Source of the DNA: Sphingomonas parva (ex Maeng et al. 2020)
Lineage (GTDB): Bacteria > Pseudomonadota > Alphaproteobacteria > Sphingomonadales > Sphingomonadaceae
Direction of reading: 5' to 3'
Assembly: GCF_004564275.1 (NCBI RefSeq)
Contig: NZ_SPDV01000031.1
Span: 1 to 45,308, forward strand
DNA: 45,308 nucleotides
Under the pieces are notes generated by a model that saw nothing but the letters and a program-made list of their open reading frames with translations, was not told the DNA's origin and did no database searches. The position numbers and the translations under genes were made by a program. Each line of letters starts with the position of its first letter. Position 1 is the first letter of the stretch. Shown here piece by piece: positions 1-45,308 of this stretch.

Positions 1-55
1 GAAGGACTCGGCGCCTGGAAATAGACTCCCCCTCTCCCTGCTCGCTACGCTCGCT

Positions 56-81
56 TCCCTCTCCCCTGAAGGGGAGAGGGA
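56..81. repeat. Inverted repeat downstream of the glycolytic operon
   Basis: An 11-bp perfect stem (56-66 with 71-81) closes a TGAA loop. It sits 12 bases beyond the fba stop codon on the minus strand, so it could act as a transcription end or mRNA 3' protector, but no T-run follows on that strand. A second, looser copy of the CT-rich arm lies at about 25-40. CTCCCTCTCCCC-type hairpins are, from memory, common dispersed intergenic repeats in Sphingomonas genomes; this was not checked. Confidence 0.6.
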
Positions 82-93
82 GTCACGCCTCGC

Positions 94-1008
94 TCACTCC
101 TCGCCCTTGTAGATCCTGATCAGGCGGTCGAGCATCGCGATCGCTTCGTCGCGCGGGCGCTGGAAGGTGTTGCGGCCGATGATCGAGCCGTTGCCGCCGC
201 CGTCGCGAATGTCGCGGGCATCCTGGTAGACGGCATCGGCGCCCTTGGCTGCGCCGCCCGAGAAGACGACGATGCGGCGGCCGTTGAAGCAGCTCTGCAC
301 GACGTGACGGACGCGGTCGGCCTGGGCCGACCAGTCGGTCCCCTCATAGGGCTTCTGCGCCTCCTTCTGCTCGATATGCGCGGAAGGCAGCTTCACCTTG
401 ATGATGTGCGCGCCGAGCAGCGCCGCCATGTGCGCGGCATAGGCGCCGACGTCGAGCGCCAGCTCCCCGTCCTTCGACAGCTTGCCGCCGCGCGGATAGG
501 ACCAGATCACCGTCGCGATGCCGACCGCCTTCGCCTCGGCCGACATCTCGCGAATCTCCTCCATCATGTCGAAGACGTTGTCGGCGCCCGGATAGATGGT
601 GAAGCCGATCGCCGAGCAGCCGAGGCGCAGCGCGTCGTCGACGGTGCCGGTCACCGCCTGATCGCTCGAGGTCGCCCAGCTGTTCGAGCTGTTGACCTTG
701 AGGATTGTCGGGATCTGGCCGGCGAAGGTCCCCGCCCCCGCCTCCAGCGCGCCGAGCGGCGCCGCATAGGCCGAGAGGCCGGCGTCGATCGCCAGCTGAT
801 AATGGTAATGCGGATCGTAGGCGGGCGGGTTGACCGAGAAGCTGCGCGCCGGTCCGTGCTCGAATCCCTGATCGACCGGAAGGATGATCAGCTTGCCGGT
901 GCCGCCGAGCCGGCCCTGCATCAGGATGCGGACCAGGTTCGCTTTGACGCCCGGATTGTCGCTCTCGTAATTCGCGAGGATCGACTTCACGGCCGGTGTG
1001 ATGCTCAT
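94..1008 (-). CDS. Class I fructose-bisphosphate aldolase (DhnA/FbaB type)
   Basis: A 304-aa protein of the DhnA-type class I aldolases, which reversibly cleave fructose-1,6-bisphosphate into dihydroxyacetone phosphate and glyceraldehyde-3-phosphate through a Schiff-base lysine. Family signatures are LPVDQGFEHGPA (about 43-54), IGFTIYPG (134-141) and HIIKVKLP (201-208), which holds the likely Schiff-base lysine, plus the phosphate-binding FSGGAAKG and IIGRNTFQR near the end. The start at MSITPAV was chosen because AGGGAGAG lies just upstream; the frame stays open further upstream without similarity. It is the last gene of tkt-gap-pgk-fba. Gene symbols differ between genomes (fba, fbaB), so none is given. 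Confidence 0.95.
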   Translation of the reverse strand: MSITPAVKSILANYESDNPGVKANLVRILMQGRLGGTGKLIILPVDQGFEHGPARSFSVNPPAYDPHYHYQLAIDAGLSAYAAPLGALEAGAGTFAGQIPTILKVNSSNSWATSSDQAVTGTVDDALRLGCSAIGFTIYPGADNVFDMMEEIREMSAEAKAVGIATVIWSYPRGGKLSKDGELALDVGAYAAHMAALLGAHIIKVKLPSAHIEQKEAQKPYEGTDWSAQADRVRHVVQSCFNGRRIVVFSGGAAKGADAVYQDARDIRDGGGNGSIIGRNTFQRPRDEAIAMLDRLIRIYKGEE

Positions 1009-1046
1009 CTCACTCTCCCTTGGATGATCGTGCTTTTTTCGAATGA

Positions 1047-2246
1047 TCAGGCGGTCTCGAGCGCCTCGACACCGGGCAGCGCCTTGCCTTCCATCCATTC
1101 GAGGAAGGCGCCGCCGGCGGTCGACACGAAGCTGAACTCGTCGGCCACGCCGGCATGGTTGAGCGCGGCGACCGTATCGCCGCCGCCGGCGACCGAGACC
1201 AGGCTGCCGCTCTGGGTCAGCGCCGCGGCGGTCTGGGCGAGCGCCACCGTCGCCGCGTCGAACGGCACCGTCTCGAACGCGCCGAGCGGCCCGTTCCACA
1301 CCAGCGTCCGGCAGGTCTTGATCGCATCGGCCAGCGCCTCGACCGCGGCCGGCCCGACGTCGAGGATCATCTCGTCCGCCGCGACCTCGTGGACGTTGCA
1401 GGTCCTGAGCGACGGCGGATTGGCCTCGAATTCCTTCGCCACCACGACGTCATAAGGCAAATGGACGGTGCAATTCGCCCGATCGGCGGCCTCGAGGATC
1501 TCGTTGGCGACCGGCGTGAGGTCGTGCTCGGCCAGAGACTTGCCGACGTCGACCCCGCGCGCGGCGAGGAAGGTGTTGGCCATGCCGCCGCCGATGATCA
1601 GATGGTCGACCCTGGCGACGAGATGGCGGAGCACCTCGAGCTTGGTCGAGACCTTGGCGCCGCCGACCACGGCCGCGACCGGCCGCTCCGGCGCGCCGAG
1701 CGCTTTCTCCAGCGCCTTGAGCTCGGCCTCCATCGCCCGCCCGGCGTAGGCCGGCAGCAGGTGCGCCAGCCCCTCGGTCGAGGCATGGGCGCGATGGGCG
1801 GCCGAGAAAGCGTCGTTGACGTAGAGATCGCCGAGCGCCGCCATCGCGCGGGCGAGCTCCGGATCGTTCTTCTCCTCGCCCTTGTGGAAGCGGGTGTTCT
1901 CGAGGATCGCGACGTCGCCCGGCTGCATGTCGGCGACGTTCGCCGCCGCCATCTCGCCCTGGCAATCGCCGACGAAGCGGACCGGCCGGCCGAGCACCTC
2001 CTCATAGGCGCGGGTCACCAGCGACAGCGACATGTCGGGCCGCCTTTCTCCCTTCGGCCGGCCGAAATGGGCGAGCAGCAGGACGATCGCGCCGCGATCG
2101 GCGAGCTCGGTCACCGTCGGCAGCGTCGCCCGCAGCCTCGTGTCGTCGGTCACCTTGAGATCGGCCATCGGCACGTTGAGGTCGACGCGCACCAGCACGC
2201 GCTTGCCGTGCACGTCGGAGAGATCGTCGAGCGTCTTGAAGGTCAT
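1047..2246 (-). CDS. pgk: Phosphoglycerate kinase
   Basis: A 399-aa cytoplasmic kinase that transfers phosphate between 1,3-bisphosphoglycerate and ADP. Substrate-binding signatures RVDLNVP (20-26), [11 protein letters not shown] and HFGRPKG (60-66) are in the N-lobe; [25 protein letters not shown] and the nucleotide loop [10 protein letters not shown] are in the C-lobe. Length is normal. The start at MTFKTLDDL is preceded by AAGGGAAG. It lies between gap and fba, 38 bases before fba, and should be co-transcribed with both; a strong hairpin in the gap-pgk spacer may tune its expression relative to gap. Confidence 0.98.
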
Positions 2247-2266
2247 CGGCTTCCCTTGAACGAAAC

Positions 2267-2290
2267 GGGGCGGCCCGACCGGACCGCCCC
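2267..2290 (-). other. Intercistronic hairpin between gap and pgk
   Basis: GGGGCGGTCC and GGGCCGCCCC (minus strand) pair over 10 bp, with one G-U, around a GGTC loop. It begins 6 bases after the gap stop codon and is followed by GTTTCG, a poor T-run. It looks like a partial terminator or an mRNA 3'-protecting structure that could give more gap than pgk message. The function is inferred. Confidence 0.55.
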
Positions 2291-2296
2291 TTCCTC

Positions 2297-3304
2297 TTAC
2301 AGCAGCTTCGCCATCGCGCTGGCCGTATCGACCATGCGGTTCGAGAAGCCCCATTCATTGTCGTACCAGGAGACGACGCGGACCAATTTGCCTTCCAGCA
2401 CCGCGGTCTCGAGGCTGTCGACGCTCGACGAATGCGGATCGTGATTGAAGTCGATCGAGACCAAAGGCTCCTCGATGAACTGGAGGATGCCCTTCAGCGG
2501 CCCCTCGGCGGCGGCGCGCAGCGCGCCGTTGACCTCGTCGAGCGTGGTGTCGCGCTTCGGCGTGAAGGTGAGATCGACCAGGCTGACGTTCGGGGTCGGC
2601 ACGCGCACCGCCGAGCCGTCGAGCTTGCCCTTGAGCTCCGGAAGCACCTCGCCGACCGCGCGCGCGGCACCGGTCGTGGTCGGGATCATCGACATCGCCG
2701 CGGCACGCGCCCGGCGCATGTCCGGGTGGATCTGGTCGAGGATCTTCTGGTCGTTGGTGTAGCTGTGGATCGTGGTCATCAGGCCGCGCTCGATGCCGAT
2801 CGCATCGTTCAGCACCTTAGCGACCGGAGCGAGGCAGTTGGTCGTGCACGATGCGTTGGAGACGATCGTGTGGCCGGCCTCGAGCTTGTCGTCATTGACA
2901 CCGAAGACGACGGTGAGATCGACGCCCTTGGCCGGCGCAGAGATCAGGACTTTCTTCGCCCCTGCAGTGAGATGCGCGCCGGCCTTGTCGGCAGACGTGA
3001 AGAAGCCGGTGCACTCCAGCGCGATATCCACCTGGTTCTGCGCGTGCGGCAGCTTGGCCGGGTCGCGCTCGGCGGTGACGTGGATTCGGCGGCCGTCGAC
3101 GATCAGGTCGTTGCCCTCGGCGCGGACCTCGCCCTTGTAGGTGCCGTGCACGCTGTCGCGCTTGAACAGCAGGGCGTTTGACTGGGCATCGGCCAGGTCG
3201 TTGATCGACACCAACTCCAGCCCGCTTTCCGGCTTCTCGAGAATGGCGCGCGCGACGAGGCGCCCGATGCGGCCGAAGCCGTTGATCGCAACTCTGGTAG
3301 CCAT
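2297..3304 (-). CDS. gap: Glyceraldehyde-3-phosphate dehydrogenase, type I
   Basis: A 335-aa phosphorylating GAPDH that converts glyceraldehyde-3-phosphate, NAD+ and phosphate to 1,3-bisphosphoglycerate. The Rossmann motif NGFGRIGR is at 8-15, the catalytic SNASCTTNC puts Cys at 153 and His at 180 ([10 protein letters not shown]), and the C-terminus carries [13 protein letters not shown]. An Asp at 36 (SINDLAD) suggests NAD preference, as in glycolytic GAPDHs. AAGGGAGAT precedes the ATG. The tkt stop TGA is only one base upstream, so the two genes are translationally close and in one operon. Confidence 0.98.
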
Positions 3305-3305
3305 C

Positions 3306-5285
3306 TCACTGATCTCCCTTGTTTTCGAGCGCCGCGATCACCTGCGGCACGATCGCTTCGGCAGTGAAGCCGAAGCGGCGGAAAAGGTCCTCGGCCGGGG
3401 CCGACGCCCCGAAGCGGTCGAGGCCGATGTTGAGGCCGTGGCGGCCGGTATAGCGCTCCCAACCGAGCGTCGTCCCCGCCTCGATCGAGACGATCAGCGC
3501 ATCGGCCGGCAACAGGTCGGCGCGATAGGCGGCGTCCTGGGCGTCGAACAGGGACCAGCAGGGCATCGAGACGACGTCGGCCCCGATCCCCTGCCCCTCC
3601 AGCGCCTCTGCCGTCTTGACGGCGACCTCGACCTCGGAGCCGGTCGCGACCAGCACCACCCGGCGCGCCGCGCCGGCGCCGCGCAGGCGATAGGCGCCGC
3701 GGGCGCAGAGATTGTCGCTGCGGCCGGTGCGGAGCTGCGGCAGATTCTGGCGGGTGAGCGCGAGCAGCGACGGCCCGTCGGCGCGCGCGAGCGACAGCGC
3801 CCAGCATTCCGCCGTCTCGACCGCGTCGGCCGGGCGATAGACGGCGAGGTTCGGGATCATCCGCAGGCTCATCAGATGCTCGACCGGCTGGTGGGTCGGC
3901 CCGTCCTCGCCCAGGCCGATCGAATCGTGAGTCATCACGTAGATCGCCCGCACCTGCTGCAGCGCCGACAGGCGGATCGCCGGCCGGCAATAATCGGCGA
4001 AGACCAGGAAGGTGCCGCCGTAGGGAATGACGCCGCCGTGCAGCGCCATGCCGTTCATCGCCGCGGCCATGCCGAACTCGCGGATGCCGTAATAGATGTA
4101 GCGGCCCGAATAATCGTTTTTCGTCAGTGGCTTCTGCGCCTTCGTTTTGGTATTGTTCGAACCGGTGAGATCGGCCGAGCCGCCCAAAGTCTCCGGAATG
4201 GCGGCGTTGATCGCCTCGAGCGCCATCTCGGAGGCCTTGCGGGTGGCGATCTTCTGCGGCGTGGCGGCGAGCGAGTCGAGATGGGCGGCGAGGCCGGTGT
4301 CGGCCGGCAGCCGTCCCTCCATCCGCCGCACCAGCTCCTCGCGCTTCGGGGAGGCGGCAAGCCGGGTGCGCCACGCCTCATGCGCGCCGGCGCCGCGGCG
4401 GCCGGCGGCACGCCAGGCGTCGAGGATCGGCTGCGGGATGTCGAACGGCTCGCTGTCCCACACCAATTGCTTGCGGGCCGCGGCGACCTCGTCGACGCCG
4501 AGCGCGGCGCCGTGCGTCGCCGACGTGCCCTGTTTGTTCGGCGCACCCCAGCCGATGATCGTCCGGCAGGCGACCAGCGACGGGCGCGGATCGGCCGCGG
4601 CCTCGGCGAGCGCGGCGCGGATGCTGGCGAAATCGTGACCGTCGCACTGGGCGACGTGCCAGCCATAAGCGCGATAGCGCGCCGCGATATCCTCGGACGT
4701 CGAGAGATCGGTCGCGCCGTCGATCGTGATCCGGTTGTCGTCCCACAGCACGTTCAGCCGGCCGAGGCCGAGATGGCCGGCGAGGCCCGCCGCCTCGTGG
4801 TTGACGCCCTCCATCAGGCAGCCGTCGCCGGCGATCACCCAGGTGCGATGGTCGACCAGATCGTCGCCGAACTCGGCGTTGAGGTGGCGCTCGGCGATCG
4901 CCATGCCGACCGCCATCGCCACCCCCTGGCCGAGCGGGCCGGTGGTCGCCTCGACTCCGGGCAGGAGGAAGTTCTCGGGATGGCCGGCACAGGGGCTGCT
5001 CAGCTGCCGGAAGTTGCGGATGTCGTCCATCGTCGGCTGGGCGTAGCCGGTCAGGTGGAGCAGAGCGTAGATCAGCATCGAGCCGTGCCCGGCCGATAGC
5101 ACGAAGCGGTCTCGGTCGTGCCAGGCGGGATCGGCGGGATCGTGCTTCAAATGCTCGGTCCACAGCACGGTGGCGACGTCGGCCATGCCCATCGGCATGC
5201 CGGGATGCCCCGAATTGGCTGCCTGGACAGCGTCCATCGCCAGGGCGCGAATGGCGTTGGCGAGCAGTCTCGTTTCGGCAGCCAT
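3306..5285 (-). CDS. tkt: Transketolase
   Basis: A 659-aa thiamine-diphosphate enzyme that moves two-carbon ketol units in the pentose phosphate pathway. The N-terminal ThDP domain has [27 protein letters not shown] and the cofactor/Mg motif GDGCLMEG...DDN. The pyrimidine domain has [15 protein letters not shown] with the catalytic Glu and [16 protein letters not shown]. The C-terminal domain starts at about [13 protein letters not shown]. Two ATGs four codons apart are possible; the second (MAAETR) has GGGAATC at a better distance. It is the first gene of the tkt-gap-pgk-fba operon, which links the pentose phosphate and triose parts of metabolism. Confidence 0.97.
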
Positions 5286-5357
5286 GATGATTCCCATGAA
5301 GTGGAGCGCCCGGCGGGCGGGCGGGGCAGGCTCCAGGATCGGCCCCGCTCGCCCGTT

Positions 5358-5385
5358 CCTTTAGAGGCGGCGCGTCTTGCGTCAA
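5358..5385 (-). promoter_or_regulatory. Candidate sigma-70 promoter of the tkt operon
   Basis: On the minus strand TTGACG (5385-5380) and TAAAGG (5363-5358) are separated by 16 bases, about 70 bases before the tkt start. This is the best match in the divergent region between tkt and the plus-strand small ORF. It is a motif match only; no start-site data exist here. Confidence 0.4.
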
Positions 5386-5468
5386 CACCGGCGCGGCGGC
5401 TACCGGCCGCGCCGGACGATCGCACGCGCGGTCGTTTCCCTGCCGGGACGAACATGGTAGAAGGGGCG

Positions 5469-5696
5469 ATGGCGCAGAGGCGAGCGATAGACGCGATCGG
5501 CCGGATCGAGGAGGCGCTCGCCCGCATCGAGGCGGCGGCGGACTCCGCGCGCGCCGCCCAGCCCCGGCCGGAACCGGACGGCGATGCGGCCGAAGCCCAT
5601 CAACGCCTGCGCCGTGCCCATGACGCGCTGCGCTCCCGGGTCGAGGGGGCGATCGCCCAGATCGACCGGCTGATCGGCAGCGAGAGCGCCGGCTGA
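5469..5696 (+). CDS. Small coiled-coil protein upstream of zapA
   Basis: A 75-aa hydrophilic protein rich in Ala, Arg and Glu with heptad-like helices (IDAIGRIEEALARIEAAA, then RLRRAHDALRSRVEGAIAQI). I recognise no named family. Its stop codon overlaps the zapA start (TGATG), so the pair are translationally coupled and it may act with ZapA in divisome assembly; that is inference from position. ATG at 5454 is an alternative start; the one used has GAAGGGG close upstream. Confidence 0.75.
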   Translation: MAQRRAIDAIGRIEEALARIEAAADSARAAQPRPEPDGDAAEAHQRLRRAHDALRSRVEGAIAQIDRLIGSESAG

Positions 5697-6064
5697 TGCC
5701 CAGCGTCGAGATCGAGATCGGCACCCGCCGCTACCAGGTCGCCTGCCGCGCCGGCGAGGAGGACCATCTCCGCGCCGTTGCCGCGATCGTCGACCAGAAG
5801 GCGCGCGACGCCGCCGGGGCGCTGGGCGCGCTCGGCGAGACCCGCCAGCTGCTCATCGCCGCCCTGCTGCTCGCCGATCAGCTCAGCGAGCGCGACGGCG
5901 AAGCCCCTGCCCCGCCGCCGTCCGCTCAGCCGGCCGCCGAAGCCGGCGCGGGCGCCCAGGACGACCCTGCGGTCGCCGATGCGCTCGAGCGCCTCGCCGA
6001 ACGGATGGAGCGCCTCGCCTCGAGGCTTGAGACCGGCGGCGCCAGTCCCTACATTGCACGTTGA
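5696..6064 (+). CDS. zapA: Cell division protein ZapA
   Basis: A 122-aa FtsZ-associated protein; ZapA oligomers bundle FtsZ filaments at the division site. The N-terminal globular part VEIEIGTRRYQVAC...EDHLRAVAAIVD (4-33) is typical, followed by an Ala-rich helix, a Pro/Ala linker (about 70-88) and a C-terminal helix ALERLAERMERLASRLE that fits the family coiled coil. It sits immediately upstream of 6S RNA and 5-formyl-THF cyclo-ligase, an order seen in many proteobacteria. The start overlaps the stop of the preceding small gene. Confidence 0.93.
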   Translation: MPSVEIEIGTRRYQVACRAGEEDHLRAVAAIVDQKARDAAGALGALGETRQLLIAALLLADQLSERDGEAPAPPPSAQPAAEAGAGAQDDPAVADALERLAERMERLASRLETGGASPYIAR

Positions 6065-6222
6065 CGGGTACTGCCCGGTACGAGCTTTTGCGAACATCCC
6101 TGAGGCGATAAAGACATCCTCGGGGGCTGTCCCTGGCCGGATCCTGGTCCGGTCTAAATGGTCCCCACCTGACGTTCTGGCGTCAGAGGATATTCCAGCA
6201 AACGGCCATGGCGGTCCCGTCA
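6062..6222 (+). ncRNA. ssrS: 6S RNA (SsrS)
   Basis: About 161 nt between zapA and the cyclo-ligase gene, the usual place of 6S RNA. The ends pair as a long closing stem: TGACGGG (6062-6068) with CCCGTCA (6216-6222), and ACTGCC (6070-6075) with GGCGGT (6210-6215). The interior has the bubble-flanking stretches seen in alphaproteobacterial 6S RNAs (GAGCTTTTGCGAACATCCCTG on the 5' side). 6S RNA binds the housekeeping sigma-factor RNA polymerase holoenzyme as a promoter mimic. The 5' end of the stem begins on the zapA stop codon, so the RNA may be processed from the zapA transcript. Ends are approximate. Confidence 0.9.
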
Positions 6223-6320
6223 CTTCCCGTCCCCCGCGCGGCAGCGCGTCCCGGCAGCGAAGCCGCTCTTGCTCGCGGGCGGCCGGAAAAGAATCGCGCC
6301 GCAACCGTTCAGCTGCCGAC

Positions 6321-6893
6321 ATGAATGCGAATCCCGACAAACACGCGCTGCGCGCCCACGCGCTCGAGGAGCGGCGGCGGTACGCCCGCTCGCTGGCGCC
6401 CGCACTGCGCGCCGAGCTCGAGGCCAGGCTCGCCGAGACCGTCCTGCCCCATCTGAACGGTGCCCGTATCGTCGGCCTCTACCATCCGCTGAAGGACGAG
6501 ATCAGCCCCTATCCGATCCTCGAGCGGCTCGGCGGCGGCCGGCGCGGCGCCCTGCCCTGGTTCCTCGATCGCGACGCGCGGATGCTGTTCCGCGAGGCGC
6601 CGGCGACGGAGCCGAGCCCGTGGGGCGTGCTCCAGCCGCCCGCGTCCGCCGAGGCGCTCGCCCCCGATACGGTGATCGTCCCGCTCGTCGCCGCCGACCG
6701 CCGCGGTACCCGCATCGGCCACGGCAAGGGCCATTACGATCGCGCCCTCGCCCATCTGCGCGAGGGCGGGCCGGTGTTCACCATCGGCATTGCCTGGGAG
6801 CACCAGATCCTCGATGAGCCGTTCGACGGCGATCCCTGGGACGTGCCCCTGGATGCGCTCGCAACCCCTGGCGAATGGATCGACTGCCGATGA
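6321..6893 (+). CDS. ygfA: 5-formyltetrahydrofolate cyclo-ligase
   Basis: A 190-aa enzyme (MTHFS) that uses ATP to convert 5-formyl-THF to 5,10-methenyl-THF in one-carbon metabolism. Features are an N-terminal Arg-rich helix (HALEERRRYARSL), IVGLYHPLKDEIS (the substrate region), ALPWFLDRD, and the signature DRRGTRIGHGKGHYDRAL near 131-148 with the ATP-binding Gly-Lys-Gly. The start MNANPDK was chosen from the typical family N-terminus. It is about 100 bases downstream of 6S RNA, as in many proteobacteria, and overlaps the next gene by ATGA. Confidence 0.95.
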   Translation: MNANPDKHALRAHALEERRRYARSLAPALRAELEARLAETVLPHLNGARIVGLYHPLKDEISPYPILERLGGGRRGALPWFLDRDARMLFREAPATEPSPWGVLQPPASAEALAPDTVIVPLVAADRRGTRIGHGKGHYDRALAHLREGGPVFTIGIAWEHQILDEPFDGDPWDVPLDALATPGEWIDCR

Positions 6894-7108
6894 ACCCGAC
6901 CTGGCGCAAACCCGCGGGAATCTTCCTGATCCTGCTGCTGATCGCGGTCTGGGCAATCCTGGTCACCGCCGGCGCCGAGCTGATCGGCGAGACCCCCTGG
7001 CCGCTCCAGGCGCTCTATTTCATCGTCGCCGGGATCATCTGGATCGCGCCGCTCAAGCCCCTCCTCCAGTGGATGGAGACCGGGCGCTGGAGACGGCCGC
7101 GGGGCTGA
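6890..7108 (+). CDS. DUF2842 small membrane protein
   Basis: A 72-aa protein with two hydrophobic helices (about residues 9-28 and 39-56) and a basic C-terminus (WMETGRWRRPRG). This matches the DUF2842 family of alphaproteobacteria, whose function is unknown. Its ATG overlaps the cyclo-ligase stop (ATGA), so it is translationally coupled to that gene. Confidence 0.85.
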   Translation: MNPTWRKPAGIFLILLLIAVWAILVTAGAELIGETPWPLQALYFIVAGIIWIAPLKPLLQWMETGRWRRPRG

Positions 7109-7133
7109 GGCTCGTTTTTGATGTCTTGAAAGC

Positions 7134-7201
7134 GGCTCGACCCCTTCTTCGGGGGAGCCATTCGGCCAGGAGAGCGTCGCCTAAGCGACTGCGTCTCCTG
7201 G
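7134..7201. terminator. Double hairpin between DUF2842 gene and tRNA-Asp
   Basis: Two stem-loops lie back to back. The one nearest the tRNA pairs CCAGGAGA (7166-7173) with TCTCCTGG (7194-7201), with an inner GTCGC/GCGAC stem and CTAA loop. The second pairs GGCTC and CCCC (7134-7144) with GGGGGAGCC (7151-7159). On the minus strand a short TTTC follows. They probably separate the convergent tRNA-Asp and cyclo-ligase transcripts; termination is inferred. Confidence 0.5.
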
Positions 7202-7205
7202 ATAA

Positions 7206-7282
<77 letters not shown>

Positions 7283-7341
7283 GTTGGAGCGGGCAACTAG
7301 GGGACGGTTCGGAACCTGTCAACACGCTCCGTCGGGCTTTT

Positions 7342-8532
7342 TCACGCCGGGCGATTTTCCTCGCCATGCTCCTCGTGATGGCCGCCGGTGAGCGTCCCTT
7401 CCTCGAACAGGAAGCCGGCAATGTCGGGCCGCCCGGCGGCGTCGAGCACGGTCTTGGCGATGATCAGCAGCGGCACCGCGAGCAGGGCGCCGGTCGTCCC
7501 CCACACCCAGGCCCAGAAGCTCAGGGCGACCAGGATCAGCAACGGATTGATCGTCAGCCGGCGGCCGACCAGCATCGGCGTCACCAGATTGGCCTCGATC
7601 AGGTGCAGCGAGGCGAAGGCCAGCGCCGGCAGGAAGGCGTACCAGGGATCGGTGAACGCCATCAGCCCGCCCAGAGCGAGCAGCAGCACCGAGGCGATCG
7701 GGCCGAGATAGGGCACGTAGTTCAGCACCGCGACGATGCCGCCCCACATCAGCGGCGTCGGCATGTCGAGCAGGTAGAGGACGAAGGAGACGACCAGGCC
7801 AAGGGTGACGTTCACCACGGTGATCGTGCCGAGATAGGTGGAGGTCGCGTCGACCACCTGCTGGATCGCCCGCGCCGTCGTCATCGCGCCGTCGAAGCTG
7901 GTCCGCGCGACGATCGTGCGCCGCCGCATCGCCGACCATCCCGACAGGAAGAAGAAGATCACCAGCATCGCGAAGAACATCTGGATCGCGGCGTGCGGCG
8001 CCGAGGTGGCGATGATGTCGAGCAGCGAGTTGGGAGTCTCGACCGCCACCGTGCGCGGCGCCTCGGCGCCGGCGCCGAATTCGTCGACGATGTCGTTGAT
8101 GAAGCGTTCGAGGTCCGAATAGACCTCGAGCAGCGGCGCCAGCGTGTCGCGGATCCGGCCGATCCGCTCGGGGACCAGCCGCACCCATTCGGCCGCGGGC
8201 AGCACGATCGAGGCGATCGCGATGTTGGCCGCGACGATGAACAGCAGCAGGCAGACGAAGGCCGCCAGCCCCGAGGGAAGGCCGCGCCGCTCGAGCCACT
8301 CGAGCAGCGGGACGAGCGCGATCGCGATCACCAGCGCCGCCGTCACGGGCAGGAAGAATTCGGCCCCGGCCCGCAAGGCGAACGGCACGGCGAGCGTCAG
8401 GCCGGCCCCGGCGATCAGGGTCAGCGCAGCGAGCAGCCGGTCGCGGCGATAGCTGTCGGATTCGCTTTCGTGATGATGGGGCTCGCTCGCTTTCGCCTCG
8501 CCCGGCGCCCCCGGTCCCTGCAACCTGTTCAT
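7342..8532 (-). CDS. AI-2E family transporter (PerM/TqsA-like permease)
   Basis: A 396-aa inner-membrane protein. It has hydrophobic segments at about 35-60 and 68-90, a periplasmic/cytosolic helical stretch (about 105-175), then several segments containing the family core LNYVPYLGPIASVLL and the C-terminal LLILVALSFWAWVWGTTGALLAVPLL region. Families in this group include the E. coli AI-2 exporter TqsA and many permeases of unknown substrate, so quorum-signal transport is not implied. The start MNRLQG is chosen from GGAGG 5 bases upstream. The acidic/His-rich N- and C-termini (EPHHHESESD, GGHHEEHGEE) could bind metal, which is unproven. Confidence 0.9.
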   Translation of the reverse strand: MNRLQGPGAPGEAKASEPHHHESESDSYRRDRLLAALTLIAGAGLTLAVPFALRAGAEFFLPVTAALVIAIALVPLLEWLERRGLPSGLAAFVCLLLFIVAANIAIASIVLPAAEWVRLVPERIGRIRDTLAPLLEVYSDLERFINDIVDEFGAGAEAPRTVAVETPNSLLDIIATSAPHAAIQMFFAMLVIFFFLSGWSAMRRRTIVARTSFDGAMTTARAIQQVVDATSTYLGTITVVNVTLGLVVSFVLYLLDMPTPLMWGGIVAVLNYVPYLGPIASVLLLALGGLMAFTDPWYAFLPALAFASLHLIEANLVTPMLVGRRLTINPLLILVALSFWAWVWGTTGALLAVPLLIIAKTVLDAAGRPDIAGFLFEEGTLTGGHHEEHGEENRPA

Positions 8533-8809
8533 TCGCCTCCGCGATCCTGTCTCGGCCGGCCGACGCCGCCCTGCCGCTCGCTTCCCCTTGAAGCCTCGCC
8601 AAGCGTTAACAGCCGCGGCGCGCGAAATCACGCGCCGTGACGCCGCGTCTCGCGGGGGCGGCGGACCGGTCGCGCCTGCGGACGTTTCCGGCGTCGACAG
8701 CCTTCGCTGCGGCTTGTTATGGAGCGACGCCGTTCCGTGACGAGAACGAACGCACTGGGAAACGGATGCGCGACTGGGCAGAGCAACCTGCCGTCCTTCG
8801 GGCGGCGCG

Positions 8810-10003
8810 ATGAGCGAACCGGGCACGGGATGGCGGGACGGCTCCCTGGCGGCGCCGGACGCTCGCGCGGCGGGTGCGCGGCGCGACGAGGCGGGGGAGC
8901 AGGCCGTCGATCGCGAGCAATTGCTGCACGAGGCGCTCCGCATCGCCGGCGTCGGCGCCTGGGACTTCGATCTGGCCAGCGGCGCCCTGAGCTGGTCGCA
9001 GGAGACCTTCCGCATCTTCGGTGTCGATCCCGCAACGACGGTGCCGACGATGGCGCTCGTCCAATCGATGATCCACGCGGACGATCGCGCCCGGTTCGAC
9101 GATCGGGTGAATTACGCCCGCGAGACCGGGATGATGTACGAGGAGGTGTATCGGATCAACCGGCCGGACGGCGCGATCCGCACGCTCCGGAGCCGCGCCC
9201 AGGTCGTGTTCCGCGGCAGCCGCCGCAACAGCCGCTTCCTCGGCGTCACCCAGGACATCACCGAGAAGGTCGAGACGGAGGCGAAGCTCGCCGCCGAGCA
9301 CGCCGTCGCCGAGAAGCTCCAGGCCGATCTCATCCACATCTCCCGGGTCAGCGCGATGGGCGCGATGGCCTCGGCTCTGGCGCATGAGCTCAACCAGCCG
9401 CTCGCCGCAATCCTCAATTATGCGTCCGCCCTGCGCCGCCTGACCGACGCGACGGCGCTCCAGCCGGTCGACGAGGCGGTGGAAGCGATCAGCGACAATG
9501 CCCATCGCGCCGGCGAGATCATCCGCCGCCTGCGGCTGATGACCACGCGCGGCGAGGTGATCAAGGCGCCGATCGAGCTCACCCCGTGCCTGGTCGAGGC
9601 GGCCCATCTCGCGCTCACCGGCGCCGACGTGCCGATCGTCTACGACATCGCGCCCGATCTGCGCATTCTCGGAGACCGGGTCCAGATCCAGCAGGTGATC
9701 GTCAATCTCGTCCGCAACGCGGTCGAGGCGATGGCCGGCGCCGCGGAGAAGAGGATCGAGATCGCCGCGCGCCGCGACGGGCCCTGCGCGATGATCGTGG
9801 TGCGCGACACCGGCTGCGGCATCCCCGCCGAGCTGCTTCCGACGATCTTCGATTCGTTCGTCTCGACCAAGGACGACGGCATGGGCGTCGGCCTGGCGAT
9901 CAGCCGCACCATTGTCGAGGCGCACGGCGGCCGCATCGCCGCCGAGCCCGGCCCGGGCCGCGGCACCGTCTTTCGCCTCACCCTGCCGCTGGCGCCGGGC
10001 TGA
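8810..10003 (+). CDS. PAS-domain sensor histidine kinase (orphan)
   Basis: A 397-aa soluble kinase with one PAS domain (about 40-155: WDFDLASGALSWSQETFRIFG, then the PAC-like RFLGVTQDITEK), an HisKA-type H-box LAHELNQPLAA (phospho-accepting His 192), N-box NLVRNAVEAM (about 299-308), G1 DTGCGIP and G2 GMGVGL. The H-box style is like FixL/DctB-type kinases. No transmembrane segment or haem-binding signature was seen. No response regulator is adjacent, so its partner must be elsewhere. It is divergent from the AI-2E transporter gene, and the 277-bp region between them should hold both promoters. Confidence 0.92.
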   Translation: MSEPGTGWRDGSLAAPDARAAGARRDEAGEQAVDREQLLHEALRIAGVGAWDFDLASGALSWSQETFRIFGVDPATTVPTMALVQSMIHADDRARFDDRVNYARETGMMYEEVYRINRPDGAIRTLRSRAQVVFRGSRRNSRFLGVTQDITEKVETEAKLAAEHAVAEKLQADLIHISRVSAMGAMASALAHELNQPLAAILNYASALRRLTDATALQPVDEAVEAISDNAHRAGEIIRRLRLMTTRGEVIKAPIELTPCLVEAAHLALTGADVPIVYDIAPDLRILGDRVQIQQVIVNLVRNAVEAMAGAAEKRIEIAARRDGPCAMIVVRDTGCGIPAELLPTIFDSFVSTKDDGMGVGLAISRTIVEAHGGRIAAEPGPGRGTVFRLTLPLAPG

Positions 10004-10012
10004 GCCGAGACG

Positions 10013-10396
10013 TCAGGCGCGGCGGCTGCGCATCCCCCGCACCTGCTTGAGCGACGGATCGGCGAGGAGCCGCGCATAATCGTCGCTGTCGACCGGATAG
10101 GCCGCGACCCGGCCCTCGCCATCGTGGTGCAGGCCCCAGCCGTGCTGCTTCACCAGCGGCGAGGCGCGCAGGCACGCCTGGGCGCGCGCGAAGAAGGCCG
10201 CGCGCTCCATCGCCTCGCCGCCGCTGCGCCGGACATGCACCTCGAACAGCAGGTCGTCGCTGGTCAAAGCGTAGGGCCGGGCGCGGAGCAGGTCGAGCTG
10301 GAGCGCGGCGACCGTGCCCTCGCGCGGTAGGACGCCGCTCGTCGACGGGCAGTCCGGAGAGACGGCGATGAACGTGTCGAGATAGTTGGTCGTCAT
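10013..10396 (-). CDS. DUF6157 family protein
   Basis: A 127-aa protein beginning MTTNYLDTFIAVSPDCP, with TSDDLLFEVH in the middle and SPLVKQHGWGLHHDGEGRVA and MRSRR at the end. These match, from memory, the DUF6157 family of unknown function. It is convergent with the histidine kinase gene (9 bases between the stops) and 52 bases downstream of the DUF2332 gene, with which it is probably co-transcribed. Confidence 0.8.
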   Translation of the reverse strand: MTTNYLDTFIAVSPDCPSTSGVLPREGTVAALQLDLLRARPYALTSDDLLFEVHVRRSGGEAMERAAFFARAQACLRASPLVKQHGWGLHHDGEGRVAAYPVDSDDYARLLADPSLKQVRGMRSRRA

Positions 10397-10448
10397 CCGC
10401 CCAACGAAGGCGACCGGCGCCGATGCGTCAAGCCGGTGGAGCCGTCCC

Positions 10449-11486
10449 TCAGCCGCGCCAGTCGATCCAGGCGCCATAAGGATGGCAGGTCGCGAGGATG
10501 CGGGTCTCGCCGCCTGGCCAGCAGGTCAGGCGCAGCTGCACCTCGCTGCGCGAGGGAGTCCATTCAAAGCCGATCCAGGCGAGCGGCCGCTCGTCCGAGG
10601 CTACGGCGCCGGCGCGCGCGATCGTCTCGACGAGCGCCTGCCGGTCCGCCTCGCCGAGATATTGCAGCACCATCGAGTGAAAGACGACGCGGCAGACATC
10701 GCCCTGCGGCGCCTGCAGCCGCGCCCGCAGCCAGGGCAGAGCGTCGGCGCGATCGATCCTCGGCGGGTGGTGGCGCGCGAGGGCGAGCGCCGCCTCGAGC
10801 CGCTTGGCCCGCTCCGGCTGGTCGGCCCAGACGAAGGAGAGCAGCCGCTCACGGGTCGCCTCGTCAGCGGGGTCGAGTGGCTTCAGGTCCACCCCGCGCG
10901 CCGCGGCGATGTCGATCGGCGCCGCGCAAGGGGCCGGTCCACGCCATTCGGGCGCGATGCGCACCGGCGAATCGGCGGCGCCCGCCGCGACACCGCCGAG
11001 ATCGTAGCGGTAGTGCGCGAGGTTGAGGTTGAGCCCGCAGCTCGATCCGATCTCGATCAGCTCGAACGGCTGGCCGAAGCGGCGCCGCGCCGCCATCAGC
11101 GCCGCCGCGATCGCCGCGGCGCGCGCGACTTCGTTGGTCTGCGGCGGATCGCGCATCCACTCGGCGATAAAGCCGTCGGCTTCGGCCAGCGCCGCGCCGA
11201 CCGCGCCGTCGTAATCGTCATGCTCGCGGCGGTAGAGCGCCCTCAGCACCGGCGGCAGGCCGCGGCGGGCGAGAGCGTGAAGCGCGCCGTTGAACCGCAT
11301 GGCCAGCGCCGCCGCCGACGGATCCGAGGGCCAGGCGGCGATCAGCGCGGCGGTCTGCGGCGCCCGACCGAGCTGTCGCTCGCCCGCTTCCAGCACTGCG
11401 GCCACGAACGAGGAGCCGAGCGCCCGGGCGATCTCGGCCTGGCGTCCGAGCTCACCCCGGACCGCGACGGCCGCCATCATATTCAT
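10449..11486 (-). CDS. DUF2332 family protein
   Basis: A 345-aa cytoplasmic protein of the DUF2332 family (function unknown). The segment FELIEIGSSCGLNLNLAHYRY (about 140-160) is the most conserved and resembles the SAM-binding loop of a methyltransferase-like fold, so a methyltransferase relative is possible but unproven. Several start codons cluster (GTG, then ATG AAT ATG ATG); the one chosen has AAGAGGAG five bases upstream. Confidence 0.85.
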   Translation of the reverse strand: MNMMAAVAVRGELGRQAEIARALGSSFVAAVLEAGERQLGRAPQTAALIAAWPSDPSAAALAMRFNGALHALARRGLPPVLRALYRREHDDYDGAVGAALAEADGFIAEWMRDPPQTNEVARAAAIAAALMAARRRFGQPFELIEIGSSCGLNLNLAHYRYDLGGVAAGAADSPVRIAPEWRGPAPCAAPIDIAAARGVDLKPLDPADEATRERLLSFVWADQPERAKRLEAALALARHHPPRIDRADALPWLRARLQAPQGDVCRVVFHSMVLQYLGEADRQALVETIARAGAVASDERPLAWIGFEWTPSRSEVQLRLTCWPGGETRILATCHPYGAWIDWRG

Positions 11487-11550
11487 ATTCACTCCTCTTC
11501 GCCGTGCGCCGGACCTCCGGCGCACGGCACGTCCTGATGTCCGGACAGGC

Positions 11551-13326
11551 TCAGGCGGCGACCCGTCGACCGCGGCCCGAGCGGGCGGACGCGGCGCCCT
11601 GCGCCCCGCTGCCGGTGTCGAACCGGCCGACCAGCCGCGCCAGGCCGGTCGCCTCGTCGGCGAGGCTGCGGGCGGCCGCATTGCTCTCCTCAACCATCGC
11701 CGCGTTCTGCTGGGTCACCTTGTCCATCTCGGTGATGGCGGTGTTGACCTGGGCGAGCGCGGTCGATTGCTGATCGGCGGCCATCGCGATCTGCGACACC
11801 AGGCCGCTGATCTCGTCGACCGAGCCGATGATCCGGCCGAGCGCCTTGCCCGCCTCGCCGACCAGGGCGACGCCGCCGTCCACCTGCTTGGAAGAATTGG
11901 TGATCAAAGTGCCGATCTCCTGCGCCGCGTCGGCGGAGCGCTGGGCAAGCGCGCGGACCTCGTTGGCGACGACCGCGAACGCGCGGCCCGCCTCGCCGGC
12001 ATGCGCCGCCTCGACCGAGGCGTTGAGCGCCAGCAGGTTGGTCTGGAACGCGATCTTGTCGATCACCTCGATGATCTTGGTGATCTCCTGGCTCGACGTC
12101 TCGATCTCGGCCATGGCGGCGACCGCGTCGGCGACCACCTTGCTGCTCTCGCTGGCATCGGCCTGGGTGGCGAGCACGAGCTTGTTGGCCTCGTTCGCGC
12201 CGACCGCGCTGTTCTGCACCGTCGTAGTGATCTGCGTCATCGCCGCCGCCGTTTGCTCCAGCGTCGCCGCCTGATGCTCGGTGCGGCGGGAAAGATCGTC
12301 GGACGCGGCGCTGATCTCGCCGGCGCCGCCCTGGAGATTGGCAGTCGAGCGGGCGATCGTCTCCATCGCGGCGCGAAGCTCGCTCACCGCTGCGTTGAAA
12401 TCCTCCTCGAGCTTGCGATAGTCGCCGGGGAAGTCGTGCAGCGAGACGGTGAGATCGCCGGCCGAAAGCCTGCCGAGCGCGTCGGCGACCTCGGCGACGA
12501 CATGCTGCTGCGCGGCATCGGCCGCCGCCTTCTCCGCGCTCGCTCTCTCCTGCGCGATCGCCGCGTCGCGGAACACGCCCACCGCCTTCGCCATCGCCCC
12601 TATTTCGTCGGAGCGATCGGCATCGGGCACGGCGATGTCGTTCCGGCCGGCAGCGAGTTCGGCCATCGTGCTGGTGAGGTTGGTGATCGGCTGGGCAATC
12701 AGCCGGCTCAGCATCACCGCTAGGGCAATCGCGATGCCGATCAGCGCGATACCGCCGATCGCCAGCACGACGAGCGCGGTGGAGATCGCGGTACGCTGGC
12801 GGGCGGAATTCTCCTCGATCAGCGTCTGCTGGGCATCGCGGACGTCGCGCAGCGGTAGCACCGCGGCGCTGGTCAGCACCGCCTTGCCGGCCGCGCGGAC
12901 CTCGGCCTGCGCCGCGTCGCGCTCGCCAGCCTTGACGCGCGCGATCAGGCGGTCGCTCCACTGCTTGCGCCAGGCGGCGGTCTCCTCGCGGGATTTGAGG
13001 ACGGCGTCCTTGAGTACCGGATCGACCAGCATCCGCTCGAGCTCGACCGTCACCTTGTCGTACTCGTCGCGGCCTTCGTAATAGGACTTCAGGTACGAGG
13101 CGTCGCCGGTCACCAGATAGCCGCGCATCTGGCTGTTCTGGCGCAGGATCGCCGTCTCCAGCGCCAGGGCCTTGGCGTGGATGGACTGGCTTTCGTTATT
13201 TCGGTCGGTCGTCGCGCTGATCGACATCACGTTCACGTAGAACACGATCATCATGATCGCCGCGGACGCGCAGATCGTCAGGAAGGCGAGGCCGAGCTTC
13301 CTCGGGATCTTTACCGATTTCAACAT
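11551..13326 (-). CDS. Methyl-accepting chemotaxis protein (CHASE3-HAMP-MCP)
   Basis: A 591-aa chemoreceptor. Order: TM1 (about 11-33), periplasmic CHASE3-like helices (about 40-175, with [16 protein letters not shown]), TM2 (about 183-208), HAMP beginning [15 protein letters not shown], then a long coiled signalling domain whose hairpin tip reads [19 protein letters not shown] and [12 protein letters not shown], the CheA/CheW contact. The C-terminus ends RGRRVAA with no CheR-docking pentapeptide. No che genes are near, so it feeds a chemotaxis array encoded elsewhere. It lies 66 bases after a TonB-dependent receptor gene on the same strand. Confidence 0.95.
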
Positions 13327-13346
13327 CTTGGAACCTTCAAAGGCGA

Positions 13347-13386
13347 CCGGGCGGCCGGGGCGCGAAACAGCGCCCCGGCCGCCCGG
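13347..13386 (-). terminator. Strong GC hairpin after the TonB receptor gene
   Basis: A perfect 17-bp stem (13347-13363 with 13370-13386) around a 6-base loop lies 6 bases beyond the receptor stop and 20 bases before the chemoreceptor start. No T-run follows on the minus strand. It could stop or slow transcription between the two genes, or protect the receptor mRNA; on the mRNA it lies just upstream of the chemoreceptor ribosome-binding site. Confidence 0.6.
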
Positions 13387-13392
13387 CCCAGC

Positions 13393-15906
13393 TCAGAACG
13401 AGAAGCGGAGCGAGGTGGAGATCGTGCGGCCCGGAATGGTCCGCGCCATCACCACGTTCGTCGCGGGGATCGTCGCCTCGGCGATCTCCGCGATGCCGAC
13501 CGTGTCGAACAGGTTGTTCACGTTCAGCATCAGCTGCACCCGGTCGCTCGCCCGCAGCTGGGCGAACAGGTTGACCGCGGTATAGCCCGGCATCTTCAGC
13601 AGGTTGACGTCCTGCGCATAGCTGTCGGTGGTGCCGACGATGTTCGCGCCGATCGAGAAACGGTCGGTCTGCACCTGCGGCGTCAGCTGGAAGATCAAAT
13701 CCGCCTGGTGACGCGGCGTGTTGCCGATGATCGCCGGGTTGAACACGTCGTCCCTGATCTCCGCCTTGGTGTAGGTCGCGCCCGCCGTGAGGCTGAACGG
13801 ACCGCGGCGGATGCTGCCCTCCGCTTCCACGCCATAGGCGCGGTAGCTGCGGATGATGCGCAGCAGCGTCGGCTGGCCGTCGGCGCCCGAAGCGATCTGC
13901 AGGTTCCGCTCGCCGGTGTCGGCAAGGAAGCCCGTCAGGTTCAGCGCCATGTCCGACTGGCGGAACTTCACGCCCAGCTCGGTCTGCTTGACCGTGTCGA
14001 AGCCGTCCTTCTTGTCGGTGAGGCTGCCGGTGACCGCGCTCACCGCCGGGGTGAACAGGATCCGGTCCGCGCTCGCCCGGCCGCCGCGGCTGTAACGGGC
14101 GAAGACGGCCAGCGGCTCGGCGATGCGGTAATTGATGCCCGCCGAATAGCTCAGATAGTGGTAATCGTAATCGACCGGCGCCGGGCTGGTCAGCGGCAGG
14201 ACGCTGGTGCGCGTCTCGGCCGGCGCGATGACGCCGTCGCCGTTGACGTCCACCGGGCGGATGCCGATCCGACCACCGCCGAGCTCGGAACCGAGCAGCG
14301 AGCCTTCGGCGCTGCCGTAATCGTAGCGGATGCTGCCGCCGATCGCGACCTTGCCGATATGGTAGTTGAGCGAGCCGTAAGGCGCGTTCACGTGGTAATC
14401 GACGTCGAAGTCGCGGCGGTAGCCGGCGTTGTTGTTGGCGATCAGCGCGCTGTAGGCGAAGATGCCGGCCTGGGTCTGATGGATGCCGGTCGCCGTCGTG
14501 ATGTCGATCAGCGCGGCGTCGCCGCCGCCGTTGACGTCGCTCACTGCGGAGCCGAACAGCCAGGCGGCGTCGACCTCCTGCATCGACTTGTAGAAGCCGG
14601 CGGTCGCCGTCAGCTTGCCGCCGCCGATCTCCCAGACACGGCTGGCGCGCAGGTCGTTGGTGGCGTTGTCGACCCCGTCGACCTGGAAGTTCATCAGCAG
14701 CGACGGCACGAGCAGGCCGTTGCCGTTCAGCGTCAACGGATCGGCGATCGCCTGGCCGGCATTGGGGCCAGTGGCATAGCTCAGCCGCGCGCCGGGTCCC
14801 CCCAGAGTGGGGGCAAGCAGGGCCGCCGGGACGGCGCGCAGGCCGAACAGCTGGCTGATGTCGGCCGAATTGTTCGAGAAGCGGAAGCGTTCGGTGACCG
14901 TCCAGCCGCCGATGTCGAACTGGGATTCGAGCCCGACCGCCTTCTGCGTGACGTGCATGCCGTCACGGAAATCCACGCGCTTCGTCTGGTTGGTGCGGTC
15001 GAGGGTGAGAACCTGGCCGAGGTTCCGCGACTGCAGGCTGTCGCGGCCGATGTCGAAGCCCGGCACGCTCTCGAACCTGGGATCGTCGTTGGTGCCGGTC
15101 ACCCGCACCGGCGCCTGCATGTAGGCGGGCGTACGGTCGTCGAGCAGCTTGGCATGGAGCCGCACGTAGCCGCCGTCGAATTCCTTGGTGACGTTGAGCT
15201 TCACCTGGCCGCCCTTGTAGGCGGTGTAGCCGACGTCGCGCGGGCCTTCGCCGCTGCGGTAGAAGCCGCCGACGTGGAAGCGCAGCGTGTCGTTGATCCG
15301 GCTGCCGTAGTCGAAGTCGAGCCGATAGTTCTCATAATCGAGCCCGGCGGTGGCCTGGACCGCGCCGCCCTCGACGTCGCCGGTCTTGGAGATCAGGTTG
15401 ATTACGCCGCCCGGCGAGTTGGACGCGAAGGTCGAGGCGGAGCCGCCGCGGATCGTCTCGATCTGGGCGAGGTTGAGATCGGCGCGCAGGAACAGGTCCG
15501 GCGAGACGTAGGCGAGATCGCCGAACTCGAGCACCGGCAGGCCGTCTTCCTGGAATTGCAGGAACTTGGAGCCGCTCGACGCGAGCGGCAGGCCGCGGAT
15601 CGAGTAGCTGGCATTGCCCTCGCCGCTGACGTTCTCGGCGCGGATGCCGGGGATGTTGCGGAACACCTCGGCGAGCGAGCGGGCGCCGATCTTCTCGATC
15701 TCGGCCGCTTTCAGCGAGCTCGTGGACGTAGCGCTGTCGAGCCGGTCGCGGCCCTTGGCGACGCCGGTCGAGAAGACTTCCTTCTCGGGCGTCTTGGAAG
15801 CAGAGGCTTCGCCGTCCTGGGTGAGCGTCGAAGCCTCGGTCGCAGCCATCGCCGGAGAGACGAGCGCGAACGAGGCGACAGTGAGCAAGAAATTGTGTTT
15901 ACGCAT
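13393..15906 (-). CDS. TonB-dependent outer-membrane receptor
   Basis: An 837-aa receptor for energised uptake across the outer membrane. A signal peptide (MRKHNFLLTVASFALVSPAMA) is followed by a plug domain with LAEVFRNIPGIRAENV, SIRGLPLASSG and the plug end IETIRGGSASTFASNSPGGV. The rest is the 22-strand barrel, ending MLNVNNLFDT...RTISTSLRFSF, with the terminal Phe expected for BAM recognition. The substrate is unknown; no siderophore, vitamin or sugar genes flank it. The start at MRKHNF was chosen from the signal peptide. Confidence 0.95.
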   Translation of the reverse strand: MRKHNFLLTVASFALVSPAMAATEASTLTQDGEASASKTPEKEVFSTGVAKGRDRLDSATSTSSLKAAEIEKIGARSLAEVFRNIPGIRAENVSGEGNASYSIRGLPLASSGSKFLQFQEDGLPVLEFGDLAYVSPDLFLRADLNLAQIETIRGGSASTFASNSPGGVINLISKTGDVEGGAVQATAGLDYENYRLDFDYGSRINDTLRFHVGGFYRSGEGPRDVGYTAYKGGQVKLNVTKEFDGGYVRLHAKLLDDRTPAYMQAPVRVTGTNDDPRFESVPGFDIGRDSLQSRNLGQVLTLDRTNQTKRVDFRDGMHVTQKAVGLESQFDIGGWTVTERFRFSNNSADISQLFGLRAVPAALLAPTLGGPGARLSYATGPNAGQAIADPLTLNGNGLLVPSLLMNFQVDGVDNATNDLRASRVWEIGGGKLTATAGFYKSMQEVDAAWLFGSAVSDVNGGGDAALIDITTATGIHQTQAGIFAYSALIANNNAGYRRDFDVDYHVNAPYGSLNYHIGKVAIGGSIRYDYGSAEGSLLGSELGGGRIGIRPVDVNGDGVIAPAETRTSVLPLTSPAPVDYDYHYLSYSAGINYRIAEPLAVFARYSRGGRASADRILFTPAVSAVTGSLTDKKDGFDTVKQTELGVKFRQSDMALNLTGFLADTGERNLQIASGADGQPTLLRIIRSYRAYGVEAEGSIRRGPFSLTAGATYTKAEIRDDVFNPAIIGNTPRHQADLIFQLTPQVQTDRFSIGANIVGTTDSYAQDVNLLKMPGYTAVNLFAQLRASDRVQLMLNVNNLFDTVGIAEIAEATIPATNVVMARTIPGRTISTSLRFSF

Positions 15907-16460
15907 GAAGGTCACTCTATCCTGTGGAAAAACAAAGGTTTGCACTCGGCCGCCGGACGAGCGAAGGGATCGCCGGAGACGATCCGGCGTGCTGAACGGC
16001 AGCTTTGGGTGAGGTCAGGGATGGGCGAGCCGGGCGCCGGAACGGCCCCCGGATCACAGCGTCGATCGGGTCTGCAGAGCCGCCGTGGCGACGGTCAGAT
16101 CAGCGGCCAGGGCCTGCCTTGCACCTCTTCCCGAAGGAGAGCCGGAAAAGCCCATGGCCCAACGGCGGTCGACGGAAGATCGTGGTCTGCCCCATCGCGG
16201 GCGTTATGCTATCGATATGCCCTCATCTGGAAAATCGTTTTGGTCCAGTCCCTTCTGGATGAGGTTATAGGCGGGTCCGGACGCATGCGGATCGCTCCGC
16301 GCTTCTTTTCACGATTGTCAGCAAGGGCCGCAGAGAGAGACCTAGTGTTCGCTACGGTAGTCTCCGGCCGTGCTGGAGCGCGCCCGTCGGGGGCGCCTCT
16401 GGCGGCGCGGGGACGCCGGGAAGGCTGCGCCGATGCGCAGCGGCGGATCGGTCGGGAAAG
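15907..16460. other. Intergenic region between TonB receptor and tRNA-Leu
   Basis: About 550 bases with no convincing gene. Open frames here are Arg/Pro/Ala-rich, have no similarity I recognise and overlap the tRNA. The part near 16195-16270 is relatively AT-rich and contains the palindrome TATCGATA; it may hold promoter elements for the receptor. No clear -35/-10 pair was found. Confidence 0.5.
16424..16441 (-). terminator. Hairpin downstream of tRNA-Leu
   Basis: GCTGCGC and GCGCAGC form a perfect 7-bp stem with a 4-base loop, 20 bases after the tRNA 3' end, followed by CTTCCC on the minus strand. It is a plausible but weak terminator. Confidence 0.4.
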
Positions 16461-16545
<85 letters not shown>

Positions 16546-16629
16546 ACTGAGGCGCTGCTAGCCGACCGCGCCGCCGGCTGCAACCGCGCCGCTTATCCTC
16601 CCTGTCCGCGGAGCGGATGGGAAGGGGGA

Positions 16630-16686
16630 CCGCGCGAAGCGCGGTGGAGGGGCCGCGCGGATCGACAGGACCCCGGCCCCTCCACC
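16630..16686. repeat. Complex inverted repeat (likely dispersed intergenic repeat)
   Basis: A 6-bp hairpin CCGCGC-GAA-GCGCGG (16630-16644) abuts a 13-bp perfect stem, GGTGGAGGGGCCG (16643-16655) with CGGCCCCTCCACC (16674-16686). The GGGGGACCGCGCGAAGCGCGG style is, from memory, typical of repeated intergenic elements in sphingomonads. It lies beyond the stop of the amine oxidase gene and may also end that transcript. Confidence 0.6.
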
Positions 16687-16713
16687 ACCACTGCCGTGCA
16701 GCCGCGATGCGCG

Positions 16714-18261
16714 TCAGCCGACCGGCGCCAGCGCGGCGTCCGCGGCGATGCGGCCGGTCTGGACGGCCCCGTTCATATAGCCGGGCCAGGCGTCGGACAG
16801 CCACTCGCCGGCGAACAGCAGCGGCCCTGCGGCGCTTGCCCTGGTCTCGCCGCCCTCCTCCAAGGTGAGCAGCGCGCCGAAGCGGGTGAGCTGGCCGGGG
16901 CGGAAGCCGATGTACGATCCGCGCGCGAGCGGGTCCTCGCTCCACCGCGTCCGCCGCAATATGCCGTTCGGCGTCGGCAGCGACAGCAGCGGCGCGGTGC
17001 GGCGGTGCGCGGCCGCCGCGACCTCGGCCGTCCCCTGGCCCGCCGCGGCCGCCACCTGGCCGCCGCCGAGCAGATAGGTGAGCGCCCCTGGCGCATCCGC
17101 GGCGCGCTGCGAAGAGGCGGCATCCCACGCTTCGGAAAAGCCCTCGCTCGACCAGATGGCGCCGTCGCCGCCGAGCGTGCGCCGCCACGCCGCCTTATCG
17201 TAGCCGACGATCACCTTCTCGTTGGCGCCGAGCCGCACCTCGTCGATCAGCGCGCGCCACGGCGACGGCAGCGGCCCCTCGATCCGGAGCTCGCGCAGCA
17301 GCGGCGCCGGCAGCGCGAGGATGGCGCGGTCGGCGAGGACCTCCTCGCCGTCGGCAAAGGCGAGCCGCACCCGTCCCGGCTCGACGGCAAGCCCCGCGAG
17401 CCGCTTGCCGAGACGGATCGCCGGCGCCATCCGCGCCGCCAGCCGCTCGGCGACGCGCCCGGCGCCGCCGTCCACCACCCAGCGCTCGTCGGAGAGGCTG
17501 AGGCGGGTGAAACGCGCGCCGTCGACGGTCGGCAGGTTGAACAGCAATTCGAGCGCCGACGCCTCGACCGGCTCGAGGCCGTATTCGGTGCGGATCCCCG
17601 CCTCCAGCGCATCGCGCGCGTCGCCGGCCGCGAGCCCTTGCCGATCGAGATAGGCGGTGACCGACAGAGCGTCGATCTCCCGCGCCACCGCCTCGTAATC
17701 CCGGTCGAGCCGGTCCGAATCCGCGGTGATCGCCGCGGCGACCGCGCGCAGCTCCTCGGCCAGCGCCGCCTCGGGCACCTTTCGGCTATCGCGGCCGATC
17801 TGCACTTCCTCGCCGCGTGCGCCGGCGCGGCGGTCGATCAGCCGCAGCCCCGCCGCCCGGACCAGCGCGCGCATGTCGCGATGGTCCGAATTGACCAGCT
17901 GGCCGCCCTCGTCGAACGCATGATCGGGGGCGAACACGCCGCGCACGCTGCGCGTCCGGCCGCCGACCGCGCCCCGCGCCTCGTAGAGAATCGCGTCCGC
18001 GCCCGCGGCCCGCAGCCGGCGGAGCGCGGCGAGGCCGGCCAGGCCGCCGCCGACCACGACGATCCTCCTGCCGGCGGCGCGGCTCCAGGCGGGCGTGCGG
18101 GGAAGCAGCAGCCCAGCGCCGGCCATGCCGAGGGCGGCGAGCACACGCCGCCGCGTCACGCCGTCGTCTCCGGTGGAAACCGGCCGCGGTTCGCCTGCCG
18201 CCGCGAGGTTCAGCGTCCGCGCCCGCTCGAGCGCGCGCCACAATCCTGTCCCTGCCCGCAT
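16714..18261 (-). CDS. Tat-exported FAD-dependent amine oxidase family protein
   Basis: A 515-aa flavoprotein. A twin-arginine-type signal (TRRRVLAALGMAGAGLLLP, about 36-54) precedes the FAD dinucleotide-binding motif RIVVVGGGLAGLAAL (66-80) and the GGRTRS motif of monoamine-oxidase-like enzymes. The C-terminal FAD signature GEWLSDAWPGYMNGAVQTG matches the same family. It probably oxidises a primary or secondary amine in the periplasm; the substrate is unknown. It lies 85 bases downstream of the M23-like gene on the same strand. Confidence 0.88.
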   Translation of the reverse strand: MRAGTGLWRALERARTLNLAAAGEPRPVSTGDDGVTRRRVLAALGMAGAGLLLPRTPAWSRAAGRRIVVVGGGLAGLAALRRLRAAGADAILYEARGAVGGRTRSVRGVFAPDHAFDEGGQLVNSDHRDMRALVRAAGLRLIDRRAGARGEEVQIGRDSRKVPEAALAEELRAVAAAITADSDRLDRDYEAVAREIDALSVTAYLDRQGLAAGDARDALEAGIRTEYGLEPVEASALELLFNLPTVDGARFTRLSLSDERWVVDGGAGRVAERLAARMAPAIRLGKRLAGLAVEPGRVRLAFADGEEVLADRAILALPAPLLRELRIEGPLPSPWRALIDEVRLGANEKVIVGYDKAAWRRTLGGDGAIWSSEGFSEAWDAASSQRAADAPGALTYLLGGGQVAAAAGQGTAEVAAAAHRRTAPLLSLPTPNGILRRTRWSEDPLARGSYIGFRPGQLTRFGALLTLEEGGETRASAAGPLLFAGEWLSDAWPGYMNGAVQTGRIAADAALAPVG

Positions 18262-18346
18262 CGTCTTACCCCGCTGTCGGCCAAGGATCTCAGACGGCGC
18301 GCGCGTTGTGAAGCCAAATGCCGTCAGGCCGGCACTGCAGCCCTGC

Positions 18347-18997
18347 TCATTTCTTCACGACCGGAGCGGTCTCGGCGGCGGCCGCCGCGCGCAGCGCCTT
18401 CCACATCGCCCGCTGGTCCCAGCGGATCTGCAGCGGGACGACGCCCCGATAGGCTCCGGCATGGACATGCGGCGCGTAGGACGGCCCGTTGTTGCCGACC
18501 CTGGCGACGACCTGCCCCGCCGTGATCCGGTCGCCGACCGCCACCGCGAAATCGCGGACATGGGCGTAGACGACCGTCAGCCCGTCCGCGCGGCGCATCT
18601 GCAGCATGCCGGCCGGCGGGCGGCCCCTGGTTCCCGGCGCATTGACCCGATCGTTCGGGAACAGCCCGGTGACCGTGCCGTCGAACGGCGCGAGCACCTC
18701 GGCGCCCCAGGAATACCAATCCTCGTTGCGCTTGCCGTCGGTGCGGTAGAAGCGGCGAAACCCCTCGTCGTCGCGGCCGATCACCTGGCAATCGGTGCCG
18801 AGCGCATCGCCGACCACGGTCGGCTCGCCGGCGGCATGCTCGCCGCAGACGAACATGCCGGCGAACAGCGGTGCGATCAGCACCGCCTCGATCTCCCCCG
18901 CCGGCTCCTGCGCCGCCGGAGGCTCCTCGAACGCTGCGCGCGGCGCCGCCGGCGCCGCTCCCTGCAACAGCAAGGCCGAAACCATCGTCAGCACCAT
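18347..18997 (-). CDS. M23/LytM-domain secreted protein with incomplete metal site
   Basis: A 216-aa protein with a short N-terminal hydrophobic signal and a LytM fold: VLAPFDGTVTG, VVYAHV, GDRITAGQVVARVGN and HVHAGAY near 187. In active M23 endopeptidases zinc is held by HxxxD upstream and HxH at the end. Here the HVH and the YAH histidine are present, but the position of the first His is occupied by DWYSWG, so the upstream ligands are missing or changed. It may be a non-catalytic LytM factor that regulates amidases, or use other ligands. Start supported by GGGGAGGGG. Confidence 0.82.
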   Translation of the reverse strand: MVLTMVSALLLQGAAPAAPRAAFEEPPAAQEPAGEIEAVLIAPLFAGMFVCGEHAAGEPTVVGDALGTDCQVIGRDDEGFRRFYRTDGKRNEDWYSWGAEVLAPFDGTVTGLFPNDRVNAPGTRGRPPAGMLQMRRADGLTVVYAHVRDFAVAVGDRITAGQVVARVGNNGPSYAPHVHAGAYRGVVPLQIRWDQRAMWKALRAAAAAETAPVVKK

Positions 18998-19108
18998 TCG
19001 TCCCCTCCCCCATCAGCGACTGCAAGAGACGCTAGTCGCCTGCGATGCCGCAGGAAAGTGGTTCGAGGCGCAGGGGTTTTTCGGCGCCGCAAGGTGCGGC
19101 GGCCGCCT

Positions 19109-19468
19109 TCAGCGTGGCGCTCGCGCGGTCTTGAAGTCGAGGATCTCGCCTGCCCCGCGGACCGTGCAGCGGTAGCTGAGTGTCCGGCCGCGGCCTCGCG
19201 GCGGCACGATCGTGCCGGTGATCAGATAGGTGCGGTAGCCGGCCAGGCGCAGGTCGCCGAACGTCGCAGCGCCGAGCGTCGCGGCGCGGGCGCGGCAGGC
19301 GGCGATCGCCACGCTCTCCTTGCTGATCCGCCCCATGCCCTGGCCGCCCTTGCCGCCTTGCGGCGCGACGGCCGGCGTGTCGCGCCGGAAGGTCGCCGGG
19401 TCGGGCTGGACGCCCTGGGCCGCGGCCGACGACAGGCCGGCGAGCAGCAGCGAAGCGAATGCAATCAT
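19109..19468 (-). CDS. Small secreted protein, unknown
   Basis: A 119-aa protein with a signal peptide (MIAFASLLLAGLSSAAA) and a mature part with two cysteines (AACRARA, YRCTVRG) that may form a disulfide. I do not recognise a family; the sequence TYLITGTIVPP and SYRCTVRG suggests a small beta domain. GAGGAGGG precedes two adjacent ATGs; the second has the better spacing. It is on the same strand as the M23-like gene, 111 bases upstream of it. Confidence 0.7.
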   Translation of the reverse strand: MIAFASLLLAGLSSAAAQGVQPDPATFRRDTPAVAPQGGKGGQGMGRISKESVAIAACRARAATLGAATFGDLRLAGYRTYLITGTIVPPRGRGRTLSYRCTVRGAGEILDFKTARAPR

Positions 19469-19561
19469 CATCCCTCCTCGGCGCCCGGCGGCGCCCTCTC
19501 ATCGTCCCCATTATGCCGGTCAGGCTGAACGGCCCACGAACACGACCGGCGTCGCCGCGGC

Positions 19562-19600
19562 AGGAAAAAGGCGCCCGAGCGGGGCCCGGGCGCCTCTTCC
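19562..19600 (-). terminator. Rho-independent terminator of the metalloprotease gene
   Basis: On the minus strand GGCGCCCG and CGGGCGCC form a stem (19594-19570), flanked by an outer GCAGGAA/TTCCTGC pairing and followed by TTTTT at 19569-19565. It lies about 40 bases after the metalloprotease stop and is the clearest intrinsic terminator in the window. Confidence 0.85.
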
Positions 19601-19640
19601 TGCGATCGTCCCGGGCCGCGCGGGCCCAAGACGACGCTCG

Positions 19641-22028
19641 TCAGACCAGGATCAGGTCGGTCGAGTTGATGTGCGGCGTGCTGACGAACGCCATGGCGAA
19701 GTCGTAATCGCCGCCGTCGACGTTGCCGACCAGCACGCTGACCTGGCCCGAGAACGGGCTCTTGCCGTCCACTCCGTCGATCTCCATGCCCAGCGCCTTC
19801 TCGGCGGCGTTCATGTTGCCGAAGTGGCGGATCGAGAGCTCGCCGGCATCGTTGGCGTTCGCCGTGCCGACGAAGGTGAACGACTGATGGCCGTCGAGCG
19901 CGGTGTTGGCGTCGATATCGGTGAGGTCGATCTTGTCGCCCGCCGCGAAGTCGAACACCACGTCGAGCGAGACCGGCCCGGCCTTCGAGCCGACCTTGCC
20001 GTCGCCCAGCCCGGCGACGAACACGTCGTTGCCGGCGCCGCCGAACAGGAAGTCGAGCCCGTCGCCGCCGATCAGCACGTCGTCGCCCGCACCGCCGACC
20101 AGCTTGTCGTTGCCGTCACGGCCGAGCAGAGTGTCGTTGCCGCCGTTGCCGGTCAGCGTGTTGGCGGCGCTGTTGCCGATCAGCAGGTCGCCGGCGCTGC
20201 CCCCAGTCGCGTTCTCGATCACGACGTTCCGGGCAATGGTGAAACCACCATAGACTCCGTCGGCATGGGAGACCACGCCGGCGCCGGTCGCCGAGAAGTC
20301 GATCGTCGCGGCAGTCAGGTCTATCGTCGCCGACTGGCTGCCGTTGTGGACGATCGTGTCGTTGCCGCCGGCATCCCAGATGGTCTGGAAGTAACCGTCG
20401 CCGGCATTGACGTTCGGCAGCACGTAGGTCGTGTCGCCGCTGTTGGTCGTCGTGTTGGCGCCATACTTGATCTGCAGCATGGCGATGTCGAGCGCCGAGA
20501 GGCCGCCGTTATAGCCTTCGTCGATCTCGAGCCACACGCCGAGGTCGTCCGCATACCACGGCACGCCGTAGGGATCGTTGGCCGGGTCGAGCGGCCAGCC
20601 CGGATTGTAGGACATCACCGTGTAGACGCCCTGGTTGAGGTCGTAGGCGCCGTAGGAGTCGAACGCGCCGAACACGCCCGGGAGCACGCCCGATCCGCCG
20701 CCATTGTCGTGCGGATGGGCGAGGCCCATGCCGTGGCCGAACTCGTGGACCAAGGTGTAGAAGGCGTAGCCGCCCTGCTCGAGGCCGCCGTTCTCGCGAT
20801 TGGCGGTGTCGACCGAGGGGCCGTCCTCGTCCCAGCCGAAGCCGTCGCGCCAGAAGACGCCGACGCCGGCATTGGTCTCGCCCGGCGGGTTGAAATAGCC
20901 GAGCACGCCCGGCGTGTCGCCCGGCGTCGTGTTCTTGATCACCAGCTTGAAATCGGCTTCGGCGGCGTTGGTCGTCACCTGGTAGGTGATCGGCAGCACG
21001 CTCTGATATTGCTGGAAGGCCTTCATCGCCTGCTGCTGCTCGTACGCATTCCAGCCGAGCGAGGTCTCGCCGTCGAACGTCTCGCCGGCCTGGGCGAAAT
21101 AGACCTTGATCACGCCGTCGGCGGCGCCGGGCACGACGTTGTCGTCGCCGCCCCAGTTGATCGCGTCGAGCGGGTTCATGCCGCTGAGGTCGAAGGTCTT
21201 CACGCTCACCTCGTAGCCCGAGGTCGCCGCCGCGCCGGCCGCGCGGGCGCTGGCCACGTCGTGGCTGACGCGCAGATAATAGGTGCCGCTCTCCGGCGCC
21301 ACGAAGGCGATCGCCGCATTCTGGTCGCTGGACGAGATGTCGCCGCTGAACCCGTAGACGGTGGTGCCGTCGGCACCGGTCAGGTGCAGGCGCAGGTCGG
21401 CCTCGGTGCCGGGCAGATAATCCCAGCCGCCGGAGACCTGGAATTCGTAATATTGGCCGGCATTCAGCTCGACCTTGTAGAAGTCGACGTCGTTGAACGC
21501 CGTCGCGGCGGTGGCGCCGGTCGCGTCGATGAAGCCGAGCGTCGAGGAGCCGACCGCGACCGCCTGGGCGCCTGCCGGCGTGTTGGAGACGTCGGCGCCG
21601 CGCTGCGCGACGGCGAGCGTATAGTCGCCCGGAATGCCGTCGTGGGTCGCGTCGAACCACGGGCCCGCCTCGACATAATAGACGCCGGTATAGGTGGCGG
21701 TGAAGGTCAGCAGCGCGTTCGAGCCGGTGCCGCCCTCGTCATCGGCGAACACCGCCTGGCCGAGGTTGTTGTAGACGTAGATCTGGGGGTCCGGCATCGC
21801 ATCGGGCCCGGTGCCGTTCATCGAAATGACGTAGGTCTGACCGGCGACGACGTTCAGCGTGTAATAGTCGAGGTCGTTGCCCGGATCGACATGGCCGTTG
21901 CGCGGGGTACCCGGCGTGATCGGCTGGAAATCGGGTTCGTCCGCGAGCGCCGTGGTGCTCGCCCCCAGGAACGCATTCATGTGCTCCGCGATTTCGCGCG
22001 CGGTCGCTTCACCCAAACCTCTTGCCAT
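19641..22028 (-). CDS. Serralysin-like RTX metalloprotease with pre-peptidase domains
   Basis: A 795-aa acidic protein without an N-terminal signal peptide. It has two PPC-like beta domains (about 50-140, DLDYYTLNVVAGQTY; about 165-275, DVDFYKVELNAGQYY), a metzincin catalytic domain with HEFGHGMGLAH (zinc His 428, 432, 438; catalytic Glu 429) and Met-turn YTVMSYNPG (about 470), then GGxGxDxx calcium-binding repeats (about 623-667) and an M10-type C-terminal domain ending STDLILV. These are marks of type I secretion and extracellular proteolysis. No ABC/HlyD/TolC genes or inhibitor gene are adjacent. AAGGAGA precedes the chosen start, and the gene appears monocistronic. Confidence 0.93.
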   Translation of the reverse strand: MARGLGEATAREIAEHMNAFLGASTTALADEPDFQPITPGTPRNGHVDPGNDLDYYTLNVVAGQTYVISMNGTGPDAMPDPQIYVYNNLGQAVFADDEGGTGSNALLTFTATYTGVYYVEAGPWFDATHDGIPGDYTLAVAQRGADVSNTPAGAQAVAVGSSTLGFIDATGATAATAFNDVDFYKVELNAGQYYEFQVSGGWDYLPGTEADLRLHLTGADGTTVYGFSGDISSSDQNAAIAFVAPESGTYYLRVSHDVASARAAGAAATSGYEVSVKTFDLSGMNPLDAINWGGDDNVVPGAADGVIKVYFAQAGETFDGETSLGWNAYEQQQAMKAFQQYQSVLPITYQVTTNAAEADFKLVIKNTTPGDTPGVLGYFNPPGETNAGVGVFWRDGFGWDEDGPSVDTANRENGGLEQGGYAFYTLVHEFGHGMGLAHPHDNGGGSGVLPGVFGAFDSYGAYDLNQGVYTVMSYNPGWPLDPANDPYGVPWYADDLGVWLEIDEGYNGGLSALDIAMLQIKYGANTTTNSGDTTYVLPNVNAGDGYFQTIWDAGGNDTIVHNGSQSATIDLTAATIDFSATGAGVVSHADGVYGGFTIARNVVIENATGGSAGDLLIGNSAANTLTGNGGNDTLLGRDGNDKLVGGAGDDVLIGGDGLDFLFGGAGNDVFVAGLGDGKVGSKAGPVSLDVVFDFAAGDKIDLTDIDANTALDGHQSFTFVGTANANDAGELSIRHFGNMNAAEKALGMEIDGVDGKSPFSGQVSVLVGNVDGGDYDFAMAFVSTPHINSTDLILV

Positions 22029-22387
22029 CCGTAGTCTCCTTGGAATCGTCGATCGTGTCGTCCGAGAGATAGCGGCAGCGTGCGTTCCTTCATTCGTTCG
22101 CCGATGAAGCTCCACGCACGTGCTCGGCCGGGTCTCCGCCCGTTATCCGGTTTTCTGAGAGGGTCGGCGGGAAGCGCCCGATCGCATCGGGCAGGCTTCC
22201 GCAGGTTCTGGTCCCCAAAGTCACCCCGAGTCCGCTAAGTGATTGAGGCTCTGTTAGATTCGCAAGCCTGTCAATCCCGAAACGGAACCATTTTCGTTCC
22301 CGCCCCTCCTCTACTCGTGTCCCGGGGAAGGACGGCGGGGATTCGGCCGAAGAAGCTCGCCGCGGCTCGATGCAAGGAGCAGAACGG
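22029..22387. other. Upstream region of the metalloprotease gene
   Basis: About 360 bases without a gene. It contains a GGAAC-N7-GTTCC inverted repeat (22284-22300) and, on the minus strand, a perfect TTGACA hexamer (22275-22270) with no good -10 at 16-18 bases. Both could belong to the control region of the metalloprotease gene. Confidence 0.4.
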
Positions 22388-22505
22388 GATAATTCGGGGA
22401 CACTATACTTAATTACGGGGCGCCTGCCGCCGGTAGCTCAAGGCCTGATAATTCGGGGACACTATACTCAATTGCGCGGCGCCTGCCGCCGGTAGCTCAA
22501 GGCCT
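22388..22505. repeat. 59-bp tandem duplication covering the comM 3' end
   Basis: Copies 22388-22446 and 22447-22505 abut and differ at three bases. Each contains the last codons of comM (encoding ALSYRRQAPRN), a stop, and a motif reading GGGGACACTATACT on the plus strand. The comM stop lies in the second copy; the first is a silent duplicate. From memory, AGTATAGTGTCCCC-type motifs occur beside REP-associated transposase genes, but none is present here. Confidence 0.9.
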
Positions 22506-23967
22506 CGGCGACGTGGACCCGGTGCACCGCCTCGCTTCCCGCCAGATCGGCGATCGTCCGCGCCACCCGCAGCACCCGGTGGAAGCCGCGGGCGGAGAGG
22601 CGCATCGCCTCGGCGGCCTGGGCGAGCAGCCGGCGGCCGGGCTCGTCGGGCGTCGCGACCCGCTCGAGCAGGTCGCCGTCGGCCTCCGCGTTGCTGCGCG
22701 CGCCCTCGCCGTCGTAGCGGGCGACCTGCACCGCCCGCGCCGCCGCGACCCGCGCCGCCACCTCGGCCGAGCCCTCGGCCGGCGGCGGCAGGACGAGATC
22801 GGCGGCGGCGACGGCATCGACGTCGACATGGAGGTCGATCCGGTCGAGCAGGGGTCCGGAGACCCGCGCCTGATAATCGGCGGCGCAGCGCGGCGCCCGC
22901 GAGCAGGCCAGCGCCGGATCGCCGAGATGGCCGCAGCGGCACGGGTTCATCGCCGCGATCAGCTGCACCCGCGCGGGAAAGGTGACATGGGCGTTGGCCC
23001 GGGCGACGCTGATCGTCCCGGTCTCGAGCGGCTGGCGCAGCGAATCGAGCGTCTGGCGCTGGAATTCCGGAAGCTCGTCGAGGAACAGGACGCCGAGATG
23101 GGCGAGGCTGACCTCCCCCGGCCGCACTCTCAGCCCGCCGCCGACCAGGGCGACCATCGAGGCGCTCTGGTGCGGCGCGCGGAACGGCCGGGTGCGGACC
23201 AGCTCCCCGTCGGACAGCGTGCCGGCGACGCTGGCGATCATCGTCACCTCCAGCGCCTCACCCGGCGTCAGCTCGGGGAGGATGCCCGGCAGGCAGGCGG
23301 CGAGCAGCGACTTGCCGGCGCCGGGCGGCCCGGTCATCAGCAGATTGTGCCCGCCGGCGGCGGCGATCTCGAGCGCGCGCTTGGCGCTCTCCTGCCCCTT
23401 CACCTGGCGGAGATCGGGCCCGGCGGCCGGCGCCACCGCCCGCCCCGGCGGCGGCGGGGCGAGCACCGACTGGCCGCGGAAATGGTTGAGCAAGGCGATG
23501 AGATCGGGCGCCGCGAGCAATTCGACGTCCCCCGCCCAGGCCGCCTCCGAGCCCTGCGCTTCGGGACAGATCAGCCCCAGGCCCCGCGCGGAGGCGTTGA
23601 GCGCGGCGAGCAGCACGCCCGGAGAGGGCGCGATCCGCCCGTCGAGGCCGAGCTCGCCGACCGCGACATAGCCGGCCAGCATCTCGGCATCGATCGCGCC
23701 GAGCGAGGCGAGCAGGCCGAGCGCGATCGGCAGGTCGTAATGCGAGCCCTCCTTGGGCAAATCGGCGGGCGAGAGGTTGACCGTGATCCTTTTCGGCGGA
23801 AGCCCGAGGCCGAGCGCGGCGTGCACCCGCTCCCGGCTCTCCGCCACCGCCTTGTCGGGCAGGCCGACGACCAGGAACTTGGGCAGGCCGTTCGAGATCT
23901 GCACCTGCACGTCGACGGCGCGCGCCTCGAGCCCGAGGAAAGCCACCGTCGCGACATGTGCCACCAT
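22468..23967 (-). CDS. comM: ComM/YifB family Mg-chelatase-like AAA+ ATPase
   Basis: A 499-aa protein. The N-terminal ChlI-like part (MVAHVATVAFLGLEARAV, VNLSPADLPKEG, GELGLDGRI) is followed by the AAA+ core with Walker A GPPGAGKS, Walker B VLFLDELPEF, the zinc-binding-like CRCGHLGD...CSRAPRC, and a C-terminal region (ARGFHRVLRVARTIADL). In naturally competent bacteria ComM is a helicase that promotes branch migration during integration of donor DNA. The start is the family-typical MVAHVA. The stop codon is in one copy of a tandem repeat whose duplicate lies just downstream. Confidence 0.95.
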   Translation of the reverse strand: MVAHVATVAFLGLEARAVDVQVQISNGLPKFLVVGLPDKAVAESRERVHAALGLGLPPKRITVNLSPADLPKEGSHYDLPIALGLLASLGAIDAEMLAGYVAVGELGLDGRIAPSPGVLLAALNASARGLGLICPEAQGSEAAWAGDVELLAAPDLIALLNHFRGQSVLAPPPPGRAVAPAAGPDLRQVKGQESAKRALEIAAAGGHNLLMTGPPGAGKSLLAACLPGILPELTPGEALEVTMIASVAGTLSDGELVRTRPFRAPHQSASMVALVGGGLRVRPGEVSLAHLGVLFLDELPEFQRQTLDSLRQPLETGTISVARANAHVTFPARVQLIAAMNPCRCGHLGDPALACSRAPRCAADYQARVSGPLLDRIDLHVDVDAVAAADLVLPPPAEGSAEVAARVAAARAVQVARYDGEGARSNAEADGDLLERVATPDEPGRRLLAQAAEAMRLSARGFHRVLRVARTIADLAGSEAVHRVHVAEALSYRRQAPRN

Positions 23968-24230
23968 CGATCCGCGCCCCACCGCAATTTCGTTGGTGGG
24001 CGGAGTGTCGCAGGCGGCGGCGGGGGCTGTCGAGCCTTTCTTGCATGAGCCGCCGGCGGCTGCACCGCCTGCTCCAAGCACGTCATCCCGGCATAGGCCG
24101 CGATCTCGGGTCGAGAGAGCGAGACGTCGATGGCGGGCGCCGGCCGGCCGACGCGCAACCGAGCGCCCCGCCCCTTGCCCGATCCGCCCGCGCAGCTAAT
24201 CTCCAGCGCAGATCGTGGGGAGGGGAACGC

Positions 24231-24467
24231 ATGGAGCGACGCCGCAAGAGCTGGTTCGCACCGAAACGCTACGGCTACGGCTCGGGGCTACCCGTGGCCT
24301 GGCAGGGCTGGGCGGTGCTTGCCGTCTATCTCGCCGTCGTCCTCGCCGCGCCGTTCCTGCTCCCTGTGCTGCTCCAGATCCTGGTGATCATCCTCGCCAC
24401 CGCCGCCCTGCTCCTGATCTGCGCCAGGACCACCGAAGGCGGCTGGCGGTGGCGCAGCGGCGGGTGA
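24231..24467 (+). CDS. Small membrane protein, unknown
   Basis: A 78-aa protein with a basic N-terminus (MERRRKSWFAPKRYGYG) and two hydrophobic helices (about 26-45 and 47-64), ending in a basic tail. It resembles uncharacterised small proteins I associate with sphingomonads; no function known. GGGGAGGGG precedes the start. It is divergent from comM and convergent with the next gene. Confidence 0.75.
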   Translation: MERRRKSWFAPKRYGYGSGLPVAWQGWAVLAVYLAVVLAAPFLLPVLLQILVIILATAALLLICARTTEGGWRWRSGG

Positions 24468-24495
24468 GTGGCGCTTCGCCCCAGCGTCTTGCAGC

Positions 24496-24828
24496 TTAGC
24501 GAAACGTCTCCTCAACGCCGTTGAGCGTCTCAGCCCGTTGTAATTTCCTCGAGTGGAGCTTCAGTCGGAGCGCCGCCGAGATCGCCATCCCTACGGCGTA
24601 GCCGATCAGAGGAACATTAGCGATCGAAACAGGGCGACCGTCTGCCATGCCAAACGCAGCGATGGTGACGATCACGACAAAAGCCAAGGCTGAGCTTACA
24701 GCGATCGCAACCACAGGGTCGTCGATGACGCGGCGCAGAATTGCCCGATCTATAGCCGTCGAAATGAGGGTACCGAAGATCAGAGCGCCCAGGATCGCGC
24801 CAACCACGTTTGAAAGCCAATAGACCAT
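24496..24828 (-). CDS. Membrane protein of unusual composition, unknown
   Basis: A 110-aa protein with three or four hydrophobic segments (IVGAILGALIFGTL-like at 8-22, AIAVSSALAFVVIVTIAAFG at 42-61, IGYAVGMAISAAL at 74-86) and a basic tail. No family recognised. GAAGGA lies 8 bases before the ATG. The gene and its upstream region use visibly more A/T and more mixed third positions than neighbours, which suggests acquisition by transfer. Confidence 0.7.
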   Translation of the reverse strand: MVYWLSNVVGAILGALIFGTLISTAIDRAILRRVIDDPVVAIAVSSALAFVVIVTIAAFGMADGRPVSIANVPLIGYAVGMAISAALRLKLHSRKLQRAETLNGVEETFR

Positions 24829-25001
24829 GATTGATCCTTCGCTTGCAAAGTCGGAGCCTCGCTCAAGAGACTGAACTTGGCAACCTCCGTGCCGTGCTCA
24901 GAATGTCGGCCCAACCGAAGGGACGGTCCGACACTCGCGACTGCTGCCGGTTTGCAATCCCTCCCCCGTCATGCTCTGAACCGTCGCAGGGGGACGGGGG
25001 G

Positions 25002-26102
25002 ATGACGCCAGCACAGATCGACGTCGCATTGCGGCTCGCCGCGATCGTCATCCTGCTCCTGCTTGCCTGGCTGCTCTTCCGGGACCGGGCGCGGATCGGC
25101 CTGCCCGCCTTGCTGTTCGCGCCGATGGCGCTGTGCCTGTCCGGCTTCGTCGCCGGCAACACGCCCGATCCGGCCCTGCGCCCCGCCGGCACCGTTGGCG
25201 CCATCGCCCATTTCGCCAGCGGCTGCACCGTCGTCTTCCTCTGGTATTTCTGCCTCGCCTGCTTCGATCCGCGCTTCCGGCCGCGCGGCGCGGTGCTCGC
25301 CGCCGGCCTGCTCTGGCTGGCGCTCGCCGCCGCGGACCGGCTGACCGCCCTTCCCTTCCTCTCGCCGGTGCTGGTCGCGCTCGGCTTCGCCATCGTCGCC
25401 CATCTCGTCTGGCGGCTATGGGCCGACCGCGAGGGCGATCTGGTCGAGCGGCGCCACGACGCGCGCATCACCGTGGCGCTGCTGCTCGGGGGGCTGCTGC
25501 TCGCCGACCTGCTCGTCGATCTCGTCCTCGGCTTCGCCTGGCGGCCGCGCGCCTTCGCCCTCGCCCAGAACGCCACGGTCCTCGGCTTCGGCCTGTGGCT
25601 GGCAGGGCGGATCCTGGACGCGCGCGCCGGCGTGCTCAGCTTCGACTCCGCGCCCGAGACCTCGTTATCGGCCCGCAACGAGATCGCGGACGCTGCCGCC
25701 GATGCGGCGCTGCACGCGCGCCTCGCCGCCCTAATCGAGGACGGGATCCACCTCGATCCCGATCTCACCTTCGCCGGCTTCGTGCAGCGGATGAGCGCGC
25801 CCGAGAAAGCGGTTCGACGGCTTGTCAACCACGCGCTCGGCTTCGACCATTTCCGCGCCTTCCTGAACCATCACCGCGTGGTCGAGGCGAAGCGCCGGCT
25901 CGGCGATCCGGCGCGCGCGTCCGACAAGGTGATCGCCATCGCCCTCGACAGCGGCTTCGCCTCGCTGCCGAGCTTCAACCGCGTCTTCCGCGAGCTCGAG
26001 GGCTGCACGCCGAGCGCCTATCGCGCGGCGGCGCTGGCCGGCGCGGCCGCGCCGCCGCCGGAGAGCCGGCCGGGTTTCGAGCAACGATCGGCCGTCTTTT
26101 GA
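25002..26102 (+). CDS. Membrane-anchored AraC-family transcriptional regulator
   Basis: A 366-aa protein. The N-terminal half has about six or seven hydrophobic segments (about 10-25, 32-48, 64-82, 92-110, 122-142, 160-180, 188-205). The C-terminal half carries an AraC-type double helix-turn-helix (about 250-345), with VIAIALDSGFASLPSFNRVFRELEGCTPSAYR as the second HTH and family signature. Such proteins sense a membrane signal and bind DNA directly. The next gene, 60 bases downstream, encodes a CPBP protease and is the likely co-transcribed partner or target. The start has GGGGGACGGGGGG upstream, so exact placement is uncertain. Confidence 0.88.
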   Translation: MTPAQIDVALRLAAIVILLLLAWLLFRDRARIGLPALLFAPMALCLSGFVAGNTPDPALRPAGTVGAIAHFASGCTVVFLWYFCLACFDPRFRPRGAVLAAGLLWLALAAADRLTALPFLSPVLVALGFAIVAHLVWRLWADREGDLVERRHDARITVALLLGGLLLADLLVDLVLGFAWRPRAFALAQNATVLGFGLWLAGRILDARAGVLSFDSAPETSLSARNEIADAAADAALHARLAALIEDGIHLDPDLTFAGFVQRMSAPEKAVRRLVNHALGFDHFRAFLNHHRVVEAKRRLGDPARASDKVIAIALDSGFASLPSFNRVFRELEGCTPSAYRAAALAGAAAPPPESRPGFEQRSAVF

Positions 26103-26162
26103 TGCGCGGCCGCCGCCCCCAGCGGGCATGGCGGGGCGTCCTCAACAGCATGCGAGACTGAC

Positions 26163-26870
26163 GTGAACGGCGTGATCGGACTTGGCGGAACCCTGTTCAT
26201 CCTGCTCGCGCTCGGCGGGCTGCTCGGCCTCGCCGACCGCGGCCGCTTCGCACCCCGCTGGCTGCTCGCCGCCGCCTTGCTGGTGGCGATCAACGATGCC
26301 TTGCTCACCCGCGTCTACGGCCTCCTCCCGGACCTGATCGGCGGCGAGCGCAACTGGCAGGGCAAGATGCTCGCCCTCGCCGCGACGCTGGCGATCGCGG
26401 CGGTGATCGGCTGGCGGGAGGTGGGCGTCACCCTCGTTCAGGAACCGGGCAGCCTCAGGCGCGCGCTGCCGGTGCTCGCGCTCTATTGCGCCCTGTTCGC
26501 GGCGCTCGCCTTCGCCTTTCCGAGCGAGCCCGCGAGCGGCGAGGAGATCGCCTTCCAGCTGACCATGCCCGGGCTCGAGGAGGAGGCCTTCTACCGCGGC
26601 CTGCTGCTCTACTCGCTCTACCGCGCCTTCGCCGGCCGCGTCCGCCTGCTCGGCGTCGATTGGGGCTGGGGCGCGATCCTGTCCTGCCTGCTGTTCGGCC
26701 TCGTCCACGCCTTCGGCTATTCGGACGGAGGCTTCTCGCTCGATCCGCTCGCCCTGGCGCTGACCGGCCTCCCCGCCTTCGTCGGCGTGTGGCTGCGCCT
26801 GCGCACCGGCAGCCTGCTGCTCCCGGTCGTCATGCACAATTTCGGCAACCTCATCTTCCTGCTGATCTGA
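26163..26870 (+). CDS. CPBP family intramembrane metalloprotease
   Basis: A 235-aa polytopic membrane protein with the CPBP (Abi/Rce1-like) motifs LEEEAFYRGLL (EExxxR, about 137-147), a conserved LFGLVHAFG and the terminal VVMHNFGN. These residues form the glutamate/histidine active site in the Rce1 family. GTG start. It follows the membrane AraC regulator on the same strand. Bacterial relatives process or protect against peptides, or have no known role. Confidence 0.85.
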   Translation: MNGVIGLGGTLFILLALGGLLGLADRGRFAPRWLLAAALLVAINDALLTRVYGLLPDLIGGERNWQGKMLALAATLAIAAVIGWREVGVTLVQEPGSLRRALPVLALYCALFAALAFAFPSEPASGEEIAFQLTMPGLEEEAFYRGLLLYSLYRAFAGRVRLLGVDWGWGAILSCLLFGLVHAFGYSDGGFSLDPLALALTGLPAFVGVWLRLRTGSLLLPVVMHNFGNLIFLLI

Positions 26871-26919
26871 GGATGGACAGCGGCCCAAGCTTCGGCGGAA
26901 CGCCGCCGGTCCGCACCGT

Positions 26920-27198
26920 CTAGCGGCAGCGATAGTCGGCGGGCGCAAGGCCACTGCGATTCGCGATCGTTTCGACCGCCCCGCCACAGGCCTCGCGCGC
27001 CTGCGCTTCAGCCTCGATCGTCAGGTTGAACATCAGGCCATCGCCGCCGTCGCAATCGAAACACGTCTCGACTCGCGGCGGCGCGCGCTGCGGTTGCGCG
27101 GCGCGAATGCGGTCGGCGCTGTCCTGCCGATCGCAGCCGCACGCGCCGGCGACAAGCAGGAGGGCAGCGGCGCGCGCGCCGGTGCCGAGCCTGGTCAC
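26920..27198 (-). CDS. Putative small lipoprotein
   Basis: A 92-aa protein with an N-terminal hydrophobic segment ending LLLVAGACGCDRQ, which resembles a lipoprotein signal though the lipobox is imperfect. The mature part has CFDCDGGDG and a C-terminal CR. Its GTG start overlaps the stop of the upstream gene (GTGA), so the pair are translationally coupled. No family recognised. Confidence 0.7.
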   Translation of the reverse strand: MTRLGTGARAAALLLVAGACGCDRQDSADRIRAAQPQRAPPRVETCFDCDGGDGLMFNLTIEAEAQAREACGGAVETIANRSGLAPADYRCR

Positions 27199-27698
27199 GG
27201 CGCGGGGTTCCGCGTCAGCAGCGCGCTCTCCTCCTCCGCCACGCCGTTTTCGCGATAGGTCTCGCTGCGCTTCAGCGTCTGCGCGTCGATCGGCTCGATC
27301 CAGAAATCGTGGAGGTGGCTGCTCGCCTGGGACGGCAGGTTGGTCGCATCCGCGAACGCGAAGTGCATTCGTCCCGAGCGCTCGGTGCGCGTGAGCCGCA
27401 GCCGCGGCTGGTTGCCCTGCGCGCAATAATGGGTGGCGAGCAGCCGCGCGCCGTCGCGATGGTAGACCGTCATCGTCTCCCGTCCCGACGGCGATCGCCA
27501 GGTCTCGACCAGCACGCTGTCGTTGGCGATCAGCCGATAGCTGATGTCGAGGCGCCGGCCGCTCGAGCTGATCCCCTGCCAGCGCCCGACCAACGGCTTG
27601 AGCGGCGCGAGCGGATCGGCGTCGCCCTCGGCCCCGGCCGGGGCGGCGGCGAGCAGCATGCAGCCAGCGGTCGCGACGATCAGCGAAATAGTGCGCAT
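27195..27698 (-). CDS. Secreted protein of unknown function
   Basis: A 167-aa protein with a signal peptide (MRTISLIVATAGCMLLAAAPAGA) and a mature domain that begins LKPLVGRWQGISS and continues with short amphipathic strands (SYRLIANDSVLVETW, MTVYHRDGARLLATHY). This resembles small lipocalin-like beta barrels such as the DUF1579 group, but I am not sure of the family. GGGGAGGAAG precedes the start. It overlaps the downstream lipoprotein gene and probably works with it. Confidence 0.75.
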   Translation of the reverse strand: MRTISLIVATAGCMLLAAAPAGAEGDADPLAPLKPLVGRWQGISSSGRRLDISYRLIANDSVLVETWRSPSGRETMTVYHRDGARLLATHYCAQGNQPRLRLTRTERSGRMHFAFADATNLPSQASSHLHDFWIEPIDAQTLKRSETYRENGVAEEESALLTRNPAP

Positions 27699-27883
27699 GC
27701 TTCCTCCCCGGATCCGCGCGAAATCTGCCCCCGGTCCGCGCGCGAGGCAATGCGCGGCGCTGAGTGCCGCCGGGCCACGCTGCTGCCGCCATCGCCTCCA
27801 GATCCGCTCCGGCGAGCTTGACGGACGCCGCGCGGCGCTCTTTGCTCGCGGCGGCAACCACCGCCGTTCTCGGGATGATGCCG

Positions 27884-28066
27884 ATGAGGAATGCGATCGT
27901 CTCTTGCCTCGCCGCCGTGCTGTTCTTCGCCGCTCTCGCGACCGGCTCGAGAGCGCTCGGCTGGGTGGATCATCCCGTCGATCCGATCCTGCTGCTGTGG
28001 CTGGCGGCGGCGATCGCCGGCTATCTTCTCGCCAGCTGGGCGAAGCAACGCGGGCGCAAGCGCTGA
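27884..28066 (+). CDS. Very small membrane protein, unknown
   Basis: A 60-aa protein with two hydrophobic stretches (about 6-22 and 33-49) joined by RALGWVDHPVDP, and a basic tail KQRGRKR. ATG codons at 27875 and 27878 are alternatives; none has a strong ribosome-binding site, so coding is likely but not certain. It is convergent with the GNAT gene, 21 bases away. Confidence 0.5.
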   Translation: MRNAIVSCLAAVLFFAALATGSRALGWVDHPVDPILLLWLAAAIAGYLLASWAKQRGRKR

Positions 28067-28087
28067 GCGCTCCGCCGCGCGCCCAAG

Positions 28088-28585
28088 CTAGTCCCGCTCG
28101 CGCGTCATCTCGATCATCGTGCGGCGGAAGCCGGCGGCGCCGAACAGCCGCTGCGCCGGTGCGTTCATCTCGGCGGTGGAGAGCAGGATCCGCGGCGCGT
28201 CCAGCGCCTCGAGCGCGGCGATCGCCGCGTCGAGCAGCCGCCGGCCGATCCCCTCCCGCCGCCGGCCCGGATCGACGACGAGATCGTAGATCACGCCGGC
28301 CGGCCCGCGCAGCGCCATATAATCGTTTCCCTCGACGCCCGCATAAGCATAACCGAGCACCGCCTCGCCCTCCGCGGCGACGAGCAGCACCACCTCCGGC
28401 CGCCGGCGCTGCTGATCGAGGAACGCCGCATAGGCCGCCGGCGTCCCCGGCGTCGGCGCAATGAAGCGGCGGGCGTCGAACCCATGGTGCACCGCCACGA
28501 GATGGGCGCCGAGCCGGCCGAGCGCGGCGGCGTCGCCCGCGGCGGCAGGGCGGATGGCGACCGCTGCGGGGGGATCGGAGGCCAT
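28088..28585 (-). CDS. GNAT family N-acetyltransferase
   Basis: A 165-aa acetyltransferase with the GNAT core: IRPAAAGDAAALGRL (beta1-alpha1), VVLLVAAEGEAVLGYAY, and the acetyl-CoA-binding motif A IYDLVVDPGRRREGIGRRLL (about 99-118), then ILLSTAEMNAPAQRLFGAAGF. Substrate unknown. GGGGAG lies 8 bases before the ATG. It is 58 bases downstream of the antiporter gene on the same strand. Confidence 0.9.
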   Translation of the reverse strand: MASDPPAAVAIRPAAAGDAAALGRLGAHLVAVHHGFDARRFIAPTPGTPAAYAAFLDQQRRRPEVVLLVAAEGEAVLGYAYAGVEGNDYMALRGPAGVIYDLVVDPGRRREGIGRRLLDAAIAALEALDAPRILLSTAEMNAPAQRLFGAAGFRRTMIEMTRERD

Positions 28586-28643
28586 CACGCACGCTCCCCG
28601 CGGCGACCGGGCACGGGACCGGCCTGCTTCTCGTAGAGGGGGT

Positions 28644-30284
28644 TCACGAGGTGCGGCCCTCCGCCTGCCCGGCACCGGCCTCGCGCGCCTCCTCCCCGTC
28701 CGGCTCCTCGCCCCGCTGGAACAGGGCGCCGAGCTCCTCGAGGTCGAGGTCGCGCTCGAGATCGTGCAGCACCTCGTCCTCGATCAGCCCCTCGCGGTGC
28801 AGGCGGATCAGCTCGGCCCGCCCGGCCGCGACCGCGGTCAGGATCACGCCGAAATGCGCGCGGATGCTGGGCATGAAATTGCCGGCATCGCCGGCGTAGC
28901 GCTGGGTGGCGGCGTCGCGCTTGCGATATTCCTCGAGCAGGCGCGGATGGCGCAACGCCCCCTCCGCGTCATAGGCGACCGCCTCGACCGCATTTCGCTT
29001 GGCGTGGGCGATCGCCGCCTCGGCAGCGGCCATGTCCATCGCCGCGGGCGGATCGCCGTCGACCAGCCCGAGGCGGCGGATCAGCCAGCCGAGGCTCGAT
29101 CCCTGCACGACCACGGTCGCCAGGATCACGGCGAAGGCGGTCACCAGCATCAGGTCGCGTCCTGGCATGTTGCCGGGCAGGGACAGGGCGACGGCCAGCG
29201 TCACCACCCCGCGCATGCCGGCCCAGGCGAGCACAATGGCCTGGCGCGGGCCGAGCGGCCGGGCGCGCGCCAGCCCCGCCCGCTTCATCACGCCGCGGAC
29301 GGCGTCGCAACCGAACACCCACACGAATCGCGTCAGCAGCACGGCGAGGACGATCGCCAGCACCGGCATCGTCATGGCGGTGAGCGCGGCCTCGAAGCCG
29401 ACCCGCTCGAGCACGCCGCGCAGCGAGAAGCCGATCAGGATGAAGACCAGGGCCTCCAGGCTGAAGACGAGCGTGCGCCAGAAGGCGCTGCCCTGCATCC
29501 GCACCCGGGCGGGAAGCACGACGTGCTGGTGCCAGCCGAAGACGATGCCCGCGGCCACCGTCGCGATCACGCCGGAGACGTGGGCCGCCTCGCCGGCCAG
29601 ATAGGCCGCCCAGCCGAGCAGGGTCGCCGTCGCGACGATCAGCGTCTCGTCGTGCATCCGGCGCATCACCGCGATCCAGGCATAGCCGACCGCCGTCCCG
29701 ACCAGGGCGCCGCCGATTGCGAGCAGCACGAAGCTTCCCGCCGCGGCGCCGGCGTCGAAAGAGCCGGTCAGCGTCGCCGCGACGGCGAAGCGGAAGAGGA
29801 CCAGGCCTGTCGCGTCGTTGAGCAGGCTCTCTCCTTCGAGCAGCGCCTGCAGCCGCCGCGGCAGGGTCAGGCGCTGGAGCACGGCGCGCGCGGCGACTGC
29901 GTCGGGCGGCGAGACGATCGCGCCGAGCGCGAAGCAGGCGGCCCAGGGCAATGCCGGGATCAGCAGGTGGACGACCAGCCCGACGACGAGGGTGGTGAAC
30001 AGCACCGCGCCGACCGCGAGCGAGAGGATGCCGGGAAGGTGCCGCCGGAAGCGGCCGAAGGCGGTGTAATAAGCGCCGTCCATCAGCAGCGGCGGCAGGA
30101 ACAGGACCAGGGCGAGCTCGGGATCGAGCGATATCTGCGGGATGCCGGGCAGAAAGGCGAGCGCGCCGCCGCCGACCAGCAGCGCCGCCGAGGGCGGCAG
30201 CCGCAGCCGCGACGCCGCCCAGTGCAACGCGATCACCGTCGCCAGCAGGACGAGAACCAGCTCGAACGTCTCGACCGGATGCAT
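28644..30284 (-). CDS. Na+/H+ antiporter, CPA1 (NhaP) type
   Basis: A 546-aa inner-membrane exchanger with about 12 transmembrane helices, the CPA1 ion-binding segment ALGAIVSPPDAVAARAV (Asp-containing, about 118-134), EGESLLNDATGLVLF (about 150-164) and VLAWAGMRGVVTLAVAL. A C-terminal cytosolic tail of about 130 residues is charged and helical. It expels Na+ (or K+) in exchange for protons and helps pH and salt balance. An upstream TTG one codon earlier is possible; the ATG is used because GGGGGG lies 5 bases before it. Confidence 0.92.
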   Translation of the reverse strand: MHPVETFELVLVLLATVIALHWAASRLRLPPSAALLVGGGALAFLPGIPQISLDPELALVLFLPPLLMDGAYYTAFGRFRRHLPGILSLAVGAVLFTTLVVGLVVHLLIPALPWAACFALGAIVSPPDAVAARAVLQRLTLPRRLQALLEGESLLNDATGLVLFRFAVAATLTGSFDAGAAAGSFVLLAIGGALVGTAVGYAWIAVMRRMHDETLIVATATLLGWAAYLAGEAAHVSGVIATVAAGIVFGWHQHVVLPARVRMQGSAFWRTLVFSLEALVFILIGFSLRGVLERVGFEAALTAMTMPVLAIVLAVLLTRFVWVFGCDAVRGVMKRAGLARARPLGPRQAIVLAWAGMRGVVTLAVALSLPGNMPGRDLMLVTAFAVILATVVVQGSSLGWLIRRLGLVDGDPPAAMDMAAAEAAIAHAKRNAVEAVAYDAEGALRHPRLLEEYRKRDAATQRYAGDAGNFMPSIRAHFGVILTAVAAGRAELIRLHREGLIEDEVLHDLERDLDLEELGALFQRGEEPDGEEAREAGAGQAEGRTS

Positions 30285-30473
30285 CAAGGCCCCCCAGAGC
30301 AGGCCGCACGGCGGCGGCTGCCGCCTCTATAGACGACGTCCGCCCGCTCCGCGCAACCGCCGCGACGGGCGAAAAGGTCAGCTTCATCGGCGGAGCCAGC
30401 CGCGTCGATCATGGCGCTGGCACGTAAGGATGTCAGGCTTTCCTAGCACATCAAAATGTCCGCTTCTCTCCTC

Positions 30474-30503
30474 TTGACGTGCGAAGATGTTCATGTTATG
30501 TTC
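30474..30503 (+). promoter_or_regulatory. Candidate LexA-repressed promoter
   Basis: TTGACG (30474-30479) and TATGTT (30497-30502) are 17 bases apart, a good sigma-70 pair. A direct repeat GTTC-N7-GTTC (30489-30503), the LexA operator of alphaproteobacteria, covers the spacer and -10. Such an overlap is how LexA represses SOS genes. No clear gene follows on the plus strand. Confidence 0.55.
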
Positions 30504-30568
30504 CACCTCCTCCCGAGAGTATCGCGTTCCGCTCTTTGATCGCGTGAAGAGAAAAGTGGCGCTCCGTC

Positions 30569-30620
30569 GAGGCGGCGGGGGAGGTCGTGCGGCGCGGCCT
30601 CGCTCGCCCCTCGCCGCCTC
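30569..30620 (+). other. Long stem-loop downstream of the LexA-type promoter
   Basis: GAGGCGGCG (30569-30577) pairs perfectly with CGCCGCCTC (30612-30620). The stem extends by a G-U and three G-C pairs to 13 bp and encloses a GC-rich loop with an inner GAGG/CCTC stem. It begins about 60 bases after the promoter's expected start point, so it would be part of that transcript. It may be a structured RNA or a chance GC-rich stem. Confidence 0.4.
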
Positions 30621-30970
30621 CCGCGTTCGCCGGTCCCGGCAGGCGCGGCGGCCGGCTCGAAGCAACATACCCCCACCGTCCCTGAATTTTTCTGTTCTTT
30701 ACAGGGAAAACAGGCCGCCGGCCGGTCGTGGCGCCGCGGCGGGCAGACGCGGCGCGCGGTTCGGCCTCGGACACGAGGAGACCGCCAGATCAGACCCTTG
30801 CAACATGGTGCCGTAATCTTTTTTCGGCTTCGGCCGGCAAGTGCCCGCACGCGCGCGAAGCCTCCACGCGCCGGCCGGTTTTCACGATATTCGCCCCACT
30901 CACGCTGGCCCCCGCGCCAGGTGCCGGCGCAGCCGAGGAGAGGCTTCGCGCGGCCCGCTTCCGCCGCATT

Positions 30971-31000
30971 CGACCGTAAACAACGGTCGATTTACGGTCG
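30971..31000 (-). terminator. Hairpin downstream of mscL with alternative pairings
   Basis: CGACCGTAAA (30971-30980) pairs with TTTACGGTCG (30991-31000) around a 10-base loop, 11 bases after the mscL stop. The loop holds a further ACGGTCG (30983-30989), so a second, shorter hairpin is also possible. No T-run follows on the minus strand. It likely ends or stabilises the mscL mRNA. Confidence 0.6.
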
Positions 31001-31011
31001 CCCTCCCCCGC

Positions 31012-31437
31012 TCAGCCGCGCTGGCGGAGCGAGTCGCGGATCTCGCGCAGCACGACGAGCTCGTCGGACGGCACCGGCGTCTCGGCCTCGGCCGGCCCGC
31101 GCAGCCGGGCCGCGACCTTGACCAATTGATAGATGACGAAGGCGAGGATCAGGAAATTGACCACCGCGGTGACGAACTGGCCGTAGCCGAACATCGCGAC
31201 GCCGGCCGCCTTCAGTGCCGCATAGCTGGTCGGGTCGCCCGTGAAGCCGGCCGGGATCGGTCCCAGGCGAATGAAATGATTGGAGAAGTCGAGACCGCCG
31301 AACAGCGCCCCGATCAGCGGCATGATCAGATCGTCGGTCAGCGAGGTGACGATCGTCCCGAACGCCGCGCCGATGATCACCGCCACCGCCAGATCGAGCA
31401 CGTTGCCGCGCGCGATGAACTCCCGGAATCCCGCCAT
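31012..31437 (-). CDS. mscL: Large-conductance mechanosensitive channel
   Basis: A 141-aa homopentameric inner-membrane channel that opens under membrane tension during osmotic downshock. The N-terminal amphipathic helix FREFIARGNVLDLAVAVIIG and TM1 with the pore GxxxG-like pattern (LAVAVIIGAAFGTIVTSL), the short periplasmic loop, TM2 (FVTAVVNFLILAFVIYQLV) and a charged C-terminal helix are all present. Length is normal. GGAGGAAGGAC precedes the ATG. Confidence 0.97.
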   Translation of the reverse strand: MAGFREFIARGNVLDLAVAVIIGAAFGTIVTSLTDDLIMPLIGALFGGLDFSNHFIRLGPIPAGFTGDPTSYAALKAAGVAMFGYGQFVTAVVNFLILAFVIYQLVKVAARLRGPAEAETPVPSDELVVLREIRDSLRQRG

Positions 31438-31531
31438 GTCCTTCCTCCCTGCTCGCGAAGAGGCGGACAGCCTAGTCCGGCTGCCGCGCGCGCCGCAATC
31501 GCGGTTCCGGCATCCCCGTGCCCGAGCGGGG

Positions 31532-31948
31532 TCAGCGCGCCGGGCGGATCAGCATCATCACCGTCCGGCACCCGCGCAGGCAGACGGCGCCGGCGCGGCG
31601 CGCCGTGCTGGAGACGGCGCGGAGCCGTGCGCCTGCGGAGAGAAGGCCGAGGCCGACGATCGCGTCGATCAGCGTGGTGATCTCGAAAGCGGAGACCCAA
31701 GCGAGGATCTCCGGCAATGCCATCGACACGATCCTGGCGCCGTCCCCGGCCATCAGCCAGACGAGGAACGCGCTTCCTCCTGCCAGGCCCGCGCCGACGG
31801 CCATCCTGCCGATGCTCACGCCCCCGTTCCCCAGCCACCCTTCCGGCGGCGCAGCCCCGCCGCTGCGGGCAGCCAGAGCGGCGTAGCAGGCGAGCAAGAG
31901 GATCAGCACGAGGGACGGCAGGGTCCGCCAGAACGCCGCGACGATCAT
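31532..31948 (-). CDS. Putative membrane protein, unknown
   Basis: A 138-aa protein with an N-terminal membrane segment (FWRTLPSLVLILLLACYAAL, about 6-25), two further hydrophobic stretches (about 47-64 and 82-100) and a C-terminal region with two cysteines (AVCLRGCRTVMM). No family recognised. The start was chosen because GGGAGG lies 8 bases upstream; the frame is open further upstream but without features. It is 94 bases upstream of mscL on the same strand. Confidence 0.65.
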   Translation of the reverse strand: MIVAAFWRTLPSLVLILLLACYAALAARSGGAAPPEGWLGNGGVSIGRMAVGAGLAGGSAFLVWLMAGDGARIVSMALPEILAWVSAFEITTLIDAIVGLGLLSAGARLRAVSSTARRAGAVCLRGCRTVMMLIRPAR

Positions 31949-32073
31949 CCGCAATCCTCCCCCATCGGCGTCCCCGTCTGGGCCGGGGAGTGCTTCGCAT
32001 GTAGGGGGAAATTTCGCCTCCGCAATCATGGGCTGTCTTGCAGGGCTGACACACCCTCCCCACCTCCGCCGCC

Positions 32074-32598
32074 ATGAGCATCGCTGAGCGCTGGCACGCC
32101 TGCACCCGCATACCGGCCGTCCGGACGACCCTCGTCGTCATCGGCTTCACGCTGATGATCCTGGCGCCGCTCGCCGGCGTGCTCCCCGGCCCGGGCGGCA
32201 TCTTCGTCTTCGCCGCCGGGCTCGCCCTCGCCCTTCGCTACAGCGAATGGGCGAAGCGCAAATACGTCGCCTTCAAGCGGGCGCACCCGAAGAAGGGCGC
32301 TTGGGCCGATTGGGGCATGCGGCGCCGCAGCGCGCTCCGCCGCCAGGCCCGCGACAAGGCCAGGGCGGCCGACGATCGCCTCGGCGCGGCGGAGCAGGCC
32401 GATAACGCGCGGCGCGCCGACGCGGCGGCGGGCCTCGCTGCGATCGAACGCGTCGCCGCCGTCGAAACGGCCGAGCGCCTGGTCATCGTCGAGACGCTGG
32501 AGGTGGTCGCACGGGGGCCGCGCGACTCGAATGCGGATGGCGAGGACGGCGATGCGGGCGAAAGCGGCGATTCCCGCTCGCGGGCGCGTTCAGGGTGA
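32074..32598 (+). CDS. PGPGW-like membrane protein with long charged tail
   Basis: A 174-aa protein. The first part has a helix TTLVVIGFTLMILAPLAGV (about 19-37), the LPGPGGIFVFAAGLALAL loop-helix typical of small PGPGW-type membrane proteins (about 38-55), then a basic region (WAKRKYVAFKRAHPKKGAW). The last 80 residues are Ala/Arg/Asp-rich and helical (RRQARDKARAADDR...), ending in an Asp/Ser-rich stretch. Relatives I recall end near residue 100, so the tail may be a lineage extension or the result of a frameshift. No clear ribosome-binding site was found. Confidence 0.65.
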   Translation: MSIAERWHACTRIPAVRTTLVVIGFTLMILAPLAGVLPGPGGIFVFAAGLALALRYSEWAKRKYVAFKRAHPKKGAWADWGMRRRSALRRQARDKARAADDRLGAAEQADNARRADAAAGLAAIERVAAVETAERLVIVETLEVVARGPRDSNADGEDGDAGESGDSRSRARSG

Positions 32599-32627
32599 TT
32601 GACTTTCCCGGTGCCTTTGCCTATCCG
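32599..32627 (+). promoter_or_regulatory. Sigma-70 promoter of the rpmH operon
   Basis: TTGACT (32599-32604) and TATCCG (32622-32627) are exactly 17 bases apart, about 65 bases before the rpmH start. The leader then has an 8-bp hairpin, GGCCGCCC (32641-32648) with GGGTGGCC (32654-32661). This is a good match for a strong ribosomal-protein promoter. Confidence 0.7.
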
Positions 32628-32691
32628 CCCGGCCAACAGAGGCCGCCCGTCTTGGGTGGCCCTTTCAATTTCAGATCTAAGGGAATGAGCG

Positions 32692-32826
32692 ATGAAGCGC
32701 ACCTTCCAGCCGAGCAATCTCGTGCGCAAGCGCCGTCACGGCTTCCGGGCCCGCAAGGCGACCGTCGGCGGCCGCAAGGTCCTGGCTGCCCGCCGCGCGC
32801 GCGGCCGCAAGACCCTGTCGGCCTGA
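32692..32826 (+). CDS. rpmH: 50S ribosomal protein L34
   Basis: A 44-aa, very basic ribosomal protein beginning [20 protein letters not shown] and ending RGRKTLSA, with the family length and sequence. It belongs to the large subunit. AAGGGA lies 7 bases before the ATG. It is the first gene of rpmH-rnpA-yidD-yidC-engB. The reading frame of the following rnpA gene runs open through the whole of rpmH in another frame. Confidence 0.98.
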
Positions 32827-33188
32827 GCCCCGGCTCCAGCGACTCCTCCGCCGGGCAGCCCTATCGGGTCCTTGCCCGGCGCGCGGATTTCCTCGCCGCC
32901 AATCGCGGGCGGCGCGCGCCGATGCCGGGCTTCGTCCTGCTCGTCCACCCGCGCGGGGACGATGATCCGGCGATCCGGCTCGGAATCACCGTCACCAAGA
33001 AGATCGGCGGCGCCGTCGTCCGCAACCGGATGAAGCGACGCTTCCGGGCGCTCGCCCGCGAGCTTCTGCCCGTGCACGGCATCGCCGGCGCCGATCACGT
33101 GCTGATCGGCCGCGCCGGCGGGGTCGAGCGCGACTTCGCCCTGCTCCGCGACGAGCTCTCCCGCGCCTTGCGGAAGCTGGGCCGATGA
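32823..33188 (+). CDS. rnpA: Ribonuclease P protein component
   Basis: The protein subunit of RNase P, which matures tRNA 5' ends. Family marks are [16 protein letters not shown] at the start of the domain, [32 protein letters not shown] (the RNR signature) and DHVLIGRAG. There is no ATG, GTG or TTG in frame between the rpmH stop and the conserved domain. The start given is a CTG that overlaps the rpmH stop; an ATG at 32685, seven bases before the rpmH ATG, would give a 167-aa protein overlapping all of rpmH, and GTG at 32595 is also open. The next ATG (32925) would cut into the domain. Its end overlaps yidD by ATGA. Confidence 0.9.
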
Positions 33189-33397
33189 TCGCGAGGCTGC
33201 TCATCCTGATCGCGCGCGCCTGGCAGATCGGTCCGTCGCGGGTCCTGCCGCCGAGCTGCCGCTACCGGCCCAGCTGCTCGGCCTATGCAATCACCGCGCT
33301 TCGGCGCTATGGGGCGCTGCGCGGCAGCTGGCTCGCCGCGAAACGCCTTGCACGTTGCCACCCCTGGGGGGGTTCCGGCTGCGATCCTGTACCATGA
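33185..33397 (+). CDS. yidD: Membrane protein insertion efficiency factor YidD
   Basis: A 70-aa protein with an amphipathic N-terminal helix ([16 protein letters not shown]) and the cysteine signature [18 protein letters not shown], followed by [14 protein letters not shown]. It is thought to help YidC-dependent membrane insertion. The start overlaps the rnpA stop and the gene is 12 bases before yidC, the usual order. Confidence 0.95.
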
Positions 33398-33409
33398 GGG
33401 GAATATTCG

Positions 33410-35128
33410 GTGGACGATAAGCGCAACATTGTCCTGTTCGTCCTGCTCTCGGCCCTGATCCTGATCGGCTGGACCTTCCTGTCCGACCGCTTCCTGCCGA
33501 CCGCCAATCCGCCGGCCACCAAGGTCGTCGATGGCAAGTCCGTGCCCTTGCCCAAGCCGCAGGCCGATCCCACCGCCGATTCGCCGGCCGCGATCCGCAA
33601 CCGCGAGGTCGTGCTGAAGGAGACGCCGCGGATCGCGATCGAGACTCCGCGCCTCAAGGGCTCGCTCAATCTGAAGGGCGCGCGGATCGACGATCTCGTC
33701 CTCACCCAGCACACCGAGTCGATCGCCAAGGACAGCCCGCCGATCCGCTTGCTCTCGCCGGCCGGATCGCCCGACGCCTATTTCGCCGAATTCGGCTGGA
33801 CCGGCGACGGCCTTGCCGCGCCGAACAAGGACACGCTCTGGACGGCGAGCGGCAGCCGCCTCGCCCCCGGCGCGCCGCTGACCCTGCGCTGGGACAACGG
33901 CAAGGGCCAGGTCTTCGAGATCGTCCTCTCGGTCGACGACGGCTATCTGTTCACCGCCCGGCAGCGGGTCGCCAACCGCGCCGGCGGCGCCGTCGCCGCC
34001 CGCCCATATTCGCTGGTCAGCCGCGCCACCGCCTCGCGCGATCCGGACAGCTGGACCAGCCATGTCGGCCCGCTCGGCGTGTTCAACGGCAAGGCCGATT
34101 ACGACACCGATTACAAGGATCTCGCCGTCGGCGCGCGCCAGCCGCACGCCACCACCGGCGGCTGGCTCGGCTTCGGCGACAAATATTGGCTGACCGCGCT
34201 CATCCCCGATCAGGGCGCGAGCGCCGAGGCCGCCTTCACCCACGGCCGCTCGGGCAGCTTCCAGGCCGATCTCCAGGGACCGGTGACGCTGATCAACCCG
34301 GGGCGCGCCGTCGCCACCGAGACCCGCTTCTTCGCCGGCGCGAAGGAGATCGACCTGCTCGAGCATTATCAGAACGATCTTGGCATCACCGAGTTCGAGC
34401 GTGCGATCGACTGGGGCTGGTTCGGCGTGTTCATGGCGCCGATCTTCAAGCTGCTGCGCTGGCTCTACGCGGCGATCGGCAATTTCGGCCTGGCGATCAT
34501 CTGCCTGACCATGATCGTGCGCGCCTTGATGTTCCCGATCGCCAACAAGCAGTTCAAGTCGATGGCGGCGATGCGCGTGCTCCAGCCGAAGATGAAGGCG
34601 CTGCAGGAGCGCTACAAGGACGACAAGCCGAAGCTGCAGCAGGAGATGCTGAAGCTCTACCAGGAGGAGAAGGTGAACCCGATGGCGGGCTGCCTTCCGA
34701 TCCTGATCCAGATCCCGATCTTCTACGCGCTCTACAAGACGCTGATGGTTGCGGTGGAGATGCGCCACAAGCCGTTCGTGCTGTGGATCAAGGACCTCTC
34801 GGCCCCCGATCCGCTGACTCCGGTGAACCTGTTCGGCTATCTCGATTTCACCCCGCCCTCGTTCCTGGCGCTCGGCGTGCTGCCGATCCTGCTCGGCGTC
34901 ACCATGTGGCTGCAGTTCAAGCTGAACCCGCCTCAGGCCGATCCGGTGCAGCAGCAGGTGTTCGGGATCATGCCCTGGGTGCTGATGTTCGTGATGGCGC
35001 CGTTCGCGGCCGGCCTGCAGCTCTACTGGACGGTCAACAACATCCTGACGATCATCCAGCAGAAGTGGCTCTACAGCCGCCATCCGGGGATGAAGGCGGC
35101 CACCGCGCCGGTCCCGGAGACCAAGTGA
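33410..35128 (+). CDS. yidC: Membrane protein insertase YidC
   Basis: A 572-aa inner-membrane insertase (Oxa1 family), acting alone or with SecYEG. TM1 is at about 6-24, a large periplasmic beta domain at about 60-330 (ending DWGWFGVF), and the conserved five-helix core at about 345-545 with the cytosolic hairpin ([18 protein letters not shown]), [20 protein letters not shown] and [19 protein letters not shown] start with GAGGGGAAT 8 bases upstream. Its stop overlaps the next gene's start (GTGA). Confidence 0.97.
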
Positions 35129-35817
35129 GCGACGATCGCGGTCTCGAACCGGCCGGCGGCGCACCGCCGGCCGACGGCGCCGCCGACCAGGCGGCGGCGC
35201 TGGACGAGGCGGCGCGCAAGCTCTTCTCCGGACCGATCGCCTTCCTGAAGTCGGCGCCGGCGCTCAAATTCCTGCCCGATCCGGGCGTGCCGGAAGTCGC
35301 CTTCGCCGGCCGCTCGAACGTCGGCAAATCGTCGCTGATCAACCGGCTGACCAACCGCACCGGCCTCGCCCGCACCTCGAACACGCCGGGGCGGACCCAG
35401 GAGCTCAACTTCTTCGACGTCGGCGATCCGCTGCGCTTCCGCCTCGTCGACATGCCCGGCTACGGCTTCGCCAAGGCGCCCAAGGACGTGGTCAAGAAGT
35501 GGCGCTTCCTGGTCAACGATTACCTGCGCGGCCGCGCGGTGCTGAAGCGGGCCTTCGTGCTGATCGACAGTCGCCACGGCATCAAGGACGTCGACCGCGA
35601 GATCATGAAGATGCTCGACGAGGCGGCGGTCAGCTACCAGCTCGTCCTCACCAAGGCCGACAAGGTGAAGGCGACCGAGCTCGCCGCCGTGCACGAGGCC
35701 ACCGCCGGCGAGGCGCGCAAGCACGTCGCCGCCTTCCCCGAGGTGATCGCCACCTCCAGCGAGGGCGGCATGGGCATCGACCACCTCCGCCGCGCCCTGC
35801 TCGACAGCACCGGCTGA
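35125..35817 (+). CDS. engB: Ribosome biogenesis GTP-binding protein EngB (YihA/YsxC)
   Basis: A 230-aa TRAFAC GTPase that helps assemble the 50S subunit and is often essential. G1 is [10 protein letters not shown]2 lies around NTPGRTQ, G3 is [11 protein letters not shown]4 is LTKADKVK and G5 is TSSEGGMG. The N-terminal extension of about 40 residues is Ala/Asp-rich. The GTG start overlaps the yidC stop, so translation is coupled. This is the last gene of the operon. Confidence 0.95.
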
Positions 35818-36024
35818 CCGACCCCGGGGCCCCCCGGACCTCCCGCGATGCGCCAGGCAGCTCGCGCGCAGACTCGCGAGCGGCCGCGTCCATCAGCTCT
35901 GCAACATTCGAAACAACAAAGCCGCGCGCCCGCCATAGAGCGGCAATGGACGGCGCCTAATCCTCTTTCCACGGCCATTCCGGCCGCAGGAAAGGGCGGG
36001 ACGAAGCCCCCGCAAAGATGAGGA

Positions 36025-36762
36025 ATGATTCACACTGTATTTCGCGCCGGTGTCGCGCTGAGCGGCGCGCTCCTGCTGGGCATTGCGCCGGCCGGGCTGA
36101 ACGTCGCCAGCGCGGCGAGCCCGCTCCTGGCCGGGGAAGAGCCGGGCCAGGCCGTCGCCGGGACGCCGGCCGCCCTCGGCGTCGGCGCCACTTCGGCGCT
36201 CGCCGCGCGGAGCAGCGCCTGGACCATCCCCGCCGCCGCCGTCGCAGCGCCGAAGCCGGCGCCGCTCGACGAAGCCGCCTCGCTTCGCCCCGGCGCATTC
36301 GTGTGGCAGCCGGAGCGCGCCACCGTCGGCCCGGTCGAAATGGTCGTCAGCATCCCGCTGCAGCGCGCCTATGTCTATCGCGGCGGCACGCTGATCGGCG
36401 TCACCACCGTCTCCACCGGCAAGAAGGGTCATTCGACGCCGGTGGGCAAGTTCGACATTCTGGAGAAGAGGAAGACCCACTTCTCGAACAAGTACAACAA
36501 TGCCCCGATGCCGTTCATGCAGCGGCTGACCTGGGACGGAGTCGCGCTCCACGCCGGCCATATCCCCGGCCACCCCGCCTCGCACGGCTGCATCCGCCTG
36601 CCGCTCGCCTTCGCCCGCAATCTGTTCGGCGTGACCCAGGTCGGCGCGTCGGTCCACATCCTCGCCACCGCGCCCGAGCCGCACGAGGCGCTCGCCATGA
36701 TCCGCGAGAGCTACACCGGCATGGGCGGCCCCGACGAGGAGGCGGTGGAAGGCACCGATTGA
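36025..36762 (+). CDS. L,D-transpeptidase (YkuD) family protein
   Basis: A 245-aa exported protein with a signal peptide (about 1-31), a Pro/Ala linker (to about 100) and a YkuD domain. The catalytic motif HAGHIPGHPASHGCIRLP places His 187 and Cys 189 at the active site. These enzymes form 3-3 cross-links in peptidoglycan or attach proteins to it. GAGGAATG precedes the ATG. The 207-base region upstream holds no other feature I can support. Confidence 0.92.
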   Translation: MIHTVFRAGVALSGALLLGIAPAGLNVASAASPLLAGEEPGQAVAGTPAALGVGATSALAARSSAWTIPAAAVAAPKPAPLDEAASLRPGAFVWQPERATVGPVEMVVSIPLQRAYVYRGGTLIGVTTVSTGKKGHSTPVGKFDILEKRKTHFSNKYNNAPMPFMQRLTWDGVALHAGHIPGHPASHGCIRLPLAFARNLFGVTQVGASVHILATAPEPHEALAMIRESYTGMGGPDEEAVEGTD

Positions 36763-36819
36763 GCCGGATTGCGCCGCCCGCCTAACCCTCTAGGGTCCGC
36801 CGCTGAATGGAGGTGCCTG

Positions 36820-37587
36820 GTGGAAGACGGTCTCGGGACGGTGATTGCCGGCATGGAGCGGGAGGACGGGCTGTTCAGGGCCGCCCTTCCCGCCTGCTGG
36901 ATGCAGGGACGGACGGCCTATGGCGGCGCCTCGGCGGCGCTCGCCCTCGCCGCAGCGCTCGCTGCCGAGCCGGACCTGCCGCCGCTGCGCTCGGCCCAGA
37001 TCGCCTTCGTCGGCCCGCTCGGCGGTGCGCTGGAGATCCGCCCCACCCTGCTCCGCCGCGGGCGTAGCGCGAGCTTCGTGCGCGTCGACGTCGCCTCGGA
37101 CGGCGCGCTCGGCCTCGCCGCCACGTTCCTGTTCGCCGCCGAGCGGGAGTCGCAGATCGCGCACCAGCCGGAACCAATTGTCCCCTCGCCGCATGGTATG
37201 CCGATCGAGGGGCCGGCCGACATCGCCTTCGTCCACAATTTCGACCATGCGGAAGCAGGGACCGTCGCGCGCGGCGAGCCTCGCATCCGGCGCTGGGCAC
37301 GGCTGAAGGACCGGTCCGGCCTCTCGCCGGCGCTCGAGCTGGTCGCGATCGCCGACGTGCTGCCGCCGCCGGCGCTGATGCTCGCGCACCGCCCCGGGCC
37401 GATCAGCACCACCACCTGGCAGCTCGACCTGCTCACCCCGGCCCCCTCCACCGAGGACGGCTGGTGGCTGCTCTCGGCCGAAGCGGACATGGCCGAGCGC
37501 GGGTTCAGCAGCCAGGCGATGACGGTTCACAACGCCGATGGTGCCCTCATCGCCGTTGCCAAGCAGAGCGTCGCCCTGTTCGTCTAG
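36820..37587 (+). CDS. Acyl-CoA thioesterase, double hot-dog (TesB-like)
   Basis: A 255-aa protein with two hot-dog halves. The first has CWMQGRTAYGGASAAL and the core SAQIAFVGPLGGALEIRPTLLRRGRSASFVRVDV; the second has DRSGLSPALELVAIADVLPP and TTTWQLDLL, consistent with TesB/thioesterase-like superfamily members that hydrolyse acyl-CoA. Substrate range is unknown. GTG start with GGAGGT six bases upstream. Its TAG stop shares the palindrome CTAG with the stop of the convergent GNAT gene. Confidence 0.85.
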   Translation: MEDGLGTVIAGMEREDGLFRAALPACWMQGRTAYGGASAALALAAALAAEPDLPPLRSAQIAFVGPLGGALEIRPTLLRRGRSASFVRVDVASDGALGLAATFLFAAERESQIAHQPEPIVPSPHGMPIEGPADIAFVHNFDHAEAGTVARGEPRIRRWARLKDRSGLSPALELVAIADVLPPPALMLAHRPGPISTTTWQLDLLTPAPSTEDGWWLLSAEADMAERGFSSQAMTVHNADGALIAVAKQSVALFV

Positions 37588-38120
37588 GCTGGGTTGACCG
37601 GTCGCACCCGCGCCGCGGGCCAGCCTGCGGCGTCGAGCCGCAGGTAGACGCTGTCGCACCAGACGTCGCCGATCAGCCACGTCTTCGCCTTGCGCTCCGT
37701 CTCCCGGAAGCCGAGACGCGCGAGCAGGCGGAGCGAAGCACGATTGCGCGGGTCGACGTCGGCGACGACGCGGGCGAGCCCGTGTACTGCGAAGGCGCGG
37801 TCGAGCACCGGGCGCAGGGCCTCCTGGGCAAATCCCCTTCCCCAGACCGCCGGATCGAACAGGAAGCCGATCTCGGGAAAGCGGAACAGGCCCGCCTTGC
37901 CGATAACACGCCCCTGGTGCTCGACGACGAAATCCTCGCCCTCGCCGTCTGGATTGTCGATCATCGACTGCAGCCATTCGCGCGACTGATCGAGCTCGCG
38001 GTGCGGCAGGCTCGACCAATAAGCCATCGCCCGCGCGTCGCTCAGGATGAAGTGCAGCGCTTCGAGATCGCCGGCCCGGGCCGGACGCAGCAGCAGCCGC
38101 TCGGTCCGGATCTCGGCCAT
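37584..38120 (-). CDS. GNAT family N-acetyltransferase (RimJ/RimL type)
   Basis: A 178-aa acetyltransferase of the RimJ/RimL-like group: IRTERLLLRPARAGDLEALHF at the start, IGFLFDPAVWGRGFAQEAL (motif A, acetyl-CoA binding, about 84-102), and DPRNRASLRLLARLGFRE (about 124-141). It may acetylate a protein N-terminus or a small molecule. The start is 2 bases from the stop of the upstream gene, so the two are co-transcribed. It converges on the thioesterase gene, sharing four bases at the stops. Confidence 0.9.
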   Translation of the reverse strand: MAEIRTERLLLRPARAGDLEALHFILSDARAMAYWSSLPHRELDQSREWLQSMIDNPDGEGEDFVVEHQGRVIGKAGLFRFPEIGFLFDPAVWGRGFAQEALRPVLDRAFAVHGLARVVADVDPRNRASLRLLARLGFRETERKAKTWLIGDVWCDSVYLRLDAAGWPAARVRPVNPA

Positions 38121-38121
38121 G

Positions 38122-38787
38122 TCAGGCCGTCCTGCCGCCGCTCGCGGCGACGACGCGGCCACGGCGGAAGGAGCGCTCGCTTCGCCCGAACAGGTTTGCG
38201 CGCGGCTTGCGGCCGGCGGCCTCCGCCGCCTCGACGGCGCGCTGCAGCCTCTGGATACCCCAGGACCCCCTCTCGCAGCATATGCAGGTGCAGGGCGGCT
38301 CGCCATTCGCCCCCGGTCGGTAGCGCCATCCCACGACCTGCGGCATCGCCTTGACCCTCAGGATCTCGGCCGGGCCGATCGCCCGGGATAGGAGGACCTC
38401 GAACCCTTCCGGCGACGCCGGCATGCGACGGCGCTCGCGCACGGCACGCGAGGCGCGATCCGCCTCCCGGGCCTGCGACGCCGGCCGCTTCTCCGCCTCG
38501 AGCATCAACGCAGCCGCTTCCGCCGCCGTCATCTCGACATGTCCCTTGTCGAAATGCCCGACGCGGACGATCTCCTCGTCCGGGATGCGAAAATAGATGG
38601 CGACGATGGTGCCGCCGCCGGTGCGCCGCAACTCGCGCAGCCATTGATGCGAGATCTGGAAATCGCGCGTCACCGGGAGCGCGTAGATGGCGTGGCGCCG
38701 CCAGCCGTCCTTCTTGACGAAGCGGATGCCGCCGCGCCGTATCGCCGGCACGTTGCGGTGCGACGTCAGATGGACAAAGACCGGCAT
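38122..38787 (-). CDS. Unrecognised protein with ADP-ribosyltransferase-like features
   Basis: A 221-aa soluble protein I cannot assign to a family. It begins MPVFVHLTSHRNVPAIRRGG, which resembles the N-terminus of DarT/KptA-like ADP-ribosyltransferase folds (His, Thr/Ser, then an amphipathic helix and Gly-Gly-Ile). A Tyr at 35 (AIYALPV) and GFEVLLSRAIGPAEIL with Glu 130 could form an H-Y-E set. A cysteine cluster CTCICC (166-171) follows, then a basic tail. GGGGGGA lies upstream; ATG at 38790 is an alternative start. It is co-transcribed with the GNAT gene 2 bases downstream. The fold is a hypothesis. Confidence 0.75.
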   Translation of the reverse strand: MPVFVHLTSHRNVPAIRRGGIRFVKKDGWRRHAIYALPVTRDFQISHQWLRELRRTGGGTIVAIYFRIPDEEIVRVGHFDKGHVEMTAAEAAALMLEAEKRPASQAREADRASRAVRERRRMPASPEGFEVLLSRAIGPAEILRVKAMPQVVGWRYRPGANGEPPCTCICCERGSWGIQRLQRAVEAAEAAGRKPRANLFGRSERSFRRGRVVAASGGRTA

Positions 38788-38900
38788 CATTCCCCCCGAA
38801 GAGCAGGCCCTGTGTGGCCGAGCCCGGCGCGCCCTTCAAACGCCGATCGCCACCTGGCGACCGGCGCGGGGACGCGGACGGACGATGCGCTGTGCGGCGA

Positions 38901-39026
38901 TCAGGTCGCCTTGTCGCCGGCCTCGCCGACCGACTTGATGTCCTCGCCGGCGCCCTTGACGGTGTTGCACGCGCTGAGCGCGAGACCGCTTCCGATCAGC
39001 AGCAAAGTCACGATCTTCCGCATCAT
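38901..39026 (-). CDS. Entericidin A/B family lipoprotein
   Basis: A 41-aa lipoprotein: MMRKIVTLLLIGSGLALSAC is the signal with lipobox ALSAC, followed by NTVKGAGEDIKSVGEAGDKAT, the EcnA/EcnB pattern. In enterobacteria EcnA/EcnB form an antidote/toxin pair; in alphaproteobacteria single copies are common and are often linked to stress responses. GAGGAGTGAGG lies upstream. It is downstream of folE on the same strand. Confidence 0.92.
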   Translation of the reverse strand: MMRKIVTLLLIGSGLALSACNTVKGAGEDIKSVGEAGDKAT

Positions 39027-39091
39027 AAGCCTCACTCCTCTCACCGGAGCAAAGCGAACGCGCGCGAACTCGGTTCCCTTTCGGCGCCGCT

Positions 39092-39709
39092 TCAATAGCC
39101 CATCAGCGCCAGCACCTCGCGGCGGCTGCGCTCGTCCTGGCGGAACACGCCCATCATCCGGCTGGTCGTCATCATCACGCCGGGCGTGTTGACGCCGCGG
39201 GCGGTCATGCAGGCGTGGCTCGCCTCGATGACCACCGCCACGCCCTGGGGCTTGAGATGCTCCCAGACGCAATCGGCCACCTGGGCGGTGAGACGCTCCT
39301 GCACCTGCAGCCGGCGCGCGAAGCCGTGAAGGACGCGGGCGAGCTTGGAGATGCCGACGACGCGGTCCTGCGGCAGATAGGCGATCGACGCCTTGCCGAT
39401 GATCGGCGCCAGATGATGCTCGCAATGCGACTGGAACGGGATGTCCTTGAGCAGCACGATCTCGTCATAGCCGCCGACCTCGTCGAACGTGCGGCTGAGA
39501 TGATGGGCCGGATCCTCCTCATAGCCGCGGGCATATTCCTTCCAGGCGCGGGCGACGCGCAGCGGCGTGTCGGCCAGGCCTTCGCGCGACGGATCGTCGC
39601 CCGCCCAGCGGATCAGCGTCCGCACCGCGTCCTGCACGTCCGCCGGCACGTCGATCTTCGGTGCCGGTGCGACGAGGTCGCCGTCGCTCAGATGGTCGCT
39701 GTCAGCCAA
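39092..39709 (-). CDS. folE: GTP cyclohydrolase I
   Basis: A 205-aa enzyme converting GTP to 7,8-dihydroneopterin triphosphate, the first step to folate. Zinc ligands are Cys 96 and His 99 in SHCEHHLAP, with Cys 167 in SHACMTARG. Other marks are DTPLRVARAWKEY, GISKLARV and LTAQVADCV. A TTG start is used: AAGGAG lies seven bases upstream and no in-frame ATG fits. It is 21 bases after the CPBP protease gene and probably co-transcribed with it. Confidence 0.97.
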   Translation of the reverse strand: MADSDHLSDGDLVAPAPKIDVPADVQDAVRTLIRWAGDDPSREGLADTPLRVARAWKEYARGYEEDPAHHLSRTFDEVGGYDEIVLLKDIPFQSHCEHHLAPIIGKASIAYLPQDRVVGISKLARVLHGFARRLQVQERLTAQVADCVWEHLKPQGVAVVIEASHACMTARGVNTPGVMMTTSRMMGVFRQDERSRREVLALMGY

Positions 39710-39730
39710 GATGGTCTCCTTCGGGCGGCG

Positions 39731-40426
39731 CTATAGCGGCAGCCGGGCCGGCTCTCCAGTGCTGCGCTCCGCTCCGCCCAGCACGATGTAGCCGATGCTG
39801 AAGCTCGCCACGTTCCACGAGGCGTGAAGGAGGATGACGAGGAGCAGGCTTCCGCTCGCCAGATAGGCGAGGCCGAGAACGATTCCGGCGAGCGCCGCCC
39901 AGATCATGCCTCGCAGCCGCTGGTAGGAATGGGCACAGCCGAACAGCAAGCCGGTCACGACGAGCCCGCCCGGCGTGCCGAGCACAGCGGCGGCATACCA
40001 GAGCAGGAAGCCGCGAAAGGCGATCTCCTCGCCGAAGCCGGCGGCGAGCGAGGTCACCCAGCTCGCCGCAAGCTCGGCGCGCGTCCTCGGCATGATCCAG
40101 GCGTAAGCGCGATAGAGGGAAACTAGCCACAGCCGCAGCGCGCCGCGCCGGACGAGAAGAACCAGGATGAGCAACGCCGCCGTCCAGAGGCCGGCCCAGA
40201 GCACGGCATCGGGGCCGCCGGCCCAGTCGTGACGGCCGAACGCGCGGAGCGGGCGCCCCGCGGCCCACCAGGCGAGAAGGGGCAGCCCGCCGAACAGCAC
40301 CGCCGTGGAGACGCCGGTGCCGTAGAAGCCGAGACGCGTGGAGCGCTCGGGATCGATGGTGACGAAGAGCTGGGAGACGCAGGCTGCGGCCAGCACCGCC
40401 GCCAGGATATGGTCGATGGCGGTCAA
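39731..40426 (-). CDS. CPBP family intramembrane metalloprotease
   Basis: A 231-aa polytopic membrane protein with the CPBP motifs FGEEIAFRGFLLW (EExxxR, about 131-143), LFGCAHSYQ and LLHASWNVASF. The active site should be the Glu pair with the His/Asn residues. TTG start with GGAGG close upstream. It lies 31 bases after tRNA-Arg and just before folE, and may be read through from the tRNA. Confidence 0.85.
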   Translation of the reverse strand: MTAIDHILAAVLAAACVSQLFVTIDPERSTRLGFYGTGVSTAVLFGGLPLLAWWAAGRPLRAFGRHDWAGGPDAVLWAGLWTAALLILVLLVRRGALRLWLVSLYRAYAWIMPRTRAELAASWVTSLAAGFGEEIAFRGFLLWYAAAVLGTPGGLVVTGLLFGCAHSYQRLRGMIWAALAGIVLGLAYLASGSLLLVILLHASWNVASFSIGYIVLGGAERSTGEPARLPL

Positions 40427-40457
40427 TCGGCCTCCGCAAGCGATGACGGCGCGGCGG

Positions 40458-40534
40458 TGGTGACCCCGACAGGATTCGAACCTGTGGCCCTCAGATTAGG
40501 AATCTGATGCTCTATCCTGCTGAGCTACGGGGCC
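40458..40534 (-). tRNA. tRNA-Arg (CCT)
   Basis: A 77-nt cloverleaf with encoded CCA. The acceptor GGCCCCG pairs with CGGGGTC (one G-U), the anticodon stem TCAGA/TCTGA carries loop TTCCTAA (anticodon CCT, reading AGG), and the T-arm is ACAGG TTCGAAT CCTGT. Confidence 0.97.
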
Positions 40535-40573
40535 GTCCACCTCCGCCCGAGTTAGGCGCGGAGGCGGCGCGGG

Positions 40574-41041
40574 TCAATTCTCCTGGCCGGGCTCGATCAC
40601 CGGGAACGGCAGAGGAGCGATCGCAATCCCCTCCTCGACCAATGCGGCCGCGTCGGCGGGCGTGGCGCGGCCGTGGATCGCCCGCGCCTCGGCCTCGCCG
40701 AGATGGATCGCGCGTGCCTCGTCGACGAAGCGATCGCCGACGCTCTCGCTCTTCTCGAGCATCTGCCGCTGCAGCGCGGCCGCCGCCGCAAGCATCGCCT
40801 TGATCGCTTCCGGCTCCGCGGGCGCGGGCGCCGCGGCGGGCGCCGATACGGCTGGGTCGCGCCGCGTGTTCGCCTTGGCGGGAACGGCGGGCGCCATCGG
40901 CGCCTTGCCGACGTCGTCCGAGCCGCACAGGGGACAGGAGACCAGCCCCCGCGCCTTCTGATCGTCATAATCGGCCGACGAGCCGAACCAGGCTTCGAAG
41001 ACGTGCGCGCCCGGCGCGCATTTCAGGTCGAACACGATCAC
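40574..41041 (-). CDS. DUF1178 family protein
   Basis: A 155-aa protein beginning VIVFDLKCAPGAHVFEAWFGSS and containing CPLCGSDDVGKAPMAP, a zinc-ribbon-like cysteine arrangement typical of DUF1178. The C-terminal half has the family sequences VGDRFVDEARAIHLGEAE and RAIHGRATPADA. Function unknown. The GTG start overlaps the nitrilase stop (GTGA), as often seen for this gene pair. Confidence 0.93.
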   Translation of the reverse strand: MIVFDLKCAPGAHVFEAWFGSSADYDDQKARGLVSCPLCGSDDVGKAPMAPAVPAKANTRRDPAVSAPAAAPAPAEPEAIKAMLAAAAALQRQMLEKSESVGDRFVDEARAIHLGEAEARAIHGRATPADAAALVEEGIAIAPLPFPVIEPGQEN

Positions 41042-41868
41042 CCTACCCGCTCCACCGCCGGAATCGGGCGCCGGTGACGGATCGCGGGAAGCCGGCTGCG
41101 CACCTCGGCGACTCGGGCGAGGTCGATGTCGGCGAAGCCGACGCCCTCGCTGCGCCCCATGTCGAGCAGCACCTCGCCCCAGGGATCGACGACCAGGCTG
41201 TGGCCATAGGTCTCGCGGCCGTCCTCGTGCCGGCCGCCTTGGGCCGCGGCGACGACGAACACGCCGGCTTCGATCGCCCGCGCGCGCATCAGCACGTGCC
41301 AATGCGCCTCGCCGGTCGGCACGGTGAACGCGGCCGGGATCGAGAGGATCTCGGCACCCGCGTCGGTCAGCGCGCGGAAGAGGTCGGCAAAGCGGAGATC
41401 GTAACAGATGGCGAGGCCGAGCGGGCCGACCGGCGTCTCGACCACCTGCGCGCGTTCGCCGGGCGCGTAGCTCGCCGACTCGCGCCAGCTTTCGCCGGTG
41501 GCGAGATCGACGTCGAACAGGTGCAGCTTGTCGTAGGAGGCGCGGACGGCGCCCCGATCGTCGATGACGAACGCCCGGTTGTTGAGCCGCCCGTCTTCGC
41601 GCTTCAGCGCCAGCGAGCCGAGGTGGACCCAGATGCCCGCGTCCGCCGCCGCGGCGCGGACGGCGGCGAGGACCGGATCGTCCGCCTCGCTGCGCAGCTT
41701 CTCCGCGCCGCGGGCGCGGTCGCGGTCGAGCAGGCCGCTCATCTCCGGCGTGAAGACCATGCGGGCGCCGCCCGCCGCCGCCTCGGCAATCGCGGCGACG
41801 AGAGCGCGGGCATTGGCCTCTGGATCGATGCCGGTGCGCGCCTGGTAGAGGGCAATGCGGGTGTTCAT
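41038..41868 (-). CDS. Carbon-nitrogen hydrolase (Nit1-like amidase)
   Basis: A 276-aa nitrilase-superfamily enzyme with the catalytic triad Glu 42 (VFTPEMSG), Lys 114 (SYDKLHLFDVD) and Cys 155 (AICYDLRF). The LHLFDVD and LRF signatures put it nearest to Nit1/omega-amidase-like members, which act on deaminated glutathione or alpha-ketoglutaramate. It lies between grxC and the DUF1178 gene in one transcription unit; the link to glutaredoxin fits a role in glutathione-related repair, which is inferred. Confidence 0.93.
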   Translation of the reverse strand: MNTRIALYQARTGIDPEANARALVAAIAEAAAGGARMVFTPEMSGLLDRDRARGAEKLRSEADDPVLAAVRAAAADAGIWVHLGSLALKREDGRLNNRAFVIDDRGAVRASYDKLHLFDVDLATGESWRESASYAPGERAQVVETPVGPLGLAICYDLRFADLFRALTDAGAEILSIPAAFTVPTGEAHWHVLMRARAIEAGVFVVAAAQGGRHEDGRETYGHSLVVDPWGEVLLDMGRSEGVGFADIDLARVAEVRSRLPAIRHRRPIPAVERVG

Positions 41869-41939
41869 TGCGCCGAGGTGCTGCCGAGGCTCCTCCCTGT
41901 CAATGCCGGGATGGCACGGCGCGCCCGCGCGCCGCCCCC

Positions 41940-42209
41940 TCAGGCGGCGGCGCCGCCGTTCAGCAGCGGATCGAGCCCGCCCCGGCGGTCGAGCTCGGCG
42001 AGATCGTCGGAGCCGCCGATGTGGCGGCCATCGATGAAGATCTGCGGAACGGTGAAGCGGCCGTTGGCACGCTCGATCATCTCGTCCCTTTTGCCGGGAA
42101 GCGCGTTCAGCTCATATTCTTCGTAACTTGCCCCCTTCTCCTCGAGCAGCCGCTTGGCGCGGGCGCAATAGGGGCAGGTGAACTTGGTGTAGATCTCGAC
42201 ACGGGCCAT
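41940..42209 (-). CDS. grxC: Glutaredoxin 3
   Basis: An 89-aa thioredoxin-fold protein with the active site TCPYC (Cys 12 and 15), TVPQIFIDGRHIGGSDDL (cis-Pro and glutathione-binding Gly-Gly) and normal length. It reduces disulfides using glutathione. AGGAGTG precedes the start. It begins a run grxC-nitrilase-DUF1178, with comF 112 bases upstream on the same strand. Confidence 0.96.
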   Translation of the reverse strand: MARVEIYTKFTCPYCARAKRLLEEKGASYEEYELNALPGKRDEMIERANGRFTVPQIFIDGRHIGGSDDLAELDRRGGLDPLLNGGAAA

Positions 42210-42321
42210 GTTTCACTCCTGGCTGCCGAGCGCAGGTGCTGCGGCGCCGATTGCATGTCAACGGTCGAGCGAACAACGGGCCTCTGCCGGATTATGTCCG
42301 TCAACAGCCCCGGAAAGAGCC

Positions 42322-43101
42322 TCACGGGGCTTCGGGGCCGTTCCCCGTCCCGGTCATCTCGCGCACGACGCGGGCCCAGCACAGCATCTCGACCGACGCG
42401 GCGCCCGCGCGTTTCAGCACCTTCGCGCAGGCCCCGCCGGTGGCGCCGCTGGTGAAGACGTCGTCGACCAGGATGATCCGTCGTCCGGCCACCGCACCGG
42501 CATTCTCGACCGCGAAGGCGCCTCGAACCGCCTCGGCGCGCTCGCGCCGGCCGAGCCCGCGCAAGGGCGGGGTGTGGCGGGTCCGGCGCAGCAGGCCGGG
42601 CGCGGCCGGGATGCCGCTGCGCCGGGACAAAGAGGCGGCGATCAGCGCCGCCTGATTGTAGCCGCGACGCCAGATCCGCCAGCGATGGAGCGGCACCGGC
42701 ACGAGCAGGCCCGGCGGCTGACCGTCGGGGCTGCGCAGGTGCCGCGCCATCAACCCGGCCAGAGTCTCGGCGACGCCGGGGCGGCCGCTGTACTTGAGCT
42801 TGAGGGCGACCTTGCGGGCGACCTCGTCATAGGCGACGGCCGCGCGCAGCCGGTCGAACGGCGGCGGTTCGGCGAGACAGCGGCCGCACTCGGCCCCCGC
42901 GCCGGCCGGATAGGCGAAGGGCAGGCCGCAACGCGCGCAGCACGGCTCGGCGAGGAAGACCAGCTTCGACCAGCAGCCGAGGCAGAAGCGGTGCGGATCG
43001 GAGACGATGGTGCCGCAGGCCGGGCAGCGCGGCGGCAGAGCGAAATCGAGCAGCGCCCGCGCGGTGAAAAGTACACCCGCCTGCGCCTTTTCCGCCCACA
43101 T
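42322..43101 (-). CDS. comF: ComF family phosphoribosyltransferase-like protein
   Basis: A 259-aa protein with an N-terminal double zinc ribbon (CPACG...CLGCW, then CCARCG...CGRCL) and a type I phosphoribosyltransferase domain with IILVDDVFTSGATG. ComF relatives act in natural DNA uptake in competent bacteria. The start MWAEKAQ was chosen because AAGGG lies seven bases upstream; the frame is open for 15 more residues. With comM elsewhere in the window, it hints at competence genes, but neither alone proves it. Confidence 0.93.
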   Translation of the reverse strand: MWAEKAQAGVLFTARALLDFALPPRCPACGTIVSDPHRFCLGCWSKLVFLAEPCCARCGLPFAYPAGAGAECGRCLAEPPPFDRLRAAVAYDEVARKVALKLKYSGRPGVAETLAGLMARHLRSPDGQPPGLLVPVPLHRWRIWRRGYNQAALIAASLSRRSGIPAAPGLLRRTRHTPPLRGLGRRERAEAVRGAFAVENAGAVAGRRIILVDDVFTSGATGGACAKVLKRAGAASVEMLCWARVVREMTGTGNGPEAP

Positions 43102-43211
43102 GATGGAACCCTTTTCCATTCCGTGCGAATTAGCCACGCCGGTCATCGGCAGTTCAGGCAGGCTGCGCCCGCCGCGATTTCAAAAGAACAGAACAAAGGG
43201 GTAGTCTCCGC

Positions 43212-45308
43212 GTGACCGCAGACCTGTTTCTCCTCGCCGTTGCCGCCGCCGCGCAAGCCGGAGCAACCCAGCCGCCGCTGCCCGAGGCGCAGGCGCCGGT
43301 GGCGGCGCCCGTTCCCGAAGCGGCGGTGCCCGAGGCCGGCGCGGAGCAGCCCGCCGCCGAGACAGCGCAGCCGCAAGAAGTGGAGGAGCCCGCGCCCGAG
43401 CTGGACGAGGAAGGCGAGGAGATCGTCGTCACCGGAACCCGGCTGCGCGGCGCCGTCGACACCGACATTCCGCCCGAGATCCAGCTCGACCGGCGCGACA
43501 TCCGCGCGCTCGGCGCCAGCAACATCGCCGAGCTGCTCACCGCGCTCGCGCCGCAGACGTCGAGCGGCCGCGGCCGCGGCGGTGGCGGCCCGGTGGTGCT
43601 GCTCAACGGCCGGCGCATCTCCGGCTTCGGGGAGATCCGCAACTATCCGCCCGAGGCGATCGAGCGGGTCGACATCCTCCCCGAGGAGGTCGCGCTCTCC
43701 TACGGTTACCGCGCCGACCAGAGAGTAGTGAACATCGTGCTGCGGCGGCGCTTCCGCGCGGTCACCGCCGAACTCGAAGCCGGCGGCCCGACCGCCGGCG
43801 GCCGCGCGAGCTACGAGGGAGACATGAACGTCCTCCGGCTCAACAACAACGGCCGGTGGAACGTCGACGTCGAATACGAGAAGAACAGCGCCCTGTTCGA
43901 GAGCGAGCGCAACATCGTCCAGGCAACGGGCGGACCGAGCGACCCGGCGGTGCCGAGCCTCGCCCCGTTCCGCACGCTGGCCCCGGCGACCGAGAATTTC
44001 TCGATGGCGGGCACGCTCAACCGCATTATCCTCGGCAACGTCTCGGCGACGGTGAACAGCCGGCTCGAGCTCTCGAGCACCGAAAGCCAGTTCGGACTGC
44101 GTTCGCTCAGCGTCGACATCCCTGCGTCGAGCCCCTTCTCGACCGGCGCGGACGAGACGCTGTTTCGCTACCTTCCGGCCGCGGGGCCGCTGACTCGCGA
44201 GAACGAGAGCAAGAACGCCCATGTCGGCGTCGCGCTGAACGGCGACGTCCGGCCCTGGCGCTGGTCGTTCACCGGCAATTTCGATCGAAACAGCAGCGAG
44301 GGCTTCACCGGACGCGGGCTGGACGAGGAGGCGATCCAGCAGCGCATCAGCGCCGGCGATCCGAGCCTCAATCCGCGCGCCGACCTGCCGATCGAGCTTT
44401 TGCTCGGCCAGCCTGCGGACCATGTCCGCACCACCAACACCAATGCCAATGCCGAAGCCCTCGCGAGCGGCCCGGTTCTGCTCCTTCCCGGCGGCGAGGT
44501 GCGGACCAGCGTCCGGGCGGGCTTCGACACGCGTGATTTCGAAAGCTGGGCGATGCGCAGCGGCGTCGTGCAGGAACGCGACCTCTCGCGCGACCGCACT
44601 CATGCCCAGGCCAATCTCGACATCCCGCTGACCAGCCGGCGCGAGGGCTTCCTCGACCCGATCGGCGACCTGTCGATCAACTTCAACGGCGAGGTCGAGC
44701 ATTTCTCCGATTTCGGCACGCTTCGCACGCTCGGCGCCGGCGTGAACTGGCGGCCGATCGAGATGCTCAGCCTGATCGCGTCGGTGACCGACGAAGAAGG
44801 CCCGCCGGGGATCCAGCAGCTCGGCGACCCGGTGCTGCTCACGCCCAACGTCCGCGTCTTCGACTTCGTTCGCGGCGAGACGGTCGACATCAGCCGGCTC
44901 GAGGGCGGCAATCCGGGCCTCACCGCCGACAATCGCCGCGTGCTCAAGCTCGGCGCCACCCTGCGCCCGCTCAGCGGCGCCAAGGACCTGTCGATCACCG
45001 CCAATTATACCGACACGCGGATCGACAATCCGATCGAGTCCTTCCCCACGGCCACGCCGGAGATCGAAGCGGCGTTCCCGGAGAGGTTCGAGCGCGACGC
45101 GAGCGGCCGGCTGCTGCGCATCGACTCCAGGCCGGTCAATTTTGCGCGGTCCGAGCGGCGCGAGCTGCGCTGGGGCGTGAACCTGTCGCTGCCCTTCGGT
45201 CCGCAGCAGCAGCCGGGCCGCGGCCGCTTCGGCGCGGGCGGCTTCGGCGGCAGGCCCGGCGGTGCAGGCGGCGCGGGCCGTGCGGGTGGCGCGGGCGGTG
45301 CCGGGGCA
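43212..45308 (+). CDS. TonB-dependent receptor, partial (runs off the window)
   Basis: The first 699 codons of an outer-membrane receptor with a GTG start and AAAGGGG upstream; no stop before the window end. A short N-terminal hydrophobic stretch (LFLLAVAAAAQAGA) precedes a Pro/Glu/Ala-rich linker, the TonB-box-like EEIVVTGTRL (about 75-84), and a plug with VVLLNGRRISGFGEI and IERVDILPEEVALSYGYRAD. The barrel follows, with SLPFGPQQQ just before a Gly-rich run that is still going at the edge. Such Gly-rich inserts occur in sphingomonad receptors that I recall as untyped. It is divergent from comF. Confidence 0.93.
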   Translation, partial: MTADLFLLAVAAAAQAGATQPPLPEAQAPVAAPVPEAAVPEAGAEQPAAETAQPQEVEEPAPELDEEGEEIVVTGTRLRGAVDTDIPPEIQLDRRDIRALGASNIAELLTALAPQTSSGRGRGGGGPVVLLNGRRISGFGEIRNYPPEAIERVDILPEEVALSYGYRADQRVVNIVLRRRFRAVTAELEAGGPTAGGRASYEGDMNVLRLNNNGRWNVDVEYEKNSALFESERNIVQATGGPSDPAVPSLAPFRTLAPATENFSMAGTLNRIILGNVSATVNSRLELSSTESQFGLRSLSVDIPASSPFSTGADETLFRYLPAAGPLTRENESKNAHVGVALNGDVRPWRWSFTGNFDRNSSEGFTGRGLDEEAIQQRISAGDPSLNPRADLPIELLLGQPADHVRTTNTNANAEALASGPVLLLPGGEVRTSVRAGFDTRDFESWAMRSGVVQERDLSRDRTHAQANLDIPLTSRREGFLDPIGDLSINFNGEVEHFSDFGTLRTLGAGVNWRPIEMLSLIASVTDEEGPPGIQQLGDPVLLTPNVRVFDFVRGETVDISRLEGGNPGLTADNRRVLKLGATLRPLSGAKDLSITANYTDTRIDNPIESFPTATPEIEAAFPERFERDASGRLLRIDSRPVNFARSERRELRWGVNLSLPFGPQQQPGRGRFGAGGFGGRPGGAGGAGRAGGAGGAGA

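Follow-up and report, generated by a model that had tools for sequence, protein, structure and literature searches.

Where does translation of rnpA, the gene for the RNase P protein, begin in Sphingomonas parva? The question is raised by the rpmH-rnpA locus of contig NZ_SPDV01000031.1, of which positions 1 to 45,308 are referred to here as the window. On the forward strand, rpmH (32692..32826; PF00468, TIGR01030) encodes the 44-residue ribosomal protein L34, and the conserved RnpA core lies at 32865..33185, as judged from phmmer matches to RnpA proteins of solved structure (best E 3.7e-10) and from an AlphaFold2 model. As the original prediction stated, the stretch from the rpmH stop to this core contains no ATG, GTG, or TTG in frame. 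A CTG (32823..32825) overlaps the TGA that ends rpmH, and an ATG (32685..32687) in frame with RnpA stands seven bases upstream of the rpmH ATG, directly after the Shine-Dalgarno-like motif AAGGGA (32679..32684). The proposed rnpA reading frame runs without a stop from this ATG to 33188 (167 amino acids plus the stop codon), with rpmH nested inside it in another frame, and its first 60 codons (32685..32864) form an N-terminal extension that ends with the spacer between the rpmH stop and the core (32827..32864), read in the rnpA frame.

The identity of the two genes is clear from profile matches, with PF00825 scoring 70.3 bits (cut-off 22.3) over residues 62-165 of the 167-residue frame and TIGR00188 scoring 51.6 (cut-off 38.35). 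The genome (4.49 Mb in 111 contigs) holds a single rnpA match and a single L34 match, and a genome search for RNase P RNA returned one class A match (RF00010, 259.8 bits, contig C8). Downstream, the rnpA stop overlaps the ATG of the next forward-strand open reading frame in the list (33185..33397), which from its position is presumably yidD-like, as ATGA at 33185-33188.

We consider it very probable, judging from sequence comparison, that rnpA starts at the ATG at 32685 and that one Shine-Dalgarno site serves both starts, 7 nt apart. This reading draws on conservation of the start and frame, openness of the frame, constraint on rpmH, and the pattern of losses among relatives. The window sequence by itself leaves the start unfixed, since the rnpA frame is open further upstream to -286 (counted from the rpmH ATG) and contains two other candidate starts there, TTG at -40 and GTG at 32595.

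The loci compared were the window, 29 from a search of 60 relatives (59 of which gave a match), 80 named loci, and 80 hand-picked order-wide. Genome G019 shares the genus code of the window, and its locus L014 matches L077 of Allosphingosinicella vermicomposti without a difference over the stretch compared, in keeping with a sphingomonad origin of the window. L001-L110 were chosen by similarity to the window, and L112-L191 were picked by hand among the matches listed to span genera with and without the ATG. L084, which is without rpmH, and L147, in which no rnpA was found, were dropped, and merging of exact duplicates reduced 190 loci to 179 distinct ones. An ATG exactly at -7 is present in 109 of the 179, a proportion that is not a prevalence because loci were selected by similarity and by hand. 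Across the order, a strict DNA pattern combining this ATG with the rpmH start matched 97 of 396 genomes, which represent 12 of 84 genera and all belong to the family of the window (Sphingomonadaceae), while the plain rpmH pattern matched 329; the 97 are an undercount, because genome G007 escapes the pattern even though its locus (L009) has the ATG. In a sample of the class, the pattern matched 3 of 385 genomes, namely the window, one family member, and one genome of 0.6 Mb. Sixty regions from other families of the class served as a control, of which 58 were parsed; rpmH was unparsed in L250 and no rnpA was found in L195.

Wherever the ATG is present, rnpA lies in frame 2 relative to rpmH and is open from -7 (109/109), which bears out the conservation of upstream ATG and frame that the original prediction proposed to check. 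Of the 70 loci that do not have it, 30 carry rnpA in frame 2, 27 in frame 1, and 13 in frame 0. A canonical start after rpmH is found in 62 of these 70 loci and is missing from 72 of the 109 with the ATG (Fisher p ~1e-13, a value that overstates the association because loci share ancestry). In those 72, the ATG at -7 is the sole canonical start between that position and the core, and no further canonical start occurs inside rpmH in the rnpA frame in any of the 109. Sphingobium chlorophenolicum (L046) and Sphingomonas echinoides (L098) are examples of species with the ATG and no canonical start after rpmH. The core directly adjoins the rpmH stop (spacer of -1) in 35 of the 109, 33 of which have no canonical start after rpmH. 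Eight of the 70 loci without the ATG are also startless by the criterion used, so a missing start alone is not decisive. The same layout in 109 distinct loci makes a base-call error, another doubt raised earlier, unlikely.

Close relatives with an ordinary start after rpmH had been named beforehand as evidence against an upstream start. Such relatives exist, mostly as genomes without the ATG at -7 (49 of 56 such family members), and also as 37 of the 109 loci with it, in which downstream starts could be usable alongside the ATG. These downstream starts mostly have no Shine-Dalgarno site: their median predicted pairing is -1.7 kcal/mol, with 2 of 37 at -5 or below, against a median of -2.0 for random windows. 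For the starts after rpmH in family members that have no ATG at -7, the median is -3.0, with 14 of 49 at -5 or below.

Loci in which the ATG is replaced offer a closer view of the alternatives. In Sphingobium fontiphilum (L064), TAG takes its place and an ATG at +17 follows a GAGG site; L007 has an ATG at +26; and six loci of one Rhizorhabdus-containing clade have a GTG at +17 with a weak or middling Shine-Dalgarno site. L109 has TTG for ATG, rnpA displaced to another frame, and two GTG codons, at +4 and +19, but comes from a metagenome-assembled genome in which an assembly error is possible. The startless family members without the ATG are L027, L078, L120, L126, L136, L139, and L191. L078 has a TTG at -7 and an open frame; the other six have no ATG, GTG, or TTG upstream of the core, and near-cognate codons may serve as their starts.

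The original prediction cautioned that high GC content can keep frames open by chance, and this caution proved justified for openness as such, though the comparative evidence exceeds what chance would give. Frame 2 is open through rpmH in all 109 loci with the ATG. It is also open in 43 of the 56 family members that have no ATG at -7, in 3 of the 14 loci belonging to other families, and, among the 58 class controls, in 28 (the rnpA frame itself is open through rpmH in 7 of the 58). Openness is thus common without the ATG and by itself argues little for an upstream start. A codon-choice simulation, which gave an expectation of 54% open for the set with the ATG, was not relied on because it predicted 24% for family members without the ATG, where 43 of 56 were observed. 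A codon-context bias keeps the frame open regardless of the ATG.

At conserved rpmH codons, third-base change per YidC tree length is 0.422 in the set with the ATG versus 0.644 in a clade without it, a ratio of 0.656 (bootstrap 0.54-0.77, 30 codons). This comparison covers 108 rows with the ATG and 43 rows of the clade without it; 13 other family rows without the ATG were omitted. The control ratios are 0.98 for the rnpA core (0.88-1.10, 47 codons) and 0.93 for yidC (0.87-0.99, 165 codons), the latter itself slightly reduced. The synonymous-site constraint that the original prediction suggested looking for is thus present. Arginine codons with a third-position T followed by AA, AG, or GA number 0 of 323 in loci with the ATG, whereas 14 of 182 are found in loci without it.

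The extension preceding the core spans 47-84 residues across the 109 loci, and its rpmH-overlapping part is rich in proline, arginine, and alanine. For the window protein, AlphaFold2 pLDDT block means are 51-64 over residues 1-60 and at least 92 from residue 61, and the model suggests that the extension is probably disordered. Two of its residues are conserved, E10 in 98 and D26 in 95 of the 109 loci, even though the base that decides each of them is not fixed by the L34 codon. A protein-level constraint on the extension beyond the avoidance of stops is possible on the basis of this conservation.

The strongest evidence comes from the spacer. On a quick LG+G4 tree of YidC from 177 loci (L174, without yidC, and L105, with a yidC piece of <200 aa, were not included), 108 rows with the ATG show at least 45 changes in spacer length and no change of frame. 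For the 56 family members that lack it, the minimum is 41 changes in length and 18 changes of frame. Across the 109 loci, the spacer takes 18 lengths from -1 to 110 nt, in steps of three and in a single frame. These sequence patterns indicate that the spacer is read as a continuation from upstream of the rpmH stop, and that it is a fast-changing translated linker.

On the same tree, the ATG at -7 requires 9 changes (5 of them forced by well-supported branches), compared with a mean of 55 after shuffling; a sister-pair test on well-supported branches has 5 pairs only. One clade of 43 is wholly without the ATG, and smaller absences occur inside groups that have it. L137, on a long branch, and L136 are both without the ATG and diverge early within the family, which leaves room for a gain later than its very base; L149, L154, L158, and L159 are also early branches, with the ATG present. 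The change counts give no direction in themselves. We infer that there was probably one early gain in Sphingomonadaceae followed by several losses, mostly where a start after rpmH exists.

The strongest alternative is termination-reinitiation at the CTGA on the rpmH stop, with the open upstream frame as a by-product of GC-rich codon use. The CTGA is present in the window, the frame is open in 43 of the 56 family members without the ATG, and overlaps of this kind occur at the rpmH-rnpA junction in the family of class control genome G552 (GTGA or TTGA in 9 of 29 members, with CTGA in others that are startless). In the 109 loci with the ATG, however, CTGA is found in only 58, and rpmH ends in TAA or TAG in 51, including 40 of the 72 startless loci, so that no CTGA is available there. 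The overlap is not conserved, with 22 or more changes along the tree, no locus of the 109 has ATGA, GTGA, or TTGA at the rpmH stop, and a C before TGA is as usual in family members without the ATG (35/37). Restart at CTG, which had been put forward as the simpler explanation, is thus ruled out in 51 of the 109 loci, and it leaves the conserved ATG, the rpmH constraint, and the loss pattern unexplained; for the locus as a whole we regard it as improbable.

Less probable still, with only a slight chance of being correct, is that the ATG at -7 is kept for L34 initiation, as a spacer or decoy, while rnpA uses a near-cognate start that varies by genome. The leader is conserved at several positions beyond the ATG, and the six family members noted above that have neither the ATG nor a canonical start may indeed use near-cognate ones. 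Yet no in-frame rpmH position before the stop overlap carries CTG, ATT, ATC, or ATA in as many as 10 of the 109 loci with the ATG. Nor does such a start account for a frame that survives 45 spacer changes, or for the absence of the ATG being accompanied by starts after rpmH.

A start further upstream, at the TTG at -40 or the GTG at 32595, is suggested in the window by the frame being open to -286 but is hardly credible, as 55 of the 109 loci have an in-frame stop no more than 40 nt upstream of rpmH. Equally remote is an L34-RnpA fusion made by ribosomes that begin at rpmH and shift into rnpA, which is the open -1 frame; no classical X_XXY_YYZ heptamer (Y = A or T) occurs in rpmH in any of the 109 loci, and the ATG at -7 would go unexplained. 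Initiation at the ATG at 32685, the interpretation proposed in the original prediction, is thus supported as far as sequence can tell.

How one site might serve two starts is suggested by its position. In the window, the last GG of AAGGGA lies 1 nt from the rnpA ATG and 8 nt from the rpmH ATG. Among the 109 loci, the distance to the rpmH ATG is 8 nt in 68, 9 in 29, 7 in 7, and 10 in 3, and no site was found in 2; a GG-containing site 7-10 nt upstream of the rpmH ATG is therefore present in 107, and the leader is mostly T from -16 to -13. In family members without the ATG, a Shine-Dalgarno-like site lies at 8 or 9 nt in 36 of 56, and the predicted pairing for rpmH is alike with and without the ATG (median -5.9). 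The site thus seems tuned to L34. A Shine-Dalgarno spacing of 1 nt is poor for initiation.

From these two distances, we infer that initiation is weak at the rnpA ATG and strong at the rpmH ATG. The ordinary spacing of ~8 nt would send most ribosomes to the rpmH ATG, and at ~1 nt a minority would begin at the rnpA ATG, cross all of rpmH in the -1 frame, and continue through the spacer into RnpA. The product would be an RnpA with ~60 extra, probably disordered, N-terminal residues. Such a layout would couple the output of the RNase P protein to that of L34 at a low built-in ratio.

Outside the family, none of the 58 parsed class controls has an ATG at -7. In one of them (L245), a GTG stands at -7 and rpmH is followed by no canonical start; the family of its genome, G552, was followed through 30 members (L254-L283), of which 29 were parsed. 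Two genomes of one genus code (L263 and L264, the latter being the same genome as L245) have this GTG and no canonical start after rpmH, and one (L277) has a TTG at -7. With 2 of 29 and 1 of 29, an upstream start in this family is not conserved, and it was rejected as a second case. In 9 of the 29 parsed members, the rnpA start shares bases with the rpmH stop, in the form GTGA or TTGA. L270, L271, L273, and L275 have CTGA there and lack a canonical start upstream of the core, a hint that CTG may truly serve as the start in these four. This family shares with the sphingomonads the gene pair and the overlapping ends, but its start sits on the rpmH stop and there is no conserved upstream one.

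The closest known system is the nested rnpA/rpmH pair of Thermus, reportedly described by Feltens et al. in 2003 (PNAS 100:5724). Thermus RnpA is N-terminally extended, and its N-terminal third is reportedly dispensable for RNase P activity in vitro. According to PMC9841429, the two Thermus starts form AUGGAUG behind one GGAGG, expression of both genes has been shown, and nothing similar had been reported in bacteria; in PMC4892627, the pair is one of two overlapping-gene examples known to the authors. The likeness extends to rpmH lying wholly within rnpA and out of frame (here in 109/109 loci with the ATG), to an rnpA ATG a few nucleotides upstream of the rpmH ATG behind one Shine-Dalgarno site, and to the relative frame, as offsets of 4 and 7 nt are both 1 mod 3. 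The parallel drawn in the original prediction is supported by the comparative tests, with a start offset of 7 nt here (ATGNNNNATG) instead of the 4 nt of Thermus. Further differences are that the sphingomonads belong to another phylum, that the layout is present here in 109 distinct loci and missing from several members of the group, that 35 of the 109 have no spacer, and that expression of both genes was demonstrated in Thermus according to PMC9841429, while the case here is made by sequence comparison.

Two nearby start codons in two frames are also known from E. coli pqiA, tamA, and narQ, with ambiguous AUGUG/GUGUG start sites (PMC9841429). In those genes, both start codons fit into 5 overlapping nucleotides, and in-cell expression of the alternative short frame is left open for one gene in that source. 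In the sphingomonads, by contrast, the two products, L34 and RnpA, are core proteins, and both are essential. The literature searched, in which subscription journals are mostly outside coverage, showed no description of rnpA/rpmH nesting in sphingomonads. Since an ATG at -7 is missing from all 58 class controls, the gain is probably independent of that in Thermus, and the sphingomonad locus appears, from its sequence, to be a new case of a known, nearly solitary kind.

This is a rare instance of two conserved bacterial genes that fully overlap on the same strand with measurable constraint, and the public annotation of RnpA starts in Sphingomonadaceae deserves a check. A second case that seems independent and is widespread among bacteria that can be cultured allows the idea of coupled output to be tested, with the natural losses of the ATG serving as experiments. 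It is likely, in our assessment, that bacteria acquired the nesting on two or more occasions, once in Thermus and once near the origin of Sphingomonadaceae, and that at least a dozen genera have kept it, with L34 constrained at the codon level; it would then be a recurrent device fixing the RNase P protein as a small share of L34 output.
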